NCBI RefSeq assembly: GCF_002975205.1
Contig: NZ_PCOC01000001.1
Span: 868,001 to 932,000, forward strand
DNA: 64,000 bases
Source: Ochrobactrum vermis
GTDB lineage: Bacteria; Pseudomonadota; Alphaproteobacteria; Rhizobiales; Rhizobiaceae
Direction of reading: 5' to 3'
Shown here: piece after piece, positions 1 through 64,000 of the stretch
Numbering within the stretch: the stretch's first letter is position 1
How the letters are laid out: each line of letters begins with the position of its first letter
The notes under the pieces: model-generated
The model's input: the letters and a program-made list of their open reading frames with translations, nothing else
Told to the model about the DNA's origin: nothing
Database searches by the model: none
Made by a program: the position numbers and the translations under genes

Positions 1-1
1 T

Positions 2-1081
2 TCTCACTGGCTGCGCGTCAACCTGTTCGCAACGCCTGTCGATGCGGCGCTGACCATTCTCGGCCTGTTGGCCGTGGCATGGTTCCTTCCGCCGATTATC
101 GAGTGGCTGTTCATCAAGGCTGTGTGGACCGGTACGGATCGCACGGCTTGCCTAACTGTCGCGCAGGGCGGTGCGCAACCGGAAGGCTGGTCGGGCGCCT
201 GCTGGGCATTCGTGAATGCGAAATATGAGCAATTCATCTATGGGCGCTATCCGATTTCCGAACGCTGGCGGGTCAATCTGACTGCGTTGATCTTCGTCGT
301 CCTGCTCGTGCCACTCATGATCCCGAAAGCACCGAAGAAGGTTCTCAACGCGATCCTGTTCTTCTTCGTGTTTCCGATAGTCGCCTTCTTCCTGCTGGTG
401 GGCGGATGGTTCGGTCTTCCCTATGTGGAAACGCCACTTTGGGGCGGGCTTCTGGTCACGCTTGTCCTATCCTTCGTGGGCATTGCCGTGTCGCTACCCT
501 TTGGCGTCGTGCTTGCACTCGGACGTCGTTCAAAGCTGCCTGTCATCAAGACGTTCTCGATCATCTTCATCGAAATGGTGCGTGGCGTTCCGCTGGTGAC
601 GGTGCTGTTCATGGCCAGCGTCATGCTGCCACTGTTCCTGCCACCGGGCGTTACATTCGACAAGCTGCTGCGCGCCTTGATCGGTGTGGCGCTTTTCGCT
701 TCGGCCTATATGGCGGAAGTGGTGCGCGGTGGCCTTCAGGCCATTCCTCGCGGGCAATATGAAGGTGCGGATGCCCTAGGTCTGGGCTACTGGCAAAAAA
801 CGGGACTGATTGTCCTGCCGCAGGCGCTGAAACTGGTGATTCCGGGCATCGTGAACACCTTCATAGGTCTCTTCAAGGATACGAGCCTTGTCTACATCAT
901 CGGCATGTTCGATCTGTTGGGCATCGTCCGTCAGAATTTTTCCGATGCCAATTGGGCTTCTCCACAGACGCCTGCCACCGGTCTGATCTTTGCGGGCTTC
1001 GTTTTCTGGATTTTCTGTTTCGCAATGTCGCGATACTCTATATTCATGGAACGACGGCTCGACACGGGTCATAAACGATAA
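2..1081 (+). CDS. aapM: General L-amino acid ABC transporter permease AapM (5' truncated by window edge)
   Basis: Inner-membrane permease subunit of an Aap-type (polar amino acid, HAAT family) ABC importer. The reading frame is open from the first bases, so the N-terminus lies outside the window. The visible 360 residues contain several hydrophobic helices and, near the C-terminus, an EAA-type cytoplasmic loop ([20 protein letters not shown]) that docks on the ATPase. The motif [10 protein letters not shown] and the helix [17 protein letters not shown] are typical of this family. It is followed 14 nt downstream by the ATPase gene. AapM is preferred to AapQ because of the long N-terminal part and its position directly before aapP. 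Confidence 0.88.
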
Positions 1082-1095
1082 GAATAAAGGGAATA

Positions 1096-1905
1096 ATGGA
1101 AATGAGTGCACAAAGCGCCCTGTCGCAATCCGAGCTCGACGTCGATCGTTCGAAGATGCAGGTTTCCAAAACCGATGTCGCCATCGAAATCACCAATATG
1201 CATAAGTGGTACGGTGAATTTCACGTGCTTCGCGACATCAATCTGAAGGTCATGCGCGGCGAGCGCATCGTTGTGGCGGGGCCGTCGGGTTCCGGTAAAT
1301 CGACCATGATCCGCTGCGTAAACCGTCTGGAAGAACACCAGAAGGGCAAGATCGTCGTTGACGGCATCGAACTGACCAACGACCTCAAGAAAATCGATGA
1401 AGTGCGCCGCGAAGTCGGCATGGTGTTCCAGCACTTCAACCTCTTCCCGCATCTGACCATTCTGGAAAACTGCACGCTTGCACCGATCTGGGTGCGCAAG
1501 ATGCCGAAGAAGCAGGCGGAAGAAGTCGCGATGCACTATCTGGCCCGTGTGAAAATTCCGGAACAGGCAAACAAGTATCCGGGCCAGCTTTCCGGCGGCC
1601 AGCAGCAGCGCGTCGCGATTGCTCGCGCATTGTGCATGAACCCCAAGGTCATGCTGTTCGATGAGCCGACCTCGGCTCTCGATCCGGAAATGGTGAAGGA
1701 AGTGCTGGATACGATGGTGAGCCTCGCTGCCGAAGGCATGACCATGATCTGCGTGACGCACGAAATGGGCTTTGCCCGTCAGGTTGCCAACCGCGTGATC
1801 TTCATGGATCAGGGCCAGATCGTCGAGCAGAATTCGCCGAACGAGTTCTTCGACAATCCGCAGCACGAACGCACCAAGCTGTTCCTGAGCCAGATCCTGC
1901 ACTGA
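1096..1905 (+). CDS. aapP: General L-amino acid ABC transporter ATP-binding protein AapP
   Basis: Cytoplasmic ATPase that powers amino acid uptake with the AapQM permease. The 269-residue protein has Walker [10 protein letters not shown] at residues 62-70, the signature LSGGQQQR at about 165-172, Walker [13 protein letters not shown] at about 185-196 and a switch histidine in CVTHEMGF. The ATG at 1096 follows AAAGGG; ATG 1102 is an alternative with better spacing. It follows the permease gene closely and ends the operon at a strong hairpin. The family (GlnQ/AapP/HisP-like) is certain; the Aap name is inferred from the neighbouring permease. Confidence 0.92.
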
Positions 1906-1927
1906 TCGGGTTCATCGCATGAAATCA

Positions 1928-1960
1928 AAACACCCGTCAGAAAATCTGGCGGGTGTTTTT
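1928..1960. terminator. Bidirectional rho-independent terminator
   Basis: An AACACCCG/CGGGTGTT stem, extended inward to about 13 bp with one G-U pair and an AAA loop, is flanked by A and T runs. It lies between convergent aapP and a VOC gene and can serve both. Confidence 0.85.
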
Positions 1961-1963
1961 TAT

Positions 1964-2338
1964 TTATTCGTCGTGTGGACCTTCGCAGAACTGGATGCGA
2001 TTACCGAAGGGGTCGATGACCGCCATCACGCGACCCCATGGTTCATTTTCGATCCCCGGCCGCATGAAGCGGTAACCGCGCGCACTGATCTCCTCGTGCA
2101 GTTCCTCAACGCCCTGCATACGCACGAAAATATTGGCGCCGGGGCTTCCGTCACCATGATGCTCGCTGAGATGCAGGACCAATGCGCCGCGAGAAACCTG
2201 CATATAAAGCGGCATTCCTTCGGCAAATCGATGCTCCCAATCCAGACTGAACCCGAGAAAACCGAGATAGAACTCACGGGCTTTTTCTACGTCGAAAATG
2301 CGAAAGATCGGACAGGTCTGCTCAATCTGAATTGCCAT
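1964..2338 (-). CDS. VOC (glyoxalase/bleomycin resistance) family protein
   Basis: A 124-residue single VOC module. It opens with a beta strand and the helix FRIFDVEKAREFYLGFLGF, and has a possible metal-ligand region LVLHLSEHHGD near the middle and the closing strand VIDPFGNRIQFCEG. Such modules act as dimeric metal-dependent lyases, isomerases or drug-sequestering proteins. The length and the LHLSEHHGDGSPGA stretch resemble bleomycin-resistance-type proteins, but no substrate can be read from the sequence. The ATG at 2338 sits 50 nt from the divergent GNAT gene, so the two share a promoter region. Confidence 0.8.
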   Translation of the reverse strand: MAIQIEQTCPIFRIFDVEKAREFYLGFLGFSLDWEHRFAEGMPLYMQVSRGALVLHLSEHHGDGSPGANIFVRMQGVEELHEEISARGYRFMRPGIENEPWGRVMAVIDPFGNRIQFCEGPHDE

Positions 2339-2388
2339 TGGGGAACGCCTTTGCGACTGATGGCTTTGTAAAACGCGAGAGGCAAATC

Positions 2389-2796
2389 ATGACGGATTTT
2401 CAATGGGTGGAGAAACTCGCACCAAAGCAATACCGTGAATTTCATGAGTTTTACAGTAAAGAATGGTGGACGAAAGAGCGGAACTTTGAAGATGTCACCA
2501 ATATGCTCGCGCATTGTGATGTGCTTCTTTTCTGCCTCGACGCAGGAGGCAAGATCGCAGGCTTTGCCCGCGTTCTCAGCGACTTCACTTTCAAGGCGCT
2601 GATTTTCGATGTGATTGTCTCGGAACAGCACAGGCGACAAGGGCTGGGGCAAGCCCTTGTCGAACGCATTCTCAACCATGAAAAACTGAAGCGCGTAAAA
2701 AGCTTCGAGCTTTACTGCCCGGAACGGCTTGTGCCCTTCTACGAAAAGCTCGGCTTCGTGAAGGGCACATCCTCTCTGCTTTTCAACCAGCGTTAG
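2389..2796 (+). CDS. GNAT family N-acetyltransferase
   Basis: A 135-residue acetyl-CoA-dependent acetyltransferase. The acetyl-CoA pyrophosphate-binding loop reads VSEQHRRQGLGQALVERIL, preceded by the beta-bulge strand ALIFDVIV, and the C-terminal motif PFYEKLGFVKG is typical of the family. The start at ATG 2389 follows GAGAGG at good spacing; an in-frame upstream start would run into the divergent VOC promoter. The substrate is unknown. It is transcribed divergently from the VOC gene and has no operon partner. Confidence 0.85.
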   Translation: MTDFQWVEKLAPKQYREFHEFYSKEWWTKERNFEDVTNMLAHCDVLLFCLDAGGKIAGFARVLSDFTFKALIFDVIVSEQHRRQGLGQALVERILNHEKLKRVKSFELYCPERLVPFYEKLGFVKGTSSLLFNQR

Positions 2797-2808
2797 AATG
2801 GTTTCAGT

Positions 2809-3171
2809 TCAATCTTCCACAAACCGGCGCAGGCGCTGGAGTGCGTTATCCCACTGGCTGGAAACGGTTGCGAGATAGGCGCGGGCGTCGATCAGCGGGG
2901 CAGCTTGCAGGCGAAACCTGCTCTCCCGTCCGACCTTTTCCCGTTCGACCAGTCTTGCCTGTTCGAGCACCGACAGGTGCTTGGTGACGGCCTGCCGGGT
3001 GATGCTGCCATTCTGCGAGAGCACCACAATCGAACGGCTTTCGCCATCGCTCAGGGTTTCTATGAGCGCCAGCCGGGTCGGATCGGCTAGCGCTGCAAAA
3101 ACGATGGAGATGTCCGTGCCTGTCATCTCTGGCCTGTCATGCATTTTCGACGTGTCTTTTGATATTGCCAA
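2809..3171 (-). CDS. ArsR-family winged-helix transcriptional regulator
   Basis: A 120-residue regulator. The N-terminal ADPTRLALIETLSDGE and helix-turn-helix ITRQAVTKHLSVLEQARLV are typical of ArsR/SmtB proteins, specifically the subgroup paired with AHSA1/SRPBCC genes. There is no cysteine-rich metal site, so sensing of an organic ligand or of a partner protein is more likely than metal sensing. The chosen start is a TTG at 3171 preceded by GGGAGGAACAGG; this makes a 35-nt overlap with the upstream SRPBCC gene and suggests translational coupling. ATG starts at 3144 or 3126 are possible but lack as good a ribosome binding site. Confidence 0.85.
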   Translation of the reverse strand: MAISKDTSKMHDRPEMTGTDISIVFAALADPTRLALIETLSDGESRSIVVLSQNGSITRQAVTKHLSVLEQARLVEREKVGRESRFRLQAAPLIDARAYLATVSSQWDNALQRLRRFVED

Positions 3172-3601
3172 CCTGTTCCTCCCAGCCGCCCTCGTTCATG
3201 CGCAACGCCAGCGGTCGGCGTTCGGCAGGCAGGGCGTCGAAACCGCTTTCGACGACCGTCAGCCGCGTTCCGGCCTCGACTGGCTCCAGTTTGAATTCCA
3301 CCAGCGTCGGCGGTTCCTTCGAATAGTCGATGCTGCGGTCTATGGCGTAAGGATGCCATGTGAAGGCGAAATAGGTTGGAGCTTTCATTTCCTTGATAAA
3401 GGATTCCCAAGGCTCCTGCTCGAAGCCGGGATAGGTGATGCGTCCTGACGAGTGGGTGCCGACGACGAATGGACCGTCGATCTTGACCTGAAACCAGCTC
3501 CCGAATTCTTCATGATCGGTGAGCGCACGCCATACGCGGTCGATCCCTGCATGAATGTCGACGGTCTTCACGATGCGGTCTGTATTGCTTGCAATAGTCA
3601 T
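3137..3601 (-). CDS. SRPBCC (AHSA1-type) domain protein
   Basis: A 154-residue START-like ligand-binding fold. The family pattern appears as VDIHAGIDRVWRALTDHEEFGSWF near the N-terminus and GTRLTVVESGFDALP plus GGWEEQVGNIKRHVE at the C-terminus. ATG 3601 is preceded by GGAGG at correct spacing, so the longer upstream frame is rejected. It forms an operon with the overlapping ArsR gene, an arrangement seen widely for AHSA1 proteins, and a perfect 9-bp palindrome lies just upstream. The ligand is unknown. Confidence 0.85.
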   Translation of the reverse strand: MTIASNTDRIVKTVDIHAGIDRVWRALTDHEEFGSWFQVKIDGPFVVGTHSSGRITYPGFEQEPWESFIKEMKAPTYFAFTWHPYAIDRSIDYSKEPPTLVEFKLEPVEAGTRLTVVESGFDALPAERRPLALRMNEGGWEEQVGNIKRHVENA

Positions 3602-3618
3602 GATATGCATCCTCCGTA

Positions 3619-3642
3619 ATTGGCAACTCAACGGTTGCCAAT
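3619..3642 (-). promoter_or_regulatory. Candidate operator, perfect 9-bp inverted repeat
   Basis: ATTGGCAAC-N6-GTTGCCAAT lies 18 nt upstream of the SRPBCC start codon. The position fits an operator for its own ArsR repressor. The same core GCAAC-N6-GTTGC recurs at 3663-3679. Confidence 0.5.
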
Positions 3643-3656
3643 ATAAAGCGATCGAG

Positions 3657-3686
3657 AAAATACGCAACTAAAAAGTTGCGTATTTT
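3657..3686 (-). terminator. Perfect 12-bp inverted repeat, terminator and/or second operator
   Basis: AAAATACGCAAC and GTTGCGTATTTT pair perfectly around a 6-nt loop. It overlaps the stop codon of the HxlR gene and ends in T-rich sequence, so it can act as its terminator. It shares the GCAAC-N6-GTTGC core with the palindrome at 3619. Confidence 0.55.
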
Positions 3687-4386
3687 ATTCCGGCGCCGGA
3701 GCCTTGTCGGGAAGCGGAAACAGCGTCACGAATTTTTCAGCCAGGGAACGGTCGCCTATGACCTTGAGAACATTGGCGCTTTCCAGAGCGGAAAGAGGTT
3801 GTCCGCCATAGATCGCGGCAGCCAGCATCCGTGGTGAACTTTCAAAATGCAGATCGTATTTCTGCGCAGTGCCGCGCTCTATCCGAACTCCTTCATCATC
3901 CAGATAGGCGGTGAAATCCTCCCCATCCAGACGGAGGCCGATCACTGCGCGCAGACCGAGAGACCTGTCATGATCCATCATGGTCCGCAGCGAAAGCAGG
4001 AAGGAAGCGGTTGAAATCGGCAGGTTGGGATTATGTTTTGGTGAGCGTGCAGCCCAACGACCCAATGTTTGAAGAATTGGTTCACTTTCATAACCCCACT
4101 CGGTCAGTTCGTAGACCTGCACCGATGCCGGAGGGGGGAGTTTCGTCTTGCGCAGTATGCCCGCCTCTTCCAGCCCTTCTAGCCTCTGCGTGAGGACATT
4201 TGCACTCACGCCCGGCAGATCAGCCCTCAGATCACTGAAGCGTTTAGGGCCGAACATCAATTCGCGCATGACCAGAAGAGACCAGCGTTCCCCAATCAAA
4301 TCAAGGGCATGGGCCGCAGCGCAGGCATCGTCATAACTGCGTTTGGCGGCTGGCTTTTCCGATTTGGTTACTTTTTCTAACTTCAT
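3685..4386 (-). CDS. HxlR-family transcriptional regulator with C-terminal SCP2-like domain
   Basis: A 233-residue protein. Residues 20-115 form the HxlR winged helix, with CAAAHALDLIGERWSLLVMREL and the recognition region FSDLRADLPGVSANVLTQRL. The remaining hundred residues resemble the sterol-carrier-like extension found in long HxlR proteins. The usual leading cysteine of redox-sensing members is present (DDACAAAHAL), so redox or electrophile sensing is possible. The VOC gene is divergent 216 nt away and a plausible target. The ATG at 4386 begins MKLEKVTK. Confidence 0.85.
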   Translation of the reverse strand: MKLEKVTKSEKPAAKRSYDDACAAAHALDLIGERWSLLVMRELMFGPKRFSDLRADLPGVSANVLTQRLEGLEEAGILRKTKLPPPASVQVYELTEWGYESEPILQTLGRWAARSPKHNPNLPISTASFLLSLRTMMDHDRSLGLRAVIGLRLDGEDFTAYLDDEGVRIERGTAQKYDLHFESSPRMLAAAIYGGQPLSALESANVLKVIGDRSLAEKFVTLFPLPDKAPAPE

Positions 4387-4602
4387 GGTTGCTAATTATA
4401 ACTTATCTGCCATTATGTACAAGCGAACTTTGAGTTCTTCCTATGCCAATTGCGTGACTTGCCTAGGCCCGGAAGGCTCAAGAATCGGATGTATACCGGG
4501 TCTGAGACTCACAGCTCGACCTTATCGCCGGGGGAGCAGGGCAGGCGATAGATAATCGTAAAATAAGATCGGGCCGTGTAGCCCGCCAACGGAGGAAATT
4601 TT

Positions 4603-5019
4603 ATGCCGAAAATGATTTTCGTGAACCTGCCAGTGAAGAATGTTGCGAAGTCCACCAGCTTCTACGAAGCCATAGGTGCTACCAAGAACCCCATGTTCTC
4701 GGACGACACGGCTTCCTGCATGGTTTTCTCGGACACTATCCATGCGATGATCCTCGACCACGAAAAGTTCAGCCAGTTCACCCCGAAGAAGATCGCCGAT
4801 GCCAGCACAATCAGCGAAGTGCTGGTCTGTCTGTCTGCAGAAAGCAAGGCAGAAGTCGATGCGACAGTAGAGAAAGCGGTAAACGCTGGCGGAAAGGCCG
4901 ATCCGGGTCCGAAACAGGATTACGGCTTCATGTATGGGCGCAGCTTCGAAGATCTTGACGGTCACATCTGGGAACTGATGTGGATGGATATGGAAGAAGC
5001 CAGCAAGGTCATGGGCTAG
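4603..5019 (+). CDS. VOC family protein (glyoxalase-like)
   Basis: A 138-residue VOC module of the lactoylglutathione-lyase-like type, with FVNLPVKNVAKSTSFYEAIG at the N-terminus and FEDLDGHIWELMWMD at the C-terminus. A strong CGGAGGAAA ribosome binding site fixes the ATG at 4603. It stands divergently opposite an HxlR regulator and a second, different VOC/PhnB-like gene follows 146 nt later. The substrate cannot be inferred. Confidence 0.82.
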   Translation: MPKMIFVNLPVKNVAKSTSFYEAIGATKNPMFSDDTASCMVFSDTIHAMILDHEKFSQFTPKKIADASTISEVLVCLSAESKAEVDATVEKAVNAGGKADPGPKQDYGFMYGRSFEDLDGHIWELMWMDMEEASKVMG

Positions 5020-5107
5020 TGGTCTGATTCCGAAAACAAATACCTAGTGCCTTGTGCATCCTTACGGGCGCACAAGGCAGTCTAGTCTTCTAATCTATTG
5101 AATCTAT

Positions 5108-5150
5108 GCATCGGCTTTTCGAAAACCGAAACCGATTTTCAGGCCGATGC
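5108..5150. repeat. Dispersed intergenic palindrome (type D), copy 1
   Basis: GCATCGGC...GCCGATGC arms enclose a CGAAAACCG-like core. A related element in inverted orientation lies at 19522-19565. Confidence 0.6.
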
Positions 5151-5165
5151 GGTAGGGAGGAGAAA

Positions 5166-5651
5166 ATGTCAGGTCTGACAATTTGTCTCTGGTTCGACAG
5201 GCAGGCTGAAGAAGCTGCGAACCACTATGTTTCGATCTTCCGTGCCTGCGGAAGATCGGCCTCCGTCGATGGTTTCATCCAGTTTGAGCACACCCACCAG
5301 CCCGAAGGCACCAATGTGGTTGTTGCGAACTTCACGCTCGACGGACAGGCGATATCCGGTCTCAACGGCGGGCCGACTTTCAAGTTTTCCCCGGCAGTCT
5401 CGCTTTTCGTCCAATGCAAGGATCAGGTGGAACTGGACATGTTCTGGGAGAAACTGATGGAGGGCGGTGCGCCAATGGAATGCGGCTGGCTGACGGATAA
5501 ATATGGCTTCTCGTGGCAGGTCGTGCCGCAGATGCTGCTGGATGTCCTGCAGAATGGAACTGCCGAACAGCGCCAGCGGGTCGCCGATGCCGTGATGAAG
5601 ATGGTCAAGCTCGATGTTGCGACGCTCGAAGCGGCGCGCGACGCAGCTTAG
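5166..5651 (+). CDS. PhnB-like VOC protein (3-demethylubiquinone-9 methyltransferase-like fold)
   Basis: A 161-residue protein of the PhnB-like VOC family, with TICLWFDRQAEEAANHYVSIF at the N-terminus, LNGGPTFKFSPAVSLFVQC in the middle and CGWLTDKYGFSWQVVPQML at the C-terminus. These proteins are often labelled 3-demethylubiquinone methyltransferase but have no SAM site, and their function is unsettled. The start at ATG 5166 follows GGGAGGAGAAA. Its 3' end overlaps the convergent monooxygenase gene by 4 nt. Confidence 0.82.
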   Translation: MSGLTICLWFDRQAEEAANHYVSIFRACGRSASVDGFIQFEHTHQPEGTNVVVANFTLDGQAISGLNGGPTFKFSPAVSLFVQCKDQVELDMFWEKLMEGGAPMECGWLTDKYGFSWQVVPQMLLDVLQNGTAEQRQRVADAVMKMVKLDVATLEAARDAA

Positions 5652-6874
5652 TTTCGTATGGCCGCAATGGCATCATAGCCATAGAGCCAGTCCAGATCCT
5701 TCAGGAAACTATCCGGGCTGCGTATGGCGAAGAGCGTATTGCGGCCAATCGCGAATATGCCGGTTGCGTGATAGGCGAACCGGTTCAGCTGACCACGCTT
5801 GGCGACTGCCGTGATCCGTTCCTTACGGGCGATGTCGAAACGCTTCAGGCCTGCTTCGCGGTCGCGGCTGTCCAGCGCTTCGGCGAGTGCTGCGGCATCC
5901 TCGATTGCCATGGCGGCACCTTGCGCCGCAAAAGGTGTGACCGCGTGCGACGCGTCACCCAGAAAGATCGTCCGGTCCGGTCCGATGAATTGCGCGTCCG
6001 CCATTTCGAAAAGCGGCCAGTAGGTCCATTCATCGGCAGTCGCCAGCACATCGCGAACGGGCGCTCCCCAATCCGCATAGATAGAGCGCAGACGCGCCGG
6101 GTCGCCGGTTCTGGACCATACTTCGCCGGGATTTTCGCCTGTCGTGATGGCGACAAAATTGACGAAATCGCCGCCCTTGACCGGGTAGGCGATGAAATGC
6201 GCCTGCCTGCCCAGCCAAGCGGAGACTGCATTGCTGGTCGCAATAGCGGACGAAAACGACGCGGGCAGGGCTCTAGCTGCAAGGGTTGTGCGCCAGGCAA
6301 TATGGCTGCTGAAGCGTGCCTTGCTGTAGCCCGCCTTTGAACGCTCCGTCGACCAGACGCCATCACAGGCGATCAGATAGGCGGCATCGAAGGATTCTTC
6401 GGAATTGCCATGGCGGATGGTGGCTGCCACGGCGCCGTTTTCAACGTGATGGCTTGTGATTTCAGCGCCGAGGCTGATCTCTATGTCCGGCTCTTCGCGG
6501 CAGGCATCGAGCAAGGCGGATTGCAGATCGGCGCGATGGCAAACGACATAAGGATGATGCCAGCGCTGACGAGCCTTGTCACCAAGCTTCATTTCCATCA
6601 GTGCGCGCGCATTGCGCCCATCCATGAGGTAGAGCGCCTCAGGCGTTACAGCTTGCTTGGAAAGTCGGTCGGCAATGCCGAGCCGTTCCAGATGGCGCAT
6701 TGCATTGGGCGCAAGTTGCAAGCCTGCACCGACTTCCGAAAGGGTTTCAGCCTTTTCGACAAGCCGGACATTCCAGCCACGCGCTGCCAGCTCCAGTGCT
6801 GCCGACAGACCGGCAACTCCGGCCCCAGCGATCAATATGCGCCCTTTGCTCATGTCGATGAGATCATCCGGCAT
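5648..6874 (-). CDS. FAD-dependent monooxygenase (salicylate hydroxylase-like)
   Basis: A 408-residue class A flavoprotein hydroxylase. It has the ADP-binding Rossmann motif ILIAGAGVAGLSAALELAARG at about residues 13-33, the conserved second FAD motif FLGDASHAVTPFAAQGAAMAIEDAAAL at about 300-326, and the DG motif AYLIACDGVWSTER near 170. This family hydroxylates aromatic substrates with NAD(P)H and O2. Start is ATG 6874 or, seven codons later, ATG 6853; neither has a strong ribosome binding site. The substrate is unknown and no aromatic-degradation neighbours are present. Confidence 0.85.
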   Translation of the reverse strand: MPDDLIDMSKGRILIAGAGVAGLSAALELAARGWNVRLVEKAETLSEVGAGLQLAPNAMRHLERLGIADRLSKQAVTPEALYLMDGRNARALMEMKLGDKARQRWHHPYVVCHRADLQSALLDACREEPDIEISLGAEITSHHVENGAVAATIRHGNSEESFDAAYLIACDGVWSTERSKAGYSKARFSSHIAWRTTLAARALPASFSSAIATSNAVSAWLGRQAHFIAYPVKGGDFVNFVAITTGENPGEVWSRTGDPARLRSIYADWGAPVRDVLATADEWTYWPLFEMADAQFIGPDRTIFLGDASHAVTPFAAQGAAMAIEDAAALAEALDSRDREAGLKRFDIARKERITAVAKRGQLNRFAYHATGIFAIGRNTLFAIRSPDSFLKDLDWLYGYDAIAAIRN

Positions 6875-6898
6875 TCAGCCTTATGAAGGCTGTTTGGA

Positions 6899-7153
6899 TT
6901 AAGCAGCCTTATCAGCAGGTGCTTCGTAAACGCAGCCAGCCGGAACGGTTTCGTCGGCATGCAGCTTGGCGTTGTAGCGATAGAGCGTCGAGCAATACGG
7001 GCAAACGACTTCGCTTTCATCGCCCATGTCGAGAAACACGTGCGGGTGATCGAAAGGTGGGTTTGCACCGACGCACATGAATTCCTTCACGCCGATTTCG
7101 ATGGCAGCATGGCCGGCGTCGTTCTGGAAGTGAGGAATGATGTGATCGGACAT
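6899..7153 (-). CDS. Zinc-finger (CHCC) domain protein, NDUFS6-like
   Basis: An 84-residue protein. A zf-CHCC module carries its likely zinc ligands in EFMCVGANPPFDHPHVFLDMG and VVCPYCSTLYRYN: Cys, His, and the CPYC pair. This domain is conserved in Alphaproteobacteria as the bacterial counterpart of the mitochondrial complex I accessory subunit NDUFS6. It lies upstream of the monooxygenase on the same strand with 24 nt between them and may be cotranscribed. The nuo genes are not in the window. Confidence 0.82.
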   Translation of the reverse strand: MSDHIIPHFQNDAGHAAIEIGVKEFMCVGANPPFDHPHVFLDMGDESEVVCPYCSTLYRYNAKLHADETVPAGCVYEAPADKAA

Positions 7154-7312
7154 GATATGCTCCGGTTCTGGTCGATGGCGGTATGAGCATGGTCTTGAGT
7201 CCGGTTCCGGGCGAGATCATGCATAGACATTGGCATGCGTGTACCGCGAAAGTCTTGTTTCCGGAAGCGTTTTCATCAATTCTGAGGACATTTCAGGCTA
7301 ATTGCTATCAAA

Positions 7313-7330
7313 CTGTCATATGACAGCCAT
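7313..7330 (+). promoter_or_regulatory. Candidate PHO box upstream of ppk
   Basis: CTGTCAT-ATGA-CAGCCAT is an 11-nt-spaced direct repeat close to the PhoB consensus (first half perfect, second half five of seven). It lies 50 nt before the chosen ppk start, so PhoB-dependent induction on phosphate starvation is likely. Confidence 0.55.
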
Positions 7331-7379
7331 AGGCTTAAGGCAGAGCCGGAATATTCCGGTGGAAGTCGGGATAGGAAAA

Positions 7380-9674
7380 ATGAGCGAAAACAGCGTTATG
7401 GCGAGCGAAACCCCCAACGTGACTGAAGGCGGGACACACGAGATGACAGCCGGCTTAGCCCCCAACCCAGCCATTGTTCCCGGCATGGAAGCAGGCCCCG
7501 CCGTTCACAAAGCTTTGAACGGCGAGTTGATGCAAAGTGCCGACCGTTTCGTCAATCGCGAGTTTTCCTGGTTGCAGTTCAATCGGCGTGTTCTCGAAGA
7601 AGCCGCGAACATGCGGCAGCCACTACTCGAACGCCTGCGCTTCCTGTCGATTTCCGCCGCCAATCTCGATGAATTCTTCATGGTCCGCATCGCCGGTCTC
7701 GCCGCTCAGGTGCGCGCCGGTGTGGCGCTGCGCAGCGCCGATGGACGCACGCCGCAGGAACAGCTCGACTTCGTTCTGGATGAAGTGGGGCGCTTGCAGG
7801 AAGAACAGCAGCAACGCCTGCGCGCGTTGCGTGAGGAACTGGAACAGGACGGCATCGAGATCGTCCGCCCATCAGCGCTTTCAAGGCCGGAAAAGGATTG
7901 GCTTGAAAACCACTTCCTCGAAACAATCTTCCCGGTCCTGACGCCGCTCTCGATCGATCCGGCGCATCCGTTCCCTTTCATTCCTAATCTCGGCTTTTCC
8001 ATCGCCCTGCAGCTTGCGCGACGTGCCGATAATCATCCGATGACGGCGCTCCTGCGCATCCCGGTCGCGCTGAAGCGCTTTATCCAGTTGCCGACCGACC
8101 AGCAGAGCGTTTATCGCTTCATCACCATCGAAGACGCGGTGAGCCTGTTCATCGGGCGGCTTTTTCCCGGTTACGAGGTGCGTGGCGCCGGTACGTTCCG
8201 CATCATCCGCGACAGCGATATCGAAGTGGAGGAAGAGGCCGAAGATCTCGTTCGCCTCTTTGAGACAGCGCTGAAGCGTCGCCGCCGGGGACAGGTGATC
8301 CGCATCGAGTTCGACGGCGAAATGCCGGAGGCCTTGCGTATTTTTGTGGCCACGGAACTCAGCGTTTCGGAAAGCCGCATCAGCGTGCATGAAGGCCTTC
8401 TGGCGCTCAACATGATTTCGGAGATCGTTTCGATCCCGCGCGAAGACTTGAAATTCGTGTCCTATAATCCGCGTTTCCCGGAGCGTATTCGCGAGCATGG
8501 CGGTGATTGCTTTGCAGCGATTCGCGAAAAGGACATCGTGGTTCATCACCCGTATGAATCTTTCGACGTGGTGGTGCAGTTCCTGCGTCAGGCGGCGGCA
8601 GACCCGGATGTGCTCGCCATCAAACAGACGCTCTATCGCACCTCCAATGACAGCCCGATCGTGCGCGCGCTGGTCGATGCCGCCGAGGCGGGCAAGTCGG
8701 TGACGGCGCTGGTCGAGCTGAAGGCGCGCTTCGATGAAGAAGCGAATATTCGCTGGGCACGCGATCTGGAACGCGCAGGCGTGCAGGTGGTGTTCGGTTT
8801 CATCGAGTTGAAAACCCACGCGAAAATGTCGCTGGTCGTGCGCCGCGAAGACCAGAGGCTGCGCTCCTATGTGCATCTGGGCACCGGCAACTATCACCCG
8901 ATCACAGCGCGCATCTATACCGATCTGTCGTTTTTCACGTCGGATGCGGATATTGCCCGCGATGTGGCGCATATCTTCAATTTCATCACCGGTTATGCCC
9001 AGCCGGCAGAAGAGATGAAAATTGCGATTTCACCTTTCACGCTCCGCGCGCGAATCCTCAAACACATTGAGGACGAGGTTGCGCATGCGAAGGCCGGGCG
9101 TCCGGCGGCGATCTGGATGAAGATGAACTCGCTTGTCGATCCACAGATAATTGACGCGCTCTATATGGCGAGCCAGGCTGGCGTGCAGATTGATCTGGTT
9201 GTGCGTGGTATCTGCTGTCTGCGTCCGGGTGTTCCGGGGCTTTCCGACAATATTCGCGCCAAGTCGATAGTTGGGCGTTTTCTGGAGCATAGCCGTATTT
9301 TCTGTTTCGGAAACGGCAATGATCTGCCTTCCGACAAGGCCATCGTCTATATCGGTTCCGCCGACATGATGCCGCGCAATCTCGACCGCCGCGTGGAGAC
9401 CCTTGTTCCGATCACAAATGCCACAGTGCAGCAGCAAATCCTGTCGCAAATCATGTTTGCCAACATAATTGATAACCAACAGAGCTATCAGCTACTTGCG
9501 GACGGCACCTCTCGCCGGATAGAAAAAGAAGCAGGAGAGGAAGCTTTCAACGCGCAGGAATATTTCATGACCAATCCTAGCCTGTCGGGTCGCGGAAAGT
9601 CGCTGAAGTCTTCGGCCCCCCGCCTTATCGCGCATCGCAAGCGCGCGCAGGCGGAAAGAAAAACGACTGTATGA
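7380..9674 (+). CDS. ppk: Polyphosphate kinase 1
   Basis: Reversibly makes inorganic polyphosphate from the gamma-phosphate of ATP. The domain order is PPK_N ([19 protein letters not shown], about residues 55-75), the middle domain, then the two phospholipase-D-like halves. The autophosphorylated His lies in [10 protein letters not shown] at about residue 480, and [15 protein letters not shown] and [17 protein letters not shown] are also diagnostic. ATG 7380 follows ATAGGAAAA. Earlier in-frame starts at 7320 (ATG) or 7302 (TTG) would place the candidate PHO box inside the coding region, so the shorter 764-residue form is preferred. ppx follows with a 4-nt overlap. Confidence 0.93.
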
Positions 9675-11209
9675 GCGCAGCTTTAGCACAAGGCCGCCTG
9701 AAGGGACTCAAGCCCGTCGCGGTCATCGACATTGGCTCGAACTCGATCCGTGTCGTCATCTATGAAGGCATCGTCCGTTCGCCGACGGTGCTTTTCAACG
9801 AAAAGATTCTCTGCGGCCTCGGAAAAGGCCTGGCGAAGACCGGCAAGCTTAACGAGAAATCCGTTGAAGCGGCGCTTCGTGCGCTGAAACGTTTTCGTGC
9901 GCTCGCAGAACAGGCCGGTGCGGTTTCCATTCATGCGCTGGCCACAGCCGCTGCGCGTGAAGCGAAAAACGGCCCGGATTTCATCGCACAGGCAGAGGCT
10001 ATTCTCGGTCGTCACATCGAAGTGCTGTCCGGCAAGGAAGAAGCCTATTACTCGGCGCTCGGCATCATTTCCGGTTTCTATCAGCCGAAGGGCGTGACAG
10101 GCGATCTTGGCGGCGGCAGCCTTGAGCTGATCGCAGTGGACGACCATGAAGTGGGCGAGGGGATCACCTTGCCGCTCGGCGGCCTGCGTTTGCAGGATAT
10201 GTCCAACGAAAAACTGCCCGAAGCAGCAAAGATCACACGCACGGAACTGGCAAAGGCGACGCTTCTGGAAGCGCATCAGGGCCAGGCTTTCTACGCGGTC
10301 GGTGGCACATGGCGTAACCTTGCCAAGCTGCATATGACGGCGAAGAACTATCCGCTGCACGTCATGCACGGCTACGAGATGAACCCGGTGGAAGCACAAA
10401 GCTTCCTCAAGCGCGTTGCCAAGGGCAATCTCGACACGATGCGCGGCATCGAAGCGGTTTCGAAAAACCGCCGTCAGCTTTTGTCCTATGGCGCTACGGT
10501 GCTGCTTGAGACGATCCGTCTGATGAAGCCTTCGAAGATCGTCTTTTCGGCGCTCGGTGTGCGTGAAGGCTATCTCTATTCACTTCTGCCCAAGAACGAG
10601 CAGCGGCTCGATCCTCTGCTCGCTTCGGCGGACGAATTGTCCATTCTGCGCTCACGCTCGCCACGTCATGCCCGCGAACTGGCAACCTGGACGACGTTGT
10701 CTTTGCCGGTACTCGGTTTCGATGAGACCGAAGACGAAGCACGCTACAGGCAGGCTGCCTGCCTCGTGGCGGATATAAGCTGGCGCGCGCACCCCGATTA
10801 TCGCGGGTCGCAGGCGCTCAACATCATCGCCCATGGCTCATTCGGCGGTATTGATCATGCCGGACGTTCCTTCATGGCGCTTGCCAATTATTATCGCCAC
10901 GAAGGGCTGATCGAGGACGAGATTGCGCCGGAGATCATGCAGCTTGCCACACCGCGCCTGCGCGAGCGGGCGAAGCTGCTCGGAGCCCTGCTGCGCGTGG
11001 TCTATCTTCTGTCGGCGTCGATGCCGGGCGTCATCCCCCGCCTTGTCTGGCGTGAGGACGAAAACGGCATTGCGCTGGTGGTTCCGGGCGATCTTGCCGA
11101 TCTGATTTCTGATCGCCCTGAAGGTCGCCTGCAGCAGCTTTCCAAGCTGACCGGAAAGAACATCTATTTCGCGGTTGGTAATGCGGCCATTGAGGGGATG
11201 CGGGAATAA
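9671..11209 (+). CDS. ppx: Exopolyphosphatase, Ppx/GppA family
   Basis: Degrades polyphosphate processively and may also act on pppGpp. The 512-residue protein has the actin-like phosphate-1 motif [17 protein letters not shown] at residues 17-33, phosphate-2 motif [14 protein letters not shown] near 143-156 and a long C-terminal helical region. ATGA overlap with ppk implies translational coupling, so kinase and phosphatase are made together, probably under the same phosphate control. The length matches rhizobial Ppx proteins. Confidence 0.92.
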
Positions 11210-11300
11210 GGCAGTAGGTGAGTAGGGCAGTAAGGCAGTATGTTTGACGCGAGCATTAACATATTATTTTACTGCCTTATTGCCCTACTGCCTTAATCAC
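11206..11300. repeat. Long imperfect inverted repeat built from GGCAGTA units
   Basis: A 19-bp arm (GTAGGGCAGTAAGGCAGTA) pairs with its near-perfect complement near 11274-11292 around a 25- to 30-nt AT-rich loop. Heptamer GGCAGTA and variants are repeated within the left arm. It sits between convergent ppx and rnd and could end both transcripts. Confidence 0.6.
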
Positions 11301-12458
11301 TTACTCCCCTAACTCAACTGCCCTGATCCGTCGGTTCTCGAACTTGATGCCGATTTTTCCGTCGATGAGATCAAGGGCTTTCTGGCCGAAAACCTCACGG
11401 CGCCAGCCATGCAGGGCAGGCACATTGGCGTTGTCACCTTCTGCGGCGATCTTGTCGATATCGTCCGAGCTGGCCACGATCTTTGCCGCAACGCCGTGCT
11501 CTTCGGTCACAAGCTTGAGCAGCACCTTGAGAATATCTGCAGCGGCGGCGCTGCCTTCCGGCGAATGCGACGGCTTCGGCAATTTTGGCAAATCTTCCTT
11601 GGGAATTTCAAGCGCAGACTGGATCGCGGCGACAAGCCCGGCAGCCTGTGCTGAACGCTCCCATCCCTTGGGGATGGAACGAAGGCGACCGAGTGCTTCC
11701 GCATCACGCGGCTGCTGCTGTGCGATTTCAGCGATGGTGTCATCCTTGATGATACGCCCGCGCGGCACATTGCGTTCGCGCGCTTCGCGTTCCCGCCATG
11801 CGGCGACGGACTGCATGATGGCAAGCTCGATCGGCTTGCGAACACGGGCCTTCACCCGTCGCCATGCATCATCCGGGTGCATGTCGTAGGTTTCGCGGGC
11901 GGTCAGCACTGCCATTTCCTCGTTGACCCATTCGCTGCGACCTTCTTTCTGAAGTTCGTCCTTCAGATAGAGATAGATGTCGCGCAGATAGGTAACGTCG
12001 GCCAGAGCATAGTCGAGCTGCTTGTCTGAAAGCGGACGACGGCGCCAGTCGGTAAACCGGGACGACTTGTCGATTTGCTTGCCCGTGACCTTCTGCACGA
12101 GCTGGTCATAGGAAATGGCATCGCCGAATCCGCAAACCATTGCCGCCACCTGACTGTCGAAGACAGGCGACGGGATGAGGTCGCCGAGGTGGAAGACGAT
12201 TTCGATGTCCTGCCGTGCAGCGTGGAAAACCTTGACCACCTTTTCGTCGGCCATCAGGCGGAAGAACGGCACGAGGTCGAGCCCCGGCGCAAGCGCGTCC
12301 ACGAGCGCCGTATGGTCCGGCGAAGCCATCTGGATAAGGCACAATTCCGGCCAGAACGTCGTTTCACGGATGAATTCCGTATCGACTGTTACGAAATCGG
12401 ATTTGGCGAGGGCGGATACGGCCTCTTCGAGGGCCTGCGTTGTCGTGATCAGATGCAT
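11301..12458 (-). CDS. rnd: Ribonuclease D
   Basis: A 3'-5' exoribonuclease for tRNA 3'-end maturation. The 385-residue protein has the DEDD exonuclease domain first: VTVDTEFIRETTFWPELCLIQ at about residues 23-43, VKVFHAARQDIEIV near 75 and LDYALADVTYLRDIY near 150 carry the acidic residues and the Tyr of the DEDDy type. An HRDC domain follows from about residue 205. The length is usual for RNase D. It is monocistronic and convergent with ppx. Confidence 0.93.
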   Translation of the reverse strand: MHLITTTQALEEAVSALAKSDFVTVDTEFIRETTFWPELCLIQMASPDHTALVDALAPGLDLVPFFRLMADEKVVKVFHAARQDIEIVFHLGDLIPSPVFDSQVAAMVCGFGDAISYDQLVQKVTGKQIDKSSRFTDWRRRPLSDKQLDYALADVTYLRDIYLYLKDELQKEGRSEWVNEEMAVLTARETYDMHPDDAWRRVKARVRKPIELAIMQSVAAWREREARERNVPRGRIIKDDTIAEIAQQQPRDAEALGRLRSIPKGWERSAQAAGLVAAIQSALEIPKEDLPKLPKPSHSPEGSAAAADILKVLLKLVTEEHGVAAKIVASSDDIDKIAAEGDNANVPALHGWRREVFGQKALDLIDGKIGIKFENRRIRAVELGE

Positions 12459-12468
12459 GTCTACCTTT

Positions 12469-12531
12469 TAGAGCATTTCCAGCAAAAGTGCGAAGCGGTT
12501 TTGCGTCGAATAATGCGACAAAACAAAGAGG
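12469..12531. repeat. Dispersed repeat (type C, RIME-like), copy 1
   Basis: AGAGCATTTCCAGCAAAAGTG followed by CGAAGCGGTTTTGCG is the signature of a widespread rhizobial intergenic palindrome. A second copy in the same orientation is at 14584-14643. It lies in the rnd leader. Confidence 0.7.
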
Positions 12532-12709
12532 CGAAGCTTTGCCGCTTGTCGCGAAATAATCATGAACTGGCGCTCCACTTAACACGCACATAGTGTTTTT
12601 TGTCGACACATTACGTCAAGGTGGTTTAACACCAAAACCCGTAGGGAGTGCAGACTTGACAAAACCCGGTCAAAATGCGCTTTTCCGCGAGAATTTAAAG
12701 CGTTTCGTC

Positions 12710-12723
12710 AGTCAGTACTGACT
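12710..12723. promoter_or_regulatory. Perfect 14-bp palindrome in the aspS leader
   Basis: AGTCAGTACTGACT is a perfect palindrome 23 nt before the aspS start. A TTGACA hexamer lies at 12656-12661. It may be an operator or simply part of a hairpin; no regulator can be named. Confidence 0.35.
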
Positions 12724-12745
12724 TATTATTCCAAAGGCAGAAATC

Positions 12746-14533
12746 ATGCACCGTTACCGCAGCCATACCTGCGCAGCCCTTCGCAAGACGGACGTTGGTT
12801 CTAACGTTCGCCTTTCCGGATGGGTTCACCGCGTCCGTGACCATGGCGGCATTCTCTTCATCGATCTTCGCGATCATTATGGCATTACCCAGATTGTGGC
12901 CGATCCCGATTCGCCTGCCTTCAAGGTTGCCGAAACCGTTCGCGGCGAATGGGTTATCCGTGTCGATGGTGAAGTGAAGGCCCGCGCAGGCGATGCGGTC
13001 AATACGAATCTGCCGACCGGCGAAGTCGAAATCTTCGCAACGGAAATTGAAGTGCTGGCCGCTGCCAAGGAATTGCCGCTGCCAGTTTTCGGCGAGCCGG
13101 ATTATCCGGAAGATATCCGCCTGAAATACCGCTTCCTCGATCTGCGCCGCGAAACGCTGCACAAGAACATCATGAGCCGCACCAAGATCATTGCCGCGAT
13201 GCGTCGCCGCATGACCGAAATCGGCTTCAACGAGTTCAGCACGCCGATCCTGACGGCTTCGTCGCCGGAAGGCGCACGCGACTTTCTCGTGCCGAGCCGT
13301 ATTCACGAGGGCAAGTTCTATGCGCTGCCGCAGGCGCCGCAGCAGTACAAGCAGCTTCTGATGGTTGCCGGTTTCGACCGCTACTTCCAGATCGCACCTT
13401 GCTTCCGCGATGAAGACCCGCGTGCGGACCGCCTGCCGGGCGAGTTCTACCAGCTCGACCTTGAAATGAGCTTCGTGACCCAGGAAGAAGTCTGGGAAAC
13501 GATGGAACCTGTCATGCGCGGCATTTTCGAAGAGTTTGCCGAAGGCAAGCCGGTGACGCAGACTTTCCGTCGCATTGCCTATGACGATGCGATCCGCACC
13601 TATGGTTCGGACAAGCCGGACCTGCGCAACCCGATTGAAATGCAGGCTGTGACCGATCATTTCGCCGGTTCAGGCTTCAAGGTGTTCGCGAACATGATCG
13701 CCAACGACCCGAAGGTCGAAGTCTGGGCAATCCCGGCCAAGACCGGCGGCTCCAGAGCATTCTGCGACCGTATGAATTCCTGGGCGCAGAGCGAAGGTCA
13801 GCCGGGTCTCGGCTATATCTTCTGGCGCAAGGAAGGCGACAAGCTTGAGGGCGCAGGCCCGATTGCCAAGAACATCGGTGAAGAGCGCACTGAAGCGATC
13901 CGCATCCAGATGGGCCTTGAAGACGGCGATGCCTGCTTCTTCGTTGCCGGTCTGCCGTCCAAGTTCTACAAGTTCGCAGGCGATGCCCGCACGCGCGCCG
14001 GTGAGGAACTGAACCTCGTCGATCGTGATCGTTTCGAGCTGGCCTGGATCATCGACTTCCCGTTCTACGAATGGGATGAAGACAACAAGAAGCTCGACTT
14101 TGCGCATAACCCGTTCTCGATGCCGCAAGGTGGCATGGAAGCACTGGAAACGCAGGACCCGCTGACGCTCAAGGCTTACCAGTACGATCTGGTCTGCAAC
14201 GGCTTCGAAATCGCTTCGGGCTCGATCCGTAACCAGCTGCCGGACGTCATGGTCAAGGCCTTTGAAAAGGTCGGCCTCAGCCAGCAGGATGTGGAGGAGC
14301 GTTTTGGCGGTCTCTACCGTGCGTTCCAGTACGGTGCGCCTCCGCATGGCGGCATGGCTGCTGGTGTTGACCGCGTTATCATGCTGCTGGTCGGCGCGAA
14401 GAACCTGCGCGAAATCTCGCTGTTCCCGATGAACCAGCAGGCGCTCGATCTTCTGATGAATGCACCTTCGGATGTGTCGCCGGCGCAACTCCGCGACCTA
14501 CATATCCGTCTGGCTCCCGTTCAGAAGAGCTAA
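12746..14533 (+). CDS. aspS: Aspartyl-tRNA synthetase
   Basis: Charges tRNA(Asp), and probably tRNA(Asn) if the organism uses the indirect pathway. The 595-residue class IIb synthetase has an N-terminal OB anticodon-binding domain ([20 protein letters not shown]), class II motif 2 ([25 protein letters not shown], about residues 215-239), a GAD insertion domain and motif 3 ([13 protein letters not shown] near the C-terminus). The length and GAD insertion are those of the bacterial type. A strong terminator follows. Confidence 0.96.
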
Positions 14534-14551
14534 CCGACCTTTATGAAAAAC

Positions 14552-14583
14552 AAAAAACCCGGCCTTGAGCCGGGTTTTTTATT
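14552..14583 (+). terminator. Rho-independent terminator of aspS
   Basis: AAAACCCGGC and GCCGGGTTTT pair around a CTTGA loop and end in a T run, immediately after aspS. Confidence 0.9.
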
Positions 14584-14643
14584 AGAGCATTTCCAGCAAA
14601 AGTGCGAAGCGGTTTTGCGTGGTATAATGCGTAAAAACAAAGG
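14584..14643. repeat. Dispersed repeat (type C, RIME-like), copy 2
   Basis: Nearly identical over its first 36 bases to the element at 12469, in the same orientation, so the two copies flank aspS directly. Confidence 0.7.
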
Positions 14644-14695
14644 GATAGAGCGGGTCGATGTTTCCGTTTTAACTGGGATCGCTCTAAGCAGAGAA

Positions 14696-14727
14696 AAGCC
14701 CGGTGAGAAAACGCACCGGGCTCTTTC
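14696..14727 (-). terminator. Hairpin terminator
   Basis: AGCCCGGTG and CACCGGGCT pair around an 8-nt loop, just beyond the stop of the minus-strand exported-protein gene. Confidence 0.75.
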
Positions 14728-14730
14728 ATT

Positions 14731-15927
14731 TTAATCGTTGGCGTCGACGCTAACCTTCAGAAGCTGGATGATCTTCGTTGGGTCCAGCGATGCCGTAGCA
14801 ACGATGGAAGCGAAGGTTACCGGCTGGTCCGGCGAGGCGCTGATGGTCAGCGACTTCGGATCGTCGAAGAACTTGTCGGATGCTGCCTTGAGCTGCTGGG
14901 CAAATTCCGGGTTCTTCAGCTGTGTCGCCATCAGCGGAACCATCATCTTCATCTGCTCGCCAAGCTGCTTGCCATCGGCGCCCTGCTGCTTGCCGTAATA
15001 GTCGAGAAGCTTCTGGGTCAGGGTTTCGTTGTCGAAGCGGATCGACAGGTTCTTCAGGTTCAGCTGTTCCGCCAGACCCAGAATCGCAAGACCGGCAGCG
15101 TCCTTGTCGGCGTCCGCCTTGCTCATGTTTTCCTGTGTCTTCTGGACGGCTTCAAGGAAAGCCAGATCATACCCACCGAGGCTACCGGTGATGTTGATCT
15201 TGCCGAGTTCCTCTGCCTGCAGCTCCAACTGGTCGAGCGAGGTGTCGCCTGAAGCTGGCGACCAGCTACCCTTGGAGTTCAGAGAGCCGTTGAACGTGTT
15301 CATGTCGAGCGGCGCAAGCGGGTTCTTGCCGCCCTTTTCAAAGGTCGCGTCGATATTGGCGATGGTCCAGACATAGCCGATCTTTTCGGCCTTGTTGGTG
15401 GTGTCAAGCGACAGATCGAAGCCTTTCACGGTAGCGCCATCCTTGCCGGGCGTGCCGAACTGGATTTCGTCGATCTTCATCTTGTCATACATGACCATGC
15501 TGTCGAGCGGGCCCTTGGCCGTTTCAGACGGAATATGCACGTTCTGCATCGAAAGGCCCTTGATTTCGGCCTTGTCGTTCTTGTCTTCCTGTCCGGCAAA
15601 GGCAAGATCGGGCACGGTGATCTGCTCGATGCTGTAGCCGCCGTCCGGCGCATCCTGAACGTTCTGGAGCGTCACGTCGCCGAGGGCCGTTTCGCCTTCG
15701 CTGATGGTCGGCAGCTTGATCTTGGTGCCCTGAAGCACGATGTCGGAGCCGTTCGCCTGAACATTGGCGAAGTTCAGTTCGCCACCCTGTTTTGCGTAAA
15801 GTGTCTTGATACGCTCGGCGACTGCATTGGCGTCAGCTGCCATGGCCGCGCTGCCGAAAATCAGCGAAAGCGCTGTACCGGCGGTCAAAACACGTGCCGC
15901 TGGCTTGATATTGACGAAAACCTGCAT
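14731..15927 (-). CDS. Exported protein of unknown family
   Basis: A 398-residue protein that I do not recognise. ATG 15927 follows CAGGAGCTTCG. The N-terminus is a clear Sec signal peptide (hydrophobic stretch VLTAGTALSLIFGSAAMA, cleavage after AMA, about residue 31). The mature protein is rich in alternating hydrophobic strands with IKLPTISEGETALGDVTLQ and ITVPDLAF, and ends in repeated hydrophobic/polar patterns (TFASIVATASLDPTKIIQLL), suggesting a beta-rich periplasmic or outer-membrane-associated fold. There are no catalytic motifs or cysteines that stand out. It is monocistronic with its own terminator and opposite parC. A periplasmic role is inferred only from the signal peptide. Confidence 0.8.
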   Translation of the reverse strand: MQVFVNIKPAARVLTAGTALSLIFGSAAMAADANAVAERIKTLYAKQGGELNFANVQANGSDIVLQGTKIKLPTISEGETALGDVTLQNVQDAPDGGYSIEQITVPDLAFAGQEDKNDKAEIKGLSMQNVHIPSETAKGPLDSMVMYDKMKIDEIQFGTPGKDGATVKGFDLSLDTTNKAEKIGYVWTIANIDATFEKGGKNPLAPLDMNTFNGSLNSKGSWSPASGDTSLDQLELQAEELGKINITGSLGGYDLAFLEAVQKTQENMSKADADKDAAGLAILGLAEQLNLKNLSIRFDNETLTQKLLDYYGKQQGADGKQLGEQMKMMVPLMATQLKNPEFAQQLKAASDKFFDDPKSLTISASPDQPVTFASIVATASLDPTKIIQLLKVSVDAND

Positions 15928-16150
15928 TCGAAGCTCCTGCCTGATCTTTATTGTAGCGCGGCATTCATAGGCGGAAATCACGCGCAATAACAACATGATT
16001 TGCTCAGCCTGCGATTGCAGCAGGGGAAATTTACCTCTGGCAACTCTATAGGACACAAATGGCGGCAGGATTGCGACTATTGCACACTAATGTACTGGAT
16101 TGGTTCTCCTGAACTCTTGCTGGCGAATCGCGCAGTTGGTACTGAGAGAT

Positions 16151-18463
<2,313 letters not shown>

Positions 18464-18526
18464 GTGTCTGATCTAAAAGTCGCCATGCCGGTCTGCAAAT
18501 GGCAATTTCTGCGCTTCCGGTGCTCA

Positions 18527-18541
18527 CGTACCAAATGTACG
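18527..18541. repeat. Small hairpin in the parC-bpt interval
   Basis: CGTAC-CAAAT-GTACG is a perfect short inverted repeat embedded in longer imperfect GC-rich symmetry (about 18511-18555). It resembles dispersed intergenic elements; no function is evident. Confidence 0.35.
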
Positions 18542-18625
18542 CTGCGCGCCGGCTCTCGAAATCACCAGTTTCGCCACGGCCTGCCGCTTTTTGATTCACA
18601 CACTGCGCAAACGGCTTAATAACAA

Positions 18626-18652
18626 AGGCGGCAGATGCCGCCTTTTCCATGT
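18626..18652 (-). terminator. Terminator of bpt
   Basis: AAAGGCGGC-AGAT-GCCGCCTTTT lies directly after the minus-strand bpt stop codon and could also stop readthrough from parC. Confidence 0.8.
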
Positions 18653-19402
18653 CTAGCCTTCAAACCGCTGCCAGCCGCGAGGGCCGAGGTGCTCTTGCGG
18701 CGTGAAGCGGATTTTATACTGCATCTTGCGGGATCCCTCGACCCAATAGCCGAGATAGACATGCGGCAGACCTGCAGCATGCGCGCGCTGAATATGATCG
18801 AGGATCATATAGGTGCCAAGCGAGCGGTCATGCATATGCGGTGAGAAGAACGAATAGACCATCGACAGGCCATCGGCCATCACGTCGGTGAGTGCTACTG
18901 CGATCAGTTCACCGTCGCCCTTGGCGCTGATGAAGCTTTCCGGACCGCGCTTGCGATATTCGATGATCTGCGTGTTCACATGTGTATCCTCGATCATCAT
19001 CGCATAGTCGAGGACGGTCATGTCCGACATCCCGCCCGAACGGTGGCGCGCATCGAGATAGTCGCGGAAAAGCGCATACTGTTCAGTGCTGGGCTGTGCC
19101 TTGTGCACGCGCCCGATCAGGTCACTGTTCTGCGTCCAGACGCGGCGCATATTGCGCGTCATCTTGAATTCGTCGGTAAGGATGCGAACGGATATGCAGG
19201 CTCTGCACAATTCGCAGGCCGGGCGATAGGCAATATTCTGGGAACGGCGGAATCCGCCTTGGGTCAGAAGATCATTGATCTCGTTCGCTTTGTCACCGAC
19301 CAGATGCGTAAAGACTTTTCGCTCCATCTGACCTTCGAGATAAGGACAGGGCGACGGAGCTGTCAGAAAGAACTGCGGAGACTGTTGCGGTTGATGGGTC
19401 AT
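18653..19402 (-). CDS. bpt: Aspartate/glutamate leucyltransferase (Bpt, ATE1-like)
   Basis: An N-end rule aminoacyl-tRNA protein transferase that attaches Leu to N-terminal Asp or Glu, marking proteins for ClpAP. The 249-residue protein has the N-terminal ATE domain with the paired cysteine motif [13 protein letters not shown] near residue 62 and the C-terminal domain with [18 protein letters not shown]. The length and domain pair match alphaproteobacterial Bpt; older annotations call it arginyl-tRNA-protein transferase. It is monocistronic and convergent with parC. Confidence 0.9.
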
Positions 19403-19521
19403 TCAATATCCACGAAATGGCAATACCGAAACCATCACGATACTATCTCTAAGGATTGAGCCGACGGCACAAAACGTCAATAGGCATTTGCGCAGCCGGC
19501 TCTGAATTTTTTTGATCTGAA

Positions 19522-19565
19522 GCATCGGCCCGAAAATCTGAATCGACTTTCGGAAAGCACGATGC
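19522..19565. repeat. Dispersed intergenic palindrome (type D), copy 2
   Basis: GCATCGGCCCGAAAATC on one side and a CGATGC arm on the other; it is the inverted relative of the element at 5108. Confidence 0.55.
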
Positions 19566-19581
19566 GTCGATTTAATGGCTC

Positions 19582-19622
19582 AGAGCGTCGTTTGTGCGTC
19601 CAAAAGGACGCAACGGCGCTCT
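19582..19622. repeat. Inverted repeat with TGCGTCC-AAAA-GGACGCA core
   Basis: AGAGCG...CGCTCT outer arms enclose a perfect 7-bp inner stem with an AAAA loop. It lies just beyond the minus-strand RDD gene and may act as its terminator. Confidence 0.5.
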
Positions 19623-19628
19623 ATGCGT

Positions 19629-20099
19629 TTATCGATCCGAACGGATGACAGCCGTGCCAAGCAACAGGTCATGCACGGTGCGCTTGCGGTCGAGAACCAG
19701 CGTGGCAAGCAGGATCAGCGGCGTCAGAACTACATTGAGACCCCAGAACAGGACCGTATGAACGATTGCGAGCATCGGATCGACCGTGCCGCCTTCGAGC
19801 CGGACAAGTTTCAGGTTCATCATCTGCATGCCCTTGGTGGCCTGCTGTGGTCCGCCCAAAGTGCGCGCTATGTAAAACAGCGCTACCATGGGAAACATGA
19901 TGCCGTAGAGCATCCAGCCAAGGCTCAGCGTAATGATGCCGAGGATTGCAATGACGATTGCCGCAGGGATGCAAAGCAGAAAGACAATCAGGTAATCGAT
20001 AAGAAAAGCCATAATGCGGCGTGTACGCACGCCTTCAAAGAATGCGCGGCTTTCATAACGCGGACCCATGACTTCGCCGTGCAGAATATGGTCGGACAT
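19629..20099 (-). CDS. RDD family membrane protein
   Basis: A 156-residue inner-membrane protein of the RDD family. The N-terminal cytoplasmic stretch is followed by RRIMAFLIDYLIVFLLCIPAA (the Arg and Asp that name the family), a second helix LGIITLSLGWMLYGIMFPMVAL and a third WGLNVVLTPLILLATLVLD, then KRTVHDLLLGTAVIRSDR. The biochemical role is unsettled; some members influence ion exchange. It lies 150 nt downstream of hemB on the same strand and is probably separately transcribed. Confidence 0.85.
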   Translation of the reverse strand: MSDHILHGEVMGPRYESRAFFEGVRTRRIMAFLIDYLIVFLLCIPAAIVIAILGIITLSLGWMLYGIMFPMVALFYIARTLGGPQQATKGMQMMNLKLVRLEGGTVDPMLAIVHTVLFWGLNVVLTPLILLATLVLDRKRTVHDLLLGTAVIRSDR

Positions 20100-20248
20100 G
20101 TTTCCTTCCAGTCGTTTCCAAGGAAGCGTCCGGGGGAGTGTGACAACCGGCGCTGTCCCGCTACCTCAGCGGAACAGTCATCAACATGGGAACCAAAACC
20201 GGCGGTTTCAAGGAAATTTGATGAATTCGTACCGGCGGGAGTTACTGC

Positions 20249-21292
20249 TCAGCCCTGTTGCTTAAGCTTTTCAGCCACTTCGATTGCGAAGTAAGTAAGA
20301 ATTCCGTCGCAACCGGCGCGCTTGAACGCCAGAAGGCTCTCCATCATCACCTTTTCTTCGTCGATCCAGCCATTAATCCCGGCCGCCTTGATCATCGCGT
20401 ATTCGCCCGATACCTGATAGGCATAGGTGGGAAGGCGGAACTCGCTCTTCAGGCGGCGGATGATGTCGAGATAGGGCAGGCCCGGCTTGACCATCAGCAT
20501 ATCCGCACCTTCGGCAATATCCTGTTCGGCCTCTCGAACGGCTTCCTCTGGATTGGCCGGGTCGAGATAATAGGTCTTCTTGTCGCCCTTCAGCAGTCCC
20601 TGGGTGCCAATGGCGTCGCGATAAGGACCATAGAAGGCCGAAGCGAATTTGGTGGCATAGGACATGATCGGCAGGTGGCAGAACCCATGCTCGTCCAGCG
20701 CCTGACGCACGGCACCAACGCGACCGTCCATCATATCGGATGGGGCAATGATATCGGCGCCAGCTTCAGCCTGTGAAAGTGCGCCTCGAACCACCATGGC
20801 GACCGATTCGTCATTGATGATCTCACCGTCGCGCAGGATGCCGTCATGGCCATGCGTGGTGAAGGGATCGAGCGCGGCATCGGTGATGATGCCGATCTCC
20901 GGCACTTCCTTCTTGATTGCGCGCACGGCTCGATTGATCAGGTTGTCCGGGCTTGCGACGAAGGCGCCATCCTCGGTTTTTACTTCCAGCTTTTCGCGCG
21001 GGAAGGGGGCAATGGCTGGAATGCCGAGCTTGGCGGCTTTTTCCGCCATGCGAACGGCCATGTCGACCGAATAGCGTTCGACACCGGGCATTGCTTCCAC
21101 AGGCTCCGCAACGCCGGTTCCATAGGTCAGGAAGAAAGGCAGGATGAGATCATCGACCGTCAACCGGGTTTCCTGCACCAGCCTGCGCGACCAGTCGGCC
21201 TTGCGCATGCGGCGCAGGCGTCTGCTGCCTGTCACGTCATCGACGTGCTGGCTGATATTGGCGGGCAGGTATTTGGACTGACGATCGGTCAT
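20249..21292 (-). CDS. hemB: Delta-aminolevulinic acid dehydratase (porphobilinogen synthase)
   Basis: Condenses two 5-aminolevulinate molecules to porphobilinogen in haem synthesis. The 347-residue protein has both active-site lysines, in MSYATKFASAFYGPYRDA and LMVKPGLPYLDIIRRL. The metal-binding stretch reads DAALDPFTTHGHDG, with Ala/Asp/Asp where zinc enzymes have three cysteines, so this is the magnesium-type enzyme usual in Rhizobiales. The start ATG 21292 gives the usual N-terminal arm. It is monocistronic, divergent from the enoyl-CoA hydratase gene. Confidence 0.95.
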   Translation of the reverse strand: MTDRQSKYLPANISQHVDDVTGSRRLRRMRKADWSRRLVQETRLTVDDLILPFFLTYGTGVAEPVEAMPGVERYSVDMAVRMAEKAAKLGIPAIAPFPREKLEVKTEDGAFVASPDNLINRAVRAIKKEVPEIGIITDAALDPFTTHGHDGILRDGEIINDESVAMVVRGALSQAEAGADIIAPSDMMDGRVGAVRQALDEHGFCHLPIMSYATKFASAFYGPYRDAIGTQGLLKGDKKTYYLDPANPEEAVREAEQDIAEGADMLMVKPGLPYLDIIRRLKSEFRLPTYAYQVSGEYAMIKAAGINGWIDEEKVMMESLLAFKRAGCDGILTYFAIEVAEKLKQQG

Positions 21293-21458
21293 GAAACTAT
21301 TCCCGAGAATTGAAGCCTTGGAATACGAACTCTCAAGGCAGGTATCGGATGCGCACCGTTTATCATGGGAAAAGTGGTTAAACCAAGAACATTGACCTGT
21401 GCAGGATTGACGCGGGGCGTCTCACTTTCTACCCATTTGATGGAACGGGAGACACGAC

Positions 21459-22508
21459 ATGCAGATTGACTTCGGCGGTGGCAGCGAAATCAGCTTTGAA
21501 CGCAAGGGAAAAGCGGGGCTTGTGAAGCTCACGCGGACCGACGCGCTCAATGCGCTCACGCATAATATGATTCTGGCGCTGGATCGCGCCTTGCAGGCCT
21601 GGGAAGACGACCCTGAAGTGGCTTGCGTCATTCTCGAAGGCGAGGGACGCGCGTTCTGCGCGGGCGGCGACGTGGTTGCCGCTTTCAAGGCCGGTCAGGC
21701 CGGAGAGCCCGCCTATGAGTTCTTCCGTGACGAATACAGGCTCAATGCGCGCATTGGCCGTTATCCGAAGCCCTATATCTCGCTGATCAACGGGATTGTC
21801 ATGGGTGGCGGTGCAGGAATTTCCGTCCATGGTTCGCATCGCATCGTGACGGAAAACACCATGTTCGCCATGCCTGAAACCGGAATCGGGTTCTTCCCGG
21901 ATGTGGGTGGCAGCGCGTTCCTGCCGCATCTGCATGACAATTTCGGATATTATCTGGCGCTGACCGGTAATCGCATCCGCTGGGGCGACTGCCTGCAGAG
22001 CGGTATCGCGACACACGCCGTAGCCGCAAGTGATCTGCATGATTTACGGGACGACATGATTGCGACCGCCGACATTGATGCGGCGCTGACACGCAGCCAG
22101 TATCCCGATTTTGAAACATCCGTCGAAACGCGGCAGATCATTGCAGATTGCTTTTCCGGCGCAACGTTTGCCGATTGTATGGCTGCACTGGAAAAAGAAG
22201 CCGAAGCGGGTAGCAAAGCTGCAATGGATATAGTCAAGGTTATTGCCACGCGTTCGCCGACCAGCGTTGCGGTGACTTTCCGCCAGATTGCCGATGGCCG
22301 TCCGCTCGATCTCGATGATTGCATGCGTATGGAATACCGTATTGCCAACCGCATGCTGGAGGCGCACGATTTCTATGAAGGCGTTCGCGCGTTGCTCATA
22401 GACAAGGACGGTGCGCCAGCTTGGAAACCCGCAACGCTCGATGAAGTGAAGCCCGAACAGGTCAATGCATATTTCGCAAATCTGGGCGACAAGGAATTGA
22501 CCTTTTGA
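21459..22508 (+). CDS. Enoyl-CoA hydratase/isomerase family, 3-hydroxyisobutyryl-CoA hydrolase-like
   Basis: A 349-residue crotonase-fold protein. The oxyanion-hole segments GRAFCAGGDVVAAF (about residue 67) and INGIVMGGGAGISVHGSHRIV (about 110) and the catalytic MPETGIGFFPDVGGSAFLP (about 140) match 3-hydroxyisobutyryl-CoA hydrolase of valine degradation rather than a simple hydratase. The length (about 350 rather than 260) supports this. The next gene starts within its TGATG stop/start overlap, so the two are translationally coupled. Other valine-pathway genes are not present. Confidence 0.85.
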   Translation: MQIDFGGGSEISFERKGKAGLVKLTRTDALNALTHNMILALDRALQAWEDDPEVACVILEGEGRAFCAGGDVVAAFKAGQAGEPAYEFFRDEYRLNARIGRYPKPYISLINGIVMGGGAGISVHGSHRIVTENTMFAMPETGIGFFPDVGGSAFLPHLHDNFGYYLALTGNRIRWGDCLQSGIATHAVAASDLHDLRDDMIATADIDAALTRSQYPDFETSVETRQIIADCFSGATFADCMAALEKEAEAGSKAAMDIVKVIATRSPTSVAVTFRQIADGRPLDLDDCMRMEYRIANRMLEAHDFYEGVRALLIDKDGAPAWKPATLDEVKPEQVNAYFANLGDKELTF

Positions 22509-22942
22509 TGTATATGAACGAGCTGCGCCAGCATACCCAGCCGAGCGGAACCGAATGGGCTTTCACATGGTTCGTTCGGTTACTCGCCCTTGTGGCTCTG
22601 GCGAGCGGCGTTTTTTACTGGATCAGGCTGATCGGTATTCACCCGGGGCTTCTTTGGCGTTTCGATCTGATGCCGTGGCCGTGGCAGACGGCCGTTGTCG
22701 CGCTGGCGGTTTTGATGCCTGTAGCGGCGACGGGACTGTGGATGCGGGCGCCCTGGGGGCCTGTGCTGTGGTTCGTGGCGGCACTCGGCGAAATCGCCAT
22801 CTATTCCGTTTTTTCCCGGCATTTCGAATACAAGCCGCTGACCGTCGGGTTCAACGCGGCCTGTATTGGCATCTACATCGTCTTTCGCATTTTGCTCTTT
22901 TTCGAGAAAAGGCGGCAGGCCCGTGCGAGCCTGCCGGTCTGA
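22508..22942 (+). CDS. Small integral membrane protein (DUF6163-like)
   Basis: A 144-residue protein with four predicted membrane helices: FVRLLALVALASGVFYWIRL, TAVVALAVLMPVAATGLWM, GPVLWFVAALGEIAIYSVF and GFNAACIGIYIVFRILLFF. ATG 22508 overlaps the stop of the crotonase-family gene. It resembles small Rhizobiales membrane proteins of the DUF6163 type as I recall them; the family name is uncertain and no function is known. A type A palindromic repeat follows 8 nt after the stop codon. Confidence 0.75.
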   Translation: MYMNELRQHTQPSGTEWAFTWFVRLLALVALASGVFYWIRLIGIHPGLLWRFDLMPWPWQTAVVALAVLMPVAATGLWMRAPWGPVLWFVAALGEIAIYSVFSRHFEYKPLTVGFNAACIGIYIVFRILLFFEKRRQARASLPV

Positions 22943-22949
22943 CTTTCGA

Positions 22950-22990
22950 ACGCATCCCGAAAAGTGTGAAACGGTTTTCGGAAAAGATGC
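22950..22990. repeat. Dispersed palindrome (type A), copy 1
   Basis: CGCATCCCGAAAAGTGTGAAA then CGGTTTTCGGAAAAGATGC. Copies are at 31416, 34871 and 40087. It lies between convergent genes and may help end transcription. Confidence 0.7.
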
Positions 22991-23005
22991 TTTCACAACA
23001 AACAG

Positions 23006-23488
23006 TTAAAGCGCCTGCGTCCCTTCATAGCGGGCGAAGGGTTTCGTCATCTGGCCTTTGAAGAGCAGGACATCATAGGTATCAGCCTTGCTGCCAGGCA
23101 TTTCCATACCCGGCGATCCCATCGGCATACCGGGTGCAGTCAGGCCCGTTGCCTGCGGACGCTCTGCCAGCAAGCGCTTCACCGCACCGGCTGGAACATG
23201 GCCTTCGATGACATATCCATCGACGACGGCCGTGTGGCATGAGGCAAGATTGGCATCGACGCCATACTTTGCCTTTACGGTGTCCATCGCTTCCTCGACT
23301 TTTACCGTCACATTGAAGCCGGCGTCTTTCATATGTTCAGCCCAACCCTCGCAGCAGCCGCAATAGGGATCCTTATACATGGTCAGTTGCGGAGCTGCGG
23401 TAACCGGTTCGGCGTGAGCGAAACTCGTAAAGCCGGTAAAGCTTAACAGCCCGCCGACCACAAGATATTGTGCAAGACGAAGCGCCAT
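23006..23488 (-). CDS. Periplasmic DUF411 domain protein (putative copper-related)
   Basis: A 160-residue exported protein. A signal peptide (VVGGLLSFTGFTSFAHA) is followed by the DUF411 domain: LTMYKDPYCGCCEGWAEHMKDAGF with a CGCC metal-type motif, CHTAVVDGYVIEGHVPAGAV with the second conserved Cys-His, and LTAPGMPMGSPGME, a Met-rich loop. DUF411 proteins occur with copper-handling genes; metal binding is inferred from the CGCC and Met motifs. The start at ATG 23488 follows TTGGAGGGACCC. It is monocistronic and no other copper genes are nearby. Confidence 0.85.
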   Translation of the reverse strand: MALRLAQYLVVGGLLSFTGFTSFAHAEPVTAAPQLTMYKDPYCGCCEGWAEHMKDAGFNVTVKVEEAMDTVKAKYGVDANLASCHTAVVDGYVIEGHVPAGAVKRLLAERPQATGLTAPGMPMGSPGMEMPGSKADTYDVLLFKGQMTKPFARYEGTQAL

Positions 23489-23835
23489 GGGTCCCTCCAA
23501 TGGATTGTTGATGGCGATTATCTAGCCGCTATCGAGACACTTCTCAAATGACGAAAGTTTAATGTGGCGACCTTGCGAACACCCGGAAAACCGGCATTTT
23601 TGCGCTGATCCAGTACATCCAGATCAAGCCCCATGAATGGCGTGAAGTAAGCAAACATTAAGCCTGAATAGCCAATCTCGCCGGTAAGTTACTGTTAAGG
23701 CTGACTTTTAAGTCGAATTTTATGCATCTCCCCTAAATTCCTCTCAGAACGGTGAGAAACAATACACCGCATAAAACAGGAAGAGAGCTGCATCATGGTT
23801 TCATGGAATGCGGCTCCGGCAGAGAGGCAAAAGAA

Positions 23836-24351
23836 ATGATCAACGCACAGCGCAAGACGGACATATCCGCTCCGCTCACGACACCGGAAACTGCACTTCG
23901 CTCGCTTTATCTGGAAGCACTCCAGCTCGTCGAGCGCCTGCATCGCCGCCTGCTCGACGTCGTCAAGGACGAGTTCGACCGCAACGGCCAGAGCGATATC
24001 AATGCGACGCAGGCTCTTCTGCTGTTCAACATCGGCAATTCGGAACTGACCGCCGGTGAACTGCGCTCGCGCGGTTACTATCTCGGCTCCAACGTTTCGT
24101 ACAATCTGAAGAAGCTGGTCGAAATGGGCTTCATCCATCATCAGCGCTCACGTGTTGACCGTCGTTCGGTGCGCGTCAGCCTGACGGACAAGGGCAATGA
24201 GATTGCCGATCAGGTGGCCTCGCTCTACGAACGTCATATCTCCTCGATCGAGCAGGTTGGTGGCATTCAGGTTGACGAATTCACGGCGATGAACAAGTCG
24301 CTGCAGCGTCTCGACCGCTTCTGGAACGACAGCATCGCTTATCGGCTCTAA
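23836..24351 (+). CDS. ldtR: MarR-family regulator, LdtR-like
   Basis: A 171-residue MarR winged-helix regulator. The DNA-binding core is ALLLFNIGNSELTAGELRSRGYYLGSNVSYNLKKLVEMGFI, followed by the wing RSRVDRRSVRVSLTDKG. The sequence around YLGSNVSYNLKKLVEMGF is that of LdtR, described in Liberibacter as the activator of the neighbouring L,D-transpeptidase gene and of osmotic tolerance. The same gene pair is here, with the transpeptidase 340 nt downstream. ATG 23836 follows GGCAAAAGAA; in-frame starts at 23803 and 23752 are less likely. Confidence 0.85.
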   Translation: MINAQRKTDISAPLTTPETALRSLYLEALQLVERLHRRLLDVVKDEFDRNGQSDINATQALLLFNIGNSELTAGELRSRGYYLGSNVSYNLKKLVEMGFIHHQRSRVDRRSVRVSLTDKGNEIADQVASLYERHISSIEQVGGIQVDEFTAMNKSLQRLDRFWNDSIAYRL

Positions 24352-24688
24352 CAAACAACGGTATTGCTGACTGACTGAAAGCTTTGTTGCAGAACTGTCA
24401 CAACAGGCTGCCATTGAGAAGAATAAGGCGCTGTGAAGCTCCCAATCGTAAGGCGCATGGCTTGAAATTCAGGCCCTGCGACATGATTAAGCCATAAAAA
24501 CCGACATAAGCGTTTTAGAATGGGCACGGGCAAGATTGTGCCAACTTCAGTCAGGAATGGGCTCGAAATCGAATTTCGGAGAGCGAGCATCTGCATTGCT
24601 TGCAGTCCGGATATCGCCTTGTTGACCTATTGCTGATATTCTCTGGGAAGATCCCGCGCGAGCGGCTAGCCTTTTGGGACTAAGCAAA
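24352..24688 (+). promoter_or_regulatory. ldtR-ldtP intergenic region with candidate LdtR operator
   Basis: This 337-nt stretch has no gene. TGTTG-N11-CAACA at 24385-24405 is an inverted repeat that could bind a MarR-type dimer such as LdtR. The rest holds no recognisable promoter or hairpin; the transpeptidase promoter is expected here. Confidence 0.35.
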
Positions 24689-25990
24689 ATGACCAAGACC
24701 GACAGACCAGCCGATGCTTTCAGGGCCGACCGCCGCCGCTTCCTGCGCGGCGCGGCAACCGCCGGCCTTACCGTGGCAGCCTCCGCCATGGTTTCCTCGG
24801 CTTACGCTCAACAAGCTCTGACTGACGTTATTGCATCGTCGCGCCGCGGCAACTGGGCCGATCAGTTTGACGCTCGTGCAACGGGTGGTCAGCGGGTCGC
24901 AACCAATCAGCCGGTTTTGAGCCCGCAGACGGTCGGCAACCTCCAGACCGCTATCGCGCAATATACCGATATTGCCGGTCGCGGCGGCTGGCCGAGCGTT
25001 CCGGGTAACGCAAAGCTCCAGATCGGCGTCACCGATCCGTCTGTACAGGCGCTGCGCAAGCGCCTCATGATTTCTGGCGATCTGCCACAGGAAGCAGGAC
25101 TTTCCAGCTCCTTCGACACCTATGTCGATGCTGCCGTGAAGCGCTTCCAGTCCCGTCACGGCCTGCCTGCCGACGGCGTCATGGGGCAGTTTACCTATGC
25201 GGCCATGAATGTGGACGTGAACACGCGCCTCGGCCAGCTTCAGACCAATCTGCAGCGCCTTTCGCCTTTGGCCAATCAGGGGCTGCAGGAACAGCGTTTC
25301 GTGATGGTCAACATCCCGGCTGCGCGCATCGAGGCAGTTGAAGGCGGCAGCGTCGTGCAGCGCCATACGGCGGTTGTCGGCAAGATCGACCGCCAGACGC
25401 CGATCCTCAATTCGAAAATCCACGAAGTCATTCTCAATCCTTACTGGACCGCGCCGAAGTCGATCATCCAGAAGGACATCATTCCGCTGATGCGGAAAGA
25501 CCCGCAATATCTGGCGAAGAACAAGATCCGTCTTTACGATCAGTCGGGCCAGGAAGTTGCGCCGGAAACCATCGACTGGAATACGGACGATGCTGTAAAG
25601 CTGATGTTCCGTCAGGACCCGGGCAAGATCAACGCCATGTCCTCGACCAAGATCAATTTCCACAACCAGCATGCAGTCTATATGCACGACACGCCGCAGA
25701 AGAGCTATTTCAACAAGCTCATGCGCTTCGACTCGTCGGGCTGCGTTCGCGTCCAGAATGTGCGCGATCTCGATGTATGGCTGTTGAAGAACACTGCTGG
25801 CTGGGATCGTCAGAACATCGAAAGCACCATCAAGTCCGGCACGAATACGCCGATCCAGCTTGCCGATCCGGTTCCGTTGCACTTTGTCTACATTACGGCC
25901 TGGTCCACTGGCGACGGCGTAGTGCAGTTCCGCGACGACATCTACAAGATGGACGGCGCAACCGAACTCGCACTCGGTACGGACACCTGA
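24689..25990 (+). CDS. ldtP: Tat-exported L,D-transpeptidase (YkuD domain, peptidoglycan-binding domain)
   Basis: Forms 3-3 peptidoglycan cross-links or attaches proteins to peptidoglycan in the periplasm. The 433-residue protein begins with a twin-arginine signal (RRRFLRGAATAGLTVAASAM, cleavage near AYA-QQ). A PG_binding_1 domain (VDAAVKRFQSRHGLPADGVMG) follows at about residue 145. The YkuD domain ends with the catalytic motif YMHDTP...RFDSSGCVRVQNV, giving His and Cys. Export folded through Tat is notable for this class. It is preceded by ldtR; the name follows the Liberibacter pair. Confidence 0.9.
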   Translation: MTKTDRPADAFRADRRRFLRGAATAGLTVAASAMVSSAYAQQALTDVIASSRRGNWADQFDARATGGQRVATNQPVLSPQTVGNLQTAIAQYTDIAGRGGWPSVPGNAKLQIGVTDPSVQALRKRLMISGDLPQEAGLSSSFDTYVDAAVKRFQSRHGLPADGVMGQFTYAAMNVDVNTRLGQLQTNLQRLSPLANQGLQEQRFVMVNIPAARIEAVEGGSVVQRHTAVVGKIDRQTPILNSKIHEVILNPYWTAPKSIIQKDIIPLMRKDPQYLAKNKIRLYDQSGQEVAPETIDWNTDDAVKLMFRQDPGKINAMSSTKINFHNQHAVYMHDTPQKSYFNKLMRFDSSGCVRVQNVRDLDVWLLKNTAGWDRQNIESTIKSGTNTPIQLADPVPLHFVYITAWSTGDGVVQFRDDIYKMDGATELALGTDT

Positions 25991-26011
25991 TTCTTATCGG
26001 GAGTTGAAGTT

Positions 26012-26050
26012 TTCCAAGCCGTCCGGACTCGTTCCGGGCGGCTTTTTCGT
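26012..26050 (+). terminator. Terminator of the L,D-transpeptidase gene
   Basis: AAGCCGTCCGGA and TTCCGGGCGGCTT pair around CTCG with a following T run. Confidence 0.85.
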
Positions 26051-26187
26051 TTCAGCTCATTTATCAAATCGGTTTGCCGCATTTTGGAATAAGCTTTTCG
26101 CTTTGCGACCATTGGCCTTGTGCGTTCAAGTGTGATAATGCGCCTCATCCATATAGCTTTTACCGGCTAACCCGGAGGGTGTGAAAC

Positions 26188-27507
26188 ATGTCTCAAGCCA
26201 ACGCCGCCGCCAAGAATGCGTCTTCCGACGTTTTCTTCAATGCAAGCCTCGAGGACATCGATTCCGAGATTTTCGGTGCAATCCGCAACGAACTCGGTCG
26301 TCAGCGCCATGAAATCGAGCTGATCGCCTCGGAAAACATCGTTTCGCGCGCTGTTTTGGAAGCACAGGGTTCCATCCTTACCAACAAATATGCCGAAGGC
26401 TATCCGGGCAAGCGCTATTACGGCGGCTGCCAGTATGTGGACGTTGTCGAAGAACTGGCGATTGAACGCGCCAAGAAGCTCTTCGGCTGCGAATTCGCCA
26501 ATGTTCAGCCAAACTCCGGCAGCCAGATGAACCAGGCTGTGTTCCTCGCGCTTCTTCAGCCGGGCGATACGTTCATGGGCCTCGACCTCAATTCGGGTGG
26601 TCACCTGACGCACGGTTCGCCGGTCAACATGTCTGGCAAGTGGTTCAACGTCGTGTCCTATGGCGTCCGTCAGGACGACCATCTGCTCGACATGGACGAA
26701 GTTGCCCGCCTTGCACGTGAGAACAAGCCGAAGCTCATCCTCGCAGGTGGTACGGCCTATTCGCGCGTCTGGGATTGGAAGCGCTTCCGCGAAATCGCCG
26801 ACGAAGTCGGTGCCTATCTCATGGTCGATATGGCGCATATCGCTGGTCTGGTTGCCGGTGGCGTTCATCCTTCGCCGGTTCCGCATGCACATGTCTGCAC
26901 CACGACGACGCACAAGTCGCTTCGCGGTCCGCGCGGCGGCATGATCCTCACCAATGATGCCGATCTGGCGAAGAAGTTCAATTCGGCTGTTTTCCCAGGT
27001 CTTCAGGGCGGCCCGCTGATGCACGTCATCGCCGCCAAGGCTGTTGCCTTCGGTGAAGCGCTGAAGCCGGAGTTCAAGCTCTATGCCAAGAACGTCGTCG
27101 ACAATGCGCGCGCGCTCTCGGAAGAACTGAAGTCGAATGGCCTTGATATCGTTTCCGGTGGTACTGACAACCATCTGATGCTGGTCGATCTGCGTCCGAA
27201 GAACGCAACCGGCAAGCGTGCTGAGGCAGCTCTTGGACGCGCCAATATCACCTGCAACAAGAACGGTATTCCGTTTGACCCTGAAAAGCCGTTTGTCACC
27301 TCCGGCGTCCGTCTCGGCACGCCAGCCGGCACGACCCGCGGTTTCGGTGTTGCGGAATTCAAGGAAATCGGTTCGCTGATCGCCGAAGTTCTCGACGGCC
27401 TCAAAGTTGCCAATTCCGACGAGGGCAACGCTGCTGTCGAACAGGCCGTGAAGGAAAAGGTCATGGCCTTGACCGCCCGTTTCCCGATGTACGACTATCA
27501 GGGCTAA
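26188..27507 (+). CDS. glyA: Serine hydroxymethyltransferase
   Basis: A PLP enzyme converting serine and tetrahydrofolate to glycine and methylene-tetrahydrofolate. The 439-residue protein has [19 protein letters not shown] near residue 48, [20 protein letters not shown], and the PLP lysine in [18 protein letters not shown] near 245. The ATG follows GGAGGGTGTGAAAC. It begins a conserved run with nrdR and the riboflavin genes, though a terminator separates it from nrdR. Confidence 0.97.
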
Positions 27508-27529
27508 GCCCGTTTCCATGATTAAGATG

Positions 27530-27566
27530 AAGCCCCGTTTCAACTCTGTTGAGCGGGGCTTTTTCG
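27530..27566 (+). terminator. Terminator of glyA
   Basis: AAGCCCCG and CGGGGCTT pair around a loop of about 16 nt, then TTTTT. Confidence 0.8.
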
Positions 27567-27742
27567 CAGGATTTTTTAGTGTCGCAGCCGGTAGGTCCAT
27601 TGCCGCTAATGGGCTATGATCGACGGGAATCGGTTGTCGGGATGATGCTCTTGCGGTTGTATCGTGAGCGATCCCACATATAGGCTACCTTCTCGCCCGT
27701 GCCTCGCTGCGAGGGTGTTCCAGTTAAAGTCGAAAGTGTTCC

Positions 27743-28219
27743 ATGCGTTGTCCCTATTGCCAGTCTGAAGATACGCAAGTGAAGGATTCCCGCCCTGCGG
27801 AAGACGGCGCGGTCATTCGCAGACGCCGTGTCTGTTCAGTGTGCGGCGGTCGTTTCACGACGTTTGAGCGCGTGCAGTTGCGCGACCTGATGGTTGTGAA
27901 GAAAAGCGGGCGTCGGGTCCCCTTTGATCGTGACAAGCTCACGCGGTCCATCGAGGTGGCGCTGCGCAAGCGCGATGTCGATAGCGACCGGGTCGAACGC
28001 GCCATTTCCGGCATTGTCCGTCAGCTTGAAAGTTCGGGCGAGGCGGAGGTGACATCCGACGAAATCGGACGGCTGGCGATGGATGCGCTGAAAGGCATCG
28101 ACGATATCGCCTATATTCGCTTTGCGTCGGTCTATCGCAATTTCAGCCAGGCTGTCGACTTCCACAACGTCATCGATGAACTGACAGTCGCTGAAGCCGA
28201 GGACGATCTGGACACGTAA
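27743..28219 (+). CDS. nrdR: Transcriptional repressor NrdR
   Basis: Represses ribonucleotide reductase genes in response to ATP/dATP. The 158-residue protein has an N-terminal zinc ribbon (MRCPYC and VCSVCGGRF, four cysteines) with [19 protein letters not shown], then an ATP-cone domain ([20 protein letters not shown]). The length is exactly that of the family. It is followed 2 nt later by ribD, so it is the first gene of the riboflavin operon. Confidence 0.95.
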
Positions 28220-28221
28220 GC

Positions 28222-29343
28222 ATGACTGGCAGCAAGTTTCCGCCTTCGAACGCAACTCCCGATGATGTTCGCTTCATGGAGGCGACGATCCGTCATGCGC
28301 GGCGTCATAAAGGGCTGACTGGCACCAATCCCTCCGTCGGAACGATCCTTGTCAAGGATGGTGTCATCGTTGGGCGCGGTGTAACCGCAATTGGCGGCAG
28401 GCCCCATGCCGAGCCGCAGGCACTGGCAGATGCGGGAGAGGCCGCACGCGGCGCGACGGCTTATGTGACGCTGGAGCCATGTGCACATCACGGACGCACG
28501 CCGCCCTGCGCGGAGGCTCTGGTGCGGGCAGGGGTGGCGCGTGTCGTAGTTGCCGCGACCGATCCGGACGAGCGTGTCAGCGGAAAAGGCTTCGCCATTT
28601 TGCGCGAGGCAGGGATTGAGGTCGTGCCCGGCATTCTCGCCGAACAGGCTGCCGACGATCTTGCCGGTTATCTGAATCGTTCTGCAAAAAAACGCCCGGA
28701 AGTGATTCTGAAACTTGCGCTTTCCGCCGATGGCATGATCGGTCGCCGGGGCGAGGGACAGGTCGCGATAACGGGGCCGATTGCACGTGCGCAATCGCAT
28801 ATTCTGCGAGCGCAAACCGATGTGATCCTGATTGGTATAGAAACAGCACTTGCTGACGATCCGGTGTTGAACTGCCGTCTGCCGGGGCTGGAACAGCGCT
28901 CGCCTGTTCGTGTGGTGCTCGACAGCGGATTGCGCCTGCCGCTTTCCTCGAAGCTTGTTCGTACCGCTGATGCCCAGCCCTTGTGGGTCGCCTGTGGCGA
29001 AGAGGCATCGCCGGAGCGGCGCTATGAGTTGAAGGCTGCCGGTTGTCGCATTCTTGCAACCGAAGCATATGATTGCCGTATCGCCTTGCCCGAACTGATG
29101 GACGATCTCGCCGCACAGGGCATTTCCTCGGTTCTGGTTGAGGGTGGAGCAGGTGTTGCCAAGAGCTTTCTGGAAGAGGGATTGGTCGACCGGCTTGCGA
29201 TCTTCCGCTCGCCGATTGAAATCGGCCCGGAACACGGGGTTGCCGTGGACGGGCTTGCAACCCATATCGCAGACAAGTTCAAAATTCTGAGGCAGGCTCG
29301 CTATGGCGACGATGCCTATGCAGAATATGTAAGGAAGAGTTGA
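28222..29343 (+). CDS. ribD: Bifunctional riboflavin deaminase/reductase RibD
   Basis: Performs deamination then side-chain reduction of the GTP-derived pyrimidine in riboflavin synthesis. The 373-residue protein has the deaminase zinc site HAE at residues 62-64 with PCAHHGRTPPC near 89-99, and the reductase domain from about residue 150 (VILKLALSADGMIGRRG, SVLVEGGAGVAKSFLEEGLVD). The end overlaps the riboflavin synthase start in TGATG. Confidence 0.95.
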   Translation: MTGSKFPPSNATPDDVRFMEATIRHARRHKGLTGTNPSVGTILVKDGVIVGRGVTAIGGRPHAEPQALADAGEAARGATAYVTLEPCAHHGRTPPCAEALVRAGVARVVVAATDPDERVSGKGFAILREAGIEVVPGILAEQAADDLAGYLNRSAKKRPEVILKLALSADGMIGRRGEGQVAITGPIARAQSHILRAQTDVILIGIETALADDPVLNCRLPGLEQRSPVRVVLDSGLRLPLSSKLVRTADAQPLWVACGEEASPERRYELKAAGCRILATEAYDCRIALPELMDDLAAQGISSVLVEGGAGVAKSFLEEGLVDRLAIFRSPIEIGPEHGVAVDGLATHIADKFKILRQARYGDDAYAEYVRKS

Positions 29344-29951
29344 TGTTTACAGGCATTATTACCGATATCGGCAAGGTGGACCGGATCAAGCCGCTGAACG
29401 AAGGCGTTCTTCTGCGTATCGAGACCGCTTATGATCCTGAAACGATCGAGCTTGGCGCATCGATCGCCTGTTCCGGTGTCTGCCTCACGGTGGTGGCTCT
29501 TCCGGAAAAAGGCACGAATGCGCGCTGGTTCGAGGTTGAGGCATGGGAAGAAGCGCTTCGCCTGACCACGATCTCCAAGTGGCAGAGCGGACGGAACATC
29601 AATCTGGAACGCTCGCTGAAGCTTGGCGACGAAATGGGCGGTCATCTTGTTTCAGGTCATGTCGACGGGCAGGCTGAAATCGTCGAGCGCAAGGAAGAGG
29701 GCGACGCAGTGCGGTTCACCCTGCGCGCACCGGAAGAACTGGCACCATTCATCGCCCAGAAGGGTTCAGTCGCTCTCGACGGAACTTCGCTGACGGTCAA
29801 CGGCGTGAATGGGAGTGAGTTCGATGTGCTTTTGATCCGCCATTCGCTTGAAGTCACGACCTGGGGCGAGCGGAAAGCGGGCGACAAGGTGAATATCGAG
29901 ATCGACCAGCTGGCACGTTACGCAGCAAGGCTTGCGCAATATCAGAAATAG
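29343..29951 (+). CDS. ribE: Riboflavin synthase alpha chain
   Basis: Dismutates two molecules of 6,7-dimethyl-8-ribityllumazine to riboflavin. The 202-residue protein has two lumazine-binding repeats: MFTGIITDIGKVDRI with ASIACSGVCLTVV, then GHLVSGHVDGQAEIVE with GSVALDGTSLTVNGV. The start codon overlaps the ribD stop. In this order the gene is called ribE (ribC in E. coli). Confidence 0.95.
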   Translation: MFTGIITDIGKVDRIKPLNEGVLLRIETAYDPETIELGASIACSGVCLTVVALPEKGTNARWFEVEAWEEALRLTTISKWQSGRNINLERSLKLGDEMGGHLVSGHVDGQAEIVERKEEGDAVRFTLRAPEELAPFIAQKGSVALDGTSLTVNGVNGSEFDVLLIRHSLEVTTWGERKAGDKVNIEIDQLARYAARLAQYQK

Positions 29952-29952
29952 G

Positions 29953-29979
29953 CTTACAGCCTAAATTCCCAGGCTGTAA
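29953..29979 (+). terminator. Hairpin between ribE and ribH
   Basis: TTACAGCCT and AGGCTGTAA form a perfect 9-bp stem around a 7- to 9-nt loop just after ribE. It is followed by AAGC, not a T run, so it is more likely an attenuating or RNA-stabilising hairpin. A second small hairpin, ACCGCA-ATCGT-TGCGGT, is at 30006-30022. Confidence 0.45.
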
Positions 29980-30047
29980 AAGCATATCCCGATTTTAAGC
30001 GTTGACCGCAATCGTTGCGGTCCGCAAAATTTGTCATGGAGTCTCTC

Positions 30048-30509
30048 ATGTCCAAGCACGAGGCGCATGCGCCGCATTTGCTTATTGTTGAAGCGCGTTT
30101 CTACGATGATCTTGCCGACGCGCTTCTGGATGGCGCAAAGGCAGCCTTGGATGAGGCAGGGGCAACCTATGACGTGGTGACGGTTCCCGGTGCACTGGAA
30201 GTTCCGGCAGTTATCTCGTTTGCTCTCGATGGCGAAGAGAATGGCGGCAAAGAATATGACGGATTTGTCGCGCTCGGCACGGTTATCCGTGGTGAAACCT
30301 ATCACTTCGATATAGTATCCAATGAATCCTGCCGCGCACTCACCGATCTGTCGGTCGAGGAAAGCATTGCCATCGGCAACGGCATTCTGACGGTCGAGAA
30401 CGAAGAGCAGGCATGGGTTCGCGCCCGCCGCGAAGACAAGGACAAGGGCGGTTTTGCTGCCCGCGCTGCGCTGACCATGATCGATCTGCGCAAGAAGTTC
30501 GGAGTCTGA
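30048..30509 (+). CDS. ribH: 6,7-dimethyl-8-ribityllumazine synthase (RibH1 type)
   Basis: Makes the lumazine substrate of riboflavin synthase. The 153-residue protein has [17 protein letters not shown], the substrate loop [15 protein letters not shown], and [22 protein letters not shown] with the catalytic His. It closely matches the RibH1 of Brucella as I remember it. The start ATG 30048 follows GGAG; ATG 30036 is an alternative. nusB starts 5 nt after its stop. No FMN riboswitch is seen upstream. Confidence 0.93.
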
Positions 30510-30514
30510 TCATT

Positions 30515-31021
30515 ATGAATTCTTCTACCGAAGGCCGTCCGACCCCAAATCTTCCACGCACGGCGAACAAGCGCGGCGTTGCCCGTCTTGCTGCGGTCCA
30601 GGCGCTCTATCAGATGGATGTTGCCGGGACAGGCGTTCTGGAAGTGGTGGCCGAGTACGAAGCCTTCCGTCTCGGTAAGGAAGTGGACGGCACGCAATAT
30701 CTCGATGCCGATCCGCAGTGGTTTCGCGCAATCGTGGCCGGTGTCGTCGATGAACAGCTCAAGCTCGATCCGTTGATCCATCAGGCGCTGACGGAAGACT
30801 GGCCACTGTCGCGTCTCGATTCGACGCTGCGTGCCATTCTGCGCGCTGGCGCTTGGGAATTGCAGACGCGCAAGGACGTGCCGACCGCTGTGATCGTGTC
30901 GGAATATGTCGATATCGCCAAGGCTTTCTACACGGAAGACGAGCCGAAACTGGTCAATGCCGTGCTTGATCGTCTCGCATTTGTCATTCGCGGCGAGAGC
31001 CGTGGCGTGAAGCCGCGCTGA
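30515..31021 (+). CDS. nusB: Transcription antitermination protein NusB
   Basis: Binds boxA RNA with NusE (S10) in rRNA antitermination. The 168-residue helical protein has [20 protein letters not shown] at the N-terminus and the conserved C-terminal half [18 protein letters not shown] plus [18 protein letters not shown]. The ATG at 30515 follows CGGAGTCTGATCATT. The ribH-nusB pairing is conserved across bacteria. Confidence 0.95.
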
Positions 31022-31046
31022 TCCGGCTTAAGCGACATTAAATATG

Positions 31047-31081
31047 AAAAAAGGGCTGTGAGAAATCGCAGCCCTTCTTTC
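31047..31081 (+). terminator. Terminator of the nrdR-rib-nusB operon
   Basis: AAGGGCTG and CGCAGCCCTT pair around GTGAGAAAT and run into CTTTC. It closes the operon after nusB. Confidence 0.8.
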
Positions 31082-31475
31082 ATTGTACGCTGGCAAAGAA
31101 CGACTTGACGTTTGTTAAACCGTTTCGCATGTTGGTCATGCGGCATTGAGAATGCTGAAATGCAAGGAATCGCGCCAATTGATTGATTCCAAGGCGTAAG
31201 TTCCAAACGTGAATATACCGATGAAGCCCGGTATCTTGTATTGGCTTCAGGCACTTCCATGCCGCTCAATCGGGTCCGGGGAGGGGTTTTCGGGCCTATC
31301 CTGCGCATGTGCCTGCCGGCAATCGCGGTTCGCGATCTGACGGTAGCCGGCGCGAGCTGTGGAGCGTATTTCGGTCTGTTTGCAACGGATCGGCGTTCCA
31401 ATTGTCTGATTGGCCGCGCATCTTTTCCGAAAACCGTTTCACTTTTCGGGATGCGCTCAATGGGAGTTGGCCTTT
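31082..31475 (+). promoter_or_regulatory. hppA upstream region
   Basis: A gene-free stretch of about 390 nt. It contains a TTGACG hexamer near 31104 that could be a -35 box, and GC-rich sequence without convincing coding signals. At its end a type A repeat lies almost against the hppA ribosome binding site. Confidence 0.35.
31416..31456. repeat. Dispersed palindrome (type A), copy 2
   Basis: Same arms as the 22950 copy in opposite orientation, with two bases missing from the centre (TTTCACTTTT instead of TTTCACACTTTT). It ends 19 nt before the hppA start codon, so it forms part of the mRNA leader. Confidence 0.7.
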
Positions 31476-33632
31476 ATGCAAATGGGAGTGGCAGTCTTAG
31501 TTCTCGTCATTGCCTGCGGCGTGGTTTCCGTTCTTTTCGCCATATGGGCGATCCGCTCGGTTCTTGCAGCCGATCAGGGGACGGAACGCATGCAGGAAAT
31601 TGCTGAAGCCATCCGCGAGGGTGCCTCAGCCTATCTCACCAGACAATATTCGACGATTGCAATTGTCGGCGTCGTGGTTTTTCTGGCAGCCTGGTATCTG
31701 CTGTCGATCAGTGCCGCAATCGGCTTCCTGATCGGGGCGGTTCTGTCGGGTGTCACCGGCTTTATCGGGATGCACGTTTCGGTGCGCGCCAATGTACGCA
31801 CCGCGCAGGCAGCTTCGCTCAGCCTCGCCGGAGGGCTTGAACTGGCGTTCAAGTCAGGGGCCATCACCGGTCTTCTGGTCGCAGGGCTCGCGCTGCTCGG
31901 CGTCTCCGTCTACTATTTCATTCTCACCGTCTGGCTTGGGTATTCGCCTTCGGACCGCACCGTTATCGATGCGCTGGTGTCGCTCGGTTTCGGCGCATCG
32001 CTGATCTCGATCTTTGCGCGTCTTGGCGGTGGTATTTTCACCAAGGGCGCTGACGTTGGCGGCGATCTTGTCGGCAAGGTAGAAGCCGGTATTCCTGAGG
32101 ATGATCCACGCAATCCTGCAACCATTGCGGATAATGTCGGCGACAATGTCGGCGATTGTGCAGGCATGGCCGCCGACCTGTTCGAAACTTACGCGGTAAC
32201 GGTCGTCGCGACCATGGTTCTCGGCGCGATCTTCTTCAATGGATCGGACGTTCTTCCGAGCGTCATGCTCTATCCGCTGATGATCTGCGGTGCCTGTGTC
32301 ATCACGTCGATCGTGGGCACGTTCTTCGTCAAACTCGGTGTAAATGGCTCCATCATGGGCGCGCTTTACAAGGGGCTGATCGCAACGGGCCTGCTTTCCA
32401 TTGTCGGTCTTGCCGTTGCCAACACGCTGACCATTGGCTGGGGTGAAATCGGAACCGTGGCCGGCAAAAGCATTACCGGCTCCAATCTCTTCATCTGCGG
32501 CCTGGTTGGCCTGATCGTGACCGGTCTGATCGTCGTGATCACGGAATACTATACCGGTACCAACAAGCGCCCGGTGAATTCCATCGCGCAGGCATCGGTG
32601 ACGGGACATGGCACGAATGTCATTCAGGGGCTGGCGGTTTCGCTTGAATCCACGGCTTTGCCCGCAATTGTGATTGTTGGCGGCATTATTTCGACCTACC
32701 AGCTTGCGGGCCTGTTCGGTACGGCTATCGCCGTCACTGCCATGCTCGGCATTGCAGGCATGATCGTGGCGCTCGATGCCTTCGGCCCGGTTACGGACAA
32801 TGCAGGCGGCATCGCGGAAATGGCTGGTCTCGACCCGGAAGTCCGCAAGGCCACCGATGCGCTTGACGCGGTCGGCAATACCACCAAGGCTGTTACAAAG
32901 GGCTATGCCATCGGTTCGGCGGGTCTTGGCGCGCTTGTGCTGTTTGCGGCTTATTCCAACGATCTGGCCTACTTCGCGGCCAACGGACAGACATATCCAT
33001 ATTTCGCCGATATGGGGCCTGTCTCCTTCGACCTCTCAAACCCCTATGTGGTTGCTGGCTTGATCTTCGGCGGTTTGATCCCTTATCTGTTCAGCGGCAT
33101 GGCGATGACGGCCGTCGGCAGGGCAGGCAGCGCGGTTGTGCAGGAAGTGCGACGCCAGTTCCGTGAAAAGCCGGGGATTATGACAGGCAAGGAACGCCCG
33201 GACTATGCTCGTGCGGTCGATCTTTTGACCAAGGCTGCGATCCGGGAGATGATCATCCCATCGCTTCTGCCTGTGCTGGCACCGATTGTTGTTTATTTCG
33301 GCGTGTTGCTCATCTCGGGCTCGAAGGCTGCGGCCTTTGCGGCGCTCGGTGCATCGCTTCTCGGTGTCATCATCAATGGCCTGTTCGTGGCGATTTCCAT
33401 GACGTCCGGCGGTGGTGCATGGGACAATGCGAAGAAGAGCTTCGAAGACGGGTTTACTGATGCCGATGGCGTGAAACATCTGAAAGGATCGGAAGCGCAC
33501 AAGGCGTCGGTGACTGGCGATACGGTCGGCGATCCCTACAAGGATACGGCTGGTCCTGCGGTCAATCCGGCGATCAAGATCACCAACATCGTGGCCCTTC
33601 TGCTCCTGGCTGTGCTGGCGCATATGTCCTGA
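31476..33632 (+). CDS. hppA: K+-insensitive membrane-bound proton-translocating pyrophosphatase
   Basis: Uses pyrophosphate hydrolysis to pump protons across the inner membrane. The 718-residue protein has about 16 hydrophobic segments and the catalytic loop [20 protein letters not shown] followed by [17 protein letters not shown]. The residue pair in GNTTKA (Lys where K+-dependent enzymes have Ala) marks the K+-insensitive class. The ATG at 31476 follows GGGAGTTGGCCTTT. It is monocistronic with its own terminator. In this group it is thought to help energise the membrane or acidify compartments. Confidence 0.95.
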
Positions 33633-33655
33633 CGGAATGAATGGGCTCCAAAAAA

Positions 33656-33686
33656 GAAAACCCGCCGTGAAGGCGGGTTTTCTGTT
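33656..33686. terminator. Bidirectional terminator between hppA and bamE
   Basis: AAAACCCGCC-GTGAA-GGCGGGTTTT with A and T flanks lies between two convergent genes. Confidence 0.88.
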
Positions 33687-33704
33687 TGTAGCTATCCGAC
33701 CGGA

Positions 33705-34244
33705 TCAGTTGTTGGCGCCGCCTGCAGCGCCCGGCAACGATGTCGGGGCCTTGGAAACACCCTGAATGATCTGGCCAAGGAAGGTCTGGTCCTTGCCGCC
33801 TGTCGGCGTGGTGCGTGATACGAAGTCGAACAGCTTGCCGTCTTTCAGGCCGTAATTGGCGATATGCTCGACCTTGCCGTCCTTGTCGAAATAGATGGCG
33901 AGAATCTGCCGCTCGATGATCTTCGGCTTCATGAACTGCGCGGCGCGATAACGCTTCTGCGAGATGTAATAGAAGACTTCATTATCGAAGGTCGCGGTGG
34001 TGGAGGGCGTACCGAGCGCCAGAAGCACCTGCTCGCGGCTGGAACCTACCGGCACCGAATCGAGTGCCTGCTGGTCGAGTACGTAACCCTCTGTCAGCGT
34101 TTCGGACGGGTTAAGCGTAGACGCGGTGTTGCATCCGGCAAGAGCCAATGAGACGAGAATTGCAGTGCCTGCGAGAAGAGCACGCTGCTTGCGTACGCCA
34201 GAGGATGCACTTGGAAAAATTCGCTGCAACAAAGACCTCTCCAT
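33705..34244 (-). CDS. bamE: Outer membrane assembly lipoprotein BamE (SmpA/OmlA)
   Basis: An outer-membrane lipoprotein of the BAM complex. The 179-residue protein has a lipoprotein signal with lipobox LALAGC at about residue 38 and the SmpA/OmlA domain: LDSVPVGSSREQVLLALGTPS, then FDNEVFYYISQK and ILAIYFDKDGKVEHIANYGL. ATG 34244 has no strong ribosome binding site; an upstream in-frame extension is unlikely because it would run into the divergent gene. It is divergent from the cytochrome chaperone gene, 89 nt apart. Confidence 0.9.
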   Translation of the reverse strand: MERSLLQRIFPSASSGVRKQRALLAGTAILVSLALAGCNTASTLNPSETLTEGYVLDQQALDSVPVGSSREQVLLALGTPSTTATFDNEVFYYISQKRYRAAQFMKPKIIERQILAIYFDKDGKVEHIANYGLKDGKLFDFVSRTTPTGGKDQTFLGQIIQGVSKAPTSLPGAAGGANN

Positions 34245-34333
34245 ACATTCTAAATCAGCGCGGCACTTTCGCCGTCGGGAGAACTTCGGTAAACCACCTT
34301 GCTTATTTATGCAACTGGAACGGTCGTACGGAC

Positions 34334-34882
34334 ATGATTCTCCAACTATTCCGCCGCAAATCGAAAGCAAACGAGGCAATTCTGCTTCGCGTTTACGAGG
34401 TGATCGTGGCAGCGGCGCGGCAAAAGCGATTTTATGCACAATTTCAGGTGCCCGATACGCCGCTCGGTCGCTATGAAATGCTTTCCGTGCATATTTTCCT
34501 CGCCCTTCATCGCATGAGGGGAGAAAATGTGGCGCTTGCCAACCTGGCACAGGAAGTTGCCGACGAGTTTTTCAAGGATGTCGACCATTCGCTGCGCGAG
34601 CTGGGCATCGGCGATCAGGGCGTACCAAAGCGCATGAAGAAGCTCGCGCGTATGTTTTATGGCCGCGTCGCGGCTTATAGTGAGGCGCTGGATGCAAATG
34701 ATGCAGAGGCGCTGGCTGCGGCACTGACGCGAAATATCCGCCCGGATCTCGAATTCTGGCCACATGCTCGCCATTTAAGTGAATATGTTCTGGGGTGCCG
34801 CGATCATCTGCAAAAAATTGCGGACGATGCTTTGGCGGCAGGCGACATTTCCTATATGGATGCAGATAAGAGCGCATCCTGA
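34334..34882 (+). CDS. Ubiquinol-cytochrome c chaperone family protein (CBP3-like)
   Basis: A 182-residue protein of the CBP3/UQCC1 family, whose mitochondrial members help cytochrome b assemble into complex III. Typical stretches are YEVIVAAARQKRFYAQFQVPDTPLGRYEMLSVHIFLAL and the LREL-GIGD-QGVPKRMKKLARMFYGRV region. The last residues (Ser-Ala-Ser) and the stop codon lie inside a type A palindromic repeat. It is likely cotranscribed with the YceD gene 40-80 nt downstream. bc1 genes are not in the window. Confidence 0.88.
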   Translation: MILQLFRRKSKANEAILLRVYEVIVAAARQKRFYAQFQVPDTPLGRYEMLSVHIFLALHRMRGENVALANLAQEVADEFFKDVDHSLRELGIGDQGVPKRMKKLARMFYGRVAAYSEALDANDAEALAAALTRNIRPDLEFWPHARHLSEYVLGCRDHLQKIADDALAAGDISYMDADKSAS

Positions 34883-34914
34883 AAAGTGTGAAACGGTTTT
34901 CGGACAAGATGCGC
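34871..34914. repeat. Dispersed palindrome (type A), copy 3, overlapping a stop codon
   Basis: GCGCATCCTGAAAAGTGTGA... The TGA within the left arm is the stop of the preceding gene, so the element has become part of its 3' end. It lies inside an apparent operon. Confidence 0.7.
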
Positions 34915-34963
34915 GTCAAAGATGGACTTTGCGCCAAAAAAACTGCTGAAGAGGCCAATGAGA

Positions 34964-35521
34964 ATGACTGATAAGCCGGCGCTCACCTATCCTGTTCCGG
35001 TTCTTCACCTGCCGCAAAAAGGCATAACGGTGAAAATAGGTACGGATGAGAAAGAGCGCGCAGCGCTCGCGGCAGAACATGGGCTCGAAGCCGTAAACGC
35101 GTTCACTGCGGAATTTCTGATCACGCCGTGGAAAAAAGACGGTATCCGGGTGCGCGGTCGCATCGATGCGGAAATCGTGCAGTCCTGCATTGTGACGCTG
35201 GAGCCGATGACCAATAGTATCGGCGAAGAAGTCGACACGATCTTCGTGCCGGAAAATTCGCGGCTTGCGCGGATTCAGCTTGATGAAAGCGGCGAAATGC
35301 TGCTCGATGCGGAGGGGGCGGACATTCCGGAAGTTTTTGCCGGCGACAAGATCGACGTCGGTGCGATTGCGGAGGAATTTTTCGATCTCGCCATCGATCC
35401 TTATCCTCGCAAACCGGGCCTGCCTGACGAAAGCGAATCGAGGGTTTTCGGGGACGACGACGGCGATGAAGAGCCAGTTTCGCCGTTTGCGAAACTTTCA
35501 GAATGGCAGAAGAAGCCGTAA
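34964..35521 (+). CDS. YceD/DUF177 family protein
   Basis: A 185-residue cytoplasmic protein of the DUF177 family, linked to 23S rRNA accumulation in other bacteria. The conserved region is IDAEIVQSCIVTLEPMTNSI followed by acidic stretches; the end is acidic (FGDDDGDEEPVSPFAKL). In many bacteria rpmF lies between this gene and plsX; here plsX follows directly after 117 nt. ATG 34964 is preferred for Shine-Dalgarno spacing (GAAGAGG); 34958 and 34922 are in-frame alternatives. Confidence 0.85.
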   Translation: MTDKPALTYPVPVLHLPQKGITVKIGTDEKERAALAAEHGLEAVNAFTAEFLITPWKKDGIRVRGRIDAEIVQSCIVTLEPMTNSIGEEVDTIFVPENSRLARIQLDESGEMLLDAEGADIPEVFAGDKIDVGAIAEEFFDLAIDPYPRKPGLPDESESRVFGDDDGDEEPVSPFAKLSEWQKKP

Positions 35522-35638
35522 TTCACAGTGAGTTTGATAGAATTTGGTTGTGCGGAAACGCAAAAACACTATTTTCGCCGAAAACCTGTCTGCTGCAAAT
35601 GCAGGGCAGGGGCAGGGATCGCACAGGAATAATCAAGA

Positions 35639-36697
35639 GTGATTAAAATTTCGATTGACGCGATGGGCGGTGATTTTGGCCCAGAAGTGGTCATCCCCGG
35701 CGCGGCGAAGGCACTTGAACGCCATCCTGACATCCGGTTCATTTTTTTCGGGCTGGCCGGTCAGGTCGAGCCTGTGCTGGCACGTTATCCAAAACTGCAG
35801 GCTGCATCCGAATTCCGCGCTAGTCAGGTTGCGGTTAAAATGGATGACAAACCAAGTCAGGCGCTTCGCTCTGGTCGCGGCAAATCGTCCATGTGGCAAG
35901 CGATTGAAGCAGTAAAGACGGGCGATGCCGATGTCTGTGTTTCAGCCGGAAATACCGGCGCACTGATGGCCATGTCAAAATTCTGCCTGCGTATGCTTTC
36001 AGATGTCGAGCGTCCGGCAATAGCTGCCATATGGCCGACTTTGCGCGGTGAAAGTGTTGTCCTGGACGTGGGTGCCACCATTGGTGCCGATGCGCGTCAG
36101 CTTGTGGATTATGCTGTGATGGGCGCCGGTATGGCGCGCGCCCTCTTCGAGATACGCAAGCCGACCGTTGGTCTCCTCAATGTCGGTACGGAAGAGGTCA
36201 AGGGCCTCGACGAGATCAAGGAAGCCGCACAAATTCTGCGCGATATGCCGCTTGAGGGATTGCACTATACCGGTTTTGTTGAAGGCAACGATATCGGCAA
36301 GGGCACTGTCGATGTTGTCGTGACGGAAGGCTTCACGGGCAATGTCGCACTGAAAACCGCCGAAGGTACGGCACGCCAGATGGCCACACTGCTCCGGCAG
36401 GCAATGACGCGCACATGGCTTGCGAAGATCGGGTATATTTTTGCTAAGGGCGCATTTGATCGCGTTCGCGAAAAGATGGATCCGAACAAGGTCAATGGCG
36501 GCGTCTTTCTCGGGCTTAGCGGAATCGTCATCAAAAGCCATGGCAGCGCAAATGCCGAGGGCTTCAGCTCGGCAGTGGAAGTCGGCTACGACATGGTGAG
36601 AAATCGCCTGCTGGAAAAGATCGAGGCTGATTTGGCACATTTCCACCACAGTCATCCGCATGTTTCGAATGATGGTGGCGAGGCTGCGAAGGCATAA
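35639..36697 (+). CDS. plsX: Phosphate acyltransferase PlsX
   Basis: Makes acyl-phosphate from acyl-ACP for the first step of phospholipid synthesis. The 352-residue protein begins [20 protein letters not shown] and contains [14 protein letters not shown] and [12 protein letters not shown], all typical. The start is GTG 35639, with only a weak AAGA before it; no ATG fits the conserved N-terminus. fabH follows 170 nt later. Confidence 0.95.
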
Positions 36698-36867
36698 TTC
36701 CGGCAACGCCATCCGGAAGATGCATTTGGAAAAGATTTGGGGTTGCCGATTATTTTTTCGGCACCGAAGCGGTGAAGTAACTTTTACCGATTATGTGTAG
36801 GGCCAGAATTCTCGACTGCGCGCGTGCATGTTCGCTGCGCCGGTCGCATAAGGACAGGAAATAAGAG

Positions 36868-37839
36868 ATGATAAGATCTGTCGTGCGGGGTATCGGTTCG
36901 GCGTTGCCGAAGCGGGTCATGAAGAATACCGATTTCGAAGGTATTATCGAAACCTCGGACGAGTGGATCGTGCAGCGCACGGGTATTCGTGAGCGCCATA
37001 TCGCAGGCGACGACGAAACCACCGTTTCGCTCGGCGCTGCGGCGGCGCGCGCAGCTATCGAGAATGCCGGTTTGCAGCCGACCGATATTGATCTCGTTCT
37101 TCTGGCCACCTCGACACCCAACCACACCTTTCCGGCAAGTGCCGTGGAAATCCAGCGTGAGCTTGGAATCACCGGTGGCTTTGCATTCGATATGCAGGCT
37201 GTTTGCAGCGGCTTCATCTATGCTGTCACGACTGCGGACCTCTATATTCGCGGCGGCATGGCGAAGCGCGTTCTGGTCATCGGCGCAGAAACCTTCTCGC
37301 GTATCCTTGACTGGAACGACCGCACGACCTGCGTTCTGTTCGGCGATGGCGCCGGTGCGCTGGTTCTGGAAGCTGCCGAGGGCAATGGGCTGACCTCGGA
37401 TCGCGGCGTTCTCGCTGCCAATCTGCGCTCGGACGGCAATCACAAGGAAAAGCTTTATGTCGATGGCGGTCCATCGACGACCCAGACGGTCGGTCATTTG
37501 CGTATGGAAGGCCGTGAAGTCTTCAAGCATGCTGTCGGCATGATTACGGACGTTATCGAGGCTTCGTTCGAAGAAACCGGCCTTACTGCCGAGGATATCG
37601 ACTGGTTTGTCCCGCATCAGGCGAACAAGCGCATTATCGACGCTTCCGCGAAGAAGCTGAATATCGCTGAAAGCAAGGTTGTCATCACTGTGGACCGCCA
37701 CGGCAATACCTCTGCGGCATCCGTTCCGCTGGCGCTGGCGACCGCTGTTGCGGATGGCCGTATCAAGAAGGGCGACCTCGTTCTTCTGGAGGCCATGGGC
37801 GGCGGATTTACGTGGGGCGCGGTTCTGTTGCGCTGGTAG
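36868..37839 (+). CDS. fabH: 3-oxoacyl-ACP synthase III
   Basis: Starts fatty acid synthesis by condensing acetyl-CoA with malonyl-ACP. The 323-residue protein has the catalytic triad: Cys in AVCSGFIYA near residue 113, His in [11 protein letters not shown] near 250 and Asn in [15 protein letters not shown] near 280. The ATG at 36868 follows ACAGGAAATAAGAG. The plsX-fabH-ihfA-merR order is conserved in Alphaproteobacteria. Confidence 0.96.
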
Positions 37840-38222
37840 GGGCAGACCCCCTCAATTTGACAGAAATGGTGTGAGCCATCCGTTTGGATACGAGGCGAAA
37901 AGGCGACGGGAATGTGGTTCATTTTCGAGCCTTTTCGACGAAGTAGCCGGACGGATTGACTACATCCTTCGGACACCGAAATGACTGGCGATCTGCTGCG
38001 TCGAACCGCCTGACCGGGGAACCACCCCGTCCGTCGTGTTCCTCCTTGCTGCTCTCGTCATTTCAGGTGTCATTTCTATCAAATTGGGGAAGTCCTGACC
38101 CTAAGCAACAAATTTGATCTGCCGTGATGAAACTCGCGGCTTGACCGTTACGCTTTTATTTGTGTAACGTCCTGTCACGTAAGGATATTATCTGTTCAAA
38201 CGCTAACCAGGCAGGTTCGGTC
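37840..38222 (+). promoter_or_regulatory. fabH-ihfA interval with candidate ihfA promoter
   Basis: A gene-free stretch of 383 nt. TTGACC at 38141-38146 and TGTAAC at 38163-38168, 16 nt apart, are a plausible sigma-70 promoter for ihfA. Otherwise nothing is recognised; there is no clear fabH terminator. Confidence 0.4.
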
Positions 38223-38546
38223 ATGGGAGGTAAAACGGTCACGCGAGCTGATCTGGCAGAGGCTGTTTACCGGAAGGTAGGCCTTTCCAGAACGGAGTCG
38301 GCGGCTCTTGTCGAGATGATCCTCGACGAAGTCTGTGACGCTATCGTCAACGGCGAAACCGTGAAATTGTCGTCTTTCGCGACATTTCAGGTTCGCGACA
38401 AGAACGAGCGCATTGGCCGTAATCCGAAAACAGGCGAGGAAGTTCCGATTCTTCCTCGTCGTGTGATGACGTTCAAAGCTTCCAACGTTCTCAAGCAGCG
38501 TATTCTGCAGGAACACCAGAAGCGCGAAACCAAAAGCCAGAAGTAA
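38223..38546 (+). CDS. ihfA: Integration host factor subunit alpha
   Basis: A DNA-bending nucleoid protein acting as a heterodimer with IhfB. The 107-residue protein carries [21 protein letters not shown], the [12 protein letters not shown] core, the arm [20 protein letters not shown] and the C-terminal helix. ATG 38223 gives the family's length; an upstream extension has no homologous sequence. The MerR gene is 520 nt downstream. Confidence 0.95.
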
Positions 38547-38555
38547 TGACTGAAA

Positions 38556-38581
38556 TGCTGCCCATTGGGCGGCGTTTTTGT
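38556..38581 (+). terminator. Terminator of ihfA
   Basis: GCTGCCC-ATT-GGGCGGC with one G-T pair, then TTTTTG. Confidence 0.75.
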
Positions 38582-39066
38582 TTTTTGGCATCATCATTGC
38601 AAAGCTGACATCGTTTCCGTGCCTGGCCTATGGCCACGCGCGGAGAAGTTGTTTGTTTCAGCCGTCCGGTTCTTGAAGGGCGTGATGATCGCGTTTTGTC
38701 CCGGATAGGCCCTGACAGACCAGGAGGCGACCTTGTCGTCTTCCGCTCTGCGTGAAGGGATGCTTATAAAGCTCTGATATTATATAATGGAATTGGCGGA
38801 GCGAATCGCTTCGCGGATATTGAAATCTGAGAGGCGATACGTTTCTCAGAAATGGTTTTGTGTTGAACGCCGTCTGGTTTTGAATGACGTTTAAGCAGTG
38901 CCTTTTGGCACGCTGGAGATTGTTAACTCCCGTCTCTTAAAATCCGATGGTGACAAGCGCCTTTTATGTAGCAGACGCGTTCGCGTTGGCAACGAGTTTG
39001 AACTATCTGGATCGGCAAGGTTGCGCCGTGATGGCGAAACCCGAACCACTGGAAAGGGCAAGTGGA
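38582..39066 (+). promoter_or_regulatory. ihfA-merR interval with hairpins and a TATAAT
   Basis: About 480 nt without a convincing gene. It contains TATAAT at 38783-38788, a GCGAA-TCGC-TTCGC hairpin near 38798-38811 and GTGCC-TTTT-GGCAC near 38898-38911. A long 5' leader for the MerR gene or a small RNA is possible; the start of the MerR frame could also lie further upstream (39031). Confidence 0.35.
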
Positions 39067-39606
39067 ATGGACAAGAGCCCTGATGCATTCAGGACGATCA
39101 GCGAAGTAGCGGATGATCTCGATCTTCCGCAGCATGTGCTGCGTTTCTGGGAAACGCGTTTTACCCAGATCAAGCCTATGAAGCGCGGCGGCGGGCGCCG
39201 ATACTATCGGCCGCTCGATGTCGAATTGCTCAAGGGCATTCGCCATCTGCTCTACGATCAGGGCTATACGATCAAGGGCGTGCAGCGTCTGCTCCGCGAA
39301 AACAACGCCCAGTTCATCATCGCGCTTGGTAATGGCGACGTGCAGGCGATTGAGGCGATCACACGCCAGAAGCAGGCTGCTGCCGATAAGCGTGCCGCCG
39401 AAGAGGCGGCAGACAATGAAATGGCTCTGCCGAGCGGTATCAAGGCGCCGCAACCGGCTCGCAAGCTCTTTGGTCTGCTGAAGGGCGAGGAAGATGGCCC
39501 CATCGGAGCCGACGGAAAGCGGGCTTCGAAGGACAACCGCTCGCTCCTGCAAGAGGCATTGTTCGATCTTCTTGAATGCAAGCGGCTTCTCGACCAGGTG
39601 CGTTGA
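39067..39606 (+). CDS. MerR-family transcriptional regulator
   Basis: A 179-residue regulator. The N-terminal DNA-binding domain reads [25 protein letters not shown]...[34 protein letters not shown]. The C-terminal part is helical and ends with the conserved [21 protein letters not shown], with no cysteine metal site. It is the regulator found next to ihfA across Alphaproteobacteria; its regulon is unknown to me. ATG 39067 follows GGAAAGGGCAAGTGG; ATG 39031 is possible. Confidence 0.88.
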
Positions 39607-39625
39607 CCTGTCTTGGGTTATACGA

Positions 39626-39658
39626 AAAAAAGGGAGGCTGACGCCTCCCTTTTCTTTT
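39626..39658. terminator. Bidirectional terminator between merR and sugE
   Basis: AAAGGGAGGC-TGAC-GCCTCCCTTT with A/T flanks between convergent genes. Confidence 0.88.
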
Positions 39659-39672
39659 GCGAGCGGGCTCGA

Positions 39673-39990
39673 TCAGGTGGATGAGAGCTTCAATCCGATG
39701 ATACCGGCAAGAATCAGTGACACGCTTGCGACGCGGAAGAAGGTTGCAGCCTCACCGAGAATGAATATGCCCACCAGAAATGCACCCACCGCACCGATAC
39801 CGGTCCAGATTGCATAGGCCGTGCCAAGCGGCAGGCTGCGCATGGCGATGGACAGCAGAATGAAGCTGCCGATCATCGTCACGATAGTGATGGCGCTCGG
39901 TGTCAGAAGTGAAAACCCTTCCGACTTTTTCATGAAATAGGCCCAGACGACTTCAAGAATTCCGGCCAGTCCCAGATAAATCCATGCCAT
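39673..39990 (-). CDS. sugE: Guanidinium exporter Gdx (SugE, small multidrug resistance family)
   Basis: A proton-coupled exporter of guanidinium, acting as a dual-topology dimer in the inner membrane. The 105-residue protein has four helices and matches the Gdx subtype: Glu13 (substrate/proton site), Trp16, Ser42, Tyr59 and Trp62 fall at the same numbers as the binding-pocket residues of characterised Gdx, and [17 protein letters not shown] and GIIGLKLS are typical. It is preceded by a two-hairpin guanidine-II riboswitch. Further upstream on the same strand is an atpB gene with a riboswitch of its own. Confidence 0.95.
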
Positions 39991-39996
39991 TTAAAT

Positions 39997-40064
39997 GCTC
40001 CCTCATAAGGGTTCTGAACGGGCCGTCCCGTTCGTTGAGGAAGCGGGAAGGTCGTCCTTCCCGC
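39997..40064 (-). ncRNA. Guanidine-II (mini-ykkC) riboswitch of sugE
   Basis: Read on the minus strand, a perfect 9-bp stem with ACGA loop (40064-40043) is followed after 9 nt by a 7-bp stem GAACGGG with ACGG loop (40033-40016). The ribosome binding site GAGGGAG lies 12-18 nt after it and the sugE ATG at 39990. Two GC-rich hairpins with ACGR tetraloops ahead of the ribosome binding site define guanidine-II; guanidine binding is expected to raise translation of the exporter. Confidence 0.93.
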
Positions 40065-40086
40065 AAAGTCTTTTGTTCAGTGTACC

Positions 40087-40119
40087 CCCGAAAACCGTTT
40101 CACACTTTTCGGGTGCGCT
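40087..40119. repeat. Dispersed palindrome (type A), copy 4 (partial)
   Basis: CCCGAAAACCGTTTCACACTT then TTCGGGTGCGC; same family as the 31416 copy but missing one outer arm. It lies between the sugE riboswitch and the atpB stop. Confidence 0.65.
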
Positions 40120-40138
40120 CTATTCGTTTGTTTTTACG

Positions 40139-40183
40139 CATGTCTTTATCCCGAAACCGGTTCCCACTTTCGGGAGACATGCT
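40139..40183. repeat. Dispersed palindrome (type B), copy 1
   Basis: CATGTCTTTATCCCGAAACCG followed by GTTCCCACTTTCGGGAGACATG forms a long imperfect hairpin. It ends directly at the atpB stop codon. A second copy is at 55379-55424. Confidence 0.7.
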
Positions 40184-40933
40184 CTAGTGCGACGGATGCA
40201 GTGCATCGTTGAGATACATGCAGGTCAGCATAGTAAATACGTAAGCCTGAATGACCGCCATCAGCAATTCGAGTGCGGTCAGTGCGACGGTCATTGCAAG
40301 CGGCAGCACGGCCGTGACCATGCCGAGCGTTCCAAGGCTGCCCAGCCCGATGACAAAACCTGCAAAGACTTTCAGCGTAATGTGTCCGGCAAGCATGACG
40401 GCGAACAGACGAACCGAATGGCTGACCGGACGCGAGATATAGGACATGATTTCGATGGGCACGATGATCGGTGCAAGCACGACTGGCACGCCTGCAGGCA
40501 TGAACAGCCGGAAAAACCTGAAGCCATGCCGCACGAGACCGTAGATCGTGACCGTCAAAAAGACGAGCATGGCCAGCGCAAATGTTACGATGATGTGGCT
40601 CGTTACCGTGAAGGCATACGGGAACATGCCGATCAGATTGGCAAACAGGATGAACAGAAACAGCGAGAAGACGAGGGGGAAGAAGGCCATGCCTTTTTCC
40701 CCGGCGTTCTCGCGCAGTGTCTTCGACACGAATTCGTAGAGGATTTCGGCTGAGGACTGCCAGCGCCCCGGAACAACAGCACTCCGGCGGGTCGACAGGA
40801 ACATGAACGCAGCCGCGCCCAGCACTGTCAGGACCATGAAGAGTGCAGAATTGGTGAAAGCAACCGGCTGGCCGCCGATTTCGCCAAGTTCAACGATGGG
40901 CTTGATTGCGAATTGTTCGATCGGCCCTGCCAT
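40184..40933 (-). CDS. atpB: Solitary F0 ATP synthase subunit a (atpB paralogue), guanidine-II controlled
   Basis: The stator/proton-channel subunit of F0F1 ATP synthase. The 249-residue protein has the full family length and motifs: [43 protein letters not shown] and the C-terminal [14 protein letters not shown]. The essential Arg (E. coli Arg210) is Arg175, but the residue equivalent to Asn214 is Val179 where homologues normally have Asn. No atpI, atpE, atpF or atpX gene is adjacent, although these normally form one operon in Alphaproteobacteria, so this is probably a second, orphan copy. A guanidine-II riboswitch lies between its promoter region and the AGGAGG-like ribosome binding site, and the guanidinium exporter gene follows downstream. 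I infer a guanidine-induced alternative stator. Confidence 0.92.
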
Positions 40934-40941
40934 AGGACACC

Positions 40942-40991
40942 CTCCTATGGGGCCGTCCCCGAAGCGAACACAGGCACGGGTCGTCCCGCGC
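40942..40991 (-). ncRNA. Guanidine-II (mini-ykkC) riboswitch of the orphan atpB
   Basis: Read on the minus strand, GCGCGGG-ACGA-CCCGUGC (40991-40974, 7 bp with one G-U) is followed after 13 nt by GGGG-ACGG-CCCC (40960-40949). The ribosome binding site AGGAG (40946-40942) and the atpB ATG (40933) come directly after. Stem composition, loop sequences (ACGA then ACGG) and position are the same as in the sugE element and fit the guanidine-II consensus. The second stem is only 4 bp but all G-C. Confidence 0.85.
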
Positions 40992-41141
40992 GGCCTTGTA
41001 AATAGTGATTCTTGAGCAGCGAGGCAAGAGGGGCATCATTGTTATGGTCCAACAGAAACTTGATCACCCATCCCATGTATCAGCGAGCTTTTTCGGGTAT
41101 CCTGTCGTTCTTACCCATAGATTATGCCGGGAGATCGATCG

Positions 41142-42137
41142 ATGACCATCTCAAGACGTAATTTCATTGTTACAGCATCTGCTGCTGGAGCCGGATTGGC
41201 CTTGTCACCTCTGGAGCTCGCCAAGGCAGCAGCCGAAACAGGCAGTCCCAAAGTGCAACCCCCGTCGCAGATAGAAAATCCAGGCTTCCATCGCTTTCAA
41301 CTTGGTGATTTCGAGATCACCACGCTTTCCGATGGGCGCAGGGCAGGCGAAGCGCCCGAAAAGACATATGCTGTCGATCAGGACCCGAAGGTGGTCGCCG
41401 CGCTTCTCGAGGAAAACCTTCTGCCCGCCGACCGTTTCGTCAACAGCTTCACGCCGGTGCTCATCAATACGGGCAAGGAGCTTGTCCTGTTTGACACCGG
41501 TATGGGAGCAGGAGCCCGCGAAGCGGGATTGGGAAAATTGACCAGTGCGCTCGAAGCTTCAGGCTACAAGGCTGAAGATCTGTCTCTGGTGGTGCTGAGC
41601 CATTTCCATCCCGACCATATCGGTGGATTGATGGAGGGCGGCAAGCCGGCCTTCGCCAATGCGCGTTACGCCGCCGGACAGAAGGAATTCGACTTCTGGA
41701 CCGATCCAGCCCGGCTCGACAGTCCGGCAAAGACAGTCGCCGAAATGGTGGCCAAGAACGTCAAGCCTCTGGCTGAAAAGATGACCTTCCTGGGCGATGA
41801 CAGCGAGGTCGTTTCCGGTATTCATTCCGTGGCAGCTTATGGCCATACGCCGGGTCATCTGGCTTTCCGCGTTGAAACGGGCGGCAAATCGCTGATGCTG
41901 GTCTCGGATACGGCAAACCATTTCGTGATTACGTTGCAGCGACCCGAATGGCACGTTTCCTTCGATATCGACAAGGAAGCCGCCGTACAGACGCGCAAGC
42001 GCATGTTCGACATGATTGCGACCGAAAGGCTTCCGTTCATCGGCTACCATATGCCGTTTCCGGCACTGGCCTATCTCAAGCGGGAAGGCGAAGGCTATCG
42101 CTACATCGCTGAAACTTACCAGCTGCGCGAGAAATAG
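41142..42137 (+). CDS. Tat-exported metallo-beta-lactamase-fold hydrolase
   Basis: A 331-residue protein. The N-terminus is a twin-arginine signal (SRRNFIVTASAAGAGLALS, with cleavage near KAAA). The MBL domain has the zinc motif SHFHPDHIGG near residue 155, VAYGHTPGHLAFRV and VSDTANHF for the other ligands. Members include lactonases, arylsulfatases and similar hydrolases; no substrate can be assigned. ATG 41142 follows CCGGGAGATCGATCG. It is divergent from the guanidine-controlled atpB, 208 nt away; whether it belongs to the same response is unknown. Confidence 0.87.
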   Translation: MTISRRNFIVTASAAGAGLALSPLELAKAAAETGSPKVQPPSQIENPGFHRFQLGDFEITTLSDGRRAGEAPEKTYAVDQDPKVVAALLEENLLPADRFVNSFTPVLINTGKELVLFDTGMGAGAREAGLGKLTSALEASGYKAEDLSLVVLSHFHPDHIGGLMEGGKPAFANARYAAGQKEFDFWTDPARLDSPAKTVAEMVAKNVKPLAEKMTFLGDDSEVVSGIHSVAAYGHTPGHLAFRVETGGKSLMLVSDTANHFVITLQRPEWHVSFDIDKEAAVQTRKRMFDMIATERLPFIGYHMPFPALAYLKREGEGYRYIAETYQLREK

Positions 42138-42151
42138 AGCCGGAATACAGT

Positions 42152-42880
42152 TTAACGCCCCCCGGCAACGTCGATGAATGTTCCGGTTACATAGGCAGGG
42201 GCGTCGTTGAGGAGCCAGAAGATGGCTTCCGCGACTTCCTCCGCCTTGCCAGCCCGTCCAACCGGCGTGCTAGCGCCCAATTTGGCCGCACGATCCGGAT
42301 TGCCGCCACTGGCATGAATGTCGGTATCGATCAGGCCGGGGCGCACTGCATTGACGCGAATGCCCTTTGATGCAAGCTCCTTCGAGAGACCGGTGGTCAG
42401 TGTATCGAGGGCACCTTTCGCCCCGGCATAATCCACATATTCAAAGGGTGAGCCAAGTCGCGAGGCCATCGATGAAACAATGACGATGGCACTGTCCGGC
42501 TGTAGGCGGCGTGCTGCTTCACGCGCGCACAGATAGGTGCCGTAAACATTCACGTCGAACATGTTTTTCAGACGTTCGGCACTCATGTCCACAAGGGACA
42601 TGGTTTGCGCCACAATGCCGGCATTCAAAACAACGCCGTTCAGCGGACCGAGTTCGGCTTCGGCCCTGTCGAACATGGCGATGACGTCATGTTCGCTGGA
42701 TATGTCGCCCCGGACTGCCAGCGCTTTCGCTCCGAGCTTCGTCGCCTCAGCCACGGTCTGCTGTGCAGCCTGTTCGTTCCCCGCATAGTTCAGGGCCACC
42801 GACCAGCCTTCCGCCGCGCTGCGCAAAACTGTGGCGCGACCGATGCCGCGGCTGCCACCGGTGATCAGAACGTTCTTCAT
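42152..42880 (-). CDS. SDR family NAD(P)-dependent oxidoreductase
   Basis: A 242-residue classical short-chain dehydrogenase. It has the cofactor motif ITGGSRGIGRA at residues 6-16, NAG at about 87, the catalytic Ser in VSSMASR, the YxxxK motif YAGAK near 150, and IRVNAVRPGLIDTDIHASGG. ATG 42880 follows GGAGGAGTGGC. The Arg in SRGIGRA suggests NADP(H). The substrate is unknown. It is convergent with the MBL gene and lies next to tRNA-Pro. Confidence 0.88.
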   Translation of the reverse strand: MKNVLITGGSRGIGRATVLRSAAEGWSVALNYAGNEQAAQQTVAEATKLGAKALAVRGDISSEHDVIAMFDRAEAELGPLNGVVLNAGIVAQTMSLVDMSAERLKNMFDVNVYGTYLCAREAARRLQPDSAIVIVSSMASRLGSPFEYVDYAGAKGALDTLTTGLSKELASKGIRVNAVRPGLIDTDIHASGGNPDRAAKLGASTPVGRAGKAEEVAEAIFWLLNDAPAYVTGTFIDVAGGR

Positions 42881-42976
42881 GCCACTCCTCCATGCAATCC
42901 ATGGCGGAGCTAATCCGATTTGCACGCATGGTGCAAAGGAAAGATCGTATGAAAATAAAGGTTTGGGGAAGAAAAA

Positions 42977-43053
<77 letters not shown>

Positions 43054-43149
43054 AGCCGGGGAAAGCCGTAGATTATAACGTCTTGGCACGCAAGGCCTAA
43101 TTTCCGGAAACTGACAAATTGCACATGACAATCCTGCGCTGCTGAAAGC

Positions 43150-43470
43150 TCAGGATCGCGGTGCGAAGAGAATGATGCATGTGCCGGCAAAAGCCGTGCA
43201 TGCGCCGACCACGTCCCAGCGGTCGGGGCGGGCGCCTTCGGCAAACCAGATCCACAAGATCGACGCGATGATGTAGATGCCGCCATAGGCTGCATAGGCA
43301 CGACCGGCCACGTTGCTTTCAATGAGCGTCAGCAGATAGGCGAACAATGCCAGACACACCATGCCTGGTGCCAGCCAGAACACTGACTTGTCGAGCTTCA
43401 ACCATGCCCAGAAGGCAAAACACCCGGCAATTTCAAAGAGGGCTGCGGCGGCGTATATTACGAATTGCAA
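43150..43470 (-). CDS. YnfA family (UPF0060) small membrane protein
   Basis: A 106-residue inner-membrane protein with four helices, starting with [20 protein letters not shown] and including [24 protein letters not shown], the hallmark of YnfA. YnfA proteins share the four-helix plan of small multidrug transporters. The start is a TTG at 43470, preceded by CAGGAGAGCAGCATC; no ATG fits the conserved N-terminus ([15 protein letters not shown]). The first 38 nt overlap the end of the O-antigen ligase gene, so it may be coupled to it. Confidence 0.88.
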
Positions 43471-44710
43471 GATGCTGCTCTCCTGATTGGCCTCTGGGTT
43501 TGAGCGAATGCTGATACCTGTATTCCAACCCTGCACAACCCCAGATGATCCCGAAAAGAAGATAAAAGTGTCGCCAGTGATCGGTGTCGATGACGTTGCC
43601 GATCAGGACGTGGCCGAGATAGGTCGCGTAGGCAACCAGGAGAAATGGCTGCCACGGGCGATTGCGAAACAGAAGCTTGAAGCCAATTCCGAGTGTCAGA
43701 AATGTCAGCGTCAGAAATGCCATGAAGCCGATCCAGCCATAGTCGAGCACGGCTTTGAGCCAGATATTGTGCGTATCCTCGCCGAACATCGGCCCGAACT
43801 CGAGCGGACCGATGCCAAGCGGATGCTGTGTTGCAAGGATCATTCCGAGCCAGTGCCGCGCAAAACGTCCGAGCCTCGCACTGTCATAGCTTTGTTCGAG
43901 ACGCGCGCGCTCGCGGAAAAAATCGCCGACGCCGGGTAGTTGCAGAATAATCAGGATCGCGAGAGCAATCGTTACAATGGCCAGCAGGCCGATCACTATC
44001 AGGCGCAGCCGAAAGCGATTACTGTTGTTTTGCAGGAAGAGCACACCGAACAGAATGACGAAGGAGAGCGGAACCATCGCCCACGCCGCACGTGAGAAGG
44101 ATACCAGAACGCCCAGCGTGAGCACGCAGCAGAACGGCAGGTAGACAGCCACATCGCGCGCACCGCCGCGCATGACGCGGTAAAGCGTCCAGGTCAGCGG
44201 CAGTATCAGGAAAGGCCCATAGACGTTGGGATCCTGAAAAGCGCCCTGCGCCCGCCCGTAGCGCGTGAAGATTTCTGCTCCGGGAAAGAGGCCGAGATAG
44301 CCTGCAATGCCGAGCAAGGAGGAAAGTGCGCCCACAAGGAGATAGGCGTTGAAGATGGTCTTTAGACACCTGTAATCGGCTTCTATGGCAGCGGCGAAGA
44401 ACACCGATGTGAAAGCCAGAAAGAGTGAAACTGCGATATAGAGCGGAGCTTTCTTGACGTCCGCCATCTGCATGACCGAAATCAAGCCGCCGAAATTGAA
44501 CACGGCAAAGAGGGCCAGCAGCACAAGGCTGGAACGGGTCAGCCGCAGTCCGAACAGCAATGCCAGCGCGATCAGACCGGCCATATAAAGTTCATAGGGC
44601 GCAGGCTCGCTCATCACAAAGCCGAGCAGAAACACGCCGATGCCGATTGCGGTGTTGGCGATGAGGCGATTGAGCGCGCGTTTGCGCGCTACATCAGCCG
44701 GGAGCATCAT
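43433..44710 (-). CDS. O-antigen ligase/polymerase (Wzy/RfaL family)
   Basis: An inner-membrane protein of about 425 residues that joins polysaccharide repeat units or attaches them to a carrier. It has 10-12 hydrophobic helices and the Wzy_C-type periplasmic loop [19 protein letters not shown] and [27 protein letters not shown]. The upstream glycosyl-1-phosphate transferase gene ends at 44752. An in-frame TTG at 44755 overlapping that stop could add 15 residues; I give the ATG at 44710. It belongs to the 43.4-53 kb polysaccharide locus. Confidence 0.85.
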
Positions 44711-44751
44711 GGCTGGACGCCGATTGCCGTCAAACCTTTCCGCCACGCTGG

Positions 44752-46302
44752 TCAATAGGCGTTTTCCGTATTGAGAAGCCGTATCGGTGTCAGGAACAGA
44801 ATCTTGAGATCAAGCCAGAGCGACCAGTTTTCGATATAGTAGAGGTCGAATTCCGTGCGCATTCGGATCTTGTTTTCATTGTCGATTTCGCCGCGCCAAC
44901 CGTTGATCTGCGCCCAGCCGGTGACACCGGGCTTTACGCGGTGACGTGCGAAATAGCCATCGACCACCTCGTTGTAAAGCACGTTGTGCGAGTGAGCTGC
45001 GACTGCATGCGGACGCGGACCGACAAGTGACAGAGAGCCCGCGAGGACGTTGAAGAACTGTGGCAGCTCGTCGATGGAGGCTTTGCGAATGAAACGCCCG
45101 ACACGCGTTACGCGAGGATCGTCCTTGATGACAGCTTGTTTGGCGGTCGGGTCGCACATCTCGGTATACATTGACCGGAACTTCCAGACATTGATGACTT
45201 CATTGTTGAAGCCGTGTCGCTTCTGCTTGAAGATCACCGGGCCTTTGCTGTTCAGCTTGATGGCGATCGCCGTGCCCAGCATGATTGGCGACAGAAGAAC
45301 GATGCCCAAAACACTGAATACGACGTCGAAGACGCGTTTGGCGACGGAATCCCAATCGTTGATCGGCTTGTCGAAAATATCCAGCATCGGCACCGCGCCG
45401 ACATAGGAATAGGAACGCGGGCGGAAGCGCAGGTGATTGTTGAGCGCTGACAGCCGAATGTCGACGGGCAGAACCCATAGCTTCTTGAGCAGAGCCAGCA
45501 CTCTTGCTTCGGCGCTGATCGGCAGAGACACGATCAGCATATCGATGTGAGCGATGCGCGCGAACTCGATCAATTCGTTGATATTGCCGAGCTTTGGGTA
45601 ACCCGCAACAATGGGCGGCGAACGCTTGTCGTCACGATCATCGAAGATACCGCAGATGCGAATATCATTGTCGGGCTGCTGTTCCAGCGAACGGATGAGC
45701 GCTTCTGCATTGGGACCGCCGCCGACAATGACGGCGCGACGCTCCATGGTGCCGTTGCGTGCCCAGCGCTTGATTTTCCAGGCGATGAAAATGCGCGAGA
45801 GCAACAGTAATACGCAAGCGCCAAGCGCCCAGTAAAGGAACCAGCCGCGTGAAAAATCGGACGAAGCCTTCAGCAGAAAACCGGCAATGGCAAGGGTGCC
45901 AAGTACTGCAGCCCAACTGATGAAAAGCCGCCGCAGATAGCGGCCGGGACTGCGCAATATATTAATCTGATAGCCGTCGTTGATTTCCATCAGCAGGACG
46001 AAAAGCGCGCCGCCGACGACCATGATGAGCGGATAATAGAAGACGAGATGCGTGCGGATGCCGACATAAAGCAGGAAGCTCACAATGCCGGAGAAAAAGA
46101 CCAGCCCGAACTCCACCATGCGCATGACGCCGCTCAACATCAGCGGCGAAAACGTGTCGCGCTGATATTGTTCGGCCATCTGACGGGCCAGCGGACTGAG
46201 TTTCACCGGGCCGCGTGGCTTGGAGTCTTGTCCGGAATCCTGTTTGCTGCTGGCTTCCATGGCTTTGCGGCCAAATGGAGAAAGCCCATTATTATCTCGC
46301 AC
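44752..46302 (-). CDS. Undecaprenyl-phosphate sugar-1-phosphate transferase (PHPT, WbaP/WcaJ family)
   Basis: Starts repeat-unit synthesis by moving a hexose-1-phosphate to the lipid carrier. The 516-residue protein has four or five N-terminal helices, a CoA-binding-like central domain (RAVIVGGGPNAEALIRSLEQ), and the C-terminal bacterial sugar transferase domain: KRVFDVVFSVLGIVLLSPIM, WKFRSMYTEM, RKASIDELPQFFNVLAG and SLVGPRPHAVAAH. The sugar is probably glucose by similarity to WcaJ/GumD, but this is not certain. A GTG start at 46302 follows AGGGGCAATGTT; ATG 46260 is an alternative without a ribosome binding site. Confidence 0.9.
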   Translation of the reverse strand: MRDNNGLSPFGRKAMEASSKQDSGQDSKPRGPVKLSPLARQMAEQYQRDTFSPLMLSGVMRMVEFGLVFFSGIVSFLLYVGIRTHLVFYYPLIMVVGGALFVLLMEINDGYQINILRSPGRYLRRLFISWAAVLGTLAIAGFLLKASSDFSRGWFLYWALGACVLLLLSRIFIAWKIKRWARNGTMERRAVIVGGGPNAEALIRSLEQQPDNDIRICGIFDDRDDKRSPPIVAGYPKLGNINELIEFARIAHIDMLIVSLPISAEARVLALLKKLWVLPVDIRLSALNNHLRFRPRSYSYVGAVPMLDIFDKPINDWDSVAKRVFDVVFSVLGIVLLSPIMLGTAIAIKLNSKGPVIFKQKRHGFNNEVINVWKFRSMYTEMCDPTAKQAVIKDDPRVTRVGRFIRKASIDELPQFFNVLAGSLSLVGPRPHAVAAHSHNVLYNEVVDGYFARHRVKPGVTGWAQINGWRGEIDNENKIRMRTEFDLYYIENWSLWLDLKILFLTPIRLLNTENAY

Positions 46303-46866
46303 AACATTGCCCCTGATCGTAAAATGACAGCGTAGTAATTAGACCGAGAGTCCTAAGCAGAATATAAACGCTGCATGACAAGCCTTTGACTTAGGTAAAC
46401 ACTCAATTAAACACTTGGCAAACACCCGGTAAACACCCGGCTGAAAGCCGTTACTGTTAGTGATAGCTAAAATAATATGGTTCCTGCCCATACTGCTACA
46501 GCATTGGCGGCACGATCCGATACGCGCCAGTTGTCGCAAGGCTAACCGACACGAGGCTTGCCATGTCTGACTATATTGCCTAGGACGGCTATATGAAACC
46601 GTTGGAAGATAAAGCTGCAAGCGGCATTTCGCCGTTGGACTGTTCGGCACATATTGCCGCCAACAGAGCCGCGCTCTTCCCACTCCTGATCGGCACCAGA
46701 TCGGACGATGTCATGGGGTTGCTGCGCGCCTGACCGCACAGCGACCCAAAAAATCCTGATGAGAGCAATTCACGCTGCGACCTTGCACGGTCGCATTAAC
46801 TGTTTGTTTTGATGCGCCTTATCCGAACGGGTTTCAGCCTCTTCGGAGGGCGCTTTAGGGTTGATC
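46303..46866. promoter_or_regulatory. Divergent 564-nt region with tandem TAAACAC repeats
   Basis: No convincing gene. Four AAACAC units, the last three followed by TTGGC, CCGGT and CCGGC, repeat with a period of 11-13 bp at 46396-46441. This lies 95-140 nt upstream of the polysaccharide transferase gene. The spacing of about one helical turn would suit a regulator binding one face of the DNA. Nothing else is recognised. Confidence 0.4.
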
Positions 46867-47598
46867 ATGACTATTTGGGCCGAACTGGCTAGAGCGGGCA
46901 ATCTTGCCGGCGATGAAATTCTGTTGCGAAAACGCGACTACATCTACGAAATTCGCTACAACGGCCTGGAATTGATGTCCAACGTCAATTTCCAGTCCGA
47001 GACGGTACTGGCCGAAAGATCGCTTCGCCTTCATGGACGGCAGGTGTCGCACATGCTTATCGGCGGACTTGGCATGGGCTTCACGCTTCGGGCTGCGCTC
47101 GATTTACTCGGATCTGATGCCAGGGTGACGGTTTGCGAGCTTGTGCCGGAAATCGTGGACTGGAACCGGACCCATATCGGTCATCTTGCCGACCATCCGC
47201 TGAATGATCCGCGTGTCGATGTTCAGGTCGCCGACGTGATGGATGTCCTTCGCGCCGAGCCGGGTCGTTACGACGCCATATTGATGGATACGGATAACGG
47301 GCCGGATTTTACCGTCCGCGCGGCCAATGGAGCCATCTATGAAGATGATGGTCTGCGGCTGGTAAAAAGGGCGCTGAAGCCGAACGGCATTGCCGCTTTC
47401 TGGTCTGCAACCATATCCGATCCGTTCGAAGACAAGCTCGACATGCTGCCCTGGCAATGGCAACGCGAGGATATCTCGCTCATCGGCGGGCGTGCCGATG
47501 CGTTCCACTATATCTATTTTGCGGCGCGTGGCGGATTCCGGTCACGGTTCGAAAGGGCGGTATCCGCGTCCGAACCCTTCGCTGCAATGGCAGGCTGA
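46867..47598 (+). CDS. Spermidine synthase-like/SAM-dependent methyltransferase-fold protein
   Basis: A 243-residue protein with a Rossmann SAM-type fold: MLIGGLGMGFTLRAALDLL (glycine-rich loop near residue 70), VTVCELVPEIVDWNRTHIG (acidic strand 2) and YDAILMDTDNGPDFTVRAA, a pattern close to spermidine synthase. It lacks the N-terminal strand domain of true SpeE, so the reaction is uncertain. The start ATG 46867 has only a weak ribosome binding site. It is convergent with the glycosyltransferase gene and may not belong to the polysaccharide pathway. Confidence 0.8.
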   Translation: MTIWAELARAGNLAGDEILLRKRDYIYEIRYNGLELMSNVNFQSETVLAERSLRLHGRQVSHMLIGGLGMGFTLRAALDLLGSDARVTVCELVPEIVDWNRTHIGHLADHPLNDPRVDVQVADVMDVLRAEPGRYDAILMDTDNGPDFTVRAANGAIYEDDGLRLVKRALKPNGIAAFWSATISDPFEDKLDMLPWQWQREDISLIGGRADAFHYIYFAARGGFRSRFERAVSASEPFAAMAG

Positions 47599-47618
47599 TC
47601 AGGTGAGGATAGTACCGG

Positions 47619-48782
47619 TCATTCTTCCGGTACTGCCCGGTCCGGATGCGCCTCGTAATAGATCGTCTCGATCGAGTGCGCCATGGATTGGAGGCCGAAA
47701 CGCTCATGCAGCCGGATCACATCGGGCATCGCGGGGTGAAACGCCGCTAGATCAGCGGCAACGCTCAGCATCTTGTTTGCAAGCGCCTCGTCCTCTGGCT
47801 CTACCAGCGCCGGGGAACGAGGCCCGAATATTTCAGGAATGCCGCCGACATTGCTGGCGATGACCGGCTTTCCGGCGGCGAGCGCCTCCAGAACGATATA
47901 GGGGAATGCTTCGGCGCGCGATGGAACCACCATCACTTGCCCTAGGGTGAAGGCTTCTCGCGCCGCCATTCCGGGCAGGAATCTGATTTGTCCAGAAACT
48001 CCAAGCTCGTCGGCAAGGGCAATAAAACCGGGCTTTTCCGCGCCGTCTCCCACCATGGTTGCAGTGAAATTGCGCTGGCTCTGGTCACGCAGGCGGGCGA
48101 GGGCGCGGATCAGCAGGTCCGGTCCCTTTAACTCGCGCATGGTGCCGACAAAGAGAAAGTCGCTGGCGTCGGGCGCGTTGGCGACAGGTATAAATTCTTC
48201 TTCCGCAAGGCCGTTATAAACGACGGCATGGAGGCCATAGGGCCGTCCTACCTTTTCTTCATAGATACGCTTTTCGAAGTTGGAAACGAACATCACCGCG
48301 TCGGTCATGGGGGCCAGCATTCTCTCGACCAGAAAGACGACACCACCGCGGCGTGTCTTCCGGTCGAAATGCAGGCTACCGCCATGCGGTGAATAGATAC
48401 GGGCTACGCGAGACTTAAATACCCGTAAGACTGAGCCGAACAATCGCGCATAGACGCCGCCTTTGGCGCCATGTCCGTGCAATATGTCCGGCCGCAATTT
48501 CTTGATGATGCGATATGCTTTGAATGCTGCCGCTGCGTCGCCCAGTCCGATGTGGCGCTGCATGGCAATGCGATGAAGGCCGAGCGCGAGCTTTGGCCGT
48601 AATTCTTCCAGAAGCGCGTCTTCACGCGGGCCACCGGTCGTTGCATCGCAGACGATGCCGACTGCATGACCTGTTTCCGCTTGCAGGCCCACGAGATCGC
48701 GAACGTGGCGGAAGAGCCCACCGGTCGGTTCGCGGAAACAGTGGACGATACGCAGTGGAGAGGCATTGGTGTCATCAGCCAT
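47619..48782 (-). CDS. Glycosyltransferase family 4/GT1-type
   Basis: A 387-residue GT-B glycosyltransferase. The N-terminal domain has FREPTGGLFRHVRDLVGLQ and LHGHGAKGGVYARL. The C-terminal donor-binding domain has FVGTMRELKGPDLLIRALARL, the E-x7-E motif region in PSRAEAFPYIVLEALAAGKPVIASNVGGIPE. Sugar donor and acceptor are not predictable. It is 6 nt downstream of the polysaccharide export gene, an obvious operon. ATG 48782 is preferred over the TTG just before it. Confidence 0.9.
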   Translation of the reverse strand: MADDTNASPLRIVHCFREPTGGLFRHVRDLVGLQAETGHAVGIVCDATTGGPREDALLEELRPKLALGLHRIAMQRHIGLGDAAAAFKAYRIIKKLRPDILHGHGAKGGVYARLFGSVLRVFKSRVARIYSPHGGSLHFDRKTRRGGVVFLVERMLAPMTDAVMFVSNFEKRIYEEKVGRPYGLHAVVYNGLAEEEFIPVANAPDASDFLFVGTMRELKGPDLLIRALARLRDQSQRNFTATMVGDGAEKPGFIALADELGVSGQIRFLPGMAAREAFTLGQVMVVPSRAEAFPYIVLEALAAGKPVIASNVGGIPEIFGPRSPALVEPEDEALANKMLSVAADLAAFHPAMPDVIRLHERFGLQSMAHSIETIYYEAHPDRAVPEE

Positions 48783-48791
48783 CAATCGCCA

Positions 48792-49385
48792 TCAGAACAG
48801 ACGTTCGCGCACATAGATCGTGTCGCCCGGCAGGATAGGATCGGAAATCAGCACGCGGCCAGTCAGAACCTTGCCATTGAACTGGCGTGTGATGTCGATA
48901 TTCTCCTGATTGGCGCGCGGGCTGAAACCGCCCGCAGCGGCGATTGCCTTCTGCGCGGTCATGCCCGGAACATAGGAATACTGGCCAGCGGCACCCACTT
49001 CACCCATCACGAAGATCGGGCGGTAGCGGTCGATTTCAGCACTGACGTCAGGATCGCGCAGATAGCCGCCCCGCAGCTTGGATGCAATGAGGCCCTCTAG
49101 CTGCTTGGATGTCTTGCCACGCGCCGGAATGCTGCCGACAAGCGGGAAGGCGATATAGCCGGCCTGATCGACGCTATATGTGTTGGTGAGGCTCGGTTGC
49201 TCGAAAACCGTGATGCGCACGCGGTCGCCTGCATCCAGCATGTAAGGCTGGTTCAGCGCCTCATGGAAAGCGGGCGGGGCAGGCCGATAGCTGGAGCAGG
49301 CGGAAAGCGTCATGGCGGCAAGGCCGAGTGCCACGAGCAGAGCGTGGCCTTTGCGCTTGTTGTGAATTGTCTTCGCCGTCATCAT
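48792..49385 (-). CDS. Polysaccharide export lipoprotein (Wza/KpsD/ExoF family)
   Basis: A 197-residue protein forming, or assisting, the outer-membrane export channel. The N-terminus is a lipoprotein signal with lipobox LSAC at Cys30. The Poly_export domain reads YMLDAGDRVRITVFEQPSLTNTYSVDQAGYIAFPLVG, followed by SLBB-type repeats (IFVMGEVGAAGQYSYVPGMTAQKAI). At less than 200 residues it is shorter than E. coli Wza (about 380), so it lacks the C-terminal membrane helix; this is usual for rhizobial ExoF/Gum-type proteins. Either ATG of the pair at 49385/49382 may be used. Confidence 0.88.
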   Translation of the reverse strand: MMTAKTIHNKRKGHALLVALGLAAMTLSACSSYRPAPPAFHEALNQPYMLDAGDRVRITVFEQPSLTNTYSVDQAGYIAFPLVGSIPARGKTSKQLEGLIASKLRGGYLRDPDVSAEIDRYRPIFVMGEVGAAGQYSYVPGMTAQKAIAAAGGFSPRANQENIDITRQFNGKVLTGRVLISDPILPGDTIYVRERLF

Positions 49386-49683
49386 CCGCCTCGGTTCTTC
49401 CGAAAAGCAATATTTCTTACGAACGCAATCGACGCGGTACAGGCAGCGCGATTACGAATATCGGTTGCAAGCGTTATCGATTGATTAGGGTTAATGGCTG
49501 GTAAAGAAGACAGGGTTCGGCGCAAAATCTTTATGCCTCGCCGATAATTGGGAACTTATCCTGCTTAACCCTCTGGTTACCTTGTTCCTTTACCTTCCGG
49601 CCAGATTCGGGGGTGCATTACCCCACGCGGGCGAGAGCGATCACGCGCGCAAGCGCACTCGCGAAGTCCATGGAGAATGGGGA

Positions 49684-51891
49684 ATGGCAGAAGTCGATCC
49701 GTTATCAAGGGACGCAGATATTGATATCGGCGCGCTGTTCGCAAGCCTGCGCCGTCACTGGCTGTTCATTGTCGCTGGCGCGCTTCTCATGGCTGCGTTC
49801 GCATGGACTGTCTGCCTTCTTCTGACACCGGATTATCGCGCTGAAGCCCGCATTATGATCGAGGCTCGCGAATCCATCTATACCCGTCCCAACGGTGAAA
49901 CTGCTGCGGAGCGGCCGGTATTCGATGCCGAAGGCGTGAAGAGCCAGGTCGAGGTGTTCTCCTCCGGTGATCTTCTCAAGAAAGTTTCCGACGAACTCAA
50001 GCTGACGGGCAACGAAGCCTTCACGACGACGGAAGTCAAGCCGTGGACCCGCGTTCTCATCATGCTCGGCATGCGCACCGACCCCGCCAAGCTTTCTCCA
50101 GAAGAACGTGTCTTGCTGAAGCTGCGCAAGAACATGCAGGCTTTCGCTGTGACCGCTTCGCGCGTCATCGTAGTGCAGTACACGTCGGCAAATCCCGAGA
50201 CGGCAAAAAACGTCGCCAATGCGCTTGCCAGTCAGTACATCCTATTTCAGCAGGCTGCGAAGCTGGAGTCGAACGATGATGCCACCGGCTGGCTTGCCCC
50301 TGAAATAGACGATCTGCGCAATCGCGTTCGCGATGCGGAAAAGAAGGTTGCGGATTATCGTGCTTCGCGCGGGCTTCTGACCGGGCAGAGCAACAGCACC
50401 ATTGCGACACAGCAGCTCTCGGAAGTCTCCACCGAACTTACGCGGGTCCGCACCAGCCGCGCTTCGGCAGAAGCCAAAGCGGAAAGCATTCGTAAAGCGC
50501 TCGCCTCGGGTGCCTCCATCGACACGCTGCCGGATGTTATCGCTTCCGGTATGATGCAGCGCCTTGCTGAAAGGCGTATTCAGCTCAATGCCCAGATTGC
50601 TGATCTTTCCACGACGCTTCTGGAAGGCCATCCGCGTATCAAGGCGCTGCGCTCGCAGCTTGCCGACCTCGACCAGCAGATCAGGATCGAAGGCCGCAAG
50701 CTCGTTGCAAGTCTCGATAATGAAGTCTCCGCAGCAAAGCTTCGCGAGGACGAACTCAATCGCGAGCTTAACCGCGTGAAGGCACAGGCGGCGCAGGCGG
50801 GCGATCAGGAAGTGGAGCTGCGTGCATTGGAGCGTGAGGCGACGGCACAGCGCCAGCTTCTGGAAACCTATCTGACACGCTATCGTGAAGCCGCCTCGCG
50901 AACCGACCGCAATTATGTGCCGGTCGATGCCCGGGTTTTTTCTTCTGCTGAAGCACCTGCAGTGCCCTATTATCCGATGATACTGCCGATTGTCGGTTCG
51001 ACCTTCGCGGCTGGCCTGCTGTTGCTGTCGATTTTCGTTCTCCTGCGTGAATTGTTCAGCGGACGTGCATTTGTGACTGCGGATGGCCAAAGGGTTGCGG
51101 CGGTCGAGGAAATCGAAATGCCGGTCATTGCCGCCGCCGCTGAAGCCGCTGCCGTACCGCCATCGAGATCTGAACGTATTGACGCTGTTTCCGAGGAAAC
51201 AATTGTGGCACCCCGCCGTTCATGGACTATGCCGTTTGCGGCGAAGTCGCCAGTTTTCGAGACAAGGAAATCCGTGGAGGAGTTTCCCGTGATAAAGCAA
51301 GGTGAGATCAAGCAGCGCGAAACGAGACAGCGCAATCCCAATGGCGTGGAGGCTGTTGCCGATCTGCTCGCCGGTGGAAAGTTGAAGCGCATTGTGGTCG
51401 TCTCTCCCGAGGGCGATAAGGCATCGGCGGGAACGGTGCGTTTGCTACGTGAATTCGCCGACCGCGGCAAACGTGCAATTCTCGTGGATATGACCGCACA
51501 GGGAACTGTTGGCCTTGCCATGCTGGACGGCACGCATCTACCCGGTATTACCGAGCTTTTGACCGGCGAGCGCCGCTTCAACGAGGTCATTCACAGTGAC
51601 CGGTTCTCGCAGGCCCATGTCGTTCCGCTGGGCGAGGCCGACCCTGAATTCGCCATGCGCTCTGCCGATCGCCTGCCTCTCATCCTCGACGCATTGGAAA
51701 CGGTCTACGATTTTGTCGTGGTGGAATGCGGTCCGTCATCTTCGGAGCAGATTCGACGCATTGCCGATGGGCCCGCCTCTGTCGTGATGAGCATCGTCGA
51801 TCCGGATGACAAGGGCGTTGCGCTGGCTGCCCTCGACCTCGATCAAGGTGGCTATGAAGACGTCGTCATTTTGATGGATGAAACCGCCTGA
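49684..51891 (+). CDS. Wzz-type chain-length/export protein with degenerate BY-kinase domain
   Basis: A 735-residue co-polymerase of the inner membrane that sets polysaccharide length. The Wzz domain starts IGALFASLRRHWLFIVAGALL (first helix), a periplasmic coiled-coil region (about 200-400) and a second helix IVGSTFAAGLLLLSIFVLL near 440. The C-terminal domain resembles a bacterial tyrosine kinase, but where Walker A (GEGKST) belongs it reads SPEGDKASAGT, and no tyrosine cluster closes the protein. ATG 49684 follows GGAGAATGGGA. It is divergent from the export gene. Confidence 0.88.
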   Translation: MAEVDPLSRDADIDIGALFASLRRHWLFIVAGALLMAAFAWTVCLLLTPDYRAEARIMIEARESIYTRPNGETAAERPVFDAEGVKSQVEVFSSGDLLKKVSDELKLTGNEAFTTTEVKPWTRVLIMLGMRTDPAKLSPEERVLLKLRKNMQAFAVTASRVIVVQYTSANPETAKNVANALASQYILFQQAAKLESNDDATGWLAPEIDDLRNRVRDAEKKVADYRASRGLLTGQSNSTIATQQLSEVSTELTRVRTSRASAEAKAESIRKALASGASIDTLPDVIASGMMQRLAERRIQLNAQIADLSTTLLEGHPRIKALRSQLADLDQQIRIEGRKLVASLDNEVSAAKLREDELNRELNRVKAQAAQAGDQEVELRALEREATAQRQLLETYLTRYREAASRTDRNYVPVDARVFSSAEAPAVPYYPMILPIVGSTFAAGLLLLSIFVLLRELFSGRAFVTADGQRVAAVEEIEMPVIAAAAEAAAVPPSRSERIDAVSEETIVAPRRSWTMPFAAKSPVFETRKSVEEFPVIKQGEIKQRETRQRNPNGVEAVADLLAGGKLKRIVVVSPEGDKASAGTVRLLREFADRGKRAILVDMTAQGTVGLAMLDGTHLPGITELLTGERRFNEVIHSDRFSQAHVVPLGEADPEFAMRSADRLPLILDALETVYDFVVVECGPSSSEQIRRIADGPASVVMSIVDPDDKGVALAALDLDQGGYEDVVILMDETA

Positions 51892-51955
51892 CTGCAAAAT
51901 GCGATTCTGGAACAATGCTTTGAGCCGTGTTCCTGAATCAGATTGCTAACGGCTT

Positions 51956-53092
51956 CTACCTTTTTGCGAACCTGCTGCGCAGCGTCTTGGCAAGGCTCCA
52001 CAGACGTGGGTTACGCTTGAGACTTCCGGCAACCGCATTACGGGCTGATTGAAGCGCTGTGAAAAGCTTGCCCTTGGCGGACAGCGGCACCAGCGTGTCA
52101 TAGATCTTGAGCTCGATGTCGCACCACTCGCGCTTGTACGGCTCGTCACCGATACCGAAGCTGTAGATGGGACGACCGTCGTCGCAACTGCGCCTGATAT
52201 CCTCGAAGAAGAGAAACTCACCCGGACTTGCCGTCATCAGCTCGTCTTCTGCGATGGCAGCAAACTCGACGGTAGGGCCTGTATAGCTGAACAGCTTTCC
52301 GATGATCGAACGTATGGTTCCGCCAACTTCGAGAAAGCGCAGTTCGCTCACGTCCTGCCCCTTCGCCACTCCGTCGCCGAAGAAGACTTTGAAGAAATTG
52401 CGCACATTCCCGTCGCCGAAAGGATCACGGATCCCCATCTGCCGGAAACGCTGGGCCTTCATCGCAAAATAGAGATCGAGAATGGCATCGGATTCCGCAC
52501 GGTTCTGAGGACCGGCAATTCTCCAGCCACCGCATTCTTCGTATCGGCGACTGTGCTGGCGATGCTTTTTCAGTTTGCGCTTGCGATTGCCGCGATCAAG
52601 TACGGCATCGAAACCGCCACCGAGCGAGGCGGAAAGAACCGGATTTGGATTGGGAACTTTTCCGAGAGCAAGCAGCGGATTGACTGCGCCTTGCAGTTGG
52701 GCCAGTTGCCGTGTCAGCGAGAGCGCATCTATATCGAGCCGCCCCTTGCGAATTGCATCGATCAGCAGGCGAACCGCGCTTCGTTCGATGTCCGCACCAC
52801 GGTCTTTCATCAGCCAGGGGAAATTGCAATTGGCATGGCTTCCGCCGGGATAGCGCGCAATTTTCGCGCCGTTGTGGCTGATGACTTCCAACGGCACAAG
52901 CAGAATTGGACCATCACCGTCAAAAAGCCCGACGACAAAACTGTCAGCATTGACGATTGCACGCCAATTATCGATCCATGCGAGCGATTGTGGCGCACCA
53001 TGAATAGCCGCGCCAGTTTCCCAGAGCTCGCCGATCTCGCTGAAATTCGTCAGAATGCGCGCTGCAACTTTGCCCGCCATCGTCTGCAGCAT
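51956..53092 (-). CDS. GNAT/FemAB-type acyltransferase (CelD/BcsL family)
   Basis: A 378-residue protein of the family linked to exopolysaccharide and cellulose synthesis (CelD). It has two GNAT-like halves; FAMKAQRFRQMGIRDPFGDG and the C-terminal GEFLFFEDIRRSCDDGRPIYSFGIGDEPYKREW are typical, the last matching the W-x-Y-K-x-x-W signature of these proteins. It may acylate the polysaccharide. Start at ATG 53092 or 53080. It is convergent with the Wzz-like gene and closes the locus. Confidence 0.82.
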   Translation of the reverse strand: MLQTMAGKVAARILTNFSEIGELWETGAAIHGAPQSLAWIDNWRAIVNADSFVVGLFDGDGPILLVPLEVISHNGAKIARYPGGSHANCNFPWLMKDRGADIERSAVRLLIDAIRKGRLDIDALSLTRQLAQLQGAVNPLLALGKVPNPNPVLSASLGGGFDAVLDRGNRKRKLKKHRQHSRRYEECGGWRIAGPQNRAESDAILDLYFAMKAQRFRQMGIRDPFGDGNVRNFFKVFFGDGVAKGQDVSELRFLEVGGTIRSIIGKLFSYTGPTVEFAAIAEDELMTASPGEFLFFEDIRRSCDDGRPIYSFGIGDEPYKREWCDIELKIYDTLVPLSAKGKLFTALQSARNAVAGSLKRNPRLWSLAKTLRSRFAKR

Positions 53093-53104
53093 CCTTGAAT
53101 GGGG

Positions 53105-53323
53105 TCAGTGTTGTTTCTTGCGTGGCGGCTGCGCCATCCACCAGATGATGCCCATGGCTGGCAGAACCCAGAGAATGCCGGTCGCGAAGAAATACAGGAG
53201 ATGCACCCATGCGCTCGATTCAGCGAGATGCGCTACGGCGATAATGGTAGCGAACACCGCATAGATGATGACGAGTGAAACCAGCAAAAAAGTGCCGATC
53301 AGTTTCTTCAGCCGAACGGGCAT
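53105..53323 (-). CDS. DUF2842 family small membrane protein
   Basis: A 72-residue protein with two helices (IGTFLLVSLVIIYAVFATIIA and FFATGILWVLPAMGIIWWM) and the closing PPRKK. It matches the DUF2842 family that is common in Alphaproteobacteria, of unknown function. ATG 53323 follows GGAGAACTGCACC. It is divergent from ctaA by 151 nt, the usual neighbour in this group. Confidence 0.85.
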   Translation of the reverse strand: MPVRLKKLIGTFLLVSLVIIYAVFATIIAVAHLAESSAWVHLLYFFATGILWVLPAMGIIWWMAQPPRKKQH

Positions 53324-53474
53324 GGTGCAGTTCTCCTTTTCCCCTTTCTTCACTAACCGGTGATCGGGGCCAGTGAAAGGGCAAAAACGCGGCGGCATGT
53401 CGCGTGACGCGAACTTGTAACTCACAGGTCGATGCTGCATGTATCCTTCGGCTCATTATCGAAGGGTGAATGGC

Positions 53475-54548
53475 ATGACGGCAGCAACGGCGCAGCGTGT
53501 AGGGCAGGGTTCCAGGTTATCGAAAGAGGACCGCGACCGCCGCCTTGTACGTTACTGGCTTTATGCGGTGTTTGTCGTGCTGATCGCAATCGTCATGGTC
53601 GGCGGGGCCACCCGCATGACCGGGTCGGGTCTGTCGATCACCGAATGGAAGCCCATTCACGGTGTGATTCCGCCACTCAACCACGCCGAATGGCTGGAGG
53701 AGTTCGACAAGTACCGCCAGATTCCGCAATATCAGCAGATCAACAAGGGTATGTCTCTTGAGGCGTTTCAGTCGATCTTCTGGTGGGAATGGGCGCATCG
53801 CCTGCTGGCACGCTTCGTTGGCTTTCTGGTTGCGGTCCCACTGGCCTTCTTCTGGGTGACAGGGCGACTGAAAGGCGGTCTCAAATACCGTATGCTGGGG
53901 CTTCTGGCGCTGGGCGGTCTTCAGGGCGCTATCGGCTGGTGGATGGTCGCTTCCGGTCTCAGTGTACTGACCAGCGTCAGCCAGTACCGTCTGGCAATCC
54001 ACTTGACGACAGCCTGTATCATCATAACGGCGGTATTCTATATCGCGCGCGGTCTTGTCACTTACAGTGAGCGGCCAGCGGAAAGGTCGATCCAGCGCTT
54101 TGCCGGATGGATCGTGTTTGCGGTCCTCGTGCAGATTTATCTGGGCGGTCTCGTGGCCGGACTGCATGCCGGCCTGACCTACAATACCTGGCCGCTGATG
54201 GACGGCGCGATCATCCCCTCCGATCTGTTCATCCAGTCGCCATGGTGGCGCAACCTGTTTGAAAACCCGAAAACCGTGCAGTTCGTGCACCGCATGTTCG
54301 CTTATACGGTTCTGGTTCTCACCGTTCTCCATTCCCTTCAGGTCTGGAAAGATGCGCCGGGCACGACCCATGCGCGCCGGACCATCGTGTTGCTTGGCCT
54401 CGTGCTCGTACAGGCAGTCATCGGCATCGGAACGCTGCTGATGAGCGTGCCACTTCACATGGGGCTGACACACCAGTTCGTTGCGCTGATCGTGCTGGCT
54501 TTCGCGGTCGCGCACTGGCGCGCGACAAAGGGCGCCTACGCGGGATAA
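53475..54548 (+). CDS. ctaA: Haem A synthase (CtaA/COX15)
   Basis: Oxidises the haem O methyl group to give haem A for cytochrome c oxidase. The 357-residue, eight-helix protein has the conserved histidines in [42 protein letters not shown] and [11 protein letters not shown], and [19 protein letters not shown]. It is the long type 2 form without the short cysteine loop of Bacillus CtaA. ATG 53475 follows CGAAGGGTGAATGGC. Its 3' end overlaps the convergent kinase-like gene by 13 nt. Confidence 0.95.
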
Positions 54549-55381
54549 ACAGTCTGGCGCAGATGCCTAAGCGCGGAGGCGATCTTCAGCTCCCGCACCT
54601 CGTCTTCGTCGTTGCGGTCTTCGCGGTGCCATGCGGCTGAGAGACAGCCATAGGCAAAGGCATAATCCAGAATATAGGCCGGTTCGCGCCCGATGATTGG
54701 CGCGAAATGCTCGGCCATGCGCCGGGCGCGTTCCAGGTCGAGGCAGAGATCATCCCGGTCGAGCGGATTGTAGAAAATATTGGCGGCATCGAAAGCCGCG
54801 TCGCCGACCAGTCCGTGCGGATCGATGGCGAGCCAGCCGCGTGGTCCCTTGATGATGTTTTCGTGGTGAATGTCACCATGCAGCGGAATAGCCTTGTGTG
54901 GCGTTGCCAGCAGGCGCTTCGCGACCGCTGTTCCTTCCGCATAGACAGGGCTTTCGTTTGTTACGGCGAAGAGACCGGAAAAGTGCTTGTCCAGCGGTTG
55001 CAGGTCCGCCGGTATCGGGGCAGGAGAGGGCGTATGCAGCGCGCTTAGGACTTCGCCGAATATCTGCAAGCATTCGGCATCCTTGCCGCGTTTCAGATGC
55101 TCATCGAGGTGATAGCCGCCCGCATATTCGAGCAGCATCGATGTACCCTTGAGGCCGTATAATCGTACCGCGCCATGGCCCTCCTGCCAGTCGAGATAAT
55201 GCGCGCCGCGCAGCTCTTCCATTCCGGCTGGTTTCAACTGCTTGACGACAAAAACCTCGCCTGGATGGTCGCTGCGTTCAACCTTCCAGACAAGACTTGA
55301 ATGTGTATCTGCCAGGGGCTCGGATGAGCCGATATTCCATTCGACAGGAAATACCGGCTTAAAATCTTTGTTTTCAAGCAT
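54536..55381 (-). CDS. Aminoglycoside/hydroxyurea phosphotransferase family kinase (APH(6)-like)
   Basis: A 281-residue APH-fold kinase. The catalytic loop and metal site read [26 protein letters not shown], which with [14 protein letters not shown] is the pattern of the streptomycin 6-phosphotransferase/hydroxyurea kinase family. It may give low-level aminoglycoside resistance or act on an unknown metabolite; chromosomal members are often uncharacterised. The start codon ATG 55381 and its GGGATAAAGAC ribosome binding site both lie in a type B palindromic repeat. It follows argC by 43 nt on the same strand. Confidence 0.85.
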
Positions 55382-55424
55382 GTCTTTATCCCAAAACCGG
55401 TTCCCACTTTTGGGAGATATGCTT
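55379..55424. repeat. Dispersed palindrome (type B), copy 2, supplying a start site
   Basis: CATGTCTTTATCCCAAAACCG with a TGGGAGATATGCTT arm. It fills the gap between the argC stop and the kinase gene and contributes that gene's ribosome binding site and start codon. Confidence 0.7.
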
Positions 55425-56359
55425 TAGGCCTTGCCAAGCATGAGGTTCATGTTCTGGACGGCTGCACCCGATGCACCCTTGCCGAGATTGTCGAGCAGCG
55501 CCACCAGATTAACCTCGCCGTCGCCTTCGGTGCCGAAGACAAAAAGCTTCATGCCGTCATTGCCAGCAAGCTCTTCCGCATCGACACGCGCCAGTTTTGT
55601 GCTTTCTTCAAGCGGCACGACCTCGACAATATCCTGACCGGCGTAATGCTCCGTCAGTGCGGCATGAATTTCGGCGAGTGACGGCGTTCCCTCAAGTTCG
55701 CTCAGGAACAGCGGAACCTGCACGATCATGCCCTGCGGGAAACGCCCGACGCTTGGGCTGAAGATCGGGCGGCGATCCAGACGGCCATGCAATTGCAGTT
55801 CCGGCACGTGCTTGTGCTTGAGCGGCAGGCCGTAGAGGAAATTGTTGGCAGCGAGGTGCTCCGGGTGGTTCTTGTCTTCCATCTGCGCAATCATCTGCTT
55901 GCCTCCGCCTGTATAGCCGGAGACAGCATTGACGCTGACCGGATAGTCGGCGGACAGCAGGCCCGCATCGCGCAGCGGACGAACAAGCGCAATCGCGCCG
56001 GTCGGGTAACAACCCGGATTGGCAACGAGGCGCGCCTCGGCAATGCGTTCACGCTGGCCCTTGGCCAGCTCGGCGAAACCATAGGCCCAGTCCGGATGCA
56101 CGCGATGCGCGGTCGAAGTATCGATGATGCGGGTCGAGTTATGACCTTCGAGCAGCGAAACCGCTTCTTTGGAAGCATCATCAGGCAGGCACAGGATCGC
56201 AATATCGGCTGCGCGCAGATAGTCGGCGCGCAAATCCTTGTTGCGCCGCTCGGCTTCCGGAATGGAGATCACTTCAAGATCGTTGCGTTCGGCCAGACGG
56301 GTGCGGATCTGCAAGCCGGTGGTGCCGTGTTCGCCATCGATGAAGATTTTCGGGTTCAT
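55424..56359 (-). CDS. argC: N-acetyl-gamma-glutamyl-phosphate reductase, type 2
   Basis: The NADPH-dependent third step of arginine synthesis. At ATG 56359 the protein is 311 residues, the short type 2 form found in Alphaproteobacteria. It has [18 protein letters not shown] at the N-terminus, the catalytic cysteine in [15 protein letters not shown] near residue 117, and [14 protein letters not shown]. The kinase-like gene follows after 43 nt, so the two may be cotranscribed. Confidence 0.93.
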
Positions 56360-56448
56360 GCGTTTTGCCTTTGAATTCAAAAAGTTACGACAATATTCGG
56401 AATCAGTTTTCGAGCTGCTTGAATCAATCTATGAACAAGCGTCGCGCT

Positions 56449-57408
56449 TCATCGTCGTTCTTGCCGTTCGGCCAGAAGGCCCAGATAGTACATTGCGATC
56501 GTCGCTCCCGCGATTGCTGTTATATCGGCATGGTCGTAGGCTGGTGCAACCTCGACCACATCGGCGCCCACGAAGTCAAGAGCTGTCAGCTTGCGCAGCA
56601 CCGAAAGCATCTTTGCCGACGAAGGTCCGCCTGCGACCGGCGTGCCGGTTCCCGGTGCGAAGGCCGGATCGAGACAGTCGATGTCGAAGGTCAGATAGGT
56701 CTTGCTGCCATTGGTACGCTTCAGGATCTCATCGGCGATCGCTGCTGCCGACATGTCTTCGACCTCATGACCGTAAATGATCTTGATGCCGCAATCTTCC
56801 GGCGCATGCGTGCGGATACCGATCTGGATCGAGTGGTCAGGATCGATAATGCCGTCGCGCACCGCACGGGCCACGAAAGAGCCGTGATCGATCCGCTTGC
56901 CATCGTCGAACCATGTATCCTGATGCGCATCGAACTGCACCAGCGCCAGCGGACCATATTTCGCAGCGTGTGCCTTGAGCAGCGGCCATGTGACGAAATG
57001 ATCGCCGCCGAGTGTCAGCAGGAATGCATCCGATTTCAGGATTTTCGCCGCTTCGCGTTCGATAGTGGCAGGGGTCTTATAGTGATTGCCATAGTCGAGC
57101 AGGCAGTCGCCATAGTCGATGACGGCGAGATTCTCGAAAAGATCGCGTTCGAATGGATATTGCGGATCATTGTCGAAGATCGCCGATGCCCGCCGGATGG
57201 CCTGCGGGCCGAAACGTGCGCCGGGCCGGTTGGATACGGCTGCATCGAACGGAATGCCCCAGACGACCGCCTCCGCGCCCTTCAACGACTTCGTGTACAT
57301 GCGCCGCATGAACGACAGCACACCGGCATGGGTGGGATCTGTTGCTGCACTGGTCAGGCTGCGGGCTGTGATCGCGTGGTCGATGGTCTTTGAAGGCATG
57401 GCTGTCAT
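56449..57408 (-). CDS. speB: Agmatinase-family ureohydrolase
   Basis: A 319-residue binuclear manganese or nickel hydrolase. The metal ligands are visible: LTLGGDHFVTWPLL (His), VQFDAHQDTW (Asp, His, Asp) and TFDIDCLDPAFAPGTGTPV (two Asp). Agmatinase is the likely function, releasing urea and putrescine. Some proteins of this fold are guanidinobutyrase or guanidine hydrolase, so the substrate is not certain. An upstream small monooxygenase gene, 30 nt away, is in the same operon. No guanidine riboswitch precedes this pair. Confidence 0.88.
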   Translation of the reverse strand: MTAMPSKTIDHAITARSLTSAATDPTHAGVLSFMRRMYTKSLKGAEAVVWGIPFDAAVSNRPGARFGPQAIRRASAIFDNDPQYPFERDLFENLAVIDYGDCLLDYGNHYKTPATIEREAAKILKSDAFLLTLGGDHFVTWPLLKAHAAKYGPLALVQFDAHQDTWFDDGKRIDHGSFVARAVRDGIIDPDHSIQIGIRTHAPEDCGIKIIYGHEVEDMSAAAIADEILKRTNGSKTYLTFDIDCLDPAFAPGTGTPVAGGPSSAKMLSVLRKLTALDFVGADVVEVAPAYDHADITAIAGATIAMYYLGLLAERQERR

Positions 57409-57438
57409 CCGGATGATGGTCTGGCTTCTATAGCGCTT

Positions 57439-57798
57439 TCATTCGCTCTTGGCATCAAACCCGTAAGCGCGTTCGACGCGACCGATACGCACGCGATAGA
57501 TTTCGTACCATTTCTGGCGACCGAGCTTCTGCGCCACCAGATGGTCCACATCGCGCTTCCATGCTCTGATGCTCTCTTCGTCTGCCCAGAACGAGTTGGT
57601 GATGCCGAAGCCTTCCGCATCGCGCGCGCTTTCAATGCCGAGATAGCCCGGCTGCCTGGCTGCAAGCTCACCCATCTGAACCGCCATGTCGCCGTAGCCG
57701 TTATCCTCACCAGCGACACGTTGCGACGCAAAGGTGACGATCAGATAGGGAGGTTCCGGCGTTACGGCAAAGCGGTTCGATGTTGCGGACGAGGACAT
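57439..57798 (-). CDS. Antibiotic biosynthesis monooxygenase (ABM) domain protein
   Basis: A 119-residue ferredoxin-like dimeric domain: PPYLIVTFASQRVAGEDNGY and LAARQPGYLGIESARDAEGFG with ITNSFWADEESIRAWKRDVDH. This family includes haem-degrading and quinol monooxygenases as well as proteins without known activity. It is the first gene of an operon with the ureohydrolase, which suggests a link that cannot be specified. The start is ATG 57798. Confidence 0.82.
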   Translation of the reverse strand: MSSSATSNRFAVTPEPPYLIVTFASQRVAGEDNGYGDMAVQMGELAARQPGYLGIESARDAEGFGITNSFWADEESIRAWKRDVDHLVAQKLGRQKWYEIYRVRIGRVERAYGFDAKSE

Positions 57799-57978
57799 GG
57801 CTTATCCATTCATGGAAATGGTTGGAAATGCTTCAGCTCATTCATATTCATGACGATTATCGAACCGGCTTGCAACTGTGTTGAAGTCGCGCTGTCGCCC
57901 AAAATATTGAGGGCACATAACGGCAATTGAGAACGGGGAAACCTTCGGCGCTAATAACCTCTTTCAATGAGGGACATT

Positions 57979-58785
57979 ATGCGAAAAACGTTTCTTACGA
58001 TCTCGACCATTATGGCCTGCTCCGCAGCCCTTGGGGGCTGTGCAACAGACCAGCGCACCGCAAGCTTTCAGCTGGAGCAGCAGAATGTAAGCGCAATCAA
58101 CTGGATGCAACAATCAGGCGAGTATGATGCGCTGGCTTATCAGGCGTTCAACGGCGCGCGCCGGGCCTTCGATGCGGCAAAGCCGGCGAAGGGGAAGAGG
58201 AAAGCCGTGATTGTCGATGTCGACGAGACGATGATCGATAATACCGCCTATGCCGGATGGCGCGTCAAGCAAGGCGTGCCGTACACGGAGAAGACATGGG
58301 CGCGCTGGATGGCCGCTGAACAGGCACATCCAATTGCCGGTGCGGTGGAGTTTGCAATGCATGTCAGCGCGAATGGCGGCACGATGTTTTATGTCTCGAA
58401 CCGCGATGCGAAGTCGTTTGCGGCGACGACAGCGAACATCAGGAGCCTGGGATTTCCCGGTGTATCAGCGAAAACGCTCTTGTTGAATAGCGGCCAGTCC
58501 AACAAGCAGGATCGTTTCGACAGTGTCAGGGCTGCGGGATATGACGTCGTCGTCTATGTCGGTGACAATCTCAACGATTTCGGCGCTGCGACCTATCACA
58601 AGAATAACCAGCAGCGACGCGCTTTCGTCGAGGCCAACCGCGAAGCGTTCGGCACAAAGTTCTTCATGCTGCCCAATCCGAGCTACGGAGACTGGGTTGC
58701 CGGAATGGCGCCGGATTATTATAAGCAGCCGCCTGAAAAACAGCTCGAGATCAACCGCAAGTCCATCCGTGGCTGGGCGGGCTGA
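57979..58785 (+). CDS. Acid phosphatase lipoprotein, e(P4)-type HAD family
   Basis: A 268-residue outer-membrane or periplasmic 5'-nucleotidase. It has a lipoprotein signal (lipobox LGGC near residue 20), HAD motif I VIVDVDETMIDN, motif II FYVSNRDAKSF and motif IV VGDNLNDFGAA. Members release phosphate from nucleotides, including NMN, during uptake. The start at ATG 57979 follows GAGGGACATT; ATG 57967 precedes it in frame. A terminator lies 20 nt after the stop. Confidence 0.9.
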   Translation: MRKTFLTISTIMACSAALGGCATDQRTASFQLEQQNVSAINWMQQSGEYDALAYQAFNGARRAFDAAKPAKGKRKAVIVDVDETMIDNTAYAGWRVKQGVPYTEKTWARWMAAEQAHPIAGAVEFAMHVSANGGTMFYVSNRDAKSFAATTANIRSLGFPGVSAKTLLLNSGQSNKQDRFDSVRAAGYDVVVYVGDNLNDFGAATYHKNNQQRRAFVEANREAFGTKFFMLPNPSYGDWVAGMAPDYYKQPPEKQLEINRKSIRGWAG

Positions 58786-58803
58786 AACTCAGCCTGAGCA
58801 AAA

Positions 58804-58836
58804 CAAAAAAAGCGGACCCGGAGGTCCGCTTTTCTG
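58804..58836. terminator. Terminator between the phosphatase gene and rpsI
   Basis: AAAGCGGACC-CGGA-GGTCCGCTTTT with A/T flanks, serving two convergent genes. Confidence 0.88.
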
Positions 58837-58856
58837 TAAATCCGAAGCGATAGTTA

Positions 58857-58905
58857 TTAGCGCTTGGAGAACTGGCCCTAAGCGCGTTAGCGCTTCGAGA
58901 ACTGG
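58857..58905. repeat. Duplicated end of rpsI
   Basis: TTAGCGCTT-x-GAGAACTGG occurs at 58857-58875 and again, with one base changed, at 58887-58905, where it is the true end of rpsI (SKR and stop). The copy lies 30 bp outside the gene. Confidence 0.65.
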
Positions 58906-59363
58906 AACGAACGGCGAGCCTTGGCCTTACCGTACTTCTTACGTTCGACGACGCGGCTATCGCGGGTCAGGAAGCCACCCTTCTTGAGAACCGTGCGCAG
59001 GCCTGGTTCGTAGTAGGTGAGGGCCTTGGAGATGCCGTGACGAACAGCACCGGCCTGACCGGAGAGACCACCACCGGCAACGGTGGCGACGATGTCGAAC
59101 TGACCGGCGCGGTTCGAAGCGATGATCGGCTGCTGCAGGATCATCTGCAGAACCGGACGCGCGAAATACTGTGCGAATTCCTTGTCGTTGACGGTGATCT
59201 TGCCGGAACCCGGCTTGACCCAAACGCGTGCAACGGCGTCCTTACGCTTGCCGGTGGCATAAGCGCGGCCCTGTGCGTCCAGCTTCTGGACGTGAACCGG
59301 AGCGGCAGCTTCGGTCTTGGCAACGGTGCCGAGTTCTTCGAGCGAGTTGAGCTGCTCAGCCAT
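58887..59363 (-). CDS. rpsI: 30S ribosomal protein S9
   Basis: A 158-residue ribosomal protein with an N-terminal extension of about 30 residues, as usual in Alphaproteobacteria. The conserved core has [19 protein letters not shown] and ends in [23 protein letters not shown], with the basic tail that reaches the P-site tRNA. It starts 2 nt after the rplM stop and is cotranscribed with it. Confidence 0.97.
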
Positions 59364-59365
59364 GA

Positions 59366-59830
59366 TTATGCATTCCCTTTGTTCTTGCGGTTCAGCGCTG
59401 CGACGTCGAGGACTTCCGGCTGCTGAGCTTCATGCTGATGGTTCGAGCCTGCATAAACGCGCAGGTTCTTCATCTGGCGACGGCCGAGCGGGCCACGTGG
59501 GATCATACGCTCAATAGCCTTCTCGAGAACGCGTTCCGGAAAACGGCCTTCGAGAATCTGGCGAGCGGTGCGCTCCTTGATGCCACCCGGATGGCCGGTG
59601 TGCCAGTAATAGACCTTGTCGGTGTATTTCTTGCCGGTCAGAACAACCTTGTCGGCATTGATGATGATGACATTGTCGCCATCGTCAACATGCGGAGTGA
59701 AGGTTGCTTTGTGCTTGCCACGCAGGCGGTTGGCGACGAGAGATGCGAGACGGCCGACGACGAGACCTTCGGCGTCGATCAGCACCCACTTCTTCACCAC
59801 TTCAGCCGGCTTCTGAGAAAAAGTTGCCAT
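59366..59830 (-). CDS. rplM: 50S ribosomal protein L13
   Basis: A 154-residue ribosomal protein. It shows [45 protein letters not shown] and [31 protein letters not shown]. The AAGGAAGACTTCA ribosome binding site is clear. It forms the conserved rplM-rpsI operon, with a candidate promoter about 120 nt upstream. Confidence 0.97.
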
Positions 59831-59949
59831 TGAAGTCTTCCTTGACTTAATCCCCGATCTTGAAATCAGGGCTTTTTTTGTTGCTTGTGTTGGATCACGT
59901 CCAACCCGAACGAGCGGGCAAAAGATTACTTCTGCTCGCGTCTGGCGGG

Positions 59950-59979
59950 TCGATACACAATGTCTGTGTAACCGTCAAG
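59950..59979 (-). promoter_or_regulatory. Candidate promoter of rplM-rpsI
   Basis: On the minus strand CTTGACG and TATCGA are separated by 17 nt, close to the alphaproteobacterial CTTGAC-N17-CTATAT pattern. A CCCTGAT-TTCAAG-ATCGGGG hairpin lies between it and the start codon (about 59848-59868). Confidence 0.5.
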
Positions 59980-60066
59980 CCCTATATTCAGAGCTTTGTT
60001 TTAAAAGATAAGTAAAATCAATTGGTTATCGTATTGGTATTATAATACCGTATATTTTTAACGCTT

Positions 60067-60537
60067 TTATCGCGGTGGAATCGAATAGGTAGCCGTTGCA
60101 TGGGCAACCAGTTCGCCGCTAGCACCGTCAGTCAGACTGATATCGAGTACGGCAAGGCGCTTGCCGAGTTTCAGAAGGCGCGCAACAGCTTCGACTGTAC
60201 CGGGGGAGGGTTTGCGCAGAAAATTGATATTGAGGTTTGTCGTCACTGCCAGCGCCACCGGACCGATATGGGCCAGTATGGCTGCATAGGCAGTCACATC
60301 GGCGAGCGCGAAAAGCGAGGGGCCGGAAACGGTGCCGCCGGGACGCAGATGTTGTTCATCGGCGTGAAGCTGCATGGTCGCAGAACCGTCATCGATTGCC
60401 ATGATCTCGAATGTGTCGCCGAGTTGAGGAAACTCGTGCTTCATGAAGGTGCGCAGCTCTTCAATGTTCATGACGGGGCTCAACGAATGCTTTGTCATCG
60501 GATCGACATTCCGGTCCTGTGCGGTATTGATATTCAT
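60067..60537 (-). CDS. PaaI-family hotdog thioesterase
   Basis: A 156-residue hotdog-fold protein. It has HLRPGGTVSGPSLFALADVTAYAAILAHIG, the usual active-site region, and TTNLNINFLRKPSPGTVEAVA followed by GELVAHATATYSIPP. Such enzymes release fatty or aromatic acyl groups from CoA. ATG 60537 follows GGGAGGAACGC. It is divergent from the CoA-binding protein gene by about 80 nt. The substrate is unknown. Confidence 0.88.
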   Translation of the reverse strand: MNINTAQDRNVDPMTKHSLSPVMNIEELRTFMKHEFPQLGDTFEIMAIDDGSATMQLHADEQHLRPGGTVSGPSLFALADVTAYAAILAHIGPVALAVTTNLNINFLRKPSPGTVEAVARLLKLGKRLAVLDISLTDGASGELVAHATATYSIPPR

Positions 60538-60620
60538 GCGTTCCTCCCAAGTTTATTCATCAATAATGGGAGCGACCGCTTTCATGCAAGCGCTGGCTCA
60601 AGCGATTGAAGAGGACAAAG

Positions 60621-61046
60621 ATGAAAAACCCTTCCGACGACGAGATTCGCGTAATCCTTCTTTCCGTCAAAACGATTGCGCTTCTTGGTGCGTCACCAAA
60701 GCCGGAGCGCCCGAGCAATGGCGTGATGGAGTTCCTGCTTTCCAAGGGATACCGTGTGATTCCGGTCAATCCGGGGCAGGCGGGCAAGGAGATCCACGGC
60801 CAGCCTGTCGTGGCGCATCTGGCAGATATCGAAGAGCCGGTGGATATGGTGGATGTCTTCCGCGAACCTTATTCGCTGCCGGGCATCGTGGATGAGGTTC
60901 TCGCAATGAAGCACCGGCCAAAGGTGTTGTGGACGCAGCTTGGCGTGGTGCACGACGAGGCTGGAAATCGCGCCAGCGAAGCCGGTTTGACCGTCGTCAT
61001 GGATCGTTGTCCGGCCATCGAATATCCCCGCCTGATCCGTGAATAA
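60621..61046 (+). CDS. CoA-binding domain protein (YccU-like)
   Basis: A 141-residue Rossmann-fold protein of the CoA_binding_2 family: TIALLGASPKPERPSNGVMEFLLSKGYRVIPVNPGQAG and WTQLGVVHDEAGNRASEAGLTVVMDRCPAIEYPRL. The last cysteine motif is conserved. It binds CoA in homologues, and its physiological role is unclear. ATG 60621 follows GAAGAGGACAAAG. metY follows 117 nt later on the same strand, a linkage common in Rhizobiales. Confidence 0.88.
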   Translation: MKNPSDDEIRVILLSVKTIALLGASPKPERPSNGVMEFLLSKGYRVIPVNPGQAGKEIHGQPVVAHLADIEEPVDMVDVFREPYSLPGIVDEVLAMKHRPKVLWTQLGVVHDEAGNRASEAGLTVVMDRCPAIEYPRLIRE

Positions 61047-61163
61047 GAGCTTTAGGATCTAATTTCTGCGATTCCGGCATTTGGCGGAAAATCCTCCTTT
61101 GCTTTCCTGGCGGCAACGCCTAACGTCCGGACCTGATTGGGGTTTAGGACACAGGAGGAAATG
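61047..61163 (+). promoter_or_regulatory. metY leader with possible structured RNA
   Basis: Contains TTCCG...CGGAA, GGCG-GCAA-CGCC (about 61110-61121) and GTCC...GGAC before AGGAGGAA. It is not a recognisable SAM-II riboswitch. A leader structure is possible but weakly supported. Confidence 0.3.
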
Positions 61164-62447
61164 ATGTCAAAACGCTCTCCCGGGATTGAAACGCTCGCTG
61201 TTCATGCAGGCGCCAAGCCCGATCCCACGACAGGTGCCCGTGCAACGCCGATCTATCAGACGACTTCGTTCGTGTTCGATGATGCCGACCACGCGGCATC
61301 CCTGTTTGGCCTGCAGGCGTTCGGCAATATCTACACACGCATCACAAATCCGACCACCGCAGTTCTGGAAGAGCGCATTGCCGCACTCGAAGGCGGTACG
61401 GCGGCGGTTGCGACTGCGTCCGGCCATGCTGCGCAGCTTCTTGTTTTCCATACGCTGCTTCAACCGGGCGATAATTTTGTTGCCGCACGCCAGCTTTACG
61501 GCGGTTCGATCAACCAGTTCGGTCAGTCTTTCAAATCCTTCGGCTGGCAGGTGCGCTGGGCCGATGCCACCAATCCGACCGATTTCGCAAAGCAGATCGA
61601 CAGCAAGACGCGCGCCATCTTCATCGAAAGCTTCGCCAATCCGGGCGGCATCGTGGTGGACATCGAAGCCATTGCCGAAATCGCGCACAGAAATGGCCTG
61701 CCGCTGATCGTCGACAATACGCTTGCATCGCCTTATCTGGTGCGCCCTATCGAACATGGTGCGGATATCGTCGTGCATTCGCTCACCAAATTTATCGGTG
61801 GTCACGGCAATTCCATGGGCGGTATTCTGGTCGATGGCGGTACGTTTGACTGGGCAAAATCCGGCAATTATCCGCTTCTGACCGAACCACGCCCAGATTA
61901 TGCCGGTCTGGAACTCCACAAGACCTTTGGCAATATATCCTTTGCCATCGCTGCCCGTGTTCTGGGGCTTCGTGACTTCGGCCCGGCCATTTCACCGTTC
62001 AATGCGTTCCAGATCCTGACCGGAGCGGAAACCTTGCCACTGCGCATGCAGCGTCACAGCGACAATGCGCTCAAGGTCGCATCCTGGCTGCACGGCCATG
62101 AAAAAGTATCATGGGTGAACTATGCCGGGTTGCCGCATGATAAATTCCACGCACTCCAGCAAAAATATGCGCCAAAGGGTGCGGGATCTGTTTTCACCTT
62201 CGGTCTCAAGAGTGGTTATGAAGCGGGAGTCAAGTTTGTCGATAGCCTCGAACTGTTCTCCCTGCTGGCCAATATTGGCGACACGCGTTCGCTGGTGATC
62301 CATCCGGCATCGACGACGCATCGCCAGCTCAGCGACGAACAGAAGGTGGCGGCTGGCGCCGGTCCGGATGTCGTGCGCCTGTCTATCGGCATCGAGGATG
62401 CGGACGATATCATCGCCGACATCGAACAGGCGCTGGCAAAGGTCTGA
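61164..62447 (+). CDS. metY: O-acetylhomoserine sulfhydrylase
   Basis: A PLP enzyme making homocysteine from O-acetylhomoserine and sulfide. The 427-residue protein of the Cys/Met gamma-family has ETLAVHAGAKPDPTTGARATPIYQTTSFVF, RITNPTTAVLEERIAALEGG, and the PLP lysine in VVHSLTKFIGGHGNSMGG near residue 213. The length of about 430 supports the MetY/O-acetylhomoserine type over cystathionine gamma-synthase. ATG 61164 follows AGGAGGAAATG. A cupin gene follows 3 nt after the stop. Confidence 0.93.
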   Translation: MSKRSPGIETLAVHAGAKPDPTTGARATPIYQTTSFVFDDADHAASLFGLQAFGNIYTRITNPTTAVLEERIAALEGGTAAVATASGHAAQLLVFHTLLQPGDNFVAARQLYGGSINQFGQSFKSFGWQVRWADATNPTDFAKQIDSKTRAIFIESFANPGGIVVDIEAIAEIAHRNGLPLIVDNTLASPYLVRPIEHGADIVVHSLTKFIGGHGNSMGGILVDGGTFDWAKSGNYPLLTEPRPDYAGLELHKTFGNISFAIAARVLGLRDFGPAISPFNAFQILTGAETLPLRMQRHSDNALKVASWLHGHEKVSWVNYAGLPHDKFHALQQKYAPKGAGSVFTFGLKSGYEAGVKFVDSLELFSLLANIGDTRSLVIHPASTTHRQLSDEQKVAAGAGPDVVRLSIGIEDADDIIADIEQALAKV

Positions 62448-62450
62448 TTT

Positions 62451-62798
62451 ATGAGCCGGTTTCTCGATTTCGACCTGACCGGCATCGAACCGGAGGAAGG
62501 CGCACCGTTCCCAGAGCGCATTCTTTCAGGTGCCCCAAAATTCCGCACATGGAATCTGGAAGAAAATGCCGAAGGCACACTCTTCGCAGGTATTTGGGAA
62601 AGCACGCCCGGAAAATGGCGCATCGAATATGACAAATGGGAATTCTGCCACATCCTGACCGGTCGGTCTGTCGTCAGGGAAGAAGGCGGCGAAGCCCGCA
62701 AAGTCGAAGCTGGAGACAGTTTCGTCATCCGGCCGGGTTTCAAGGGAAGCTGGGAAGTCATCGAGACCACCCGCAAGGAATATGTCATCAAGCTCTGA
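62451..62798 (+). CDS. Cupin domain protein (DUF861/Cupin_3)
   Basis: A 115-residue single-domain cupin. It has the two short motifs: WESTPGKWRIEYDKWEFCHILTGRSVV (motif 1) and VEAGDSFVIRPGFKGSWEVIETTRK (motif 2). Family members include ureidoglycolate-type proteins and many of unknown function. It is coupled to metY, which points to sulfur or methionine metabolism only by association. Confidence 0.85.
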   Translation: MSRFLDFDLTGIEPEEGAPFPERILSGAPKFRTWNLEENAEGTLFAGIWESTPGKWRIEYDKWEFCHILTGRSVVREEGGEARKVEAGDSFVIRPGFKGSWEVIETTRKEYVIKL

Positions 62799-62821
62799 CG
62801 ACCATTTCTGCATTATAGAAA

Positions 62822-62855
62822 GACACCCGCCGGATATTGGCGGGTGTTTTTGTTT
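62822..62855. terminator. Bidirectional terminator
   Basis: ACACCCGCC-GGATATT-GGCGGGTGT then a T run, between the cupin gene and the convergent lipoprotein gene. Confidence 0.88.
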
Positions 62856-63256
62856 CAGTTATGCGGACCACGCTTGATCGGCTGGATGACTGGCAGATTG
62901 CCCGGATTCGGGCGACCTGCACCATCATTGCCTGATGGTCGTGGCGGACGATCCGGTCGCGGCGGACGTGGGCGGTCCGGTCTGTTGGTATCAGGACGAT
63001 GCGGGCGATCACGGTCGCGATAACGATAATAATCGCGGTCACGATAATAGCGTGAGTCTCTGTAATAACGCGGGTAGCGCGGATAGTTCCGATAATAACC
63101 GCCGCTATTATAGACGACGCCGGTGCCAACATAACCGCCGCGAACATAATACGGATCGTAAGAGCCTGAGCCGTAATAGCCCTCGGAAACGCAGCCGCTG
63201 AGCGTCAGCCCCGCAACGCCGATGCCAAGCGCCAGCAAAATGGATTTCAATGACAT
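62855..63256 (-). CDS. Putative Tyr/Arg- and Pro-rich lipoprotein
   Basis: A 133-residue lipoprotein, family not recognised. ATG 63256 follows GGGAG. A signal peptide with lipobox LTLSGC (Cys near residue 21) is followed by a Tyr/Gly-rich stretch, then short repeats of YYRDRDYYRYRDRDR type and a Pro/Arg-rich tail (PDRPRPPRPDRPPRP). The composition suggests an unstructured surface or wall-associated segment. A role cannot be given. Confidence 0.78.
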   Translation of the reverse strand: MSLKSILLALGIGVAGLTLSGCVSEGYYGSGSYDPYYVRGGYVGTGVVYNSGGYYRNYPRYPRYYRDSRYYRDRDYYRYRDRDRPHRPDTNRPDRPRPPRPDRPPRPSGNDGAGRPNPGNLPVIQPIKRGPHN

Positions 63257-63432
63257 GTTCGCTACTCCCGAAAGGCCGGGGTCAGCGCTGGGATACGCAA
63301 TAACCACGCGGCGAACCACTATTTTGAGGGATTATGCGCGTTTCTGTTGACCACCCATAATCAATAAAGATTGCAGAACGTTAGCTTGGTTAGCTGTGAT
63401 GATACATGCTCATTGGTGATCTGCAGCAATTA

Positions 63433-63463
63433 TAAAGGCCCCTTCGGATGAAGGGGCCTTTAT
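63433..63463. terminator. Terminator of the Flp pilin gene
   Basis: AAAGGCCCCTT-CGGATG-AAGGGGCCTTT, a perfect 11-bp stem beyond the pilin stop codon. Confidence 0.88.
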
Positions 63464-63486
63464 AAGCTACTACCTACGGTGTCTGA

Positions 63487-63672
63487 TTATTCCGTTGCTA
63501 TCTTTGCACCGGTAACAGCGTTACTGATCTCCGTAAACTTCTCGCCGATATCGGTGCCGAGGGTGGAGGCTCCAGCGATGATCGCAACCGAAATCAAAGC
63601 CGCGATGAGGCCGTATTCGATAGCGGTTGCGCCGGATTCATCCTTACGGAAACGTGCGAAAAACTTGGTCAT
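63487..63672 (-). CDS. Flp/Fap-type pilin
   Basis: A 61-residue type IVb prepilin. A short basic leader (MTKFFARFRKDESG) is cut before ATAIEYGLIAALISVAIIAGA, the Flp hydrophobic core with the Glu/Tyr pair. The remainder is a short hydrophilic tail (GEKFTEISNAVTGAKIATE). ATG 63672 follows AGGAGCAACAC. The cpa/tad assembly genes are not in the window. An AT-rich upstream region of about 220 nt separates it from the next gene. Confidence 0.93.
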   Translation of the reverse strand: MTKFFARFRKDESGATAIEYGLIAALISVAIIAGASTLGTDIGEKFTEISNAVTGAKIATE

Positions 63673-63895
63673 GTGTTGCTCCTGAGATCATTCTTAGTTG
63701 TTTGGTGGTCTCTGTGACCTGGGAGCAAACTACGCAACAAATATGTGCACCCTCTTAAGTTGCATGGTAAACGGAAAATGAGTATCGCATATGATTAATA
63801 AATTACTGAATTTAAAACAAAAATAGCGGATGGGGATTCCTGAGTATTTTAGCTTTTACTTATATAATTGGCGACGAGTTCAACCGTCTTTTCTC

Positions 63896-64000
63896 TCAAG
63901 CTGCTTGCACCAGATTGGCGATCAGGCGGAATGCTCCGGGAACGAGCTTGTCGAGCTGATGATGCAGGACAAGGCTCGTATGCGTATGCCGGCCTTTGCC
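63896..64000 (-). CDS. C-terminal end of an unidentified protein (truncated by window edge)
   Basis: An open minus-strand frame enters from the right edge and stops at TGA 63898. The 34 visible residues end in HHQLDKLVPGAFRLIANLVQ followed by AA. Codon use is that of a coding region, but too little is present to name a family. Confidence 0.5.
   Translation of the reverse strand, partial: GKGRHTHTSLVLHHQLDKLVPGAFRLIANLVQAA

What the first reader, a model, noticed from the sequence alone, without database searches (positions are those of the whole stretch)
40942..40991. A guanidine-II riboswitch precedes an ATP synthase subunit a gene
Two hairpins with ACGA and ACGG tetraloops (40991-40974 and 40960-40949, minus strand) lie immediately before the AGGAG site and the ATG of the orphan atpB. 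This is the complete architecture of guanidine-II (mini-ykkC). Known targets are guanidinium exporters and guanidine-degrading enzymes; I know of no description of this class controlling an F0F1 subunit. The element matches the one ahead of sugE 0.9 kb away in loop order and in position relative to the ribosome binding site.
Basis: partly seen in the sequence, partly recalled or inferred. Interest (0 to 1): 0.93.

Follow-up and report, generated by a model that had tools for sequence, protein, structure and literature searches.

The report
Guanidine switch on spare ATP-synthase subunit
A guanidine-sensing RNA switch sits in front of a second, different copy of the ATP synthase subunit that carries protons, and this pairing recurs in many related soil bacteria, which suggests that these cells change part of their ATP-making motor when guanidine is present.

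Summary
Rfam RF01068 (guanidine-II) scores above its cut-off at 40992-40948 (-), just before an orphan atpB, and again before sugE. It is not a local oddity. Of the 80 nearest atpB relatives kept from a public genome collection, 76 carry similar twin ACGR hairpins upstream; of 20 of these given to Rfam, 16 reach the cut-off. In a family sample of 151 genomes, 9 of 10 intact orphan atpB genes have an RF01068 match upstream. All 39 genomes checked carry two AtpB genes. The orphans form one side of the tree, are under purifying selection and keep the essential Arg/His/Glu/Gln, but all 83 replace the Asn four residues after the Arg by Val (operon copies: Asn 35 of 38, Ser 3). The host has one c-subunit gene, so the orphan probably swaps into the same Fo. 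Best reading: guanidine switches on an alternative Fo stator that works in the presence of guanidinium, itself the headgroup of the essential arginine. Switch and conserved pairing are well supported; guanidine tolerance is inferred. I found no paper describing it.

The parts
40948..40992 (-). guanidine-II (mini-ykkC) aptamer before atpB; P1 40974-40991 (loop ACGA), P2 40949-40960 (loop ACGG)
   Evidence: RF01068 35.5 bits, gathering 32; homologous aptamers covary
40922..40955 (-). predicted expression platform: a hairpin that takes over the 3' strand of P2 and pairs the AGGA of the ribosome site and the start codon when P2 is open
   Evidence: minimum-energy fold of the leader (z -1.6 only, 13 of 200 shuffles fold as well); P2 strand paired to SD/AUG in 24 of 30 short-leader relatives
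40184..40933 (-). orphan atpB, F0F1 ATP synthase subunit a, 249 aa, Val179 instead of the usual Asn
   Evidence: PF00119/NF004482; signature positions
40019..40063 (-). second guanidine-II aptamer, before sugE
   Evidence: RF01068 47.0 bits
39673..39990 (-). sugE-type SMR exporter, 105 aa
   Evidence: PF00893 98 bits; NF008512 129.2 bits, cut-off 126

Best explanation
A genuine guanidine-II riboswitch acts as a translational ON switch for a dedicated second isoform of ATP synthase subunit a. Without guanidine the 3' strand of P2 helps to mask the Shine-Dalgarno site and the start codon; guanidinium closes P2 and frees them (inferred from folds and from the described mechanism of the class). 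The isoform is made under the same signal as the guanidinium exporter SugE and replaces the operon-encoded subunit a around the only c-ring that the cell has (inferred). Its inlet half-channel lacks the conserved Asn next to the essential Arg. My proposal is that free guanidinium, the same chemical group as that Arg side chain, disturbs the a/c interface of the normal motor, and that the isoform keeps Fo working, or keeps it from leaking, while guanidinium is around. Shown: the aptamer, its conservation, the distinct clade, the signature residue. Inferred: guanidine binding, induction, assembly into Fo, tolerance.
For: RF01068 above gathering. Twin ACGR hairpins before 76 of the 80 atpB relatives kept, by a loose script (68 by a strict one); of 20 of the 76 given to Rfam, 16 reach the cut-off, 3 score 31.6 and 1 scores 25. 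Samples drawn by taxonomy: 9 of 10 intact orphans in 151 family genomes and 4 of 4 in 297 order genomes have an RF01068 match upstream on the same strand; by eye, none of the listed operon copies does. The pairing persists without sugE beside it: 45 of the 76 loci show no sugE match in the DNA held (up to 4 kb each side). Stems: 95.2% of cells paired, covariation 0.342 against 0.170 shuffled, 0 of 500 shuffles as high (45 of 76 loci). P2 strand pairs with SD/AUG in 24 of 30 short leaders, 10.2 expected from shuffles. dN/dS 0.03-0.11 in 7 of 8 pairs. Orphans are one side of a branch, support 93/88. Val179 in 83 of 83 orphans, Asn in 35 of 38 operon copies; by offset from the Arg it is E. coli aN214, which with aQ252 lies beside the aR210 guanidinium and cD61 (PMC9447477, passages). 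aN214 to Val lowers proton conductance yet keeps growth on succinate (PMC11121307, passages). Arginine mimics are proposed to act at the a-c interface (PMC8873251, passages). One c-subunit gene.
Against: No binding, expression or assembly data. That small free guanidinium inhibits Fo is not shown in any passage I read; PMC8873251 argues that not all arginine mimics can inhibit. The fold of the window's own leader is only modestly better than shuffles (z -1.6). Four of 80 orphans lack the aptamer by script and by Rfam (three Pseudochrobactrum-type, one Shinella). In the genus sample 20 of 35 genomes have no full-length orphan, and several of these keep the sugE switch, so it is dispensable. 46 of 76 loci have a long leader whose mechanism I could not work out. 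The number of pairs with double changes (7) is reached by 32 of 500 shuffles, and the outermost P2 pair fails in 24 of 45. His172 is not exclusive: it is in 3 of 38 operon copies and in the PDB chain 5dn6.
Confidence: 0.5

Rival explanations
1. Same switch and same subunit swap, but the isoform is a brake: the Val in the inlet half-channel lowers proton flow through Fo, saving proton-motive force for proton-driven guanidinium export (SugE and others), without being guanidinium-resistant as such.
For: aN214 to Val or Leu in E. coli lowers ATP-coupled proton conductance (PMC11121307) and aN214L changes pH dependence (PMC8754430); exporters dominate the regulon; an MrpF-like subunit and a cation exchanger share some atpB islands.
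Against: Other inlet residues are fully kept, and strong purifying selection on the whole protein fits a working rather than a crippled stator.
Confidence: 0.27
2. The orphan AtpB does not join F1Fo but works alone or with another partner, for example in guanidinium or cation transport.
For: It is encoded apart from the atp operon and shares its switch class with exporters.
Against: The Arg, His, Glu and Gln of the proton path and the a-subunit fold are kept; no subunit a is known to act alone (recalled).
Confidence: 0.08
3. Passenger: atpB was dropped between a riboswitch and sugE by chance, and the control has no meaning for guanidine.
For: In the genus the gene is often lost; in three genomes two aptamers are left about 200 nt apart.
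Against: The pairing holds under more than 20 genus names and in 45 of 76 loci without a sugE match nearby; one clade, purifying selection, covarying stems.
Confidence: 0.05
4. The aptamer is a guanidine-II look-alike that senses another ligand at atpB.
For: Ligand not tested.
Against: Loops and inner closing pairs are invariant or nearly so in 45 loci and match the sugE element in the same genome.
Confidence: 0.04

Closest known systems
Guanidine-II (mini-ykkC) riboswitch, RF01068, before sugE/gdx, guanidine carboxylase-pathway and efflux genes
   Same: Aptamer architecture, loops, stems, predicted translational platform at the ribosome site
   Different: Controls a bioenergetic enzyme subunit; in the review passages read the targets named are efflux proteins and metabolic enzymes (PMC12186494)
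F0F1 ATP synthase subunit a (atpB) of the atp operon
   Same: Fold, length, essential Arg, His, Glu and Gln of the proton path
   Different: Separate clade, outside the operon, under its own riboswitch, Val for Asn next to the essential Arg, Met225, mostly His172
E. coli aN214V / aN214L laboratory mutants
   Same: Same position made non-polar; growth on succinate kept (PMC11121307, passages)
   Different: Here it is the natural, fixed state of a putatively inducible isoform with further changes in the same two helices
Arginine-mimetic inhibitors of the a-c interface (bedaquiline, amiloride derivatives; PMC8873251, passages)
   Same: Chemical idea: a guanidine-like group competes with the subunit-a arginine
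   Different: Large drugs, not free guanidinium; no inducible counter-isoform known to me (recalled)

Membership tests
Guanidine-II riboswitch (RF01068) | Covariance-model score above gathering | tested here: met
   35.5 bits against 32; 16 of 20 script-positive relatives given reach the cut-off, one of them exactly
Guanidine-II riboswitch (RF01068) | Two hairpins with ACGR loops and conserved closing pairs | tested here: met
Guanidine-II riboswitch (RF01068) | Stems supported by covariation | tested here: met
   covariation score and percentage paired above all 500 shuffles; 7 of 12 pairs with double changes, reached by 32 of 500 shuffles
Guanidine-II riboswitch (RF01068) | Platform that links P2 to ribosome access | tested here: inconclusive
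   24 of 30 short leaders fold so, 10.2 expected; window fold z -1.6; 46 long leaders unresolved
Guanidine-II riboswitch (RF01068) | Binds guanidine and changes expression | not testable with these tools
   needs in-line probing or ITC and reporters
F-type ATP synthase subunit a | Family profile over its cut-off | tested here: met
   NF004482 370.6 bits, cut-off 225; best fold matches are subunit a structures
F-type ATP synthase subunit a | Essential Arg and inlet-channel His/Glu/Gln | tested here: met
   R175, H184, E222, Q229 in 83 of 83
F-type ATP synthase subunit a | Conserved Asn four residues after the Arg | tested here: not met
   Val in 83 of 83 orphans; not strictly defining: glycine or hydrophobic residues occur there naturally elsewhere (PMC8754430), so membership stands
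F-type ATP synthase subunit a | Assembles with the c-ring | not testable with these tools
   only one c gene found in the genome

The most novel reading that the evidence does not exclude
Guanidinium is a natural poison of the Fo motor, because it is the headgroup of the essential subunit-a arginine, and Hyphomicrobiales carry a riboswitch-induced spare stator subunit that keeps the same rotor turning; in some Agrobacterium-type genomes this is part of an island of four guanidine-II switches that also runs an MrpF-like subunit, a Na+/Ca2+-exchanger-type antiporter and a small ORF, so that several cation-translocating machines are refitted at once.
Probability: 0.38. Interest if true: 0.95.

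Novelty: new variant of a known kind. Interest (0 to 1): 0.86.

Why it matters
Why so many bacteria sense guanidine is an open question. A conserved guanidine switch on a rotor-stator subunit points to a target that guanidine hurts, not only to ways to remove it. It would also be a natural case of inducible subunit exchange in ATP synthase, at a residue that biophysicists have already mutated in E. coli, so the idea can be tested directly.

Tried and rejected
Considered and rejected: a chance hairpin pair (none in 100 shuffles); a misassigned gene; a recent gene duplication (59% identity, separate clade); a curiosity of this genus alone.

Led nowhere or weak: promoter scan at chance level; a leader ORF that couples translation to atpB in long-leader loci - open frames often end near the atpB start, but frames, start codons and indels are not consistent, so left open. 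A literature search for an extra atpB (15 of 25 hits listed) showed nothing relevant. The first signature table was wrong because some operon copies were read in the wrong frame; redone (still held one wrong row, o_L147, and lacked L143; corrected).

The atpB locus search kept the best 80 of 163 relatives; the other 83 were not seen. In the order sample, genomes with second AtpB copies of lower score were not examined, and the match lists are cut off. The orphan with a frameshift (L055) was left out of the protein counts. The 38 operon copies are those that I fetched, not every one seen. For one search, 45 of 76 aptamers were used. For one search, 60 of 74 RF01068 places were fetched and 87 of 108 candidate ORFs were scanned; I did not check that each place gave exactly one match. 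The absence of an aptamer near operon copies was judged by eye from the listed rows. One search used single-base shuffles and does not correct for kinship.

Full report
Observation. The minus strand reads, 5' to 3', P1 (40991-40974, loop ACGA), a 13-nt linker, P2 (40960-40949, loop ACGG), AGGAG, and the ATG of atpB at 40933. Rfam finds guanidine-II at 40992-40948 (35.5 bits, gathering 32) and at 40063-40019 before sugE (47.0 bits). No other place in 64 kb has the pattern, and 100 shuffles give none.

The gene. It is a complete subunit a (model with mean pLDDT 76.7, best matches subunit a of solved ATP synthases). The genome has a second atpB, 59% identical, in what reads by eye as an atpI-atpB-atpE-atpF' operon, and a single c-subunit gene.

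Spread. A scan of one genome per species gave 163 relatives, of which the best 80 were kept. A strict script found the twin hairpins upstream of 68 of 80, a looser one of 76 of 80: 30 with P2 within about 25 nt of the start codon (in one of these, L056, the loose script paired the wrong hairpins, but the true ones are there) and 46 with 95-264 nt between. By record title they come from Brucella/Ochrobactrum, Pseudochrobactrum, Falsochrobactrum, Aquamicrobium, Ensifer/Sinorhizobium, Rhizobium, Neorhizobium, Agrobacterium, Shinella, Mesorhizobium, Phyllobacterium, Aminobacter, Pseudaminobacter, Nitratireductor, Mycoplana, Aquibium, Kaistia, Bosea, Afipia and bins labelled Tardiphaga and Reyranella. 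I put 24 of the 80 loci to Rfam. Of 13 chosen for variety, all 13 pass the cut-off before atpB. Of 7 that only the loose script had flagged before atpB, 3 reach it (L091 35.4, L107 32.9, L093 32.0) and 4 fall below (L059, L087, L105 31.6; L097 25). The 4 loci without hairpins (L047, L049, L052, Pseudochrobactrum-type; L078, Shinella daejeonensis) have no RF01068 match even at E 5. L049 is titled Bacillus subtilis, presumably mislabelled or contaminated.

Samples drawn by taxonomy. Family sample, 151 genomes: 10 intact orphan-type atpB (over 370 bits; the next match has 324); 9 have an RF01068 place less than 260 nt upstream on the same strand; the tenth (G437, the same gene as L097) has only the degenerate hairpins noted above. 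An eleventh orphan, in G462, also has the aptamer but is cut by what looks like an insertion sequence at a contig end. Order sample, 297 genomes: 4 orphan-type genes (355 bits or more), all 4 with an RF01068 place upstream. By eye, none of the listed operon copies has one nearby.

Two copies each. 39 of 39 genomes searched hold exactly two AtpB genes, an orphan (69-82% to the query) and an operon type (53-66%). On a tree of 83 orphans and 38 operon copies one branch parts the two groups (93/88; 92% of 200 bootstrap trees), so the orphan line is probably old. Pairwise dN/dS is 0.030-0.111 in 7 of 8 pairs (one with saturated dS) and 0.244 in one nearly identical pair.

Signature. The essential Arg (R175), His184, Glu222 and Gln229 are invariant in both groups. 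At the residue four after the Arg, orphans have Val (83 of 83), operon copies Asn (35 of 38) or Ser (3, all Pseudochrobactrum-type). Further marks: Met225 (83 of 83 against 0 of 38), Ala107 (80 of 83 against 0 of 38), His172 (83 of 83 against 3 of 38). The best two PDB matches, 5dn6 (Paracoccus, recalled) and yeast, have Asn at the Val position; 5dn6 also has His at 172. By offset from the Arg the Val is E. coli aN214. Literature, passages only: aN214 and aQ252 end the inlet channel beside the aR210 guanidinium and cD61 (PMC9447477); aN214L had the greatest effect on pH dependence (PMC8754430); substitution by Val, Leu, Gln or Glu lowers ATP-coupled proton conductance but allows growth on succinate (PMC11121307).

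The switch. In 45 aligned aptamers 95.2% of stem cells pair and the covariation score is twice the shuffled mean, above all 500 shuffles; 7 of 12 pairs show changes on both sides, a number that 32 of 500 shuffles reach; the outermost P2 pair fails in 24 of 45. In the window the predicted ligand-free fold keeps P1, opens P2, and uses its 3' strand in a hairpin that covers part of the ribosome site and the start codon (z -1.6); for sugE the P1-P2 linker covers the site instead. In short-leader relatives the P2 strand pairs with SD or AUG in 24 of 30, 10.2 expected from shuffles, with different sequences doing the same job. This is the translational ON design described for the class (PMC12186494, passages). 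Long leaders have a further hairpin right after P2 and an unexplained 95-264 nt.

Gene loss. In 35 genomes of the genus, 15 have a full-length orphan, 3 have it in pieces (G001 and G006, under 90% complete and with broken operon copies too; and G002), 4 keep only remnants (G010, G014, G018, G022), 13 show none. In G014, G022 and G023 two aptamers lie about 200 nt apart, with a remnant of 25-26 codons between them in G014 and G022 and nothing found in G023; G010 keeps a shortened gene. So the gene is an accessory that some lineages drop.

Regulon. In the family sample RF01068 was found at 74 places. Next-ORF Pfam matches at the 60 fetched are SMR exporters (34 ORFs), PACE-type chlorhexidine exporters (14), DUF1989 enzymes (8), Na_Ca_ex exchangers (3), the cut atpB (1) and one EamA match; 9 of the 14 places not fetched are the intact atpB genes. 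Ten of the 80 atpB loci have a Na_Ca_ex gene upstream of atpB. In five Agrobacterium-type loci (L081, L088, L098, L102, L112) four aptamers stand within 1.7 kb (Rfam on four of the five, all four aptamers above cut-off in each), before an MrpF-like gene, the exchanger, a conserved small ORF with a hydrophobic stretch (56 aa in L102, open longer in the others) and atpB; those five genomes have two more MrpF genes elsewhere. So atpB is not the only subunit of a larger complex under this switch.

Mechanism. Shown: a real guanidine-II element, conserved and covarying, before a distinct and constrained subunit-a isoform. Inferred from the class: guanidine opens translation. Inferred from one c-ring gene and full conservation of the proton-path residues listed: the isoform enters the same Fo. 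Proposed: guanidinium, the Arg headgroup, disturbs the a/c interface, and the isoform with a non-polar residue beside the Arg tolerates it. Arginine mimics acting there are known as drugs (PMC8873251, passages), though that paper argues that not all arginine mimics could inhibit. The chief rival is a low-conductance stator that spares proton-motive force for export.

Novelty. Six library searches aimed at the link gave none. Three hits that held the words for both were opened at the passages: PMC12342949 screens Nitrospirales genomes for guanidine riboswitches and separately compares ATPases, PMC3521395 lists a mini-ykkC in a table and an ATP synthase gene elsewhere, PMC12119724 uses guanidine as a reagent; none links the two. 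Passages of PMC12186494, PMC7266159 and PMC12508155 show no mention of ATP synthase. Other papers were seen only as listings. Subscription papers and supplements, such as the first mini-ykkC gene lists, were not available, so a line in such a table cannot be excluded.

Noticed in passing
L081:1763-3846 (also L088, L098, L102, L112): Four guanidine-II aptamers within 1.7 kb, before an MrpF-like gene, a Na_Ca_ex exchanger, a conserved small ORF and atpB.
   Followed up: partly
L054, L061, L069, L070, L109: A Na_Ca_ex exchanger gene directly upstream of the riboswitch-atpB unit; three further guanidine-II places in the family sample precede such exchangers.
   Followed up: partly
window 40086-40193 (-): BASRCI27-like palindromic element between atpB and the sugE aptamer, below Rfam's cut-off (42.2 of 59.8 bits), with a second smaller hairpin at 40088-40112 (BASRCI408-like); similar weak matches in L047 and L105; perhaps a dispersed repeat.
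   Followed up: no
G014, G022, G023, G010 (L153-L156): Genus members with both aptamers but a deleted or shortened atpB between them.
   Followed up: partly
L201 (G462): Orphan atpB with its aptamer, interrupted by what looks like an insertion sequence at a contig end.
   Followed up: partly
L139, L131, L150: In three Pseudochrobactrum-type genomes the operon AtpB has Ser at the aN214 position; three orphans of that group lack the aptamer.
   Followed up: no
46 long-leader loci, e.g. L046, L060, L105: A conserved hairpin follows P2, then 95-264 nt in all to the start, with leader ORFs that often end near the atpB start; function unknown.
   Followed up: partly
family sample, L190, L208, L216 and others: Fourteen PACE-type (PF05232, chlorhexidine efflux) ORFs follow guanidine-II aptamers.
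   Followed up: no
window 43150-43536 (-) and 41124-42137 (+): A YnfA/UPF0060 membrane protein and a TAT-signal metallo-hydrolase distantly related to AidB lactonases lie near the switch.
   Followed up: no
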